Shown: in pieces, positions 1 to 64,000 of the stretch
Layout: each line of letters opens with the position of its first letter
How positions within the stretch are numbered: position 1 is the first letter of the stretch
NCBI GenBank assembly: GCA_036874045.1
Contig: CM072336.1
Coordinates: forward strand, 9,762,501 to 9,826,500
Source of the DNA: Cymodocea nodosa
Lineage: Eukaryota > Streptophyta > Magnoliopsida > Alismatales > Cymodoceaceae
Direction of reading: 5' to 3'
DNA length: 64,000 bases
Notes under the pieces: model-generated
Seen by the model: the letters and a program-made list of their open reading frames with translations, nothing else
Told to the model about the DNA's origin: nothing
Databases searched by the model: none
Made by a program: the position numbers and the translations under genes

Positions 1-859
1 TATCTTAAATAAACAACTTCAAAAGTCTAATCTAGATTCATACTTCAGCAATTTTAGATAACAGAAAATATATTCGATTCAAAAGATATCTGTATTTCAC
101 AAAACACTTGTATCTTTTCAAAATAGTATATGCATATTTGTACTTTTAAAAGTTAATTTGACAAGCTTGAATCATACAAAAGCTTTCTAGTGTACCCATG
201 TATCGAGCTTTCAGTCAACAATCCCAGATCTGATCAGGATCTTGGGTTGCCAGATTTAAAGAGTCATTTTTCAGGTCAACAATCATTACATACCTATCTA
301 CTCAAGTACAAAAGGCTCGTGATCAAATAAGTCAATAAACTCTCAAAATTTTTCTCTTTTTTCCTCTTTTTGTTCTTTTCAGCATAGTATATGAACGTAT
401 TTCATTAATACAGATGCAATAAAATACAAATCTCGTATATTCCTACTCTTATTATTTACTGAAAATATGAATCCATATCAATAAGCTCATACTTTTTCTG
501 TAATTTAATAAGATCTACACATAAATCATTCTACAAGTTTAATCAATCAAATTAAATGTATCATTGATCATATGTATTTCCTTCAATCCAAAAATCAACA
601 TTTCAGCTATTTCAGGATTTCAGATAATTTACTGAGTTTTAGTTAAACATTCTGATTTCTTTTAAAATCGTGAAATTGTTAAACTTATAAATTTTAGCAA
701 AAATATAAGATACTATATCTAGATTTGTATGAGTAGTAAAATTGGTAGGTATCTTATATAAGATTATAAATATAACATTTCAGTTGTTACAGTTCTTTAA
801 AAAAAAAAATTTTACAGTTTCAATTATCGGATAGTTATAGCAACTTCAACTTTCAAACT
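1..859. other. AT-rich stretch without a recognised gene
   Basis: I see only short chance reading frames and A/T runs. There is no transposon protein motif, RNA gene or splice-framed exon that I can defend. Confidence 0.5.
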
Positions 860-1250
860 TATGTTACACTCATCACAAGGGAAGTCTTACGTTTAAACTT
901 CGAGAGAAAGAAAAAACAGTGCCTACTTTTGATACATTATTGTTTCCAGTAAATTCTTCAAAAATATTTGGGAAGAAAAGTAAGTTTATGGTAAATTCAA
1001 TTATTACTTCAATTACCCAACATTTGTCCTTACTTCAAAACAATTCAGTACATACACTTACCTCGAGACCAGGTCAAAAAAGTAAATGTCTTCCTTCGAT
1101 AATGATAGATATGGAAATAACTTGCATCTTTTCCAATGGATCATATCGCATGCGAGATAATTCGATGCAGATAAATTTTGAAATTATTTTATTATTTTTG
1201 AAAGTTTTACGTACATTCATTCGATCCATCGTTATTTTATCGTAATAAGT
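860..1250 (+). repeat. Dispersed repeat, copy 1 (partner at 50188-50630)
   Basis: About 390 bp align by eye, in the same orientation, with 50188-50630. Shared blocks include CACTCATCACAA, GGAAGTCTT, TTGGGAAGAAAAGTAAGTTTAT and the G/C-containing block GATCATATCGCA. The 108-residue reading frame inside it (919-1245) is not preserved in the other copy and is unlikely to be coding. The partner lies upstream of the small secreted-peptide gene, so this could be a promoter-derived duplicate or an unclassified short transposon. No terminal inverted repeats were found. Confidence 0.6.
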
Positions 1251-1892
1251 AGTAATTTGTGCAGGAAGAAAACGAGGGAAAAATAAATAGTGAGAAAAAA
1301 TTTTCCTTTATTTTCTATATTTGTGTTCATAAAAACGAGAAAAGATAATTCCTTGTTATTTCCTTTCATACTATAAAAAGTATTTTTCATTACTTTCTAC
1401 TTTGTTCGAAGAAAAACAAAGGTTATCAGATTTCAAAATATCCGTACGTACTTAATTGTTCAAGTATAATAGACTTATGAGACTTATTTTCTTTTAATAA
1501 GCATATCATTTGGACTTTGTCTATATATTTTCAAAACATTAAGTATAGACAAAAAATAAAATGATGCTATTGTTAGATATCAATTTTGAATAATATGAAA
1601 TAAGATACAGATTTATAACTTCATATGAAGAATTTCAATTTCACATGAAGAACTCTTCAATCATATTTAATACATCTAACAATTAGATTAAAATTTGAAA
1701 TATTTATCTGACCTTAAATTTTATTTCTTAATTAAGATTTTTAGTACATTTAATATTAAAATTTTAAATAATACTATATAATTATCGAATTATATAAAAT
1801 CATAAAAATAATTAACATCCACAATATCAATAACATCAGAAATCAATTAAAACATTAAAACTCTCATAAAGAAGGATGCACTAAACAACATT
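1251..1892. other. AT-rich spacer, 3' flank of copia element A
   Basis: There is no gene. This lies downstream of the RNase H end of element A (minus strand). The LTR of that element was not identified here. Confidence 0.4.
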
Positions 1893-2964
1893 TTAAATAT
1901 CTAACAATTTGCATACACCTAAGTTTCTTCTTAGATTAGAAAAAGAATTTTCATCTAACAGCTTAGTAAAAAGGTCTGCTAATTGTTCATTTATAGATAT
2001 AAAATTTAATTTAATTTTTCTTTTAAGAACATTATCCCTTAAGAAATGATGTCTAACTTCAATATATTTTGACTTAATGTGTAATACAAGATTTTTAGAA
2101 AGACTGATAGCATAGCTACTATCACACAAAATTTTAGTTTGTTCTAAATGTATTCCAAAATGTTTTAAGGTTTGCCTAATCCATAATTCTTGAGCATAAC
2201 ATAATGAAGCTGCAACATATTCAATTTCAATAGTAGACAAAGCTACATAATTTTGTTTCTTGTTGAACTAAGAAACTAAAGAATTTTCTAACAAGACTAA
2301 ACCCTTAACAAGTTCATGCTTTGCTAATTTACATAATAATTTCATATTAGCATGTTCTAACCTTTTATGCCATAGCCATATATCTTTAGATTTGGCAATT
2401 AAATATGACTTTTTATCTAGAGCACTAGAAGGTAATTTTAGGATAGTTACTGATCCTTTTCTTTTTACTTTAAATTTAACAAAATTAGAATGACTATCAA
2501 CAATAAGACATTTATTATTTTCAAAAATAACTTTAGATCCTTTGTCTTGTAATTAATTTACACTAATAAGATTAAAACCTAAGTCATCAATTTATAGAAT
2601 ATCTAAAATAAATATAGAGTCAGTAACTCTAACCTTGCCAACACCTAGAATTTTACTTTTCTCTAAATTGCCAAATGTGATAGTTCCTTGTTTGCACTCT
2701 TGAATATCTTTAAGCAATTTTTTTCTTCCTATCATATGAATTGAGGCTCTACAGTCCATTACCCATTTTGACTTTATCACCTATAAAAAGAGTAAAATCA
2801 CATTTCTTGGAACCTAGATTTGTTTGAGTCCAGAAACATCAGAAGAACTACATATTGAAATAATACTACTATCCTAAGAAACCTATTTTTGAACAGTTTT
2901 AATCTTTTTCTTCTAAATTAATTTTGGTTCTAGGTTACTAAAATAAGTTTTCCTTTTATAATGA
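1893..2964 (-). pseudogene. Copia element A, 3' part: protease, pre-integrase and RNase H remnants
   Basis: Read on the minus strand, the order is as follows. A protease remnant lies at 2780-2592, with WVMDC in place of the usual W-(L/I)-D-S-G. A GAG-pre-integrase block follows, containing LWHKRLEHANMKLL at about 2370-2320. The RNase H C-terminus comes last, containing STIEIEYVAAS and ADLFTKLLDE, and ends at 1893. The integrase core and the whole reverse transcriptase are missing. The frame passes straight from the pre-integrase block into the RNase H core near 2270-2300, so this is an internal deletion. Several in-frame stops are present. It continues as the gag remnant at 19065-20226. The two halves were separated by the insertion of element B, and reading the junction without B and one target duplication keeps the gag frame open. 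Confidence 0.85.
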
Positions 2965-2969
2965 GTCTT
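2965..2969. repeat. Target-site duplication GTCTT, left side of element B
   Basis: GTCTT directly precedes the TGTAGG end of the left LTR. The same five bases follow the CTAACA end of the right LTR at 19060-19064, as expected of one integration event. Confidence 0.9.
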
Positions 2970-4179
2970 TGTAGGATCGTCTGTATCACAAGAGGGGGGG
3001 TGAATTGTGTCTTTAGTAATTAAACTAGCGGATAAAACAAAAATACAAAACACTCGTAAATGAAATTCTATTCTTTTATTTCAAGACAGAATTTACAATA
3101 TCTTTTCAGCTCAATTCACTTCTTGACAGTTTTAATACAGTAATTTTTGATATACAATTCAAATAAGAAAACAAAGCTCTTTTTCAAAACTAATTTTGAA
3201 TTGTATAAAACCTCATCTTTATGCACATAGCTCTTTTCTTTATCTTTGCTCAACTTCTGTATCTCTTCTTCTCTAGTTGTCGAATTTCCAGACTTGCGTT
3301 TGCAGCTCCTTTTCTAAAATTGCTTGGAATTTCGAACTTCTTCTAATGTTGGAGAACTTTTCAGAATATGAATATTCAAACTTAACTTTTCAGTTAGGGA
3401 TCCAGATTGAATATTCAGACTTGGTTTTTGAGATTGGGATCCCCCGTTGTAATGTAGCTCGTATTCTCTATTAGTAGTCGAACTCTATTGTCTTTCACGT
3501 TCAGCATGTTCATCCATTTGATCCACAATCCATAATCCACGTACTAATTTTCTCTTTAATCCAAATTACTTTCTATTTAAATTTCCACTTTCTTCACTAA
3601 CATTTTGAGTTTCCACGATCTCCACTCATAGATTCACTGAAATTTTATCTTCCTGGAGTCTTGTAGAATATCTTCTAAGTCTTCGATTTAGTCGAACATT
3701 TATCCTTTAACTCCTGTCAAAATTCAAACACTTATCCTTTAACTCTTCGAGTTTTTACACCTGCAAAACACGTGACTAAACAAGGAAACTTATCTGTTAC
3801 TTAGTCCTTTTATAAAACTCGAATAGTTATCTATCCATGCGTATAAAAACTCGAACAGTTATCTAACTATTCGATTTTTCATTACCGAATGCACATGGAA
3901 AACATGTGACAACTTAAAACATTAAAAACACATGTGTAGATAACTTAACTATAGGAGTTTTTAACATAAAGTATTCGACAAAAATGAAACGTTAACTATT
4001 CGAAAGTTTAACTATTGCAAATCTAGCTCTTCGAAAATCTTTAATTTATCCGACATAAAAATGAAACTTTTCGATAATCTGTTAACTATTATACTTAGAG
4101 AAATATACTTAGAGAATATTATGTAGACTTATTTAAATACGTTAATAAAGCATACATCATCAAAATTAAATACCTAACA
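2970..4179 (-). repeat. 3' LTR of element B (1210 bp)
   Basis: It is nearly identical to 17843-19059. In element orientation it starts TGTTAGGTATTTAA and ends GATCCTACA, the TG...CA ends of copia LTRs. Differences from its partner are scattered substitutions and a few small indels (for example a 3 bp CTT block and a duplicated CATAATC block in the partner), which points to a moderately old insertion. Repeated CGAACAGTTATCTAACTATTCG-like inverted motifs and ACACGTG boxes lie in the U3 half. Confidence 0.9.
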
Positions 4180-4180
4180 A

Positions 4181-4282
4181 TCTCCCCCTTTTTGATGATG
4201 TCAAAACCTAATAAGTCACATAATTTATATCTCCCCCTTTTTGGCATTATAAAAAAGTAAACAAGCTATTTTCTCCCCCTTT
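4181..4282 (-). promoter_or_regulatory. Triple polypurine tract of element B
   Basis: On the plus strand TCTCCCCCTT occurs at 4181, 4230 and 4272. On the element strand this is AAGGGGGAGA three times, roughly 45 bp apart, the last one next to the LTR start. A polypurine tract primes plus-strand DNA synthesis. Repetition of the tract is characteristic of Sireviruses. Confidence 0.85.
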
Positions 4283-4639
4283 AGGAAGTTAAGTTTTATA
4301 AATGTAAGGAAGGATATCTTACTAAGTATATATTAATCAAAAACGATAGTGTCAACCATTCATAGGATTTATGGATTAAGCAAAAACTGTTTAATATTAT
4401 AAACTGTGAAAAATAATCACGTAACATTAAAATCATTAAACAGTTTACATAATGGTTTTGGTTACAAATTACAAAAAATAAATCATGTAATACATAATTT
4501 GTATAATCACAAGCCTCTTTGTCTTCGAAAAATATCAATCAGGATATCTGAAATTTTCTTTGCAATATCTGTACTAACTCTGTTTATCTGATCAAGTAAT
4601 GCCTGATTTAAATCATTTTGAGAAACTTGTGATGGTTGC

Positions 4640-7108
4640 TGTAAAAATTCAATATGTATGTCTATGTCTATACCTATATGTATTTCTCTGTGTATACCTT
4701 GTTGTACATCTATATGTATATCTTGTTGTATATCTGTATGTTGCTGTGTTTCTGTAAATTCTGCGGATTGTTGCTGTGTTTGCCGAACCTGTTGTTGTTG
4801 TTGTCTAAGGATAGGTGTATCTGCCGCTTGGTATTTTTGGAGTTCCTTTGCAGAGAAAGATTGTGACTTTAATCTTTTCTGTGGCTAAGGTGTAATATCT
4901 GTTTGACTTGCCACAATTCTCAAAATTGTATCACCATAAAATAATTTACTCTACAAATGTAAGATATGAGAAACAAAAATATCATACTAGTTCACCTGTA
5001 TATGGTTGATTAATGCGTATGTAGCATAAAGACAGCATCTGCCAACTTCTACCCCATGACCAAACCTCTGAAACAATGTAGCATGCAATATTTTTGCAAT
5101 AAAACATGCTTGGCCATTTAAGTCATTTAGTAATGTTAATGGTTTGTTGGCAGTTGGATCTTTGGCTAAACTTGTAATGTCCCATCCCAATCGATAAACC
5201 TGTTTTCTTTTTGATAATTTAACTCTTTCATTTTTCAGACCAAATACCTAATGAAGTAAATCTGGAGTTAAATATATGTCATTTTCTTGTATATTAAAAA
5301 CATATACCTTCTTCCACTATTAAGTTTGAGTAAAAACAATTGAGAAGTTCGGATATAGCAAGATGGCCTAGCTGTTGTAGAAGTAGAGTCAATAAGCCTT
5401 GAAATTCAAATAGTTCACGTATGTGTGCCATCCCTTCAAACTTAACTAGTCTTGAATATAAAATTGTAAAAGTTTTATATGTCTGAAATTTGTCATAACA
5501 GGAATTATTTCTGAACCATAATAGTGTATTTGCATCTAAACTCTGTTCAGGATTAGGTATTTTCTTGTCATGATGTTCTGATCTAGGACTTGTTTCAATA
5601 TTATCAACAGCATCTATATTGTCAGATCTTTCAGAACTGGTGGAATTTCTATCAAAACTAGTATAAATGTCTGAAATATCTGTTATTGTCGTATCAATAA
5701 TCTACTGAATTTCTTCTGTTTGTTCTTCTGGAAACATTTCAGTAGCAATAGTCTCTATAACAATTTGTATATCAGCAACTTGTATATCTATATGTGATCT
5801 ATACAACTGTCTCTGTATGAAAGAATGTTCTATATCTATCTGTGGAATAGAATCATCCTGTATTTCTGAAATTTGTATATGTGAGACATTGGTAGTATCA
5901 TATTCTATTTGTAACTATGTATGTTGTTGATTATATACATTTATCAACAAGTATACGATATATTGTAACAAACATAACCATACATATAAAGTGTAGTATA
6001 AGCAACTGTACCAAAATTCAAAAGTCTCTATTCGAGATACAGTAAGAGGAAGAATATCTGTACATTCCTCTTCAGATGAAATATCTTCAAAATTCATAGA
6101 CTCAGTGTCTATGTCATCAATAATATCATCAAATTTGATATCATCTGTATATATATCATCAAAATTTCCTACATTCTCACTTTCTGTAGGAAAAGAATGT
6201 GTGCTTGCAGCATTGTGTGAAAAACTGTCCATTGTATTAAAAGATACATTATGCACTAATGTGACACAATAACTTAGAGTATATGCTTGTAAGCCAATAT
6301 TTGTCACATCTTCTGGGATTCCTGACAAAAATGTCTATCCAGCTTCTGCAATGGAGCATAGTTTTCCATTTTTCACTGATTCTTCTTTTTGCTGTAATAT
6401 TCCTTGTACACCTACAGTTAGTCCAAAATATTCAATTGTCTTTTTCTTTGTTCGACTATATGTCTGCAATGTTTCAGGTTGTTTAGGAGGTTCTAAAATT
6501 GTCTTAATTTCTCCTATTAAAGACACTTGTTGTCTTGATGGTCTTTCACCATGATGCCTAGGTGGTAATAATGGAATATAGAGTTTTAAGCTCTCCACCT
6601 CTGCCATTTTGAGTTGATAAACTCTTTTTCCTTCACTTCGAAGGCCCATTTTGCTAATGGCAATTTTATGTTCATTAATATACTATTTAAAATCATCTAA
6701 AACAACTGAGGGAAAATAATGTTGAGAATACAAGAATTGTAATTTCCTGTTTGCATTTTTGATCATTTGTCCCTACTTCTTTCCATAATAAGTGATAGAC
6801 TGTACCGATGTCTCTGGTACATGTCCAGAACTTACAATCGCAGGGTTAGGTTGTAAATTTCTTTTCCATAAATGCAATGCGGAAAGTTCTATCTGTTTTA
6901 GTCTAAACTATGTTTCAGCATAATTTTGAATAAATTTCCAACAGAAATTTTTCTCATCTTGAACAGCTTTTCTGATTTCGTGTAGTACTTCGTTTGAAAA
7001 AGTGTACCTGGAGTAAATATCGTTGATTTCATTTTGCATTTTCTGAAGTTCTAGCTCTCTTTTCTGCACTTTGGTCATTCTACCACGTCCTCTTCTACGT
7101 CCTGACAT
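4640..7108 (-). pseudogene. Env-like / third ORF region of element B (decayed)
   Basis: A mostly single-frame region on the minus strand starts at the ATG at 7108 (MSGRRRGRGRMTKVQK, a very basic start). It continues through open blocks at 6649-6335 and 6328-5915 to repeat-like Tyr/Arg/Thr-rich codons near 4800-4650. The N-terminal part has helical, charged segments (ELELQKMQNEINDI). The 6200-6050 part is Asp/Ser-rich, followed by an aromatic hydrophobic stretch near 6020-5930 that could be membrane-spanning. At least six in-frame stops are TAG codons, several flanked by CAG codons, as expected from CAG to TAG decay. Its place between pol and the polypurine tracts matches the env-like gene of Sireviruses. 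Sequence similarity to known env-like proteins was not tested. Confidence 0.6.
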
Positions 7109-8512
7109 TATTGATTAATCTTCGCTTTGCACTGTAGAACTTAATGGAAGGAAAGATTGTGAAGCTAGGGTTTTACCAAGGTAGAAACATGAAAGGTTGT
7201 TAGGAAAACATTCATAACTCTCCGAGTTTATAAATGGACAAACGGATTTAATCATGGAAATCATAAATATAAGATCTGTTACCGATAAATAACTCGAGTG
7301 CTTGCAATAACTATACAAGTTTTACAACCAACAATTGCAGAATACTTAGCGTAACTGTGCATATAAAGAAAATAACTTCAGGCTAAGTGAAAAAGTGAGA
7401 AAACTCGAAGACTTATGATAACTGTTCGAGTTTCTCGAAGGAATAGGTGTGAAAAGTCGAAGATTTAAACATAACTGTTCGAGTTTCGACAGAGACATTA
7501 TAAAGTAGTGAAATTCAACACGTGCACAATTTGAACTTAAGGTGTTCAGAAAGTTTCAGAGACTTATAAACCTAACTATCCGATGCTTAGGTGCATTTCG
7601 GAGAATTACAGATAATCTTTTGAAAGATAACTTAAGTCAATCATCCAAATCACGACACGTGTACTTAAGCAGTTTTATAATAAAGAGATGTTTCGGATTG
7701 TTACAAATCTAACTTTCTGATACTTAGACGCATTTCGGAGAGTTACAGATAACTTACCGAAAATCCACTTAAGTCATGCATTATGGTTTCGACACGTGTA
7801 CTTCATGAAATAATAAATTAGTCTATTGAACGTTTTAAAATACAACTATCCGATACTTGTAATATAACTTGTCGAAACAATAGAAAATTCGGATACTTAA
7901 GAATTAAAATACCTGCAAGTCACCGACAGTTTAGAAATGTACTTAATTAAGGTGTATTTCCTGAAATTATGTAGATTCTTTCATGAAAAACATATAATAG
8001 TTCAAAAGTGATGAATTATTATACGAGAAATTGCTCCCCCTACATAAATGTAGTGTAAAGAATCTATGGCGTACTTAATCTGGGTTGCCAAGTGTTTAGA
8101 ATGAAAAAGTGCATATTATTAACGGTTAAATGATGGTTAATTACATAATATTTAGCCTATCATATAAGAATTAAGACATTATGTTATAATTGCATTGTTA
8201 TATGCTTTAATTGAAGAATCTGCTTAATTTTGGGGAATTAATGTTAATTTAGTACATTTATGAACTGTCGGTAAGTTGTAGGCTGTGAAATTCTTAAGTA
8301 TCCGAATTTTTTGATATTTTGGACAGTTATGTTTAACATACCGAACAAATTCAAACAGTTATGTTTAACATACTGAACAAATTCGTACAGTTATGTTTAA
8401 CATACCAAACAAATTCGGACAGTTATGTTTAACAGACCGAATATGTCGGATAGTTATGTTTATATTGCCGAATAGTTATGTTTTGAAAGAATATTTTATT
8501 ATTTCCAGAAGT

Positions 8513-8932
8513 ACACGTGTCAAAACCATAATGAATGACTTAAGTGAACTTTTGGTGAGTTATCTATAACTATTCGAAATTGTAGCTAGGCATTGGATAA
8601 TTATCCCTGTAACTCTCCGAAATCTCTTTTTATTTATAAAATAGCTGTGGACACGTGTCATGTTCTGGGAAAGTGACTTAAGTGGATTTTCAATGAGTTA
8701 GTTGTAACTATCCGAAATGCATCTGAGCATTGGATAGTTAAACCTGTAACTCTCCAAAATGTTATTTTATAATTAAAACTGCTGTTGACACGTGTCGAGA
8801 TCTGGTAGATTTACTTAAGTTATATATCGGTGAGTTATCTGTAACTATCCGAAATGCATCTGAGCATCGGATAGCTAAGTTTATAAGTATCCGAAATGCA
8901 CCTGAACATCGGATAGTTAAATTTATGCATGT
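8513..8932 (+). repeat. Tandem ~137 bp units with G-box ACACGTGT
   Basis: ACACGTGT occurs at 8513, 8651 and 8788. Each copy is followed by GACTTAAGT-like, GAGTTA...TAACTATCCGAAATGC and ATCGGATAG blocks. The spacing is 138 and 137 bp. Inverted related units lie at about 7560-7830. The G-box (CACGTG core) is a known plant bZIP/bHLH binding site, so an enhancer role in an LTR is an inference. Confidence 0.7.
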
Positions 8933-9090
8933 GTTTTATAGTTATATTTTCTAATATGCCATTATAGCGGTTGTAGAAACAGGACAGTTGGAAGGAAAAA
9001 TCGCGTTTGCACGTATCGCGCAGGAGAAGGAAGCATCGCCGTTGATATGAATGAAGGAAATCCAACCGACCATTCAAGTAGAAGCAGTTA

Positions 9091-9345
9091 CTACTGAAGA
9101 AATATAAAAGAAAAGAAGAAAAAAGAAGAAGAGTGTGATCGATGGAAGGTTAGTGTGTGTAGAGGAGGATCGACGTCGCAATTTTCTGGAGTACCACACC
9201 AACCATCATCATCACTACCATAATCACCAACCATCGGAGGTCTATAAGGATACTTGCCTGATGTTGGGTCGATTCCAAGCCAAACACAGTGCTTGACAAC
9301 TACTGTGAGGAGTGATCGCGTTGCGAGAAGTGAAGCCATTTTCAC
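9091..9345 (-). other. Unrecognised 84-codon reading frame in a GC-richer patch
   Basis: The minus-strand frame begins MKMASLLATRSLL and contains GIDPTSGKYPYRPP and SDDDGWCGTP. It has a hydrophobic start like a weak signal or transit peptide and ends in a low-complexity Ser/Phe tail from a GAAGAA repeat. It sits in locally higher GC between LTR-like repeats. It may be a captured gene fragment or LTR sequence. I recognise no family. Confidence 0.2.
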
Positions 9346-11139
9346 CTAGCGCCGACTCATATTTCAAGAGATCGTAAAGCTTTTAGCCTTGGCTTCGGGT
9401 TGATGCCTGTATGTTGAAGAGGAGATTATCTTGCATTTCTAGACTCGCGATTCTATAGGGAGAGGAGAAAGAATTGTAAGTGGTTTAATTTTCAATGGTG
9501 TAATCGCGTTGCAAGTAGTGTCGGAAGTATTTACTATCAAGTGAGATTACTTTACATTTCACCTGTCGCCCATTTCCATGTTCATATTAAAACAAAAATA
9601 CCAAAAACAATTTATCTATGTTTGTATGTTGTATTTGAGTGTTGTATTGTTTGTGTTGTATCGTGATTAATGTTATCTGTACCAGTTTTGTGATTGTTTT
9701 ATGTTAGTTTTAATTTTACAGTTTACTGAAATTGGTTCGTACAAAAGACTTAAAGATTTTAATGGTTACTGTTTGAATCATCTGAATGTTAGTATTGCTT
9801 AATGATAAATCTAATGTTAACTAGCATTAAAAAGCTTAATTGATGTTATTTACAATCTGTGGAATCGCCTAATGGTTGGCCGAATTCCTTTGTAAATAGC
9901 AATATTATAAAGAAGAGACAGGCTCATGGAGTTAACTTAAGTCCACGAGGATAGTCCATTGAGTTAGCCATAACTCAATGAACTTTGTCCGTTGAGTTAA
10001 CTGTAATTCAACGGAGTGCTTATTGAATATAAATTTGAATTGTTAACAATCAAACAGTTCTTAAATTCGTCAGCAATTCCCTATGGGATCGACTTGTACT
10101 TGCACACTGATACAATAGACACCAAGCCCTAAGTAGAGTTGGCTTAAAAAGGTCAAATAGCTTACTTAAAGAGGATGCTAAGCCTTAAATAGATTTGAGT
10201 CTTTTTTTTTTTTTAATTTGAATGAAATACAGAAATAAGTAGTAGAGTTAACAATTTAGACTTTTTAGCTTTTATCTTATTCAGTTTACAAAAGATAATT
10301 CATAGAGATATACCTATAGAAACTTAAAAGATTTCAATAATGAGTACACAACTTAAGACAAATAAATATCGTACAATATGTGTAAAGAGTAGATAATAAC
10401 AAAAATAACAAGGATTATATGCACAAATTATGTCAGGATTGTTATAACACCTTGAAAGATAAATTAAGCTTGAGTACATTGCCCCCTTCTTTTTTTTATA
10501 TTCATATATATATATTTTATGTATTACTTCCCACAATATCATCTTTTTACGTGATCATAATACCTTGCTTAGGGGAAAGATAATCAGTTACTCAATGACA
10601 AGTGAGAACAGGTAATTTTTTTTTTAAAAAAATATAATCTGAATTACTTGCAAAATGAGTTTTCAGTCAGCACATCCCAAACCAGTTGGTTTAAGTGATT
10701 AGGGTTTAAGATCCCCCAACGGACTTAATTACTCAAGTAATTACAGACAAAAAAAAAACAAGATAGTAAATTAAATTAGAGGCAATCGCAAGACTTAATT
10801 TTTCTAACAGAATGTTAATAACTTTCCTTTAATAAAAAGTACATACTTTCTATGTATTTTCATGTTAAAATCTTTGTAATAGCATATACATAAGTAACAA
10901 AAATATAGTTGGCACTCACATTGAATCAAATTAACTTTTCCTTAAGTAATCTTTTCTGAATTTTTCTTAAATAAATTGACTTCAATAAAAATCAGAATTT
11001 CATAAATTCTTAACTACCAGAAAACTGTAATTCGAAAAAAAAGATATGTTGTTTTGTTTTGTTTTGTTTTTTTTTAATAATAAAGACATTAAATTCTAAA
11101 ACTACCTTATAACAAACCAAAATACAATGAACATGACCA

Positions 11140-13185
11140 TTAAATATCAGATAACCTACAGATACCAAGTTCTAATCGTAATTTTGAGAATGTATTTTCA
11201 TCCTGCGAAATCAGCATCACTATAACCTACTAAGTTTAAAGAACTGTGTTTAAAGTAAAATAGTCCAAAATTGATGGTTCCTAATAGATATTTAAAAATT
11301 CGTTTAACAGCAAGTAGGTGATTCCTTAGGATTTGATTGATATCTAGCACAAGTACACACACTAAACATAATATCTGGTCGGCTAGCTGTTAAATAGAGT
11401 AATGAACCAATCATACTTCTATATTGTTTTACATCTATAGTTTTTCTAGAGTCATCTTTATCCAACTTGGTGATAGTACTTATTGGTGTATTCTTTGTTT
11501 TAGTGTTGTCTAAACCAAACCTCTTTAATAAATCTTGAGTATATTTTTCTTGTGAAATAAAAGTACCCTGATCTAATTGCTTAATTTGTAAGCCTAGGAA
11601 AAATGATAGTTCACCCATCATACTCATTTCAAATTGATTAGTCATGTCTTTCGAAAAGGACTCAACTAATTTATCATTTGTTGCTCCAAATATGATGTTA
11701 TCTACATAGATTTGAACTACTAATATATCTTTTTCGATCTTCTTAATAAAAAGAGTGTGATCTTCCTTTCCCATAGAATACCCTTTTTCCATAAGAAATT
11801 TAGATAATCTTTCATACCAAGACCTAGGAGCTTGTTTAAGGCCATATAGTGCATTCTTAAGCTTGTAAACATACTTAGGATGTTTTGAATCTTCAAAACC
11901 TGGAGGTTGTTTTACATACACTTTTTCTTTTATATATCCATTTAAAAAAGCAGTCTTAACATCTATTTGATATAATTTGAAATCCATATAACAAGCATAT
12001 GCTAACAAAATTCGTATTGATTCTAGTCTAGCAACAAGAGCAAATGTTTCATCATAGTCAATTCCTTCCTCTTGCTTGTAACCTTGAGCAACTAATCTAG
12101 CTTTGTTCTTAACTTTATGTCCATCTTGATCTACTTTGTTTCTAAATACCCACCTTGTTCCTATTATGGATTGATTTTCAGGTGGTGAAACTAGATCTCA
12201 TACCTCATTTCTTATAAATTGATTTAGCTCATCTTGCATAGCTAAATACCAAAATTCATCTTCTAAGGCATCTTCAGTTTTCTTAGGTTCTAGTAAAGAA
12301 ACAAATGAATAAGCACCACAAATGTTGACTACTGATGACCTAGTCCTAACTCCTTGATTAGGATCGCCTATTATCTAATCAATAGGATGAGATGAAGCAT
12401 AACGCCAATTTCTATGTTGTTCCATATTTTCTATAGGTATGACATTATTTTCTTTTAAATTTTATTCATTCAAACTTAGATTTCTTATTCCGTCAGATAA
12501 TCTATCAATTTCTCTATCAACATCATTTAGTACTATTTCTGGGAGAATTTCTAAATCAAAGTTTTCAGCATGTCTTAAATCCAAATGAGAATTTTCATGA
12601 AATTTCACATGTAGGGTTTCCTCAATGGTTTTTGTTGATTTATTATAAACTCTATATGCTTTACTTCTAATGGAATAACCAACAAAAATCCCTTCATCTG
12701 ATTTGGCTTTAAATTTGTCTCTTCATTCCTTAGTGTTTAAAATAAAACACTTACAACCAAAGGGTTTTAAATAACTTATTTTGGGAACCCTGTTATACCA
12801 TATCTCATAAGGAGTTTTATCTAAAATTGGTCTTAGATGTACTCTATTTATAACATAGCATGTTGTATGAATTGCTTCTACCTAGAGAAAAAGGGATAAC
12901 TTATTCTCATTTAACATGGTTCTAGACATTTCCTGAAGTGATCTGTTCTTTCGTTCTACTATCCTATTTTGTGAAGGAGCTCTTGGAAATGAGTACCTAT
13001 GATCTATGCCTAATTCTTCACAAAAGGTGTCCATTTGATCATTATCAAATTCTGTACCATGATCACTCCTAAGTTTTTGAATTTTAACATTTTACTCATT
13101 CTGAACTTTATTACAGAATATCTTAAATATTTCAAAAACTTCAGTTTTATTAGCTAGAAAATAGACGCAAGTAAATCTAGAATAG
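11140..13185 (-). pseudogene. Element B pol, 3' part: integrase core, reverse transcriptase, deleted RNase H
   Basis: On the minus strand from 13185 the integrase core resumes, with LRSDHGTEFDN and then SQNRIVERKNRSLQEM (second catalytic Asp and the Glu region). A linker follows. The reverse transcriptase (open frame 12008-11304) contains [35 protein letters not shown] and FLGLQIKQL. The catalytic YVDD box reads YVDN (near 11705). After [19 protein letters not shown] the frame shifts. RNase H begins with GYSDADFAG near 11215 and jumps directly to the pol C-terminal block DENTFSKLRLELGIC and its stop at 11140, so roughly a hundred codons of RNase H are gone. A few in-frame stops occur upstream of the RT. 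Confidence 0.88.
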
Positions 13186-13190
13186 TCATC
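13186..13190. repeat. Target-site duplication TCATC, left of solo LTR C
   Basis: TCATC directly precedes TGTTAGGACC. The same pentamer follows CCTAACA at 15054-15058. The duplicated bases belong to the integrase gene of element B. Confidence 0.9.
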
Positions 13191-15053
13191 TGTTAGGACC
13201 CTAGTATTTTGATAATGCAAAATCTATGTGAGGAAACATATTGTATTTCACAGTTAAGTCAATGCAGCTTTAGATCAGAAGGTAGATAGAACAAATTCCA
13301 TGCAGATGAACAAATGGAGAAGTTTCCAGATAATACTGCCTTAAAGTTACAGGAAAATCAGATAGTTACAGGTCCGAAGAGTAAGTTTAAAGCAGCAGCA
13401 ATACTATCGGATAGTTAGAAGAATAACTATCCGAAATTGTAAAGCCTTCGGAGAGTTATTTAATCAGACAGTTAAGGGGATTGAATGATCGAATAGTTAA
13501 GGAGTTAACTATCCGGAAGCTTAAAGGACTTTTCGGAGAGTTACAGGTATAACTATCCAAAAGTTAAGTCATTCAATAAACCATGTGCAGAAATACAGAA
13601 CGAAAGCTTAAAGGACTTGTCGGAGAGTTAGGTAACTATCCGAGTTTTCTTTTCGAAGAGTTAGATAACTATTCGAGTTTTTCGATAAGTTACAGGTATA
13701 ACTTTCCGGAACTTAAGTCATTTTATTACGCATGTGCAAAATGGAGAAGTCGGCAGTTGAAAGCTTAAAAGGGAAAATCGGAGAGTTAGAAAGATAACTA
13801 TCCAAAATTTCAAGAGAGTTTCGGTGAGTTACAGTTTAACTATCCGAAACTTAAGTCATTGAATTTCCCATGTGTAGAATTCCAGACAGATACTCAAACG
13901 GATTTTCGGGGAGTTAGAAAGATAACTATCCGAAATTTCAAAAGAGTTTCGGTGAGTTACAGTTTAACCATCTGAAACTTAAGTCATTGAATTTCCCACG
14001 TGCAGAATTCCAGAGAGTGGCTCATATAAGTTTTCGGAGAGTTAGAAAAATAACTATTCGAAATCCTGAAGTATTTCGGTGAGTGACAGGAATAACCTTC
14101 CGAAATTTAAGTCAGCCCTTTATGCACGTGCTAAATTAATGTAATCGACAAGTACATAATTGTTCAGTAAGTTACAGTTATAAGTATCCAATTGGATGAC
14201 GGCTCACATTTAAATATTTTGGAATCCTACTTGGCAGTTAAGGTTAAGTGATCTTTTGGTGAGTTACAGATACTCTTCGGAGAGTTGCATAGCTAACTAT
14301 CCAAAAGAATAGGAAAATTGGTAAGATATCTTGAAACGATCTTTTGAACGGTCACTTGCCGTATTGGGACTTGAGGCTAATCAAGTACAGTAGAATACAT
14401 TCATTGGAAGAAAATATGATCGTTGTATATATCAGGTATATATACAAGATACAAACAACGGATTTAGACAGCTTTTTGCTCATATACATACAGAGATACA
14501 GTATACATTGCAGATCAATTACTAATATAGAAGAAAGCTCAAATTCAGTTTAACAAAGAATCGATTGAAAGCTGGATTTACAAGAAGATTCTTAAAGCTC
14601 TCCATGTGCAAAAAGTCTGATCCAAGAAGGATCATTTGGTTCGTGGCTTCAACCTAAAAGCTACATTCAGTTGTTGGTTTGAGTTTCAACCTGAAAACTC
14701 AAGAGGTTGGTTTTCTGGACTTTATACCTGAAAACTTCTGAGTGTTGGTTTTCTGGAGTTTACACCTGAAAACTTCTGTGTGGTTGGTTCTTGCTTCGAC
14801 CTGAAAGCAAGTGTATAAGTGTTGAGACACTTAGTGAAGCCCAAGTGACCCTTGGGGGTGGACTAGCCGAGTTGGTGAACCACTTAAAATTCTCTTGTGT
14901 TTCTTACCTTTATTTCCGCTGTGCATGATATTTTTATCTGATTATTATTTGTGCAAACTGATTAATCAAATTAGTTAGTAAAGTGAAAAATAGGCTTAAA
15001 TTCACACTGTTCTCCATTCACCCCCTCTTTGGTGAAGCCATTCATTCCTAACA
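13191..15053 (+). mobile_element. Solo LTR C (1863 bp) inside the integrase of element B
   Basis: It begins TGTTAGGACCC, ends CATTCCTAACA and is bounded by TCATC duplications. It holds no coding region or primer site. The U3 part (about 13380-14300) is filled with inverted motif pairs of the type TTCGGAGAGTTA...TAACTATCCGAAA and with ACGTG boxes. A TATA-like GTATATATAC lies near 14440. The R-U5 part has a repeated GTTGGTTTTCTGGA..ACCTGAAAACTTCTG block and the CACCCCCTCT motif near the 3' end. The structure means recombination between two LTRs removed the rest of the element. Confidence 0.88.
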
Positions 15054-15382
15054 TCATCAACTAGTACAAAAGCATAATGTTTACCTCCTAGACTGGTTGT
15101 TCTAGTAGGTCTAAAGAAATCCATACACACTAGTTCTGATACTCTTTTGCTTGTTATTTCATTTAATCTTTTAAAGGATGTTTTATGTAATTTACCTAGT
15201 TGACACGCATCACACATAAACTCTTTCGAGTACTTAATACTAGGTAAACCTCTAACTAGATTCTTTTTAGACAGCTTTTGTAATAATTTTAAGTTTGAGT
15301 GTCCTAGCCTTCTATGCCATAAAATGACTTCATCCGATTTTGCAATTAAGCAAGCATTGTCTTTAATAATATCAGAAGGCAA
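15054..15382 (-). pseudogene. Element B pol: pre-integrase zinc finger and start of integrase core
   Basis: The minus strand shows LWHRRLGHSNLKLLQKLSKK followed by CDACQLGKLHK, the H-H-C-C zinc-binding site of copia integrases. Then comes the first catalytic Asp context (LVCMDFF) and SLGGKHYAFVLVDD, where the solo LTR C interrupts. The core continues at 13185. This block is open, unlike its flanks. Confidence 0.88.
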
Positions 15383-15760
15383 ATTTAGAATACAAACAGT
15401 TCATTTCTTGTATGTAGTGAATAAAATTTCGTTTGTAGTCATGTCCATAATTTTACAAGAATCTTTTTCAAAAATTACTCTGTAAATCTTCATTAAAACA
15501 GGAACACTCAATAAATTAAAACCTAAGTTTTTAACTAATAAGACATCATTTATAAAACATTTCTCAGTTACCTAAACCTTCCAGACCTAAGGATATTTGT
15601 TTTGCTTTTATTTTCAAAGGTAACTTGTCTGTTCTTGGTCTTTGTTATTTCTATAAGTAATCGTATATCTCCAATCATGTGGCTGGATGCTCCACTATTC
15701 ATTATCCATTTTGATTTGTGTACCTACAAAACAGTCAAAAAGAGATTTTATCTCTTGGTA
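15383..15760 (-). pseudogene. Element B protease remnant
   Basis: The minus strand at about 15735-15680 reads KSKWIMNSGASSHMIG. This is the copia aspartic protease active site with the catalytic Asp of D-S-G replaced by Asn (one G-to-A change). The frame after it is broken by multiple stops. Confidence 0.8.
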
Positions 15761-16023
15761 CCCATTTTGAGTGGGTTCAAGAATGTTAGAGGAGTTATAT
15801 CAAAATAATCCATATTTTTAGACTTCAACTTATCTGTTTTCTGATAATTATTTTTGCATTTCTTTATCTTAGTGTTATAATTATCAGAACATTTATCTCT
15901 ATGTAAATCAAAGTTGAAATTTTCATTTCTGACATTATTTGATTTCCAATATCTAATATTCTTTAAATATGAAGAAAATTGATCAAGAATATTAAAATTC
16001 TCAAATGTCTTAGCTTCATTCTT

Positions 16024-17738
16024 CTAAAGATTTCTTTTGAAATTCTTGCATCGTGTGCTATCATTTATATGCTGCATTTCATCAATTTGCACATATTTTT
16101 CTCCCTTTTTGATTACACATGGAATAGTTTTTCTCTTACTATTCTTAGTACTGGAAATAAAGACATTATTTTTAGCAGTACCATCATGCAATATATAATT
16201 TTCAGAAGATACATCGTGTAAACCAATACCATGTTTTTCTACATTTGATATTTTACTACTGAGTTCAATTGTTAAAGTTTGACTATTATTCCATTTACTT
16301 AATATAGCCTTTTGATCGCAGACTTTAATCTTTAACACATCAATTTCTAAATTTAAATTAGTAATAGTCAGTTCTAGTTTTTCAATTTCACATATCATTT
16401 TCTTCTTATCATCAATTAAATTTTCACAATCAGCATGCAATTTTCTTTCTATAGCAGTGAACTTTAAAATTTCCTGTGCATGCCTTCGATTTTCTTCTTT
16501 AAATTTATTTAACGTAGAGTTTAGAAAATCAATCTTATTTTCAGATTCATCTAGCATTTTACTAGTGTCTTTTCTTTCTATTTTGACTTTCTTATATTTT
16601 TTGGCCAGTCTATTGTATTCAACAAGTAATCCATCAAAACTATCAAAATTAGCATTTTGATCAAAGGATACCTCACTAGATTTTGCCATAAAGCATGCAT
16701 TTGCCAGATTTTCTTCTGAATCAGATGTTGATGAGGATTCATTGTCTGATGTTGAATCTTTTGTTTCTTCACTTTGTGAAGCTGAAGAGTCATCCCATGT
16801 CACTTTAAGCGCCATTCTCTTTCTGAATTTCTTATTCCTGAAATTCCTCCTCGAATTCTTCTTATCTTTGTTGAGAGGACAATGAGTTTGAAAGTGACCC
16901 AGCCTGTTGCACTTGTAGCATATACTTTTGTCTTTCGTGAATGACTTCTTCTCCATATCTCCAAATGTCTTTGCTAACCTGAAGTTCCTGCGTTTCTTCA
17001 ACAGATTTCTAAATTTTCTGTTCAACAACAATAAATCATCGTTAGAATTACTAGTGACTTCTGAGACTTTATCAGCCTCAAAAGCTAGATCCCTTCTAGG
17101 ATTTTTCCCTTTTGGATCTAAATGTTGTACTTCATAGGCTGTTAGATTTCCTATGAGATCATCGAGAGTATATGTATTTAAGTCTTTGGACTCTTCAATA
17201 GATGTCTTTTGAGCCCAAATTTTAGTTAAAGATCTAAGGATCTTTCTTACCAAGTCTTTTTCCTTGAATTTCTTGCCTAAAGATTTTAATGAATTTACAA
17301 TCTCAAGAAAACGGGAAAACATGTCAGAGACACATTTATTTTTGTGCATTTTAAAAAGCTCATATTTATGTACTAACATATTGATCTTAGATTCCTTGAC
17401 CTGATTAGTACCTTCGTTGGCAACTTCTAATGCATGCTATATCTCATATGTAGTTATGTAGAAACTTTATTAAATTAATCATGAGATAAAGCACAAAACA
17501 AGATGTTTAAACCTTTAGCATTCAGTGCCATTCACTCCTTTTTATCAAAAGTCCAAGTATCATATGGATTCGTAACTAACACTATAGGATTGCTAATTAT
17601 ATGCCATAATTTGAAATCGATTGACTGAAAGAATACTTTCATCCTATATTTCCAATAGCCATAATTGCTACCTTCGAACATAGGAGGACGATTAGTGGTC
17701 TGTCCTTTAATCATAACTAAGATTTCAGAATTATCCAT
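16024..17738 (-). pseudogene. Element B gag (nucleocapsid polyprotein) with in-frame stops
   Basis: The N-terminus at 17738 contains NRPPMFEGSNYGYWKYRM, the usual copia gag opening (P-F-G-Y-W). Three or more stops between 17534 and 17380 interrupt it; two sit where Trp is expected (TGG to TGA or TAG). The main open block at 17379-16024 (451 codons) holds the gag helical domain, then the zinc knuckle CYKCNRLGHFQTHC (CX2CX4HX4C) at about 16925-16885. A basic stretch, a Ser-rich segment and a long coiled-coil-like segment (ENRRHAQEILKF, KKKMICEIEKLEL) follow. The long tail after the knuckle is typical of Sirevirus gag. Confidence 0.9.
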
Positions 17739-17829
17739 TTTAAACAGATGATCTGAAGTAAATAACAGGAAAAACCAATTCCTAAATAGAGAAATGAAGG
17801 CTTTCGGATGTTTTAAATAGTTTAATCTT

Positions 17830-17840
17830 CTCTGATACCA
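17830..17840 (-). promoter_or_regulatory. Primer binding site of element B (initiator-Met tRNA)
   Basis: The element strand reads TGGTATCAGAG two bases after the LTR end. It is complementary to the 3' end of plant initiator methionine tRNA, the usual primer for copia reverse transcription. Confidence 0.92.
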
Positions 17841-17842
17841 GT

Positions 17843-19059
17843 TGTAGGATCATCTGTATCACAAGAGGGGGGTGAATTGTCTTTAGTAATTAAACTAGTG
17901 GATAAAACAAAAGCACAAAACACTCGCAAATGAAATTCTATTCTTTTATTTCAAGACAGAATTTACAATATCTTTTCAGCTCAATTCCCTTCTTGACGGT
18001 TTTGATACAGTAATTTTTGATATACAATTCAAATAGGAAAACAAAGCTCTTTTTCAAAACTAATTTTGAATTGTATAAAACCTTATCTTTATGCACACAG
18101 CTCTTTTCTTTCTCTTTGCTCAGCTTCTATATCTCTTCTTCTCTAGTTGTCGAATTTCCAAACTTCTTGCGTTTGCAGCTCCTTTTCTAAAATTGCTTGG
18201 AATTTCGAACTTCTTCTGATGTTGGAGAACTTTTCAGAATATGAATATTCAAACTTAACTTTTTAGTTAGGGATCCAGATTGAATATTCAAACTTAGTTT
18301 TTGAGATTAGGATCCCCTGTTGTAATGTAGCTTGTACTCTCTATTAGTAGTCGAACTCTGTTGTCTTTCACGTTCAGCATGTTCATCCACTTGATCCACA
18401 ATCCATAATCCATAATCCACGTACTAATTTTCTCTTTAATCCAAATTACTTTCTATTTAAATTTCCACTTTCTTCACTAACATTTTGAGTTTCCACGATC
18501 TCCACTCGTAGATTCACTGAAATTTTATCTTCCTAAAGTCTTGTAGAATATCTTCTAAGTCTTCGATTTAATCGAACATTTATCTTTTAACTCCTGTCAA
18601 AACTCGAACACTTATCCTTTAACTCTTTGAGTTTTTGCACCTGCAAAACACGTGACTAAACAAGAAAACTTATCTGTTCGTTAGTCCTTTTATAAAACTC
18701 GAACAGTTATCTATCCATGCATATAAAAACTCGAACAATTATCTAACTATTCGATTTTTCATTACCGAATGCACATGGAAAACACGTGACAACTTAAAAC
18801 ATTAAAAACACACGTGTAGATAACTTAACTATACGAGTTTTTAACATAAAGTATTCGACAAAAACGAAACGTTAACTATCCGAAAGTTTAACTATTGCAA
18901 ATCTAGCTCTTCGGAAATCTTTAATTTATCCGACATAAAAATGAAACTTTCCGATAATCTGTTAACTATTATACTTAGAGAAATATACTTAGAGAATATT
19001 ATGTAGACTTATTTAAATACATTAATAAAGCATACATCATTAAAATTAAATACCTAACA
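17843..19059 (-). repeat. 5' LTR of element B (1217 bp)
   Basis: This is the partner of 2970-4179. In element orientation it runs from TGTTAGGTATTTAA (19059) to GATCATCCTACA-type end (17843). The primer site follows on the gag side and GTCTT flanks on the other. Confidence 0.9.
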
Positions 19060-19064
19060 GTCTT
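19060..19064. repeat. Target-site duplication GTCTT, right side of element B
   Basis: It matches 2965-2969. Beyond it the gag of element A resumes. Confidence 0.9.
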
Positions 19065-20226
19065 AAACATATTATTTATATTATTAGAATTATTTAACTA
19101 TTTCTTATAATTTTTATAATAACCAGAATAATTAAAACTTCTATTTTCAGACTTACCATAAGAACTAAACTTCCTGAAACTATAAATTTTCTTTTTAGAT
19201 TTATAATTATTCATTTTAGCATTTTCAAATCTAACAAATTTTGTATTTGAATTTTCAACAATAGCATGAGGATCAAAACTTAATCTGTTTTTACTTTTAA
19301 TAGGAAACTGAGTTCTTTCTCATTTATCTAGTGTTGTCTTACCAATTACCCATTTTGTCAAATTCTTATCAGCCTTAACTAATTTTTCTTCAAGATTCTT
19401 ATTTTCTAATTTCAGATTTAAAATTTCAGATGTGACTTCCTTATATAATCTAGAAATTAAATCTAACTTAAAAGAAAACTTTTCAACACCTGCACATAAT
19501 TCAATAATAGAAACATTCAAATTTTCATTTTCAAAAACTTGTTTCTTTAATTTCAAATTTAACTCATTAGATTGACCATGTAGAGATTTATTTAATTCTT
19601 CTAACTTAGAAATCTAAGATTTATAAGATTTTTCTTTTAATTTTAACTTCTGAAATTTTGAAGCTAATCTATTATATTCATGAAGAAGTCTAGTATGTAC
19701 ATTATCATTAGAAATATTTTCTTCATGATTAGAAAATTTTACCTCAAACATATATGCCATGAAAGCTACATTAGCAAGATTTGCTAATTCTGTATTTAAG
19801 TCTGAGCTTGAGCTAGAAAAATCAGATATTTCACCACCATCTAAAGAGCTCTCATCATCAAATGTTACTTGCAAAGCCTTCTTCTTAGATCATTTCTTTG
19901 CAGATTTAAACTTAGACTTGGATTTACTCTTCTTTTCCTTAAACTTCTTATCACATTTCTTTTTCTCCTTTGACCTTGAGAGATAATTAAATCTAAAGTG
20001 TCCATTTTTGTTACATTTATAATAAATAGGAACTTCAGTCTTTTCTTTTCCTTTTCTTAAAGATTCAATTCTCTTCAAGTCCTTTCTTTTTCTCCAAGCT
20101 TTCTTGAATTTCCTAGCTAAAAGAACTATATTTGAATCAGAATTAGAATTAGAATTACTTTCTATATTAGAAGATACCTGAAATGCAATATCTTTCTTCT
20201 CCTGATTCTTTTCCCTAGAGACATGT
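19065..20226 (-). pseudogene. Copia element A, 5' part: gag C-terminal half
   Basis: Minus-strand open blocks at 20078-19890, 19874-19614 and 19556-19320 share one gag-like order. First is a basic segment, then a knuckle remnant reading YYKCNKNGHFRFNY near 20020, where two Cys of CX2CX4HX4C have become Tyr (TGT to TAT-type changes). A Lys-rich run, an Asp/Ser-rich segment and a coiled-coil-like tail follow. The N-terminal half of gag is missing. The sequence changes at about 20227 into the LTR-like repeat that follows. It was once continuous with 1893-2964. Confidence 0.82.
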
Positions 20227-20227
20227 T

Positions 20228-21130
20228 GTTTAGAATAAAAAAGTGTATAATATTAACGGTTAAATAATGATTAATTACATAATATTTAGTTTATCATATG
20301 AGAATTAAGCCATTATGTTATAATTACACTATTATTTGCTTTAATGAAAGAATTTGTACAATTTCGAGGAATTAATGTTAATTAAGTACATTTTTACATT
20401 GTCGGTGAGTTATAGGCTTTTTAATTCCTAAGTATTTGAATTGTCTGTTATTTCGAAGAGTTACATTTTATGTAACAAATAGTTATGTTTTAAATGCTTA
20501 AAGAATATTTTATTATTTCCTAGAGTACACATGTTGAAACCTTAATACATGACTTAAGTGGATTTTCGGTAAGTTAGATGTTAACTATCCATAATGTGTT
20601 TGAGCATCGGATAGTTAGGCTTGCAAGTATCTGAAATACATTTTTATCATAAAACTGATTGAGGACACGTGTCGTGATCTGAAAACTTGATTTAAGTGTG
20701 GTTTTATAGTATTAAGCATGATCTATTTTAATTGCACATATTTATATCATGTACATGTGCATAGTAACAACTCATTGAGTTAGTGTTCTTTTTGTTGAAA
20801 GATCACGTACCAACACATTAAGTTATAGGTTTAAAGGTGTAAAAAGATCACGTGAGAACTCGTTGAGTTAGTAAGTAAAAACTATAAGTTGTATATCTGA
20901 ACTCGTTAAGTTAGAATTATGCACGTGTTGAATTTAAATTCTTTATTATGTCACGTGAGTTACACATGTATAACTTGTTAATTTAGCATAACTATATGTG
21001 TTGAGTTACTTGAATATACATTAAGGTAACACATTGTGTTAGTGTTATAAGCTTATAAGTTATTTCTTTATTGCACGTGATTTATAGTTATGAATTAGAT
21101 AAATTTACAATTGTACGTAAAGTTAACTAT
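20228..21130 (+). repeat. LTR-like composite repeat with palindromic and ACGTG motifs
   Basis: It starts TTGTTTAGAATAAAAAAGTG. The first 480 bp align with 8095-8830 and, inverted, with 41160-41615. The rest (about 20750-21130), with repeated AACTCGTTGAGTTA and CACGTGA motifs, aligns with 28420-28760 and, inverted, with 40440-40690. No coding region is present. It is best read as the U3 of a copia LTR that abuts and truncates element A. Confidence 0.6.
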
Positions 21131-23350
21131 ATAACTTTTATGACTACCCATAAACTTATGGACTTGATACTATTATGAAGTTCATCATTTTACATAACTG
21201 AAGTATAAATCATTTTGTTAATCATCAAAATAGATAAGAACCTTATCTCTAATAGTTTACTTCTTTGGAGGGTTTCACCGAAAGCCCCTACTACAATTCT
21301 CAACAGTTCTGATAAGTGTCAAAGGTCTTTCTTCAGAGAGTTAAGATTGAAAGGCTCCAAAATTGTTGCAATTTCAAAAGGCTTTGCTAAAAGGTTCTGA
21401 AAACAAGCTATTTCTTTGATAGTTTCTATACTGATTAAATAGCTTTGATGTAATTAAGGATTTATAACCCTAAGTTTTGGGTGGTATAAAAGCCTTGATG
21501 AAATTGTAAAAATTACAGTTGATTGGGTTGAAACTCAAGAAACCACTTGACACCTTGTGGACATAGGTTACCTATTGAACCATGTAAATTCCTATGTTCT
21601 TGTTTGTACATTATTTTTTCTTCCTTCTCTTCTTCTTCTAGATACGGTGAGGCTAGAGAGTTAGAGCATTCTAGAATTGTGTTTGTGAGTCACTCAGAAA
21701 GGTCTATTTGATAACAACAAGGAGGTCGCTAAGCACACACTGTTGGAGATGATGAATGACCTTGCAATGAAGACCTTGTTGCAAGCTACTTCACTTAGGT
21801 TCCCTCCACACATGAGCCTAGCACCTAGGAGTATCAAAAGGAAGGGAGGTTCACCGCTAGCTTCAAAGCTTCACACACATGAGCCACCTAATTGCCATTA
21901 CCATGCATAACTATGAGCCTCCTCCACTTGTGCACCAGCTAGTAATGCAACCCTCTTCCACGCACTGGTCAACATTCACCAAAGTAGGGAGTGGACACAT
22001 AGAAAGTTGGTTTGTTAGGTGCCCTAAACTAAAATGGAGATTGAAAATGAGAAGATACTTTCGATGGTGTTAAGGGCTACCTTATATACTTAGGTGATTT
22101 TGCACTTTATCCCCTCTTATTATTGTAATATACATTCCTTAGGGAATCTTGCAATTACACCTCTACAAAATACACTTAAAATAATATAATTAGAACAACA
22201 ATAAGAAGAAATATAAACAAAATAAAGTATTAAGTAAATTGTCAACTACTTATGTTCGTTAATTTTGAATTTTAAAATTTATAAAACCACAAGTGCACGA
22301 CGTTAAATGTAGACACTAGCAAATATGAGCTGTCCTCAGGGACTTGTTGGTTACTTTTAGATTTCAAGATTAAGAAGTTGTCTCAATTACTAATGTAGAT
22401 TGGGATTTATACACAACTTTTGTATTAACAGAATTTTAATTCTATATGCATATGTCAAATAGACTCAAGAAATTAATCATAAGCTTGCAACCAAGTGTAG
22501 ATCAGAAGATAAAATTTATATAACTTCAAACAAAACAGAACATTGGCAAGAAATTCAGATATGAAAATAGCCTTAAAAATCAGAAAATTACATCTGCCAG
22601 CATCCCTATCTTAAAATCCTTATATCTCAAAGAATACCTATCCAAATTAGATGAAATCAGGTGCGTTGAAGCTTCTTAGTATAAGGATCAAAATAGAGTT
22701 GTTAAATTATATTTTTCATGCTTCAGATAATAGCAGATTCACAAAACATTATAGATAAAATAGAGAAAACTGAAATTCCACACACTGATCTTTTCAACTT
22801 CAAAAACCTTATCAAATCAACTCTAAATATTACGAAATTTTAGAAAATAAAAGAAGAAACATAGCCACACATATTAGAGGAGTTTCAGATTTTTCCTCAA
22901 ACGTTTTAATACTCAAATCAACTTTCAAACCTCATAAAACATGAACATAAAATAGAGTTATGAATCTGCATTGATATACTTGCATACTCACTTCAAATTT
23001 TGATTTCTTTCAAATGGATATTATTAAAATTCACTTAACTACCATTCAGACAATAGCATATAACAAGATTTCACAATGATGAAATTGAACCACTCACAAA
23101 CAAGACAAAAATTAAATAACACAAACAACAAATACTAAAAACATAGATTATGAAAGGATACAAAGTATTTTTAATATTTTTAATGTAGCACAACACAAAA
23201 AATATGAAAGTGATATAAAAAACTAATAAAAATTTATTTTCCTAAAATAACACATGAGAACAAGAGAGAAAGTGAAGGAAAAATGGGTGGAAGAATACTC
23301 ATACACAGAGTTGTCGATGGTGGACTTTTGTAATTGGTGGCTTGCGAACA
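21131..23350. other. Non-coding, probable LTR or degraded transposon sequence
   Basis: I see no gene. At about 22278-22350 the string AAACCACAAGTGCACGACG and a TGTCCTCAGGGACTTG block resemble sequence commonly seen in plant retroelement untranslated regions. The rest is AT-rich. Short frames such as 21879-22073 have no family features. Confidence 0.35.
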
Positions 23351-23354
23351 AGCA

Positions 23355-23665
23355 TTATGCGGTGGCGCGAGTGAATAGTGGCTTCCATGAGCGAGTGAAC
23401 AGTGGCTTCCGTGAGCAGTGAACAGTGACTTGCGATGTTTGTGATGATGAGTATGTTTGCGACTTGCGGTGATGATCTCCCATGTTTACGACTTGCGGTG
23501 GTGGTGATGACGAGTGGGTGAATAGTGACTTGCGGTGGTTATCTCTCGTGTTGACGACTTGCGGTGGTGGTGATGATGAGTGAGTGAATAGTGACTTGCG
23601 GTGGTGATGATGATGAGTGAGTGAATAGTGACTTGCGGTGGTGATCTCCCGTGTTCGTGGTTGCA
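23355..23665. repeat. GTGACTTGCGGTGGTGATGA minisatellite
   Basis: There are five to seven imperfect copies of a 45-60 bp unit built from GAGTGAATAGTGACTTGCGG and GTGGTGATGATGA. It is much more GC-rich than its surroundings. The 176-codon minus frame across it, full of His/Ser/Pro repeats, is a consequence of the repeat and not evidence of a gene. Confidence 0.7.
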
Positions 23666-23889
23666 GGACAAGGAACAGTTGTGGAACCAGCGTGAGATGT
23701 GACGACCGATGCCCCCTTGCGTGGTGGACGTGGTGGACGAGAAAAATGGGAGAGAGAGAGGGCCCTGATCTTGGACATCTCCCTCTTCTTTTATAAGCTT
23801 CTTTCATGTCTTGATGCCCTTGGATCTTGATCCAATATGTCTGGATGCTCTTGGATCTTGATCCAATGGTTGAGAGTTGATCCACTTGA

Positions 23890-24524
23890 TCTTTTACATT
23901 TAATCTTCATTCATCTTGAAATTCCTACAAGATACTTAGTTTCTAACAAAATAAAATAATATCACATTTTATAAAACCAATTAGAATACATCATAATGAG
24001 ATTAATTTTCATATAAAATGCATGAATTAATAATAAGTAAATAATTTGCTTAATATCAGAATTTATGCATGACAAAGCCTTAATAACTTATAAGTCAAAT
24101 TATTTACCCTATAAAACTCATAAATATGTGCAACATTTATACCCAAACAACTTCCAACTTCAAAGTTCATAAATAATGGATTAATTTGTGCATTTGTTAA
24201 AGTTTTAACATTAATTCCATACATGCATATAATTTCATGACTACCATGTAATTTCCTTTAATAACCATATCATTTGACATATTAAGCCTTAAAATGCATG
24301 AATAATGTCATGTAAATAACACAAATTAATCACTTATACTATCCTATCTCAATCATATACATAATACCATAGTATCGTGACCTTGTGACTAGGTTTCGTA
24401 GCTCATCCAATTGGTTCAACTTATAATTTAACTATATACAATAAGTTGGCCTCTAATCAAAACCATTGCACAAGTCCCACCATTTCATAATGTTTCAAGA
24501 CAATAAGCATTCACATATTACACA
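23890..24524. other. AT-rich spacer
   Basis: There is no gene and no transposon protein motif. Recurrent AAATGCATGA words link it to the tandem repeat that follows. Confidence 0.4.
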
Positions 24525-24879
24525 ACAATCACATCTCATAAAATGCATGAGTCCATTCCCATGTGCATCATCATCTATATTTGCACGTAAGTAGTATAAA
24601 TCACATTACACAATATCAACCACATAATATATGACAATCACATCTCATAAAATGCATGAGTCCATTCCCATGTGCATTATCATCTATATTTGCACATAAG
24701 TAGGATAAATCATGTTACACCATATCTATATTTGCATGTAAGTAGTATAAATCACATTACACAATATCAACCACATAATATATGACAATCACATCTCATA
24801 AAATGCATGAGTCCATTCTCATGTGCATTATCATCTATATTTGCACATAAGTAGGATAAATCATGTTACACCATATCGC
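24525..24879. repeat. Tandem repeat (units of about 109 and 151 bp)
   Basis: The block ACAATCACATCTCATAAAAT followed by GCATGAGTCCATT and CATCTATATTTGCAC starts at 24525, 24634 and 24785. The middle unit is longer because part of the TATTTGCA...GTATAAATCACATTACAC segment is itself doubled. It ends where an LTR fragment begins. Confidence 0.75.
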
Positions 24880-25517
24880 TGAGGATCGTATGGACTTGCT
24901 AGAGGGGAGGGTGAATGGTGAGTGTGTTATTTTTATATCTAATTTGACTAAATTAATTACTTGATTATATAATGTAAATTCTATATAATTCTTAAATAGT
25001 TAATGTAAAAGAAATTAAAGCAAATAAAAGCACATAAACAAATTTTAGATGGTTCACCACTAACGGCTAGTCCACCCTCAAGGCATAACTTGAGCTTCAC
25101 TAAGTGATCAATCACTTACATCTCTTGCTTTTAGGTCAAAGTAAGAATTAACCTCTTGAGTTTTTAGGTCAAAGCTCAGCAACCAACACCCTTAGCTTTC
25201 AGGTCGAAGCTCCTAACCAAACCCTTAAACTTTCAGGTCGAAGCTCTTAACAAACCTTGAGTTTTCAAGTCACTAACCAACACTTTGTTCTTTAATTAGA
25301 GATTTTACACAAAAAGCTTTTGACACTTGAATTTGCTTGAGAATTCTTCAATCTTGCAGTTGTTGAATTTGTGATGTTCTAGTAATTTTTGTGTAGCTCT
25401 ATCTATAAGTGTATATGATAATTGTTGTTTTTGTTCTCCACCTATTGATCATTCTTATATTAAGAGGTATAATGATCAATTTTCTTTCAATGGTATTTAA
25501 CTTGTTGTACTTACTGA
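24880..25517 (-). repeat. Partial copia LTR (3' portion)
   Basis: Read on the plus strand it starts TGAGGATCG and shows GAGGGTGAATGG, then the CTAGTCCACC...GAGCTTCACTAAGTGATC block and repeated TTTCAGGTCGAAGCTC blocks. These are inverted relatives of the R-U5 of solo LTR C. It is cut by the TGTTAGGACC end of the next LTR. Confidence 0.65.
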
Positions 25518-27707
25518 TGTTAGGACCTAATGACTTACTAGAGAGGGGGTGAATGGTAATATTTAGTTTCTTAAATGCAATTTCAGGAGTTTAACAATGA
25601 ATGACTAATTGATAGTTTAATTTAGCAAGCACACAATAAAAGAAGATAATGCACATAGGGATTTTAGCTAGTCCACTCCCAAAGGATACTTGGGTTTCAC
25701 TAATCTTTCAAGACTTACAAACACTTGTTTTAAGGTTAAAGCAAGAACCAACCAATCGAACTAAGCTTTCTGGTTGTAGCTCCAACCAACCTATCTCTGA
25801 AGTTTTCAGTTGGTGCACTTCAGTAAACCACTACCTTGAAGAAATCATAGTTTATTTACAAGGAGAGCTTTAGACTTGAGTTTGCCTTTGTAGAAGATTT
25901 GATCTTAAAGATGTTCTACTATATATGTGAAGCTTGGTGTATGGATTTGTATATTCAAAAAGTTATCTAACTTTCTTGTCTGTTGTTTATATTTATAACA
26001 TTAAGCATAACGATCATATTCACTTCTAACGGATGTATTCTACTGTACTTATTGAAATTACAGATCCAAATATGGTAAGTTTCCATTTAGGAGGGTGTTT
26101 CAAGATAACCTTCCGATTTCCTTTGACTTTCGGATAGTTAGCTATGTAACTCTTCGAAGGATGTCCGTAACTCACCGATAATCCACTTAAGTCCTTTAAG
26201 TCACGTGGGATTTTAAGTCGTACATGTGAGGTGTCTTAAGTTCGAATACTTGTAGCTGTAACTTACTGAATCTTTTTGACTATTAGATAGTTAGCTATAG
26301 TAACTTTCCGATTTTCTTCAATAGCTTCTAACTGTAGTTATTCTATTTTGACATGTGTATAATAGGATGACTTAAGTTTTGGATAATTCATTTTGTAACC
26401 TTCTAAAACTTCTTAATTTTCGGATAGTTAGCTTTTCTAACTTATTGAAAGTCCTTTTAAGCCTTTGTCTGCTATATGTTCAATTTCTGCACGTGCATAT
26501 TTTTTTGACTTAATTGTCTGGATAGTTGTTCCAGATAACTTTCCGATTTGCCTATTTTTTTGGATAGTTATCAATTTAACTTTTTGAAAACTTGAATAGT
26601 TGTCTTTCTTTGCTTCTGACTTTCATCACATGTGTTTTAAATGACTTAACTTATTAGATAATTAGATTTTCTAACTCATTGATTTCCTTAGATTTTCAGA
26701 TAGTTAGCTTTCCTAACTCTCCAAAGAATCAAACCTTTTAACTAACATTCTAAAGACCTTATTTTTGGATAGTTAACCCTGTAACTTTCCAAAGAGCTTG
26801 CTTGCTGCCTTTAAGTGGTCTTTCAGATACTTAGGCATTTAACCTTCTGAAAATCTACTTCTTCCAGATACTTAGACTGATAACTATCTGATCCTTTTGA
26901 TTTCATTTGTCAACTTTGAATGATCTATTTGTGACTGACTTTTTAACTGCTAATCTGTTGATCTGTGAAATACAAAAGAATATTCCTTACATTAATTTTT
27001 GCATTATCAAAATTTAGAGATCCTTTCAACTAATTTATCAGTCCTAAATATATTTAGTCACTGTTGAATGTAATTCAAATATATGTCTTCTTGAAACCTT
27101 CTAAAAGCTTGAGCAACTGACTTGAAACTATTCGAAAAACTTGAATAGTTATTTTGAAACTATCTGAAAAACTCGAACAGTTATCTAAAACTATCTAAAA
27201 ACTCGAACAATTATTCCTTTTGGCTTGTCATGTGAATCTTTAAGTTCTACATATGAGATTTCCTAGTTTCAGACAGTTTGCTTGAAACCCTTCGAAAAAC
27301 TCAAACAATTATCTTGAAACTATCCGAAAACTCGAATAATTATCCTTTTATGCTTACCACGTGATTCTTTAAGTTCTACATGTGAGGTCACTTAGGTTCG
27401 GTTTATTTAGTTTGAAACCTTCCAAAATTTTGTCTTTCAGACTGTTTCATTTGAAACCTTCTTGAAACTATTTGATTGATCTTTCCATCTTGTAGTTGTT
27501 TTGTACTCAAATTTCAAACAATTTAACTTAAAACATTCCGACCAACTATGAGACTATTTGATTTACTGTAACTCAATAATTTCCTTTAGAGTTCTTCTAA
27601 ATCAGTATTCATCTAACTTGTTTGACCTTTATTCAATTGTATTTGTGAAATACATCTTAAGTCCTTACATAGATTATTGGCATTATCAAAACACAAAGGT
27701 TCTAACA
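25518..27707 (-). repeat. LTR of about 2.2 kb, minus orientation
   Basis: On the plus strand it runs from TGTTAGGACCTAATG to AGGTTCTAACA, which is TGTTAGAACC...GGTCCTAACA on the minus strand. The first part shares the CTAGTCCACTCCC and TTTCTGGTTGTAGCTCC blocks with neighbouring LTRs. The remainder is packed with TTCGGATAGTTA...TAACTTTCCGA inverted motifs and ACGTG boxes. Flanking pentamers (ACTGA, TATAT) do not match, so the insertion ends have been altered or the limits are recombinant. Confidence 0.65.
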
Positions 27708-28162
27708 TATATCATTAGGTGTAAATCATCAATAAAGTATCAAATATACTAATAAATATGCACATATACCCAAAATTAAGAATTAAAGTTTTTAAGCACT
27801 TTGTAGCTACAAGACTTGTTAAGTATTTTGTTTTAATGATATGTGATAATTTCCTGTAACTCAATAATTACTGATTTACTGTAACTTAGTAATTTCCTTT
27901 AGAGTTCTTCTAAATCAGTATTCATCTAACTTGTTTGACCTTTGTTCATTTGTATTTGTGAAATACATCTTAAGTCCTTACATAGATTATTGGTATTATC
28001 AAAACACAAAGGTTCTAACACATATCATTAGGTGTAAATCATCAATAAAGTATCAAATATACTAATAAATATGCACATATACCCAAAATTAAGAATTAAA
28101 GTTTTTAAGCACTTTGCACCTACAAGACTTGTTGAGTATTTTGTTTTAATGATATGTGATAA
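27560..28162. repeat. 313 bp tandem duplication across two LTR ends
   Basis: 27560-27872 is repeated at 27873-28162 with few differences, starting GATTTACTGTAACT in both. Each copy contains the end of the minus LTR (CAAAGGTTCTAACA), about 110 bp of spacer, and the start of the next LTR (TGTTRAGTATTTTG). It therefore arose after both LTRs were in place. Confidence 0.85.
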
Positions 28163-29666
28163 ACGGATATAATCATATTTACTCAATTACTATTGTTTTT
28201 GAACATAATTTAAGAACTTCAATTAATACAGAAAAAGTTTACTGATATAAATACTTGTCTGTAATAGATTTGAAATTATACTAAGTTAAATAATTAGTCG
28301 TTAAGTTATATTAACTTTTCATTTAACTAAATATTAAGTTAACGTGTGTTTTTATCGCAAAACATGATATATTTTGAAGTTATATTTTCTATATTATGAA
28401 CAGTGCACGTTTAGACAACTTGTTAAATTAGTGTGTTATTTGTATAAAGGTCACGTGAAAACTTGTTGAGTTATATGCTTAAAGGTTAAAATAGATCACA
28501 TGAGAACTTATTAAGTTAGTGAGTAAAAGAGCAGACTAACTTGTTAAGTTAGTATTATACACGTGGTGAAATTAAAGTTTACGAATATTATAGTATATTA
28601 CGTGAGTTGCACATGTTTAACTCGTTAAGTTAACATAACTACATGCGTTGAGTTGTTATATTGAATATTAAGGCAACGCGTTAGGTTAGCATTATAAACT
28701 TAAAGTTATTATTATTGCACGTGGTAAATACCTTATTATAAAAATATTTGTTTATTTCTAGTTCGTTGAGTTATCTGTAACATAACGAAGCTATTTCATT
28801 GAGTTAGCATAACACCACAAACTTAATTCATTGAGTTAGCTATAATACTTGTCACGTGATTTGACATATGATGAACTCGTTGAGTTAGATACGTTAAGTT
28901 ATAAATCTACTTGTATTACTTGTTTAGTTAACATTAACACGACTTATTATTACATTTGATGAAAAATTTTGGATGAGAAAGCTTATTTTGCAGAAAATTT
29001 TTTAGAGATCTAGGATTGATAATTAAAGAAAATTCGAAAAGAAAACATGTGTCAGAATGTGTGTATTTCAATGAAATAAAAAGAGAAGACGTAAAGAGTG
29101 GAAAACTGATAGTGATTAAATGTAGAGGATATGCATGAAGTGAATATATAGTATAAAAGGCATAGAATTCATGTTGATCAATTATCCCTGCACACCAAAA
29201 AAAAAATATTTTCAAGGATTAAAAACACCTCTTCGGGGAAAAGCTCTCAAATGGAAGAAAATTCAGTGAAGCAGAAAAAGTTAGATTTATGTCACTAAAG
29301 ATCTGAAGTATCAGAAGAAAGCAAATTCAGTGAAGTAGAGAAAGTCAAATATTTGTCATTGAAGAATTACAACAGAAAAAGAAGAAAAAAAGAAAAATCT
29401 CGAACAGGGAGAAGTGTTTTAAATTCCACAAATTGGTTTTCTCTATTTGTAGTTATGAAATTGATTAGATGAAACATGATATCGTTATATAATTACATCT
29501 ACAATTTCAAAGGAGAATTGAATTATATATTGTAATTAAAACTTTGAATAAAATGATTTGATTAAAACAACGTCTTGACTTGTTTTTATTTTTGAAGTTT
29601 CAATTATAATCAAAAATATTAAAAAACACAATTCATCCCTCTCTTATATAGTCATTCGATCCTACA
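28130..29666 (+). repeat. Probable solo LTR (about 1.54 kb) with AACTCGTTGAGTT palindromes
   Basis: It starts TGTTGAGTATTTTGTTTTAA and ends CATTCGATCCTACA, similar to the ends of the element B LTRs. Between 28420 and 28900 the imperfect palindrome AACTC-GTT-GAGTTA recurs with ACGTGA/CACGTG boxes. No coding sequence or primer site is seen. Flanking AGACT and AGAGT differ at one base, a possible decayed target duplication. Confidence 0.65.
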
Positions 29667-30686
29667 AGAGTTACTATTTATAGGCTAATTTAGCTACCAT
29701 TACTAATAATTTTCATGATTTACAATAGTCAACATAATAACTTCATCTATCTTCATTAAACATTAATCCACATTTTAAACTTCAATACACATCATAATCA
29801 TAGCAAATATATGACAATCAACAATGATATGCAAAAATACCACACACATGGAGGGAGGAAGGATTACTTACCTAAATTGGGGAGACAATCCCCAAAATAC
29901 CCCTCTCAAAGTCGGCTACCAAAAAGACCCCAACCATTGAACTCAACCAACTTCCTCACGACCTCCGCACACTTCATGCCTGCCACGCCTGCAACTCGCG
30001 CAACTAGGAGATTTTGATAGATCAACGCCTCATTGCAACACAAGAGGCATCAGCACGACACTACGGTAGCTAACGCTCATGCGAGATGGTCTACTCACCT
30101 GCAAGCTTGCAACACCGAAGTTCCCGCACTCCTACATGATCGGAAGTTGTCGAGCTTGTTGAACTCGAAGCACTTGTTGCTTGGAAGCCACTTGCGTGAA
30201 TGCACACCCGCACGTGTAAACTCTATCAAGCTGTGCCCGCTAGCGTGATGCCACTGGAAGTAGCCCTCTAGCGTGCGCACACGTAGAAATCATCGAAGTC
30301 GTCTGCCACTCGTGCTGCTCGCTTGCTGCTAGAGTCGCACGTTTGTCGCTACTAAGGATTCAAGACACAATGTTGCACGAGAAAGAGGAGAGTTAGAGGT
30401 CGGTAGAATGAAAATTTTGATTATTTACCTTCATAACCATAACAAAAAAGACGAAAATACCCTCTACTTTCAAAGAATAAATTCATAAATTATGCCCTTT
30501 TTATTTTTGGAACCTTAATTCATAAATAGATCGAAGATATTCACGTAACAGAACGTGCATAACGGTTAAAAGAATAAATTATTGACATGTAAAACCCCAG
30601 GCCGACAAATACAACCAAACGCATATGTCGACGTCTGTCGGGCTGTGCGCAAAATTCCGCGCTTGCACTAGGGTTTTCACTCACTC
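29667..30686. other. Intergenic region upstream of homoserine kinase
   Basis: 29811-30410 is GC-richer, with no convincing gene; its short frames on both strands lack family features and it may be LTR or untranslated repeat sequence. The last 250 bp should hold the kinase promoter and 5' leader. I see no clear TATA box. The leader around 30600-30686 is CG-rich, with CACTCACTC just before the ATG. Confidence 0.4.
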
Positions 30687-31790
30687 ATGGCCGCCACCAC
30701 CACCTTCCACCCGTCATCCCTTGTCTACCACAACCACGGCCACCGCCAGCGGTTCACTCCCAACATCCGCTGCGCCTCCAGAACGTCCCTCACTGCCACC
30801 ACCGAAACCATCTCCGATCCTTCCCCCGTTGCCCACTCCTTAAAGTCTTTCGCCCCTGCCACTGTCGCCAACCTCGGCCCCGGGTTCGACTTCCTTGGCT
30901 GCGCCGTTGACGGACTCGGCGACCATGTTATCGCCTCTGTCGACCCTAGCGTCAGGCCCGGAATGCTGTCCATCTCTTCCGTCACCGGTGCCGATGGGGC
31001 CTCCAAACTCAGCAAGAAGCCGCTCTGGAACTGCGCCGGCATCGCCGGAATCGAGGTCATGAGGATGCTATCTGTTAGATCGGTGGGGGTCTCGCTGGAG
31101 CTGCATAAGGGTCTCCCACTAGGGAGTGGTCTCGGGTCTAGCGCCGCAAGTGCGGCGGCGGCGGCGGTGGCAGTGAACTCGCTTTTCGGGTCTCTGCTTC
31201 CTCCTTCGGATCTTGTTCTTGCGTGTCTCGAGTCGGAGGCGAAGGTCAGCGGGTACCACGCGGATAACGTGGGGCCTGCGATCATGGGTGGGTTCGTTCT
31301 CATTCGGAGCTACAAGCCCTTCGAGATCATTCCTCTCGAGTTCCCTGTGGTGAAAGATTTGTACTTTGTGCTCGTGAGCCCTGAGTATGAAGCACCAACG
31401 AAGAAGATGAGGGCGGCATTACCCACGAATGTGGAGATGAAAGAGCATATCTTCAACTCTAGCCAGGCGGCAGCTCTAGTGGCCTCTGTGCTCATGGGAG
31501 ATGTGAGGATGCTTGGATTGGGGTTATCCTCGGACGTGATTGTGGAGCCGAGAAGGGCACCATTGATACCAGGAATGATGGCGGTGAAGAAGGCGGCACT
31601 GGAGGCTGGGGCTTATGGGTGTGCGATCAGTGGTGCAGGGCCTACTGTTGTCGCCATCACTGATGGGGAGGAAAAGGGTAAGGAGATTGGGAATTACATG
31701 GTGGAGGCTTTCTTTTCAGATGGGAAATTGAAGGCAACTTCAACAGTTAGTCGACTGGATCGTGTTGGAGCTAGGATTGTTGGCAGCTAA
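30687..31790 (+). CDS. HSK: Homoserine kinase, plastid precursor
   Basis: This 367-residue protein is complete and in one exon. It phosphorylates L-homoserine to O-phosphohomoserine with ATP (EC 2.7.1.39), the branch-point substrate for threonine and methionine synthesis in plastids. Residues 1 to about 50 are rich in Ser/Thr/Arg/His with few acids, as in a plastid transit peptide. GHMP-kinase motifs are intact: FAPATVANLGPGFDFLG at 55-71, the ATP loop PLGSGLGSSAASAA at 144-157, the conserved GYHADNVGPAIMGG at 189-202, and YGCAISGAGPTVVAI at 310-324. Length and intron-free structure fit known plant HSK genes. The start chosen is the first ATG of this frame and gives a normal transit peptide. 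The 5' third is much richer in G/C at third positions than the 3' end, a gradient common in monocot genes. The reverse-strand frame at 31303-30725 is its antisense shadow. Confidence 0.97.
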   Translation: MAATTTFHPSSLVYHNHGHRQRFTPNIRCASRTSLTATTETISDPSPVAHSLKSFAPATVANLGPGFDFLGCAVDGLGDHVIASVDPSVRPGMLSISSVTGADGASKLSKKPLWNCAGIAGIEVMRMLSVRSVGVSLELHKGLPLGSGLGSSAASAAAAAVAVNSLFGSLLPPSDLVLACLESEAKVSGYHADNVGPAIMGGFVLIRSYKPFEIIPLEFPVVKDLYFVLVSPEYEAPTKKMRAALPTNVEMKEHIFNSSQAAALVASVLMGDVRMLGLGLSSDVIVEPRRAPLIPGMMAVKKAALEAGAYGCAISGAGPTVVAITDGEEKGKEIGNYMVEAFFSDGKLKATSTVSRLDRVGARIVGS

Positions 31791-32900
31791 TTCCCTTCTT
31801 CCAGGTAATTCGTTCTTCCATACATGGACCAGTTAAACTGATCTTTCTACCTCGTTCATCGATATGGAATATGGGGGGGTGTGATTTAGATATAAAAATT
31901 GGCAGCTAGGGTTATTTTCTCATTAATTCAACTTGTAATAGTGAGGGAAGCTGTTTAAACGTTGAATGATGAGTTCATTGACCGATGAATCATGTACCAC
32001 AGAATAATAACGTATGCCACAGAGACCAGCAGAACTTTTGAAGGACAAGGAAACAAGAAGAAAAGGAATAGGTAATACTAATAAAATGAACCTAAATTCA
32101 CAATCCTTAGCATATCAACTTTCGTCCTGATGAATATCTCAAACAGGGAGTCTAGGAGATGTCCATTTATTGTGAGAAAGCTTTTGATGATGGATGGCAT
32201 AGGATTATTGTGTCTACAATGATAGCTGATTACTTAAGGGTTATGGTGGGGGAAAAGGTCTCTGATGACAAAAATAGGAAACAACACTAAATGGGAATTT
32301 GCCTTCGTTGGTTTCGCAAGTTTTGCTTGGTATTTTTGATTTTCATGGTACCCAAAAACCTAAAATAAGATTCTAGGATTAGAAGTGTTCTTCTCTTTTT
32401 GTTATCATTAGAATTAATGTTGTTGCCGTTCTTGATATCATTATTTTGTCCTCTGATATATTTTAGGGTGTTCTTTTTATTGAAGTTGAATACTCAAGAT
32501 TTCTTTCTATCATAAGATGCAGTCATCTCTATGGCTGATCTGGTCTTACAAATCCTGTATTTAAATCGTGGACTGCAAGCAACCAGTGAAATGCTTTGGA
32601 GATCTGCTGGCGTGGTCAGGAACGACTTCTGACTTGTTCAAGCAAAAAAATAAGAGTTAATTTGATAATTATGGTGGAAATTGAAATTAATATCACCATC
32701 AAGGAGACAAGCTCACGGTCTTCATTGAAGTTGTGCTTGGAACCATGGACAATTTATTTGATAATAACCCTGGAAAATTTAATTATGCATAAAAGCATGA
32801 ACGTACAAATGCAAAGATCAATTTAGTGCATATTACATTACATATTCCTTAACAACAAGACTAATTTTCTGGGATCCCTAGTAATGCTGCCACATGATCA
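31791..32900. other. 3' flank of homoserine kinase and spacer
   Basis: 31791 to about 32010 probably holds the 3' untranslated region, with a CTTGTAATAG-type element near 31930 and AATAATAA near 32003 as possible polyadenylation signals. The remainder shows no gene. The 76-codon frame at 32596-32826 has no recognisable features. Confidence 0.4.
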
Positions 32901-33480
32901 AAATGCATTTCATATGATCACATTCATTTCTCCAGCATCTTTCGATGAATTAATTCTTGGCTTCTGTTGGAGTATTGACATACATCTTGTTTTCCAGATA
33001 TACCAATGCATGACAAAAGTTAAGCCAGCAAGCTCCTGATGATTATAGAAAGCTCTTACACCAATGTATATCGGCACCCCATCCGGTATACCAAAAGTTT
33101 GGAAAGAATCTATTGGAGTATATTTAGGCATATCATCACTCAAATCGACATGCCAAACAGAGGAGATTGGCATGTCGAAATTGCTCTAGTAGGATTCTGG
33201 GTGATTTTCTATAGTGGGACTGGCATATCGAAAACTATTCTAGTAGCATCTGTAGTTTTTTGGCATACCATTTTTAAGAATAGTACATCCAATAAACCTT
33301 CTTCTATGGAGTTTCTTAGCTGTTTGCAAAAATAACATACCAAACCTAGGTGGGTGTTGTCCTTAGTTGTAAACATTAATATTATTATTTGATATGATAA
33401 ATTCTTGACATCACAGTTAACGTCTATATTTTTGTAGCAAATTCTTTTTTTTTGCCTAGGTGAGAGTATAATCATTTGTA
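32901..33480. repeat. Dispersed LTR-like repeat, copy 1
   Basis: 33140-33260 shares GAGGAGATTGGCATGTC and TTGCTCTAGTAGGATTCT with 47185-47340 and 52495-52650. 33260-33420 shares TTTTAAGAATAGTA and CCTTAGTTGTAAAC with 54690-54850. The family is present at least four times in the window, always without coding capacity, next to gypsy fragments in three cases. Confidence 0.6.
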
Positions 33481-35853
33481 TCAATTACATTTGTAAATGC
33501 TATTCTATGTATTTCCCTGATCATGTTTGTTTCTTGTTAGGGGGCTCAGAATTGGCAAGGGTAACGACCTTATTTTTCTCCCCAAAAAATGGTTGGAGTC
33601 AAGCACTCAACTGAAGGCCATGCAAATATCAGTCTTTTCTTGGTGGCAAGAGATAAAATTTTCAAAAGCATCTAGAGTGCAACTAGTATAAAATTTTAAT
33701 TTCTTTCTTTGGAAATCTGTTAGCACTTAGTGGTTGGAAATTGGAATTTTGAAAATAGAAAATAAGCCTCCCAATGGAATTTATCGGGCTTTATTGTATT
33801 CTAGAGTTAAGACTTAAGGAAGTAAAAACTTATGACATCCATGCATATAACTCCTTGCCTGTTTTTTTTATTCATCGTTGTTGATTCTCTGCTTGATAAA
33901 GGACCAGTTGTGAAAATTCTGAGTCAAATATTAAATTAAAAAAATTGTGAGTGCAACAGAACTTGAAAATATGAAGCACATTCGGCCATTCTGTATGTCG
34001 TACTCGAGCGGCACAAGCAGCATATTCGGCCATTCTATTGGATGGGAGAGTGTAAATAGGGAATTATTAAAGAGTGAATTATTAGCATATTTGGCCATTC
34101 TAGTTTAAATAATTTTGCAATTAATCTCCAATTAAATCTCAAATTGATTGTCAAGTAGATTTGTAGCACGAACCTTCAAAATGAGCACAAGATGACAATC
34201 GCAACAACCAATCACAATACATGAGGATTTTGTTAGTGGTTCTTTAATTAGATATGTTTACAAGTAATCAAGCTTATGTCTTTACTAATCTTCTAACCTC
34301 GGTGTGTTGTAGTTCAATATTCAACTTTTATAAATCGATGCTTTTCTGAAGTGAGCATCTAACCTTTACACAACTCCTTTAGTCACTTATGTGTTTGACA
34401 AATACATCAAACCACACCCATTTCTCGGTGTCTTGTAGAAATATGATAAATCAAATCTTTTTAATCTTAAAAAGGAATTTTTTCACCAATTTCTGGTGAG
34501 GTACACAACATTTACTACAATCATAAAGCTCGTACACAAATGAGAAATGAATAGTTTACAACCCAACAAATTTTTGCTCTTGCTCTTGGAAAGATTTGAA
34601 CTTGAAATCGCTTAGAGAAGAGTTGATCTTGAAGTATAGGAGCTCAGCAAAGGTTGGAAGAAGTTTTTCAGGGTTGTAAGGAGTTCGGTGTGTACAAGAG
34701 AGTTTCCAAGTAGTATGGCGGAGGTATTTGCAAAGACAGGTGTGCAGATTCGATTCTAATGACTGGTTTTTCATTTAAAACAAATTAATGATTTTGGTGC
34801 CATTAATTCATTTTTTTGTAATGACTAGTTTTTGGGTGTAATAAGTATGGGCCTTTGATCCATTTTGTTAGTCCAAATTTACCATCCTAGTTTTTACATG
34901 GAATTGATATCTGAACTACAAAAGGTTGGTTTGTTTTGGAGTTTAGGCTCTACACCTGTTCAAGTCACTTTTCTACCGTTGGTTCGATGGTCTAGTCCAT
35001 TTTCTATTATCTCAATTTGGGGCACTAAATCGATATCTGCTGCAAAGATCATTGCTCTCTTCCAGAGATGAGTTCTTGGAAATCCTAGGTGACCCTAAAT
35101 TGTTGTTCTGATCACACTTAGTGAGGAATTCCAAGGGGATGGTCAACTAATGAGGTTTCTATGAATTCTTCTAGTTGAGGTTTTCCAACCACTGACTTGC
35201 TCCTTCAGAGATTTGAAATTGGAATAATACTTATGGCTTCTTCCTTGGGGGTTTCCTAATTGAAATGATAATTCCTAAGGAATTTATTCCTAGGGCAAGA
35301 GCATTACATACACGTAACAGTTCTTTTTTTTGGGTGCCATTATTTTCCCTATTTAAATTGCTATGCCAAAAACAAGTTTTCTCTTAAAATCATTACCTTG
35401 TGTTTTTGTTTAGATACAGTACTACACACAAAAGGGTGCAAATGTTTTCATCTCTCTACACGAGAAATTTACATCAAGAGGCATATCATTATTGGTGAAG
35501 AAACCATACCATATGGAACTTCTACGAGTCTCTTAAATTATTACCTTGCGTTTTTGTTAGATACAGAATTACAAAAAGAAGGATACAGATGTGTTTATCT
35601 CCCTGCATGAAAAATTTACATCAATAATGATTGACAAAACCGTCACAATAAACAAGAAAAACTATCATGATAGATCTTTTATGGTAGTTTTACATTTGAC
35701 ACAAAAGATATTATCACAATAACAACGTACGACAAAACTATTAGGACAGTTTCCCCGATTGTTACAATAAACACGTTTATTATAGTAGTTGAGGAATTAT
35801 TACTTTTTATCTTTCTCTTTTTACAATTTGTGATTGAGACAAAGGATTAAGAT
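33481..35853. other. Non-coding spacer
   Basis: There is no supported gene. 34800-35240 has the style of the dispersed LTR-like family near 47.4 kb (CTAGTCC, TTGGTTCGATGG, TGCCCTAA-like words). 35390-35620 contains two related blocks around ATTACCTTG(T/C)GTTTTTGTT, 150 bp apart. Confidence 0.35.
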
Positions 35854-35856
35854 TTA

Positions 35857-37388
35857 GGAGTAGGGTTTGTGCATTCGAATTTGATGTAAAAAATTTTCAA
35901 TTCCGTCAAATTTTGAGTCATGAGGTGTTTTTGCCGTTTGAAATTTAAATTCCCAATCATATGTAAAGATTGGGAAAATGAATTTCCAACCCAAAAGGTT
36001 GGAATTCATTTTCCAACAGACTGCTCGATCACCCCCTCACGCTCGACCTCGCCCCTTGCGCCCTTGACACTCGCCCGCACCCTACGCTTGCCCTTGCACT
36101 CACCTACACCCTCCTGCTTGCCTACACCCTCGATGCTCGCCCTCATGCTTGCCTACGCCCTCGCTCTTGCTAACGCCTTTGCGCTCGCTCGCGCCTTCGC
36201 ACTCGCTCGCGCCCTCACACTCGCTCGCACCCTCGCGCTCGCTTGCACCCTCGCTCTTGCTAGCACCCTTGCGGTCGATTGCACTGTCGCGCTCGCCTGC
36301 ATCCTCACGCTCGCCAGCACCCTCACGGTCGCTTGCACCCTCGCACTCGCCTACACCGTCAACGCTCGCCCTCATGCTCACTGGCACCCTCGTAGTCGAC
36401 GCTCACCCTCGTGCTCGCCTGCACCCTTACGCGAGATGCTCGTCCTCACCCTCGCTGGTGGAAGGTAATGCTACTGTTCACATGATTGAAATCCATTAAT
36501 ATCTTATATAAGCAAAATGACACAATACAAATATGAGTTAGATGTTTGCATATATCTTTTTAGCAAAATATTGATAGTCGAATGAAAACATGGTGACAAA
36601 TGTACAAGATTTATACCAAGATTGGTGCACAAAGTGGTTGGGGATGAAACTACATTCATGGACATACTGATATCGCAAAAGAAGTTTGGGATGAATTTGT
36701 TATAGTTAGTTGAATTTTTTCAAATTTAAATTTAACATTTGATTAGCTTATATGAATGTGATATACAAGTTGAAGATTTTACAAATGTAGAAGGACAATA
36801 TGAAATAGTTAACACTATTGAGAACAACACGCAAGAGCAAAGAAAAGAAATTGTAGATAAATTTCGTGAAAATATTATATATGCAATGTGGGATGGTCGT
36901 GAATGAGAATATTACAAACATCATAATGAGTAGATTTTTTGTAATATACATTTTTTTGAGCATTACGAGGAATATAGAATTTATAATTAACATTTTGTTG
37001 TTTTAAATATGTAATATAACTAAAAAGTTATCAATTTCTGTAATTTTTGATTTATTTTATATAATGATATATTTAATTAATTGATAAATAATATATAAAC
37101 ATTTAATTTAATAATATGTTCATTTATTAATGTAAATAATTCATTAATAAATTAATTACATTTTCACTAATTACTTTAATTTGTTACTTAATTTTATTAA
37201 AAATCAATTCTATTTAATTCCCTCTAATTATGTCATGTGCACAAATACCTAAATTTCAATTTATATTAAATTTCTGAACGTGCACAAACACCCAAATTTT
37301 GAATTCTTTCCATCAAATTTTGTAGAATTCAAATTTCATTAGAATTCAAATTCTGTAGAATTCAAATTTCAGGTGCACAAGCAGGCCC
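35857..37388 (+). mobile_element. PIF/Harbinger-type DNA transposon copy 1 (1.53 kb, non-autonomous)
   Basis: It is flanked by TTA on both sides (35854-35856, 37389-37391), the 3 bp duplication of PIF/Harbinger. The ends are imperfect inverted repeats, GG...TTTGTGCATTCGAATTTGA on the left and its counterpart TTTGTGCACCTGAAATTTGA-like on the right. An inverted copy lies at 58815-60229. A short frame ending near 36906 (EQRKEIVDKFRENIIY then AMWDGRE-stop) looks like the C-terminal tail of a Harbinger-type transposase (R-x-x-I-x-x-x-M-W). The catalytic part is absent. Confidence 0.75.
36025..36465. repeat. GC-rich minisatellite inside PIF/Harbinger copy 1
   Basis: Dozens of imperfect 12-18 bp units based on CTCGC(A/C)CTCGCTTGCACC run through about 440 bp of otherwise AT-rich sequence. 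Overlapping frames on both strands (182, 116, 95 and 61 codons) code only Ala/Leu/Ser/Arg or Glu/Gly repeats and stay open because of the repeat. Only a trace (GAGGGTGAGCGTCG near 60040) remains in copy 2. Confidence 0.85.
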
Positions 37389-37391
37389 TTA

Positions 37392-38565
37392 GTGATAGAT
37401 TTAACTAATCTAGGAATATATATGAAAAAAATATTCATAAATTTTATAAAATGAAATAATTATTACTATAGGACGTGTATGTAATATACAAAAATTTATT
37501 GCTATAAAAAACATTTCAATAAATTTGAAATGTTCGATGCTAATTAAAAAAATTATATAATTAAAATATTTTTACAATTGCAATATTATTACAATAATTT
37601 TTTTTTCACTTTGTTCATTTAAAAAAAAAGTTCATAATCTTCCTTTAACAAAACATTAATTTTCCTTCAATTTTTCAAAGCAAAAATCTTCTTCATTTAA
37701 CAAAGCAAATCTTCCTTCAAGTTTCTAAAGAAAAAATCAGCTTCCTTCAATATTACTTCCATTACTTTAGAATTTCACTTATATAATCAAGAAAAAAAAA
37801 TTATAATTAAAAAGAATAATATGACAAATTCACACAAGTAAGAACAACTAACTCATGGAGACTTATTTTTTTATTTCAACCAACCAAGTCGGAGGCTACC
37901 AGCCTCACCTTCTGTTGGAGGTGATTTTGGGTCGTATGGAAACGACCTCTTAACCAAGCCTCCACTACAAGCCCTAATGAGAGGCCCCAACGGAGGGAGT
38001 TGAAGACCCAAATCCACAACTTGAAGAGGTTGTAACTTTGAAGCTTTGATGCTGCAATGACCTAGGACGTCCACTCACCAAGCTCCCATTCCAAGCTCTA
38101 ACGGGAAGCCCCGATGGAAGGAGTGGAGGAAGAGAAGGTCGGCTGCAAGGAGGTGGAAGTGAAGCTCTCACCTTGGTCCACGGCTGTAGTAAATGGAAGA
38201 AAAGGAGATCCCCCGTTAGAAGCCTTTGGTCGACCTCTTCCAGGGATTTTCCCTTCTTTTGCTGAAATTCCAAGTTTGCCCATGTGATCTTTGAAAAATA
38301 AAATGTAAAAACTTGGAAATAAAGGTTAGAACTATACAAAATGAATAGATATGTAATGGATTTATGCCTTCAACTATTGAATCATATGAAATGGGTTTAA
38401 TTTGTGCATTTTAACTCAATTAAGCTCAAATGACATTCATTAAACTTAAAATGCTTAACTATGAAATTTCACTTAAATTGTTCAATAATTCCACTCATAA
38501 GCTTATAAAATGCATGAAATGTCACCCAATTATAAGCACAAATTCAACCCTTACAAAGATCATAC
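37392..38565. other. Non-coding spacer with a short doubled segment
   Basis: AT-rich to about 37860. Then two related blocks of about 120 bp (around CAAGCCTCCACTACAAGCCC at 37955 and CAAGCTCCCATTCCAAGCTC at 38080) form a small tandem pair. The 121-codon minus frame over them has no family features. Confidence 0.4.
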
Positions 38566-38985
38566 CCTCTTTATCAAGAAAACTAAAAATGATATTTTGG
38601 TAGTTTAATTTTATGCAGAGGACATTATATTTGGAGCAATAAATGAAAAATTAGTTGAGTTTTTTTCAAATGACATGACTAGTCAATTTTAAATGAGTAT
38701 AATAGATAAATTATCATTCTTTCTAGGTTTACAAATTAAACAATTAAATAAAGGGATCTTCATTTTATAAGAAAAATATACTCACGATTTATTAAAGAAG
38801 TTTGGTTTCAACAACAATAAAGATAAAAATACACCAATGAGTATTATCATTAAATTGAATAAAGATGACCGTGGAAAATCTATAAATATAAAATAATATA
38901 GAAGTATGATTGATTTATTACTTTACTTAATAGCTAGTTGGCTAGACATCATGTTTAGTGTGTGTACTTATGCTAGATATCAATC
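38566..38985 (+). pseudogene. Copia reverse transcriptase fragment
   Basis: Plus-strand remnants include FYAEDIIFGAINEKL (YVDD changed to YAED), [12 protein letters not shown] and [16 protein letters not shown], with several TAA stops. They match the C-terminal RT of element B closely enough to be the same lineage. After 38985 the frame leaves the family. An LTR tail at 39310-39376 follows, so the RNase H and 3' region are deleted. Confidence 0.82.
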
Positions 38986-39309
38986 AAACCCATATAGAGA
39001 AAGACTAGCAAATACAAAAAAAAAATTATCTCAAAGAAGTTTCAAAGATTTTAAGAAAGAAGCAAGGAGATACAAAAGTAGAACAAAAAATAAGAAGAAT
39101 CAGAAACTACGTGTAAGAGCTCAAGTTTGAATTTTCAATTCAATCAAGGTTAGAATAAGGTAGATTATATTTTAAAGTATTGAATTATATTCAAAAATTT
39201 GTATCAGAATTGACAAATAGAGAATTATGCTTAAAAGATTGTAAATTCTTACTTTATAAATAAAAGTTTTGAATTATGAAATTTATAAGTGTTTTGTGCT
39301 CTTATTTTA

Positions 39310-39376
39310 TCTACTAGAATTTTTAATTCTAAAGACACAATTCACCTCTTCTCTTGTGATACTATGATCTTACAAA
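39310..39376 (+). repeat. LTR 3' tail related to element B
   Basis: TTTTATCTACTAGAATTTTTAA continues to CTCTTGTGATACTATGATCTTACA. This is the plus-orientation counterpart of the last 65 bp of the element B LTR, belonging to the deleted element at 38566. Confidence 0.75.
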
Positions 39377-39379
39377 GTA

Positions 39380-40380
39380 CCTTGAAGATATTTAAAAATC
39401 CTCTTAATTATTGTTAAATGTGATTCTTTAGGGTTGACCTAATATCTAACATATGCACATACACTAAACATGGTATTTGGCCTAATTATAGTTAAATACA
39501 ATAGAGATCCTATCATGTCGTGATAAATATCTCTACATCCTTCCCATGCTCATCCTTGTCCAATTTAACATTTAAACTCATGGGAGTTCTAGAAGACTTA
39601 CATGAATCCATTCTAAACTTTTTTAGTAGCTTCTTAATGAATTTTTCTTGAGAAATAAAAATTTCTTTACTCATTTATTTAACTTGTAATCCAAGGAAAT
39701 AATTTAACTCACCCATCATACTCATTTCAAATTAGTTCTTCATAATATTGGTAAATTTATTACACAATTTCTCTTTAGTTGAGCTAAATATAATATCATC
39801 CACATAAATCTGAACTAATAATAAATCCTTCTTATTTTTCTTTATAAATGAGGTTTATCTACTTGCCCCATTGAAAAATCATTATCTAGTAGAAAGTCCA
39901 TGAGTCTCTCATACAAAGCTCTTGGGGCTTGCTTTAATCCATATAGGACTTTCTTGAGCTTAAATACATAATCTATATTATGTGGATCTTTAAATCTGAG
40001 TGGTTGTTTCACATAAACTTCTTCTTTAACAAATTCATTTAGAAATGCACTTTTAACATCCATTTGAAATAATTTGAAGTTCATATAAGTAGCAATGGCT
40101 AAAAGTATCTTAATTGATTCTAACCTAGCTATGAGGGCAAAGATTTCATTAAAATCTGTCATCTTTTTTATTATAATCCTAAGTAACTAACCTAGCTTTA
40201 TTTCTAACAACATGCTTTGATTCATTAGATTTATTCTTTCATACCTTTTTTATTCCAATTATTGAACTTCCATCAAATTTAGGAACTAAATCCATACTTC
40301 ATTACTTTTAAATTGATTTAGTTCATCTTGCATGACATTTATCCAAATTTCATCATTTATTACTTCATTGATATTCTTAA
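39380..40380 (-). pseudogene. Second copia reverse transcriptase fragment
   Basis: The minus-strand open block at 40162-39842 contains MDVKSAFLNEFVKEEVYVKQ and [15 protein letters not shown]. Downstream an intact YVDDIIFSST box lies near 39795, then FLGLQVK and RTPMSLNVKLDKDE with stops. The upstream end near 40380 has only a trace of the linker. It is a different subfamily from element B (FSST instead of FGAT after YVDD). Confidence 0.85.
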
Positions 40381-40429
40381 GTAGTAAGAGTAAAAATTAT
40401 ATTGTCTTAGTGTTCAATTTAGTAACTTA

Positions 40430-41867
40430 ACGTGTATAGTTATGTTAACTTAACAAGTTAAACATGTGCAACTCATGTGATACAGTATGACATTTATAAC
40501 TTTAAATTCAACACGTGCATAATGCTAATTTAACGAGTTTGTTTATAAAACTTAACATTTTGTTCGTTAACTCAACGAGTTCTCATGTGACTTTATTTAA
40601 TCTTTAAGTCTATAACTTAACGAGTTCTCACATAATCTTTTTACAAAAAAATGCTAACTCAACGAGTTGCTTCATATGTACTATACATGTGTATTGTTGT
40701 GAAAAGTTAAATCATAAACTTGTTTAATTTGTTTTTATGCTTATATCAATAATTACTTTTAGAAGTAAACAAACAAACTTTCACACAAATTAAATATTAA
40801 GTCCAATTCGTATTTTAACTGCAAGTGCACAATGTATATTGTATTTGTGTGCAAGTACAGGTCGATCCTACAAAGATTGCGTAAGAATTGTGTACTGTGT
40901 TGATTTTTATATTGGAGTTTATATGTGTTCAGTCAAGTACTCCGTTGAGTTACAGTTAACACAACGGACCTAGTTCATGGAGTTATAGTTAACTCAACGA
41001 ACTAACCTCGTGGACTTAAGTTAACTCCATGAGCCTATCTTTCCAATTAAATACTGTTATTTACAGAAGAATTCGGCCAACCATTGGGCGGTTCCACCTA
41101 AACAAGTTACACATGTGCAGTTCACGTGATATACTAAAGCATTTAATTTCAACACATGCATAATTCTAACTTAACGAGTTCAAATATTTCAGATACTTAC
41201 AAACCTAACTATCCGATGCTCAGATGCATTTTGAATAATTAACAAATAACTTACCGAACATTCACTTAAGTCATGTATTATGATTACAACACATGTACTC
41301 TAGGAAATAATAAAATATTCTTTAAGCATTTAAAATATAATTGTTCGGTATATGCAATATAACTCTCTGAAATAACAGAAAATTCGGATACTTAAGAATT
41401 TCAAAGCCTATAACTTACCAACAATTCAAAAATGTACTTAATTAACGCTAATTCATTGAAATTATGCAGATTCTTTCATTAAAGCATATGATAGTGCAAT
41501 TATAACATAATAGCTTATTCTCATATGATAAGCTAAATATTCTGCAATTAACCATCATTTAACCGTTAATATTATGCACTTTTTCATTCTAAATAACATG
41601 ATACATAAATATATAATAATAAACATATCATACTATACAATAAAAACATACATGAACTTAATGTTTAGTTATATGAAAAGTTAGTATAACTTAACGACTA
41701 GTTATATAACTTAGCATAATTCCAAATCCATTACAAACAAGTATATAACTTTAAACATTTTTTGTATTAATTAATGTTCTTAATTTACTTTTACAAACAA
41801 CAAAATCAATTGATTAAATATGATTATTTATGTTTTTGCACACATCATCAAAACATAATACTCAACA
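40430..41867 (-). repeat. Copia LTR remnant, minus orientation, with an internal composite block
   Basis: The start of the LTR, TGTTGAGTATTATG on the minus strand, is at 41867. 41610-41867 aligns with 28130-28370 (inverted) and 40440-40690 with 28420-28700. Between them about 40850-41610 carries the TTTAGAATGAAAAAGTGC family seen at 8095 and 20228 and the block related to 9855-10130. The whole is truncated at the 40430 side. Confidence 0.6.
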
Positions 41868-42177
41868 CACAAGATTTTTACAATATTACACAACATAGGG
41901 TATAATAATAACACTTTCAAATTTTTACCCTTGAGTAATAAAACAATATGGAAAACTTACACCTTTTGATCTTGAATTGAAATACATGAAACTTTCACCT
42001 TCTCTTCACCAAGTTCTTCTTCAATAGTTGTTGGAACCATGCTCTTCTAAATTCTTTATAGACCTTTAACTTTGATTCCTTTAGACCTTTAGCTCTTCAA
42101 GTTGATCTCATATAGTGTAAGTGGTTTTTGTTGTGTGGAAGCTTTTGCATTCACTAGCCAAGGAATATTTCTCTTGT

Positions 42178-42275
42178 GGAAAGGGATACTTCAGTATTGA
42201 ATGAGATACTTTGTACGGAAATGGGATACTTCTATATTGAAATAGGATTCTTCTATATTAAAATGGGATGCCTAG
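42178..42275. repeat. Short tandem repeat GGGATACTTCTATATTGAAAT
   Basis: About four imperfect 25-30 bp units with GGGATACTT...TATTGAAAT. Confidence 0.6.
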
Positions 42276-42289
42276 AAGTGCAACTCGAA

Positions 42290-42909
42290 CCCCCTATTTA
42301 TAGTTGTCAAATTGGAGTTGCACATTCATCCACTTTTATCATTTTTCCATGATCTCACATCCTTTTGAATTTCGAATTATCTACGTTCTTCATGTTCTTG
42401 CATGATTCCCATGTTCTCCTATCTTAGATTTATTGAGAATACACTTCTAGAGAATCATAGAGATTTTCACTTAAGTCACTATTTTTGTCAAACAATTAAC
42501 CTATAATACTTGTAAAAACTCAAATGCTTATCTAATAACTTTTCAAATTTTTCACCTACAAAACATGTGACTTGAAAATAACTCAACATAAAGTTAGTCT
42601 ATTGTAAAACTTAAATAGTTATTTGAATTCATCTATAAAAACTTAAATAACTTAACTATTCAATTCTTTAAAAATGCACATGGAAAACATGTGAGAAACT
42701 TAAATCATTTAAAATACATGTGTAGAAAAACATAGTTATACGAGTTTTTAAAATAACTCTTAAACTTTCTCAAAACGTTAACTAATAACTATACAACTTT
42801 TCAAAACATGTTAATGCCTAACTATACAACTAAGGTAAAAACTTATACTTATTTAAACCTATTTTCAGACTAAGTCAAATATTTATCATTAAAATAAAAA
42901 TTCCTAACA
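42290..42909 (-). repeat. Diverged partial LTR of the element B family
   Basis: It ends ATTCCTAACA at 42909, the complement of a TGTTAGGAAT start. The string GCACATGGAAAACATGTGA, the ACGAGTTTTTAAA block and the order of ACTCGAAC-like motifs follow 3580-4179. It is more AT-rich and older than the element B LTRs. The far end was not found. Confidence 0.6.
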
Positions 42910-43299
42910 AGTAAAATAGGTTGGGTTGATGAGGTTAAAGGATTTAGTTGTAAAATAGGTTGGGAGATACATTATATTAGTTATATGCCTTTAGATACTA
43001 GGAATCATTTACAACCCTAGCAACATGAATGCATGACCAATCCTATAACTAAGGATCTATACATAAGGTGTTGATCCTCTTTCATTTTATTTTATCTTGT
43101 TTGATGTTCTTTTGCTTTTTTTTTACTTTTTAATGTTGTTCATTTTTTGTTATTTTTATTTTACCTCATTACTTTGAAGGATTTTTTTAATTAATTTCTT
43201 TTCATTCAGCATCGTCCTTCAAGCAGCTTGTTTGTTCTTATGCATAAAAGAATTTTATAAACTTCCCATTTAATGGTAGAAAAGGATGTCTCCCTTTGT
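42910..43299. other. Short non-coding spacer
   Basis: There is no gene. A GTAAAATAGGTTGGG block is doubled at 42910 and 42951. Confidence 0.4.
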
Positions 43300-44112
43300 T
43301 ATCTATAAGGAGATATACGCTATTATCATAAAAGTTGTTAGACGATATACAAACCTTCCCACTTTGGATGAAGTTTCTTCACTTCATGGTGAACCAAATA
43401 TTCTTTAGTAGTCACCACACCAAGTAGCCACACCAAGTCGCCCTTTTTGAAAGTTCAAACATGAACTTTCTTATCAAAGGTGCCTTGAATACAAGCCTGA
43501 TATAGCTCAATGATGGTGCAAAGTGTTTTATTAAATGCCTTTGCAAGTCCATTGGACGAAGGATTGTATACTATGGAGTAGCTCCACTTAATTTTATACT
43601 TTTTGGCAAACTAATACACTTTCATACTCTTGAAGTTTGTGTCATTATTCGTTCAAATTTTATGTGGCACACCAAACCAATGGACGATGTAGTCTGTAAA
43701 GAACTTGACCACGAAACAAATAAGCCTACTACATCCTTACCCATTTGACAAATGGCCAAGTGACAATAGGGTGGAGCTTTGTTAATAGCTAATGAAGGAT
43801 ATTCCCATGCTCTTGCCATTTAGTATGTGTCCTAGCGTATTATTAGCAGTCTTAATTCATTGTCGGCCAATAATAGTCTAACATGAGTTCTATGTAATCC
43901 ACCTTTTCTTTAGATAACTGACCATGCTTGAAGAAGTTGATAAACATTATCCTCCAATCTTCTTTGGGCACTCCTTGCTTACTATCAATGGTTAAAGAGT
44001 GTTGCTTGGAGACTTCTTCCTCTCTTAGGCTGATTGGGCAAGGGAGGAGTCTTTGATATTTGAGAATTACCTTGAATTCTCCTTGTAACAATAAGAAATG
44101 ATCCTCAACCAC
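43300..44112 (-). pseudogene. Ty3/gypsy pol fragment (Tat/Ogre-like integrase region)
   Basis: The minus-strand block at 44112-43852 contains KEDWRIMFINFFKHGQL, similar to the segment before the integrase zinc finger of Tat-lineage elements. Further on, broken frames give FGVPHKI, TNFKSMKVY and YNPSSNGLAKAFNKTLC (integrase core, D and E regions) and FKKGDLVW (integrase C-terminus). Stops and frameshifts are frequent and the zinc finger itself is degraded. Confidence 0.75.
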
Positions 44113-44119
44113 AGATCTA

Positions 44120-44345
44120 ACTAAGACTTGTTGGGATAAAGAGTGGAAATGGAGTCACCACCTATTCTTTGGGGAAAAAAGAAAAGGAAACTAGGAAAAG
44201 TGAAAGATTCAAGGTCCTTCCACCAAAGAAGGTAGAAGGAGGGAGAAAGCTAGATAAGGTAGTGGGTCTGTAGTAGTAATTCATGGGTAAGCACTCTAAG
44301 AATGAGTTGGGAAGGTATTAGGCACCTCCTGATTGCCATAGTAGA
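44120..44345. repeat. Ogre/Tat-like untranslated repeat
   Basis: GGAGTCACCACCTATTCTTT and AAGGTATTAGGCACCTCCTG about 180 bp apart are recognisable as the conserved sequence found in plant Tat/Ogre elements (GGAGTCGCCAC...GGTGTTAGGCACC). It supports the lineage call for the adjacent integrase fragment. Confidence 0.6.
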
Positions 44346-46059
44346 TTCATGTTCATCCTTTGAGCTCTCAATTATGAAATGCACACCAAGCAAAAGAAAG
44401 AAACAAAAATGTGAAGAGTAGAACGAAGTTATAGAATCATGACAAAGATTCAAAATCGAGCAGGTCAACAAGGAAACCCAATGACACGATGGAGAAACCA
44501 AGAGAATCAAGCTTAACGGGATTGTGCTTAGCGAAAAGTAGAGAAATATCATTGAAAACTAGAGTTGTGAAAACTCACAGTAAAGGAGCTACAAATATGT
44601 GAGTCGACCAAGTCAAAGGAGAAAGCAACTAAGAGAAGGACAAAAACCAAATGAATAGCGACGACGTGCGAGTTGGAAAAGAAAAGTTGATTAAAGTATC
44701 GAAAACCCTCGAAACATCGATGAGAGTTCATCGAAAAGTAGGTGAGAAAACGATAAGGACAGTGAGGTTCAAACAAAGAAGATGAATGACGTTCGAGCTG
44801 GAAGTCGATTGTCCCAAAAAATAATCAAATGCTGCCCGAGTTGAATCGAAGCATAGGCCTTAGATGACAGAGTTCCATCCAAAGCCAAGAATGGTGTTTA
44901 AACTAAGAACCAACGGTATGCAACTTGAGAAGATGGAGAACTCCACAGATGAAAATCTTTAGTCCAAAAAACAGAGTAGTGTGTGAACCTAAAATAGTAG
45001 AATGAGAGAAATACTCATTGGAAGAGACAAAAGAAAAATCCATGACTACTAGAATCTAAAAGGAAACCCTAGAGCAAACTCCAAAGTAGGGAAGTCACGA
45101 TAGCAAAATGAAAATAGATGTAGAACCTTAAAGGAAAGGAAAAAGAAATTCTCTCTGGCACGTGATGCTAGAGAAGGGAAGCAAAATAAAGAACCATAAA
45201 GAAAATGCAGTGTTAGCTTTTGTGTTAGTGTCATTGTTCACTCGTCATTATGAATTCACCAAATGGTCCTTTTAGTTCATAGACGATGGTGGCAAGGATT
45301 CATGCCACTGCCTCATCGTTCTTTTCAGTTCACGATGTTCTATGTTCTTTTTAAGTATTGTTCTTACCTGAGCTTAAGGCTGTAGGGTTGCTTTAGAAGA
45401 CAACGAGACAGGAGGCTTTGAATGCAAGTTGTCGTATGTTGTGCTCGAAATCTGAAACCTTCTCCTTGATGTGCTTTTATAGCAACACCTTATAGTTTGT
45501 TATACTTGTTGGACAAGATGACTCACCTCATACTTCGAGATTTGAATTTCATTAGGGGCACACGTGAAGAGCCTCGTGCTCTTCCAATGGCAACTAGTAA
45601 GTGGACGTCTACTGGTTCATCACCACCTGTCTAGTGCCCCTCACTCACTCACTCGATGACCAACGATCTCTTGATCGGTGAGCACACACCAGACATCTAA
45701 TAGATGGGCATCAGGTGTTCGATACCTTACGGGACAACCATTCCTCAAATAGCTGCATCTCTATTAGGTTTGATTAGTAGAGCGCTTGGGCAGTTGTAGA
45801 TCCCTCCAATTAGTCAAATCAAGGGGTGTGTTATCTAGTAAAATCAAGGCACCATGGCAGTGGACAGTGTAGATTGTATTGAGTCCACAACTTCCATAGG
45901 GTAAGGTCAGTCGACAACATTGGGGATGCAACATTGACTTGAATAGTCTCGTTCAAGTTGTTACATGAGGCTAAGCGATAAAATTCCTACATGTCATCGG
46001 ACACAGGTCGAGCACCCTATTTACATTATTAATATTAACGGAAAAGTATCTGCTTATGA
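44346..46059. other. Non-coding spacer in gypsy debris
   Basis: Short minus frames (44552-44250, 44776-44549, 45234-45049) have no family motif. 45540-46030 is somewhat GC-richer. I cannot assign it. Confidence 0.35.
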
Positions 46060-46596
46060 TCAGTTGGTAAGAAGCAAGCACAAAGCAATTTTCGCATCTT
46101 CAACCAAGTGTGCACTATTGGTTTTTGTTGCCAAGCTCGTGTCACGATGACTTAGCTCCCACCAAGTAGACACACCACCATTGAAGTGATAAGCCACAAG
46201 TTTAACCTTATGGTGATCTAGGATCTCCATGTAGTCAAAGAAGTGCTCCACTTCTATAAGCCCATCAAGGAAGTCCTCGATATAGAGTTGGCTATTGAAT
46301 GACGATAGCTCCATGCATATCCTAAAGCCACCAGAGTCATCATCAAGTTGTTGTGTTGGACGACGTCATCCTTGATGAGGTTGGAATAGAGGCTTGTCAT
46401 CCGTAGATGACTTGGTGGGAGTGTGGTGAGGGTGATGGGGTTAGGATTGCCCAAGTGTGCGATCAATTGTTCTATAGAGTTTGACAAAGTACTCCACAAT
46501 CGTACAAAGGTCATCAAACTCAATGCAGGACATGGGGTTGGCCTTGGATGTAGAAGATCCGAAAGGAGCAAAGCTACATGCCGGGTTCCAAGAGAA
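46060..46596 (-). pseudogene. Ty3/gypsy gag N-terminal fragment
   Basis: The minus strand shows MELSSFNSQLYIEDFLDGLI, then EVEHFFDYMEI and HKVKLVAYHFNGGVSTWW, a typical chromovirus/gypsy capsid domain. It starts just inside the primer site at 46597. The rest of gag is replaced by unrelated sequence below 46100. In-frame stops lie in the N-terminal 80 codons. Confidence 0.82.
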
Positions 46597-46610
46597 TGGC
46601 TTTGATACCA
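46597..46610 (-). promoter_or_regulatory. Gypsy primer binding site (initiator-Met tRNA)
   Basis: The minus strand reads TGGTATCAAAGCCA, complementary to the 3' end of initiator-Met tRNA. It sits between the gag fragment and the LTR-like sequence above 46611. Confidence 0.85.
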
Positions 46611-46887
46611 CTTAGCATAGTAGAAGAACTGAAAAAGCACTTGGAAGGAGATTAAGAGAGAGAGAAAGGCTTATATAATAAGATTAAGAAAACAATCAGA
46701 ATCCATCAATTACAATGTAATTCTCAAAATCCACCGAGATAGTTTGCTAGAATCCACCGTGCTAGACAATAATACTTAGCATGCAACTAGAAGGCAAAAG
46801 TTTTTTCCTTGGACTCGCCATCCACCCCCTTAAAAGGATAAAGATTATTAAAGAAAAGGTAAATAAGGTGGTTGGTAATTAACCACT
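46611..46887 (-). repeat. Probable gypsy LTR, 3' end
   Basis: It lies directly upstream of the primer site in element orientation. It contains GGAGATTAAGAGAGAGAGAA and CTTATATAATAAG near 46670, a possible promoter region. The outer boundary is uncertain because the repeat at 46888 begins here. Confidence 0.5.
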
Positions 46888-47505
46888 CTTAATCATGCAA
46901 GGCCGTATGCTTCACAATTGCTGATGGCGTCCCCTCGTATTCACCATTTAGTAATAGGTCATTATTTGAATTAATGGTCTCCATGACCATGCCTCCTTGC
47001 TCTACATTAGGGCCATCATTTGAATTGGCCTTTAAGACCACGTTTCCTCATTCCACGTTTGAGGTTATGCCATTAACTCGAAGGACAGATATCTTGCATT
47101 GGTAGAATTTGCTTAGTCGTTAATATGTCAAATAATGTTCTAATAGGTTTTTGGACCATTTGTTCATTTCCTTAGCATACCGGTGAGGAGATTGACATGC
47201 CAAAATTGTTCTAGTAGGATTCTAAGTGATTTTACCATTCAAGTAGAACGATGAAAATGTCTAAGTTTGCGTTGTTCATTTTCTCAATATACTGGTGGTA
47301 GGCCTAGTATGTGAAAAACTATTCTAGTAGCATCTAGAATGGATAGTTTGAAAGTTATTGTTCCAATTTTTACGTGGAATGGATATCCCAAGTTTAAATC
47401 ATTGGTTCGCTTGAAGGTTAGGTTCATTTAATGCCCTAAATATACTTCTACAATTGATTTGAAAGAGTGGTCCGATTTTTACAATTTGGGTTAAGCATAA
47501 AATAG
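46888..47505. repeat. 620 bp dispersed repeat, copy 1
   Basis: It aligns in direct orientation with 52205-52823 along its full length, from TCTTAATCATGCAA to GCATAAAATAGATT. The similarity is high, with small differences. Both copies lie in or beside gypsy sequence. It is non-coding and could be part of a gypsy LTR. Confidence 0.8.
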
Positions 47506-49092
47506 ATTTTCGCTTGAAAATTTGTTAGTCTGTTCTAAGGATAGACTTAGCTAATATCTCAACTGTTCCTAGTTCGTTGGTCTAAAGTGTCAGTCTGATT
47601 ATTCATGCCCTAAGTGATCCTAGAATGGATATACAATTTCACATATCGTTTGTCCATTCTTGCATAAAAGTGTTCTCTAAGGATGTAGTTTCATATAGGT
47701 GCAATTTCGTAGGAGTGTAAAGTGCTAGTGGAGGTATTCTATTTTAGGCTTCCTAAAATGGTTTGCCGTAATCTTCCTAGATCCTTCTAAAGCGTTCCTA
47801 GTTGAGATTCTAAGTGAGGAGTTTCCTAAAGAATAAGAACATTACAAGGAATTTTACATAAAGACACATGTAACGCTCAATATTATCTCTTCGTTTTTGC
47901 TTCTTCATTGATGTGTATGTCTTCGCACCAAATGGATGAAATGGATTTTTAGGACTAAACTAAGCAGTGATGGGAGATTAGATTGACTTATGGCTAGATG
48001 AATAGTTGCAAATGGTTATAATTAAACTATAAGGAGTCCTCCTCTCATGTTGTTAAACTTAATACTATTAGGACTCTTCTCGCCGTAGCTACCATTAAAA
48101 GGTTGGAAAATTAAGTAATTAAATTTTAAAAAATGCTTGTCTACGTCGTGATTTGAACAGTCTGTCTTTATTAAATAGTCTCTTGGTTTAATTAAACTGC
48201 CTGTCTTTATCGGTGAATTATTGAAAATTCCCTTTACACGTTCAAATTTTGGCAGAAAAGTTTGTAACGCCGTGCGACAAATTCGTAGAAAAATTTTTCT
48301 TTATTAGTTGATATTTTACATTACATCTTTTAAATCGTCTATTCATAGAACTAAAAGGAAGTTACTTGACAATTTCATAGAAATCATATAGTGTTTTAGC
48401 ACAGACGGTATGAATTAATTTAAAGAAGAAAATAGGCAATAAAAGATAATTGTCGCAAGCATTGACTCTACGCATCAAAAGAGCATGAGCTTCTCGTAGG
48501 AGACGAGTTAAGTAATCTTGTTTTAAAACAAAATGGTGCTAAATTAAATTTGATGTGTAGTTTTTCATGGTCAATATTCACAAAATATAAATGGAGAAGT
48601 CTTCAACAAGCTAGAAAGTCAAATGCGTTCTACATGCGTGCAAGAAGGTTGACATGCTGGGTATGAAATTGTAATACTAATCTATCGATGTTAAAACTCT
48701 CTAAATCAGTAGCTATGTTAGCCATTTAGGTCATACGTACTTGTAGGATCATCAAACTTTTCCCTTAATTTTTATCATATGTTCTTCAACCTCGATTCAA
48801 GAAACACCGTGAAGTTCTTTTGACAAATGCCATCCATATCGAGGATTTCGTACGTGCCGAGGATATATTTGATTGAAGTAGGCAAGTAAACAAGCAAGTT
48901 TATGATTTTAACTTTTTATTCTATTTTCTACTTAATTCAAGTTTGTTTCCAGTAAGGTAAAGCAGGAAATATAAGAGTATTAACCACTCTTTATACATAC
49001 ATGCATACATACATACATATAGATACAGACATACATATATATATTTGATGAGACAAGAATATTGAAGCATGCATGGATAACGGACGTAGAAC
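47506..49092. other. Non-coding spacer with a microsatellite
   Basis: No gene is seen. An ATAC/ACAT-type microsatellite with a TATATA tail lies at 48993-49040. The last 50 bp run into the 3' end of the secreted-peptide gene. Confidence 0.4.
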
Positions 49093-49098
49093 TTTATT
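49093..49098 (-). terminator. Poly(A) signal AATAAA of the peptide gene
   Basis: The minus strand reads CTGAATAAAGTTC, 124 bp after the stop codon. A second possible signal, GATAAATAAG, lies nearer at about 49140. Confidence 0.6.
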
Positions 49099-49221
49099 CA
49101 GTACATGCAGCACTCACACATGACCTAGTGCTGCTTATTTATCTTATACATGTAGGTGGTGGTACATACGTAGAGGATCTGCAAGCTCATCAACCGACGA
49201 CATCATAGTTACGTACGCTGA

Positions 49222-49615
49222 TTAACGTGGGCAGAACCTCGTGCAAACTACGCGGTAGCGGCAACAGTAGCGACGTAGGAAACGTCGGCACAAACGGATG
49301 CACCGCAAGTAGCCTCTGCAGCATCTCCTCCTGATTATTATTTGGCTTTCACCAACGTCGTCTGCATCGACATCATTCGCATCCAAGTCCAACGATGACT
49401 CTGCGCGCGCATGTAAAATAATATATGTACATATACATGTTACTTGATTGCCACTGCATACATTAAAAGTAGTTAATCAACAAGAGTAGAAGAAACATTT
49501 CGCGACCTGTGTTCTCTCCTTCAGCTTCCTCCTCCGCTTTCACCAGCACGTCGGAGGTGACGAGCATGAGGACCAGCAAGAAGACGGTAAACACGAAAAT
49601 GGGCTTAGGAGCCAT
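49222..49615 (-). CDS. Cys/Arg-rich secreted peptide precursor, unknown family
   Basis: Two exons on the minus strand, 49615-49507 and 49400-49222, are separated by a 106 bp AT-rich GT-AG intron (splice phase 1; an earlier acceptor would give a stop). The 95-residue product starts MAPKPIFVFTVFLLVLMLVT, a signal peptide ending near residue 27. Residues 27-56 are acidic (EEEAEGENTE, DANDVDADD), and 60-95 are extremely basic, with 14 Arg and no Lys. The tail has eight Cys at 63, 64, 70, 74, 82, 83, 89 and 93, so CC-x5-C-x3-C occurs twice with a 19-residue period. Signal, acidic pro-segment and basic Cys-rich end are the plan of known secreted antimicrobial precursors such as thionins, but order and spacing match no family I recognise. 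Function is inferred only. TATA box, intron and poly(A) signal are in place, so it looks alive. Cleavage before about residue 57-60 is a guess. Confidence 0.72.
49401..49506 (-). other. Intron of the peptide gene
   Basis: The donor is ACAG|GTCGCG and the acceptor GCGCGCGCAG|AGTCA. The interior is AT-rich, with TTGATTAAC and TTTTAATG as branch-site candidates. Without splicing the frame ends after 15 more codons with no Cys, which argues for splicing. Confidence 0.7.
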
Positions 49616-49705
49616 CGATGGCCTTCTCTTCTCTCTTAATTGTTTTTGCGCTCAAGGAAATATGCGAAGGTGTTGGTGAGCAGAAGAGCCACAACCATAC
49701 TCTCT

Positions 49706-49712
49706 CTTTATA
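49706..49712 (-). promoter_or_regulatory. TATA box of the peptide gene
   Basis: TATAAAG in GGCTATAAAGAGAGAG, 91 bp before the ATG. It implies a start of transcription near 49680 and a leader of about 65 bases. Confidence 0.75.
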
Positions 49713-50095
49713 GCCGGCATGGACGGGAACCAGTCAGATGAGGTGACATAAGGAGATAGACTTTCTTGTGTTACAGGCAAATAAATTAATTGATAATTGG
49801 AAAGATAACGTGCATTATTTTGCCACAAGACCCATTCGAGTTTGACAAATGAATCGTGTACCACCTAAGATAATTCAATGCTTGCACACTGAATCAGAAA
49901 AGATTGCTTCTCGCCGCAACCCAGCCGAACAGATAAGATTGGGATAAGAATGACTTCTATACTTATTGTAAATGTCCTATCAATCGTCTTCAACGCCAAC
50001 TTCGACTTTCCACGACTGTTCTGTTTAGATGAATAAAATCCATTGCCAAATCTTTCAAAGATATAAACATCCTCTTTACCTTACAAAGAGTAAGA

Positions 50096-50474
50096 GGTCA
50101 AAAGATTGCAACGCCTCTCCCTCTCTCTCTTGTTCATAATGTTTATTATTTTTTGATACTATTATGCTGTTGATTTCTCTTTTAAACTTCTGTTGCACTC
50201 ATCACAAAGGAAGTCTTTACGTTTAAACTTTAGAAAGAAAAAAATGCCGACTTTTAATGAGTTATTATTTTAAGTAAATTCTTAAAAAATGTTTGGGAAG
50301 AAAAGTAAGTTTATAATAAATTCAATTACTATTTCAACTACGCAACAGTCGTCGCAGCTTCCTAACAAGTCAATACGTACACTTACATCGAGAGAAAGTC
50401 AAACAAATCAAAATTTTCCTTCGATAACGACCGATAGGTAAATAACGTGCATTGGTTTTTCCACTCGTTTGACT
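50096..50474. promoter_or_regulatory. W-box-like motifs upstream of the peptide gene
   Basis: TTGACC (minus) lies at 50101-50096, TTGACT (minus) at 50402-50397 and TTGACT (plus) at 50469-50474. W-boxes (TTGAC-C/T) bind WRKY factors in defence genes. Six-base motifs arise by chance, so regulation by defence signals is only a hint. Confidence 0.3.
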
Positions 50475-50630
50475 TCCGAGCTCTGAGTCTTTTTTCCCAC
50501 GAATGGATCATATCGCAGACGAGATAATTCGATGCTACACCACCGGTGTGTATATGCAGATTAGTTGGGGAATTATTTTGTTATTCTTCAAAGTTTAACG
50601 CACATTTTTATTTTATCATAGTAAAAGTCT
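50188..50630 (+). repeat. Dispersed repeat, copy 2 (partner at 860-1250)
   Basis: Same orientation as 860-1250. It carries an extra stretch near 50440-50560 that includes CACTCGTTTGACTTCCGAGC and ACACCACCGGTGTG. It lies 0.57 to 1.0 kb upstream of the peptide gene start. Confidence 0.6.
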
Positions 50631-50985
50631 CATTCGTTAAATGTTACCCCTTGTGCTTGCTGTAAATGTCAAAGCAAACCCATGGCTACGTTGATGCAGC
50701 GGAGGCAGTGATGAGACGGAGCTTCTAAAGAGGCATAACGAAAGTCCAAGGTCGGAGTCCGAAGTTTCCAGACTTTGGGAAGGAATGATCGAGCAAGAGG
50801 TTGTAAACTCAGAGTCCACCGGACAATAACTTGAAATCCACAAGTGATTGTGGTTGGCCAAGTGTGATGGGAACAAAACAAATGCCTCCTTTGTTCATTA
50901 CCTAGGTATTAATAGCTAAAACTTAGCAATGATTCACATTAATGCTAGGGTCCTATGCATGGAAATTTAAGATTGTCTCTTCTTA
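50631..50985. other. Unassigned spacer next to the gypsy fragment
   Basis: Two overlapping minus frames (79 and 70 codons, 50876-50637) share no family motif and are probably the 3' non-coding part of the gypsy element. Confidence 0.35.
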
Positions 50986-52203
50986 TTTTCCTTTAGATTT
51001 TATATCATCATAAGTTGGAGACTCCTCATTCCTTTCATGGTTCTACATTAGGTGGCCCTACTATTGAGGAGCTTGACCCCAAGCCTTGTCTATGAGGTGA
51101 CTTCAGAGGAGGGGTATGGGCAAATAAGTCAGCCACATTAAAAGTATAAGATATGGAAAACGAGCTAGGTATATCGACGACATAAGCATTGCTGATAATT
51201 TTATTGGGGATGTGATGAAGACCATATTTTTTGTTGCTCAATTTATTATTACTTCCAACGAGGAAGCATTCCTTCTGTAAGAACACCATGATGAGTTTGC
51301 CTACATCAAAAGTTTTCCATCAATGTTGGTGATCAACATCGGCTTTGTTTTTGTCATTGACCTACTAGATATGGTGTTGAACTCCTTGCTCGATGTATTA
51401 GATGTTAGCGACTAACTGCTTGGCACTTGGATGTGTCGTTCGTAGAGGCACTAAATCAACATGTTTTGGTAGTCATCCATAAATGACCACAAATGGAGCT
51501 TTGCCTGTAGTGTGATTGATCATATTGTTATACACAAACTCAGCTTGCGCCAGTGCCAAATCCCATTACTTGGGTTGTTCACCAAAGATTGCACGGAGGA
51601 GGTTGCTGCAATTAACAACTTTAGTTTGGCATCTGTTTACGGGTGGCATATAGAACTGAAGTTGAGAGTAGTGTCTAGCTTCTACCATAAGGTTTTCTAG
51701 AAGTGAGATAAAAATTTTGGATTGTGATCGAAAGGGATGGACTGTGGGATGCCATGTAGCTGGACAACTTCACGAAAAAAGGGTTGGCCATGTTGCAAGC
51801 ATTAGTAGTTCTTTTATAGGGAATGAAATGAGCCATCTTGATATAAGTGCAGGGATGTCTCAAGACCAAGTCAATGGATATGTCAACCCAAGGTATAGTA
51901 AGCACAGGTAGAGGGGTGTACAATCTAGTGTTATGAGTCTATCCTTTGGCAGCTTGCCAAGTTTGGCAGTAATGAACAAAGTGTGCCACATCTCTTTTGA
52001 GTTAAGGCCAATGGTATTGTTCTTCTAAGGAGGCAATGGTTTAGTCACTACTTGGGTGGCCCTCGAGTCCTCCAACATGTAGTTCGTAGATCAACTTGTC
52101 ACACAAGGACCCTTGTGAAATGCATAATTGAGTCTATCGAAAGAGATAGCCATCTTGAAACAACATATCTTACACAGATCAGCCCAAGGAACATTGCACC
52201 CTA
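50986..52203 (-). pseudogene. Ty3/gypsy (chromovirus-like) integrase region
   Basis: On the minus strand from 52203: a zinc-finger region remnant with LEEQYYWPKLKRDVAHF, then LYTPLPVLTIPWVDISIDLV and KMAHFIPYKRT (open block 51923-51675, first catalytic Asp region). The broken core follows, then the C-terminal block at 51289-51035 with NKLSNKKYG, SNAYVVDIPSSFSISYTFNV and ADLF. The whole integrase order is present but with many stops and frameshifts. The C-terminal style is that of common plant chromovirus-type elements. Confidence 0.85.
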
Positions 52204-52204
52204 T

Positions 52205-52823
52205 CTTAATCATGCAATATCAGATGCTTCGTCTTTGGTGATGGCGTCCCTTCATATTCACCATTCAGTAATAGGTCATTATTTGAATTAATGGTCTTCA
52301 TGACCATGCCTCCTTGATCTACATTAGGGCCATCATTTGAATTTGTCTTTAAGACCACATTTCCTTGTTCTATGTCAGAGGTTATGCTATTAACTTGAAG
52401 GATAGGTACCTTGCATTATTGGAATTTGCTTAGTTATCCATATGTCAAATAATGCCCTAATAGGTTTTTAGACCAGTTGTTAATTTGCCTAGCATAGTAG
52501 TGAGGAGATTGGAATGCCAAAATTGTTCTAACAAGATTCTAGGTGATTTTACTAATCAAGTACAATGATGAAAATGACTAGGTTTGCTTTGTTCTTTTTC
52601 TCAATATATTGGTAGTAGGCCTAGTATGCCAAAAACTATTCTAGTAGCATCTAGAATGGATAGTTTGAAGTTTCTTGTTCCAATTTTTACATGGAATGGA
52701 TATCCAAAGTTTAAAACATTGGTTCCTTCGAAGATTAGGTTCATTTAATGCCCTAAATATACTTCTACCATTGATTCGAAAGACTGGTCTAATTTTACAT
52801 TTCAAGTTATGCATAAAATAGAT
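52205..52823. repeat. 620 bp dispersed repeat, copy 2
   Basis: Direct partner of 46888-47505. It separates the integrase fragment from the captured reading frame that follows. Confidence 0.8.
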
Positions 52824-52879
52824 TCAAGTAAACGTGGTTGATAAACATATCTTCAATAGGCTTTAAGAAAATCATGACT

Positions 52880-53732
52880 CACCTTCTTGATTTCCTTCAC
52901 CCAAATTTGGATTTTTCTCCTCCCACCAAGTGCTCGATTTGTGGGCTACCTTTCAGAATGACTGATTGCTCAGTGGAAGAACCTCTAAGCATTCCTACGC
53001 CCTTCGTTGATCATCCTTGCAATCGTTCTAAAGGACAACATCCTACCAGACTTCCTAGATTTTCAAGCCCCAATTCCAATGCTCATGGATGATAAGCCAT
53101 GACTCATGCTATCTCAAGACAAGGTGGACTTTCTTTCATCCCCATTCCAATGGATGCTGGTTGGTCAATTTTTTGGAAAATGACTAGATCTCCAAGCCAT
53201 CTTGGAGACCCTCAAACACCTCCTTAATGTTCAAGATGGTATTTTTCCAATTGCAGTGGACTCCAGGTATGTTTTTATCCATTTTCTATGTGAACAATAC
53301 TTTCTGTCTACCTTGGTGCAAGAATCTTGGATCATCAAAGGCAAAGGTTGTTTTGCATTAGTCCTCTTCATTTGCCTTGGTCGAGAACCCACCTAGGCTC
53401 TTGTATGGATTCATCTACCTCTCTTGCAATTGCACCTTCATCATTCAACGATCATTAAAACTCTTGCTGGTATGATCGAAAAAATTTTGTACATGCATAA
53501 GGATGTCACTTGTTTTACCAGACTGGGAGTTGTACCTTGCATTGAAATGGACCTCACAAAGCCCCTCCTGCAGTTTGTTACAATTAACAATGGAGGTTTA
53601 CTAATTCAACAACCCATTCTTTACCTAATGGAGCCAAGATTATGTACTTGTTGCTGTAAAATTGGCCATTCCATTGAGGATTGCTGTAAATTACATAATC
53701 CAACTAAGAAGGATTGGCAAGTTGGGCAATGA
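52880..53732 (+). pseudogene. DUF4283 / CCHC zinc-knuckle reading frame (LINE ORF1-like)
   Basis: Plus strand. One frame runs from about 53202 to 53732 with a single TAG at 53394-53396, where Gln is likely. It contains VFIHFLCEQYFLSTLVQESW, then the hydrophobic WIHLPLLQLHLHH and MIEKILYMH region, and ends with CTCCCKIGHSIEDC (CX2CX4HX4C). This order is the DUF4283 plus zf-CCHC_4 architecture of plant LINE ORF1 proteins and their domesticated relatives. 52880-53092 (KCSICGLPFRMTDC) may be an upstream fragment in another frame. It is opposite in strand to the gypsy pol that surrounds it. No RT follows, so it is a partial copy. Confidence 0.65.
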
Positions 53733-53960
53733 TGAACAAGTGTGCCACATCTCTTTTGAGTTAAGGCCAATAGTATTGTTCTTCTAAGGAAGCAATGGTC
53801 TAGTCTCTACCTAGGTGACCCTTAGTCCTCCAACATGTAGTTTGTAGATCATCTTGTCACACAAGGACCCCTATGAAATGGATAGTTGAGTTTATCAAAA
53901 GAGATAACCATCTTGAAGCAACATATCTTGCACTAGTCAACCTAAGGAACATTGCACCTA
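53728..53960 (-). pseudogene. Second copy of the gypsy integrase zinc-finger region
   Basis: About 235 bp align in direct orientation with 51970-52203, covering the EEQYYWP and LKRDVAHL region. It is contiguous with the RNase H remnant at 53940-54250, so it belongs to the original pol, whereas 51970-52203 continues into the integrase core. Confidence 0.75.
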
Positions 53961-54250
53961 AGCATCTTGGAAATCAAGATTGTAGACGTATAATTCCTTA
54001 AGACATTCAAAGCTAGTAACTTTATGCTGTAAGGTATGCTATAAGTGTGAGTGTCTACTAAGTGCATCAACCATCTTGTTTTAACTTCCTGACTTGTGTC
54101 ATATTGTAAGAGAAAGCATTGGAGGAAGGAGGTCAACAAGCTTGCATATGGTTAATAATGGTGGAGTGGTTGATCAACTTTAATGCTTGGTGGTTAGTGT
54201 GCAAGATAAATTCTTTTTGGATCAAATAATATTCTCAATTTTTGAAGGTC
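53940..54250 (-). pseudogene. Ty3/gypsy RNase H remnant
   Basis: The minus strand reads NKMVDALSRHSHL near 54080-54040, then FECLKELYVYNLDFQD. This corresponds to the conserved (N-x-VADALSR) end of chromovirus RNase H and the linker to integrase. Upstream lies a degraded HERLH..DLQKL-like trace. Confidence 0.75.
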
Positions 54251-54299
54251 AATGTGCAATCGCTCATGCACAACATTGATCTACGCATTAATCGCCCTA

Positions 54300-54860
54300 C
54301 CACATAAAATTTTTTAGGCGATTTACCCCTAATAGCTAGTCCACCCCCAAAACATACCTTGAACTTCACTATCAAATTTCACTTATACACTTGCTTTCAA
54401 GTAGAAGTAAGAATCAATCAATCACTTAAACTTTTAAGTCAAAACTCCAACCCACAATACTTGAAATTTTCTAATGCAAACTTCAACAAACCAACCAGCT
54501 TGTCGTTTACCAGAATTTGCATATGGAGAGCTTGAAACACTTCAAATTTGCTTTTGCTGAATTCTTCACAATGCTTGAAATGTATATTATGAATTGTTGT
54601 TCTCTCTATTTCTTGTAGAATTTGTTCTCTCAATATACTAGTTGGGTGGAATGTTGAAAATGTCTATTCTTAAATTGTTCATTCTTTGACATACTACTTT
54701 TAAGAATAGTATATCGAATAAACCTTCAGTAACATCTAAGGAATTTCTTCAACATGTTTGTAAAAATGGCATGCCAAACTTGGGTTGGATTTGTTCTTAG
54801 TTGTAAACTTTAGTATGATTATCTGATATGAAAAGTGCTTGACATGACATTTCAATCTAT
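54300..54860 (-). repeat. Copia LTR fragment and dispersed repeat
   Basis: 54330-54500 has CTAGTCCACCCCCAAAACAT and the AACTTCACTATC / TTTTAAGTCAAAACTCC blocks shared with 25060-25250. 54680-54850 matches 33270-33420 (TTTTAAGAATAGTA, TTCTTAGTTGTAAAC). Confidence 0.55.
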
Positions 54861-55354
54861 ATTTTTGTACATGTAAAATGCAAACTAGCACGAACGAATA
54901 AGCAAGTAAGCATGACCATGTGAAGTATAACGCTCCATGAATGAAACATATGCAAGCAAAGTGAATGAAGAAGCAAGCATGAATATGTGAATCGTAAGTA
55001 CCATTTATGAGTGCAAGCATGCTAGGTGAATGAATGAGGTTATAAATGTAAGCATCAATGAACATCCTCATTACACGAAGTCATGAGTTCAAGCCCCATG
55101 GGCATTAAAGATTCGAAATACATGAAAAATATCTTCACTTCACCAAAAAAAAGAAAGTAACTTCCTCGTTCCTATTTTCAAATTCTTAGGATATCAAGCA
55201 AGCAAGTTTATCTATTGTTAGCAATAGTAAGATAAGATAGCCTACTTAATCTTTAACTTCATTTTAAGGAAGGAAAATTGAAGTTCCAAGTCATACAAAT
55301 GCACTACCAACATCAAAAAAAAAAATTTCCTTATCTCGTGTTGTTTATCTTCGT
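54861..55354. other. 3' flank of the EAPP-like gene
   Basis: There is no gene. It should include the 3' untranslated region of the minus-strand gene that ends at 55355. Repeated GCAAGCATGAATATGTGAA words (54900-55030) form a loose tandem array. Confidence 0.4.
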
Positions 55355-58300
55355 TTAAGAGTTGCTAGGAAGAACATGAAAGAAATGATACACCCCATCT
55401 TGGTCATAGACCCCAACCTCCGTAGCGCAGACAGAGCAGCAAACCTGTCTGACCACTTCATTATTTTCGTATTGTATTGAAGATTCACTAGACTTTCCAG
55501 GGTGCTTGGGCTTCCTTGTTTTCGATGTCACCTGCTGCATTACTTCGTTGCTTACTTTGCAGTTGAAGACAAACATGGCCCTGTACCGCGTCACATATTT
55601 TTCATGTCTACAAAGTGAAAATGATTGATTAATCTTGTAATAAGGGAAATATACAAGAAAAGAGCTAGCACCTTGAAAATGCCAAAAAAAGGGAGCAAAC
55701 AATCAACCACAAGCTAGAACAGAGTCATTCGGCTAAACAAATGGTAAAATACAAAAGGACAAGAAACAACATGTATGTAGGCAACATTATATATCCTCTT
55801 AAATCTGGCTCCATCTTGTAGTGAGTGAATGCCTTTCGAGAGATGGCACTTTGTTGGAAGCATTCCTCTAATTGGGTAATTGAGTCATGCAATGGAGGGT
55901 TTAATTATCCATATCATGTAGATGACCTAGTAGAGATCTTTACTTGATCAAGGAAATTTAAGGTCAGGCTAAACTTAAAAATTGGCTCTACCTCCTTGAT
56001 TTTCAAGCAGAAAAACATCTAGGTTTTATGATTGTGCATAAAGGTATTAAAACAAAACCCCAAGAAAATCAAACACGCTAGAAATGAAATAACCAAAAAC
56101 TACAAGAGATTGACAATACCTCCTCACTGGCCGAGTAGCAACTTTAAGGCAAATTTCACCTTTTGTGCCTCTAAAAGAGCATTAAACCTTTTTCAATTTT
56201 CTCAAATACAATCCAAAATGAGAAAATCTCACTGGTTGAATAGCAACTTTAAGGTACCTGTTGGGGGGGTTAAAATGGATAGACAAATATGACGCATAGC
56301 TTAAAAAATACAATAGAACCTCCCTTATTAGGAAAACTAGAGGTAGGAGAATCCTTGAAGGTGCACTTAGCCTACAAATGTGGTAGCAGACTCAGACTGG
56401 AATGCAAAAAGGAGTGAGAATAGACATGTTTATTACATCCATAAGGCATTGCATGGACCAATACTACAATATGCAATAATTGAAAACTAGCATATGTTCT
56501 CCTCACCTCAACCCAACAACTCTAACCTTCTAATCACATCCAATTACAGCAACCACCCTCCTCAATAGACACCACAAATCAAAATGCTCAACCCAACTTC
56601 TAAAATGAGCCATCAAGCATATCACTCATCTCTCAAGAAGAAAAACTAGGATACAATTTTCCATATCATGTTACTCAACCTGATACTCTAATTTATTATT
56701 GAAAACCAATGGATTGGCTCATTTTGGATCGTGGATTGAATCCAAACGTTAAATCCTAAGATTTTTTGTATTGGTCAAATCCAAATCTAATGGATCGATG
56801 GACCTGTAGATTTACAAGTGCAGCTTTGAATTTTAAGAATTTTGCTCCCATCTCCTCTTCAATCTTCTTGATTTCAATCCCAACTAGGTAGAATTGTCTA
56901 TCAAATAGAAAACCCTCAATTTACACTTCAAAAGTGTTTTCTTAGGAGAAGGCATCAAATCAATACTTGATTTCTCTTCTGTAACTTTATCTTATGATGG
57001 ATTCTCTTCTCTGTCTCATTTCTTTTAAGCAAATCTCACATATTATGTCATGTTTTACATTTTTTACAATTTTTGAACATTTTTTTATAAATATCAGTGA
57101 TTTCCTAGAGTATTAGTGAATATTAGTGATTTCAAAGATTATTAGCAATTTTCAGTGAATATTAATGATTTTTAGTAAATAAAATTTGTGAATTACATTG
57201 ATTTCATTTGATCAATTATGAAAAAGTGAAGTTTTAACTTATACTATTGGTTTGACTAATAATAATAGAGATGTCAAGCGAATTAGACCAAAGTATGACT
57301 GTAAGTAAGATCTTGGTAGAAATAAAGATTCTAGTTAACCCTCTGAACTTTCCATTGATAGCAATAAGACGAAGGCTCAATGCAAATTAATACTATGAGA
57401 ATAAAATAAGAGGTGTGTGTCTAAAGACTATTCAATCTATTTACAAGAGAGGGATTGTTTACCCTTGCCACTCAAGATTAGCATCATGAAGTTAAACTAT
57501 CCCACAAACATGATTACAAACTATTATTATATCATTACACAAAGAAAAGGGACAGTGACTACTAATGCCATATAGCAAGACGCAACAAGGGGACAATTAA
57601 ATTCATTTTTATCATAGATCTTTAAGGGTTTACAAATAAATGATCTTAAACTTTAACTGTAACCTAAAAGTCAGAACCCTTATACATACAGTTCTTATAA
57701 AAGATCACAAAACCCATCCTACTATTACTCCAATAATACATGGACAAATCCATCAACATCATAGAAGTGAACATACCATGCTTCAAGTCAACATGATGAA
57801 AGGAGATGTATGAAGTATATAACCCTTTCAAACTACTATGAGAATACCTAGCATAACAATAAAGACAAGAGTACAATCATACTACTCTATGGTTACCTCT
57901 TCCTTTGGCAGAATGTAAAGAGATATTGTTACAATACTTCATTAATTCCAATGAATGACATATCTTGTATATGTACCTAATTTAGAATATTACCAATAAG
58001 TTGTAAAGTATTGTACCAGTTATGCCATTCAAATGGCATAGAACCACTTTGGGGCATGGAAGAAACAGATGATATGTAACCAAATATTTCAAGAATATCT
58101 AGCACAATAATAAGGACAAAGTTATGACCTTCCAAGGCATTCAACATAGAATTGATCTTCTTGGTATGATTTGATTATATTTGCAATTGTTTGACATTAT
58201 GGAATATTTTTTTGTTATTTCTGCATGATTTAAGTATTTCTCATACATGTGATTTTTGTATCTTTATCTAATTAACATTTAATGTGATAATTGCCAAAAA

Positions 58301-61300
58301 AAATTATTCAATTGTTTTTTAGTAGCATAATCATAGCTAGCATCACAATTGATGAACTTGACATCATGGACATCACATTTTATATCACACTATTAATTTT
58401 GAGATATGATACATAATTTTGGTATCATTATTAAATGTGCTTTATTAATCTTTAAATTATTTTGACAAATTACATTTAACATGTGTATTTAGTATTTGTA
58501 ACAATTGAAGTATACAAGAATGATAAGGCAAAGATAAGGAAAGAAAATTGAAGATTAAATGTCCTCCATGAACTTCAAGTTACTTAAGTCTACATTAAGT
58601 ATTACTTAATTAGTTCATTCTTAGAAGAGAAAAAAATTGAAAGAAAATATGAACTTGATGAACAAAACTAAAATCATGTAAAAGTTCTCTCAAAAAGCGT
58701 AAAAAGAAAGCTAAATAACTTTAGAGCATACTAAGATAGAAGCCTTTAAGTTCATAAGTAAATTTCTGAAGAAAATAAGAAAAGAATTTAAGATGATGAA
58801 AACAACAAACCTAAGAGTCTGTTTGTGTACCTAGAATTTGAATTCCGTAGAATTTGAATTCTAACAGAATTTGAATTCTACAAAATTTGATGGAAAGAAT
58901 TCAAAATCTAGGTGTTTGTGCATGTTCAAGAATTTGACGGAAATTGAAATTTAAGTATTTGTGCACATGACAGAAGTGAAGTGAATTGAACTGAATTGAT
59001 TTTTAATAAAGTTAAATAACGAATTAAAGTAATTAGTGAAAATGTAATTAATCAAGGAATGAATTACTTGTATTAATAAATGAACATATTATTAAATTAA
59101 ATGTTTATATATCATTTATCAATTAATTAAGTATATCATTATATAAAATAAATCAAAAATTACAAAAATTGATAACTTTTTAGTTATAATACATGTTTAA
59201 AACAACAAAAGGTTAATTATAAATTCTATATTCCTCGTAATGTACAAAAAAAGGTATATTACAAAAAATTTGCTCATTATAATGTTTGTAATACTCTCAT
59301 TCACAACCATCCCACATTGCATACATAATATTTTCACAAAATTTATCTGCTTCTTTCCTTTACTCTTGTGTGTTGTTCCCAATAGTATTAACTATTTCAT
59401 ATTTTCACATATAAAAAGATTAAAATTCCCAAGACTTTTGACTATCTCCCTCAGAAATCAAAGAATCCTAACCTTACATTCTGCACAACGCCTTTTCTAT
59501 GGCCTCTTCTACAACCACCTTCTACAATTAACAATTGAAGCTTCCTTCTTCTTTCTCTACTTTGTTGAAGCAACCTCAACGATAGAAGCATCCTTCTTCT
59601 ATTTAAAATAAATGAAATACATAAGCTTAATTAATAATAAAGGTAAATAAAATAAATAACTTTTTTTAAAATATAATTATTATGAAGTGAATAAATGAAA
59701 GTAAATAAAAAGTAAATAATAAATAATTATTGAAATACTTTGATTATAAAAAAATATAATTCTGAACATTCTATTAGCCATAAATGACTTTTAAGACTTT
59801 ATTTGTGTTAGCCACAGAAAGTTAGGAAAATTATATAATTTTTGAAATTTTGATATTATATATAAAATAATATAATAAATAAATAAAATAATTATTATTA
59901 TTAAATTAAATAATATTTATGATTTTATTATAAAATTAAATAATAATAATAATAAATATTTTATTTTTAATAAAAATAAATATTAAAATAATTAATTAAA
60001 TAAAAAAATATTAACAATATATACTTCAACATACGAGTAGGAGGGTGAGCGTCGAACAATCTTTTGGAAAATGAATTCCGACCTTTTAGGTTGGGAATTC
60101 ATTTTCCCAACCTTTACACATTCAAATTCCTTAAGAATTTGAATTCCAAAATGCACAAACACCTCATGTCTCGAAATTCGACGAAAAAAATTTTCAATTC
60201 TGTCAAATTCCAAGTGCACAAATCCCCCTAAAGTGTAGTTTTTGGCATTCCAAATTCTTTTGATATGCCAATTTTTGAGCCTACAATTCATAACTAGAAG
60301 CCAAATCAATATACTAGTTATAATTCTCCCACATTTCTTACATAGAAGGAACAAAAGGAAGCTAAAGCATTGTCACCACTTGATGTCACATCAAAACCTT
60401 TGAGAAGACACTCATTTCTACTTCATATAACAGAAATACCTATGACTTAAGTAGAGGATTCATAATATAGGCAACAAGATCCTACTCCACATAACATGAT
60501 TACTTAAAAAAATGATGTCATAACTAAACCCTTAGGGAATACTCCCAACAAAGCATTGTCTATTAGAAAACATGCACTTGCCATGATGTCAAGTGTCATC
60601 CCCAAACAACAACGACATGAATATAAGGCTTGATGATGGAGATAACTTAGAGCATAACATTAACAAGTAGGATTCTTAGGGTCATATGCATTAAAACCTT
60701 GATTGGCACCAATAACTTCCCTCCAACTTATGTCCACTATGATTGAAAGAGGTTGTCCTAAGAAGTCATTGTGCCCAACAACTACAATAAGCACATGACA
60801 TCATCATAAAAGACATGAAAGATGCACACGGTAATCACCCTATTACTCTAAAAATACTCACAGATACTAAGGTAATATCCTTATCTAATCATTCTCTAAA
60901 TGTGATCTTACCCTACAAATCATTGACTTCGGCATTAAAGTTTTTTGTGCTCCCTCTCACCAAAGACCTATTGATTTGTGTTGTAGGTGATAAAAGCTTA
61001 GTATTACAAATATAGGTAGACAATCAAGCCTCATCAACTGCTAACTTTGAACAAAGCATTCTGGTTTGGAGCATTTTAAAGCCATGGTCAACAACAGAGT
61101 ATTCATTTTGATTACCAAAGGACAGGAATGCAAGCCACTAAATAGTGTAGTTGATGTCTTCATTTTTTCTCAAATCTAAGTGAAATCAAGTGTGCTATGA
61201 CCACAAGTAAATGCAGTACCTTTGGCAGTCCAAGCAAAGAGTGGTGAAACAAGCTGGACAACTAAGTATTGCATCAGAAGCTCTATGATGCCTTTGCTTG

Positions 61301-61385
61301 TGAACCCAGAGTGCATCTTTGTCATCAAGATTTGGATCAAAGAAATCAGGCTTGACAGAATAGTCTATTTCATCATCCGAAGACA
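55355..61385 (-). CDS. E2F-associated phosphoprotein (EAPP) family protein, first exon missing
   Basis: Two minus-strand exons are visible. 61385-61220 encodes SSDDEIDYSVKPDFFDPNLD, then ALWVHKQRHHR and SDAILSCPACFTTLCLDCQ. 55607-55355 continues RHEKYVTRYRAMFVFNC and ends VYDQDGVYHFFHVLPSNS-stop. The join AG|A completes Arg in the conserved CQRHEKY. The donor is CAAAG|GTACTG and the acceptor TTTGTAG|ACATG. Two CX2C pairs (CPAC...CLDC, CCSVC) suggest zinc binding. Family role: EAPP binds E2F factors in animals; plant homologues are conserved but little characterised. The exon at 61385 begins after a good acceptor (TTTTCTTTTGTCAG), so an upstream coding exon should exist. I did not find it before the LINE at 62.4 kb. 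The visible part encodes about 139 residues with no stops or frameshifts. Confidence 0.87.
55608..61219 (-). other. 5.6 kb intron of the EAPP-like gene
   Basis: GT...AG limits as given for the exons. It holds a complete PIF/Harbinger-type element (58815-60229) and AT-rich unclassified sequence. Short frames inside (for example 56032-56292, 57876-57664 and 60815-61015) have no family motif. A doubled CACTGG(C/T)(C/T)GA.TAGCAACTTTAAGG block lies at 56125 and 56231. Confidence 0.75.
58815..60229 (-). mobile_element. PIF/Harbinger-type DNA transposon copy 2 (1.42 kb)
   Basis: It is flanked by TAA on both sides (58812-58814, 60230-60232). Terminal inverted repeats are GAGTCTGTTTGTGTACCTAG on the left and, on the other strand, GGGGGATTTGTGCACTTGGA. 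It is an inverted relative of 35857-37388. The transposase-tail frame recurs near 59400-59290 (FCENIMYAMWDGCE-stop), with a CAA-to-TAA stop before it. The interior 59840-60010 is an A/T-only stretch, and the GC minisatellite of copy 1 is absent. Confidence 0.8.
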
Positions 61386-62419
61386 CTGACAAAAGAAAAT
61401 ATGGTTAGAAATTTTATTAGCAGTACTATTTCAGATGGCATACTACTCTCCTCAAGGACATGAGATAACCTTTATCTTCCTATCTTTATGGAGAAAAAAA
61501 GTTATAAGTTGATATCATAAACTGATTAAACAAGATGATTGAAAGGGGCAAAAATATGACAGGATAATAATTTGATGTCTAAATCCCATTTCAGAAAAAT
61601 TATAGATGATAATATGTTCAACACAAAAAGAAGTTTGGTGCTAACTCAAAGTTATGTTTGGAAAAAGGAACTTCAAAACCTAAATAAATTTAGAAATGTT
61701 GAAAAAAAAAATAACGCCCAACTAATAATATATAATCACAATAAATAGAAAAAATTACACATCCTTCATGTTGCACAAGGGACACTACATGCTATGGACA
61801 TGAAAAGAGACTTTAGAACTCACAAATATGATTCAAGAAGCACTAGTAAATTATCACATAAGTAAGCTTTTTCTTTTAATCTTTTTTAGAAGTCACAAAT
61901 GAAAATATAACTGTACCATTTATATCCACGCATATCACAACATGAATTTTATAAATCTAAATGAACAAGAGATATAGCAGCATTAAAATTCTGAAAGTCA
62001 CCCAGCACGTTAGACCCCTAGATAGCAACATTTAGTTGATTCAGATGTCAAGAGGGCAAAGCCTGCTCAACCAATAAGAAGAGGGAAGGAAGGGTTCACT
62101 TGATGAGTCGAGACTAATCATATAACATACATAGGGACAACATAAAAAAAATGTCCCAAGATTGGGGAAATGTACCAAGAAGAATGAATATCGTTCCAAT
62201 GTGGGTAAATATTCTCATATTCTTCTCATCTAACCTGGTAATAAAATGGCAATCATATTAAGAACATCAACACATGGAAAACATAGGAGTACCAAAATAC
62301 CTTGATATGCTAGTAAAACAGAAACACATATATGTTGAAAATACAGCCAACCCACTCATATCTAGCAGGCATCCCTCTACAATGCCACTACCTTTCTTTG
62401 TTGTCCTCCTCAAAGATTA
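61386..62419. other. Probable upstream intron of the EAPP-like gene
   Basis: AT-rich; no exon with a matching splice phase was recognised. 62041-62115 is slightly GC-richer but not evidently coding. Confidence 0.35.
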
Positions 62420-64000
62420 GGAAAAGAAAGACTAAAGTATGTAAGAATCCAAGAATTAAGCGGTGGAATCTAAAAAGTAAAAAGAAAATGATATTTAGAG
62501 ATAATTTATTAAAAGAAAGCATATGACAACTAAGTAATGAGGTAAATGAACTTTGAAATAAAATAACTACTTGTATTAAAAAGACTGTTAAGGAAATTTT
62601 AAGAGAATCTTGCAGGATAGCTCCACTAACTAAAGAAAGTTGGTGGTAGAATAAAGATGCATAAAAGAAAAAAAATGAAAAGAACAAATTCTATAAAACC
62701 TATCATAAATGTAGAAATGAAAAAAATTTAGAGAAGTATAAACTAACAAAAAAAATGCTAAGAAAATTGTTAGAAAAATAAAAAATAAGGCCTATAATGA
62801 ATTATATGATAATTTTAAATGAAAAACAAGAAGAAAACAAAATAGTAAAATTGGCTAAAGCTAGAGAAGAAAATCTAGAGATTTAAGTGAAGTATATTAA
62901 AGATGAGGGGATAGTAAAGTTTTAGTAAAAGAAAATGAAATAAAAGGTAGATGATATATGTATTTTAGTAAACTTTTTAATGAATCTACCATAAGAAACT
63001 CTTACATGCAAAATTTAGGTAGTAATATAAAAGATATAAACTATAGTTGTTTTAGAAGAATTAGTAGTTTGGAGTTAATGAAATCATTAAAAATGAAATC
63101 TATGAAAATTATTGGACCAAATGATATTTCTATTGAAGTGTAGAAGTGTATGGGTGAAGTAAAGATTAAGTGATTAACAAAAACTTTTTAATATAATTTT
63201 AAAGAAAAAGATGATGTTAGATGAATGGAGAAAGAGTTCTTTAATACCTAATTTTAGTAATAAGGGAGACATACAGAATTGTAATAACTATTGTAGTATT
63301 AAGTTAATAAGTGACATTTTGAAATTATGAGAAAGGGCAATTAAGCAAAAACTAAGATGTATTATTAAAATCACAAAAAATCAATTTGAGTTTATGTTGA
63401 GAAGGTCAACAATGGAAGTTATTCATTAACTTAGACAACTAGTAGAAAATTTTAGAGTTAAGAAAAAGGACCTCCATATGGTTTTTATTCATTTAGAAAA
63501 AGTATATAATAGAATACCTAGAAACATATTGGGGTAAATTTTAGAAAGAAAAAAAGTACCAATAGAACATATTGATAATATAAAGGACATATAATAGTAT
63601 GTTAATAAGAGGATACCTTTATAATTAGAAGGAAAATTCTATAAATTTGTTATTCCTCCAGCTATACATCATAACTTACAATGTTATACTATAAAGTATA
63701 ATCATATGCAAAAAGTTAATGTTGCTGAGATATGTATGCTTAAATGAATGAATAGTAATATTATAATGGATAAGTTTAAAAACAATTTTATTAGAAATAA
63801 AGTAACAGTTGCACCTACTGAAGATAAGATAAGAGAAAATCAACTTAAATAGTTGGATCATATCCTTAGGAGGCTAAGGAATGACACTAGTTATGAGACA
63901 TGTAATTAGTGCAAAAGAAATTAAAAATAGAGGTATACTTAAAACTACTTGGTTAGGACTTATAAGCAAATATTTAAATTTATGTAATTTAATTGAAGAT
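62420..64000 (+). pseudogene. Decayed LINE (non-LTR) reverse transcriptase, 3' half
   Basis: Plus-strand remnants follow the order of plant LINE ORF2. LAKAREENLE lies near 62855, then YFSKLFNES (62960), GPNDISIEV (63115), LDEWRKSSLIPNFSNKGDIQ (63220), IKITKNQFEF plus RRSTMEV (63370), KKKDLHMVFIHLEKVYN (63465) and, after a gap, VNVAEICMLK (63715) and APTEDKIRENQLK (63815). Stops and frameshifts are dense. The YADD catalytic segment falls in a deletion between about 63535 and 63600. The copy continues past the window end. The 5' half, endonuclease and ORF1 are not seen. Confidence 0.82.

Follow-up and report, generated by a model that had tools for sequence, protein, structure and literature searches.

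Conserved prepro regions, fixed cysteines, variable loops and multiple gene copies are features of the conotoxins and of the legume NCR peptides, and in reproductive signalling families too a conserved prepro is joined to variable tails framed by cysteines. In thionin precursors the acidic part comes after the basic part. Thionins themselves are described as basic peptides of plants, their cysteines numbering six or eight (PMC10136942). The closest design to that of the gene considered here appears to be that of the Ib-AMPs of Impatiens balsamina, given in the same paper as arginine-rich, fungus-inhibiting peptides of the form CC-x8-C-x3-C whose precursor has a signal peptide and acidic spacers, with four cysteines per 20-residue peptide and six peptides per precursor (PMC10136942). 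According to a second paper, RCB-1 and Ib-AMP are the only plant peptides that its authors were able to place in its beta-hairpin class (PMC13001179).

The gene lies in a stretch of 64,000 nucleotides of Cymodocea nodosa DNA (the window, meaning the whole of the stretch that was analysed). It is probably a member of an amplified plant family, so far found only in this genome, that encodes predicted secreted defence peptides. The gene structure, the paralogues, the conserved prepro, the variable tail, the charge balance and the cysteine frameworks can be read directly from the DNA. What the family has in common with conotoxins and legume NCR peptides is its mode of evolution, and kinship with them is not claimed. 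With thionins it shares the character of basic, cysteine-rich plant peptides, but here the acidic part precedes the basic tail.

The gene in the window

The gene, like all the features given for it, is on the minus strand and extends from the ATG at 49615 to the stop codon (TAA, 49222..49224), its two exons encoding a product of 95 aa. Exon 1 (49507..49615; 36 codons plus 1 base) specifies a signal-peptide-like start, assessed by eye, and the beginning of an acidic pro-segment. It is followed by a GT-AG intron of 106 bp in phase 1 (49401..49506), with donor ACAG/GTCGCG (first intron base 49506) and acceptor GCGCAG/AGT (last intron base 49401). Exon 2 (49222..49400, stop included) opens with the remainder of the acidic pro-segment (49333..49400), an acidic stretch of LDxDA-D-V type that recurs across the family, and closes with the predicted mature peptide (49225..49332), whose N-terminal cut is a predicted position. 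This tail of 36 residues has 14 Arg, 8 Cys in the arrangement CC-x5-C-x3-C-x7-CC-x5-C-x3-C, a calculated mass of 4720 Da, and a net charge of +14; that of precursor residues 28-59 is −13. A TATA box (TATAAA, 49707..49712) is separated from the ATG by 91 bp, and AATAAA (49093..49098), the likely polyadenylation signal, begins 124 bp past the stop. The first-pass annotation had proposed this two-exon gene with its in-frame intron, a tail with these numbers of Arg and Cys, and the two flanking signals. Its coordinates are exact, the residue numbers agree with the translation, and the positions of both signals are confirmed, each signal being recurrent across the family.

Donor bases +3 to +6 deviate from the plant splice consensus, and similar off-consensus donors are seen repeatedly among family members. 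Splicing may instead use another acceptor in the same frame, with 49362 as the last base of the intron; this alternative would give a product of 82 aa with a shortened acidic segment and would affect nothing else. When codon usage of the three exon-2 frames was compared with that of the homoserine kinase gene of the window, the cysteine frame ranked second of the three and the differences were small. The predicted structure of the tail has a mean pLDDT of 65.8 and is not relied upon. No tRNA was found for the region, and Rfam gave no match at gathering score.

Among 20,063 simulated ORF tails none had at least 8 Cys and none had at least 12 Arg. Real ORF tails of 36 aa in the window number 683, and that of the gene is the sole one to combine 8 Cys with at least 12 Arg (two others have 8 Cys, but 2 and 0 Arg). 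A family of paralogues is, we consider, a stronger test of the reality of the gene than simulation of chance.

Copies, precursors and known families

A motif pattern search of the 374.6-Mb, 28-contig genome found the window copy and two more: one on the same contig, ~880 kb away, inside a duplicated stretch, and the other on contig C5. With the exon-2 protein as query against the same genome, 55 places were found, the window included, and all were fetched and translated. Contig C2 has 19 of them at 8.74-9.81 Mb (that of the window among them, many ~60 kb apart), two at 8.05 Mb, six at 3.40-3.50 Mb, five at 1.46-1.50 Mb (four of these being complete genes) and three at 0.54-0.56 Mb; another 17 are on C18 at 2.26-4.92 Mb, two on C13 and one on C5. 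A matching exon 1 is present at 45 of the 55 places. Splicing in frame, at the homologous intron site and in the homologous phase, is possible in all of these except the C5 copy, in a scan of splice models that admitted only donors with G preceding GT and an exon 2 in the frame of the tail. Stops in relatives, named by the first-pass annotation as a sign against the gene, were looked for among the paralogues: 44 of the 45 copies with exon 1 are open, and the C5 copy is frameshifted. A second in-frame acceptor is available in 15 of the 44 spliced copies. In five members (L033, L034, L043, L045 and L066) reading on past the donor in the frame of exon 1 leads to a stop codon after at most three codons, which makes removal of the intron obligatory there.

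The 44 spliced copies give 25 distinct precursors, every one with at least 8 Cys. Some of the near-identical copies could be duplicates created in assembly, which makes 25 the safer number. (An internal stop flagged for L044 is the tail's own stop codon.) Excluded from the set are the C5 copy and the ten places without exon 1 (L047, L049-L052, L056, L057, L059, L061 and L062). At nine of these ten the exon-1 region is absent or altered relative to an intact sister, and for the tenth, L059, the match to its sister begins no earlier than the intron. Six of the ten have damaged tails (shortened in L049-L052, one Cys lost in L061 and in L062), and these six are likely relics. Eleven copies of one identical precursor (L019-L029) stand at C2 8.97-9.71 Mb, many of them ~60 kb apart. 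When 3-kb loci were compared with that of L019, five of the other ten showed 5-18 differing positions and the remaining five 737-920, the higher numbers probably reflecting indel shifts. The C18 copies lie together to one side of a branch (81/82) in a tree of the 25 precursors, where the four complete copies from 1.46-1.50 Mb group with L055 (100/99).

Between the window and C5 copies there are 2 mismatches in 109 positions of exon 1, 22/99 in the intron, 7/73 in the acidic part and 6/104 in the tail, the bounds of these regions departing by as many as four bases from the final gene model. The six tail differences fall in five codons, each with an altered residue, which is compatible with drift. 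An extra base directly past the acceptor puts the window splice model out of frame in the C5 copy, whose likeness to the window is limited to ~2 kb. Adjoining this frameshifted copy is a partial second copy of the 3′ end of the gene (L003 / L014, C5 1.496 Mb). Most of positions 31132-64000 of the window recurs at C2:8.913-8.953 Mb with ~96-99% identity and with indels, a repetition that arose either by recent segmental duplication or in the assembly. The part of the window that recurs at C2 8.91 Mb takes in some of an intronless homoserine kinase gene (30687-31787, plus strand). The window gene is flanked by direct repeats of ~622 bp (46887-47508 and 52204-52824), ~86% alike as judged via the duplicated stretch, which could favour unequal exchange.

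Each of the 25 distinct precursors begins like a signal peptide, continues with an acidic pro-segment of net charge −6 to −14 and ends in a basic tail of net charge +7 to +17 that holds 8-11 Cys. The first-pass annotation had noted the hydrophobic start and the acidic middle for the window gene. The consensus of the N-terminus is close to MAPKPIFVFTxFLLxLxLVTSDVLVKAEE and that of the pro-segment close to E-LDLDANDVGEDKVGED. Seventeen tails have the cysteine framework CC-x5/6-C-x3-C-x7-13-CC-x5/6-C-x3/4-C, five have CC-x5-C-x5-C-x5/8-C-x4-C-x-C-x3-C, and the third framework comprises the forms with 10-11 Cys (3 of 25). TATAAA or TATATAA is present 87-112 bp 5′ of the ATG in all 25, and AATAAA or AATAAG within 150 bp past the stop in 24. 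The pro-segment ends in Asp or Asn in 23 of the 25 (21 counted by script, L033 and L066 read by eye), in Ser in the window-type copy and in Ile in L039.

With the Ib-AMPs as described in PMC10136942 the family shares arginine richness, a CC...C-x3-C motif, a signal peptide and an acidic pro-region. However, the window-type member has CC-x5-C-x3-C twice within one 8-Cys tail; the first cysteine spacing in the 25 distinct precursors is x3, x5 or x6 and never the x8 of Ib-AMP; one acidic segment is followed by one tail in all 25; and sister genes carry other cysteine frameworks. In a shuffle test (25 tails, best of three Ib-AMPs, uncorrected), 54 of 500 shuffles were as good as the window-type tail, and 193 of 500 when the cysteines were held fixed; for the L043 tail the numbers were 0 and 3. 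The likeness of the window-type tail to the Ib-AMPs appears to be at the level of composition. Because spacing and precursor layout differ, membership is not claimed.

A homologue search with the window protein alone gave four candidates, not one of which had an E-value of 10 or lower. A profile from 16 of the 25 distinct precursors picked out one of 2,949 candidates, P0121, at E 6e-9; this record is unspliced, has an exon 1 of the C18 type and is probably from the same or a very close species. Among ~5.8 billion proteins none could be recognised as a relative from another species, in a search that depends on shared words and on predicted proteins. With homoserine kinase as a control for coverage, plants were well represented: among the 120 of 7,861 matches listed, identity was 64-78% (78% being the highest), those named were from flowering plants, and the best named match by rank was from Wolffia australiana, at 74%. 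The database being thin near this species, the absence of homologues is weak evidence.

No Pfam cut-off was reached by the 19 of 25 distinct members scored and NCBIfam gave no match, which is in line with the description of the family, in the first-pass annotation, as an unrecognised one. Kinship to thionins, which it had brought in for comparison, is not supported: Pfam gave no thionin match, either for the window protein (E up to 10) or for the 16 members of alignment A4 (E up to 1). For the glycine-rich protein family PF07172 the scores of the 19 distinct members ran from 12.9 to 27.4 bits, below the cut-off of 30; it weakly matched the N-terminal region in 16 of 16 A4 members (best E 5.3e-6), but the family precursors are without a glycine-rich body. 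Sar8.2 (PF03058) was weakly matched by L065 only (1 of 16; E 0.0077, 17.1 bits against 31.7), and Pfam conotoxin by three of the 16 (lowest E 0.021; 11.8-16.2 bits against 25.1). Plant defensin, hevein-like and snakin are not among the five Pfam families matched by the 16 members. Comparison with solved structures gave Myosin-4 matches only, at chance level, for the precursor, and none for the tail or the family profile. The peptide words of the family were not found in the literature searched. Taken as a whole the first-pass reading is partly supported; it overlooked the large amplified family, in which the tails are far more variable than the rest.

Divergence of the tails

Over seven pairs, hand-picked from 300, dN/dS was 0.41 for the prepro and 1.00 for the tail. 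Differences among the four complete genes clustered at 1.46-1.50 Mb amount to 0-2% outside the tail (400 bp upstream, exon 1, the intron, the pro-part and 250 bp of 3′UTR) and to 7-27% within it: 7% for L063/L065, 16% for L058/L063, 22% for L058/L064, 24% for L064/L065 and 27% for L063/L064. The rise in divergence coincides with the tail, and the changes are confined to loops, with every cysteine kept. From ~250 bp past the stop, L064 differs by 23-24% from the other three, which are within 1% of each other. The tail of L065 looks mosaic, being L063-like in front and L059-like behind.

Change at non-synonymous sites of the tail is in excess of that at silent sites of the near flanks in all six pairs of the cluster (p 2e-7 to 9e-21), though the pairs share genes and hence are not independent. 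An earlier Fisher test omitted the diverged stretch behind L064, and the later count gives both versions; with that stretch counted as silent, the three pairs that involve L064 weaken to p 3e-5 to 3e-7. Synonymous tail sites are also raised over the near flanks, in five of the six pairs (p 0.014 to 1.6e-5), and within the tails no pair has a significant excess of non-synonymous over synonymous change (p 0.15-0.6), the counts for L063/L064 varying with the alignment (24/78 and 3/21 against 25/80 and 5/22). In its aligned DNA this cluster displays a sharply bounded, fast-changing segment. Since silent tail sites are raised as well, selection cannot be separated from local conversion or mutation, and positive selection on the tails is not proven by these counts. 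For the subfamily of the window gene itself rapid tail change is not shown, one precursor occurring there in eleven identical copies.

It is conceivable, if short of probable, that one conserved prepro, three cysteine frameworks and mosaic tails diverging more than ten times faster together constitute a conotoxin-like plant arsenal, in a family seen in no other species. Focused diversification would be bounded by the mature-peptide segment within one exon, and would proceed via local gene conversion or mutation with selection. (The rate sets the tail-coding segment of a gene against its own prepro and intron and against its near flanks, for non-synonymous and mostly also for synonymous sites.) The raised synonymous tail sites in five of the six cluster pairs add weight to this reading.

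Possible functions

For secreted defence peptides, the N-terminus would direct the precursor into the secretory pathway, where the acidic pro-segment may neutralise the basic tail while the precursor folds and is transported. The window tail would form disulfides, up to four, its two CC-x5-C-x3-C modules being linked by a seven-residue joiner. A protease would cut at the end of the pro-segment and, because Asp or Asn is at that position in nearly all members, an Asp/Asn-specific vacuolar processing enzyme is proposed; this is a guess, and the window copy, with its Ser, may be an exception. The released arginine-rich peptide might then bind anionic microbial surfaces, and gene duplication with fast loop change between fixed cysteines might maintain a diverse set of peptides.

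A conserved prepro with variable, cysteine-framed tails would also fit peptides secreted as signals, such as ligands in pollen, stigma or development, that coevolve with their receptors and so diversify, as LURE or SCR do. In our judgement, however, a product made in bulk accounts better than a ligand for both the strongly basic tail with its matching acidic pro-segment and the occurrence of one precursor in eleven copies, and a signalling role is unlikely. Quite improbable is a family of anti-herbivore or protease-inhibitory peptides: disulfide-rich, arginine-rich, fast-changing tails are compatible with it, but the Pfam matches include no inhibitor family and there is no meaningful match to a solved structure. 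While 8 Cys and 14 Arg in a 36-residue tail might call to mind a metal-binding or DNA-packaging protein (metallothionein- or protamine-like), this is very improbable given the signal-like N-terminus and charge-matched acidic pro-segment of every distinct precursor and the lack of any such Pfam match. That the gene is a chance or decayed reading frame in repetitive DNA is scarcely credible, for though it is surrounded by repeats, exon 1 and intact tails have been lost elsewhere, C5 is frameshifted and decay may explain single copies, nearly all copies with exon 1 are open with the same intron and at least 8 Cys, the window and C5 exons are more alike than the intron, and no simulated tail was comparable.

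Predicted secreted defence peptides of this kind would add a multicopy family of cationic, cysteine-rich peptides whose cysteine frameworks match no Pfam family. ORF-based annotation would tend to miss such families, because prepro and tail are on two short exons. Recent duplicates that are near-identical except in their tails would permit a direct test, in a plant, of peptide diversification within one exon, and could tell selection from local conversion or mutation. If true, the conotoxin-like arsenal would represent a focused diversification process in a family unseen in other species.
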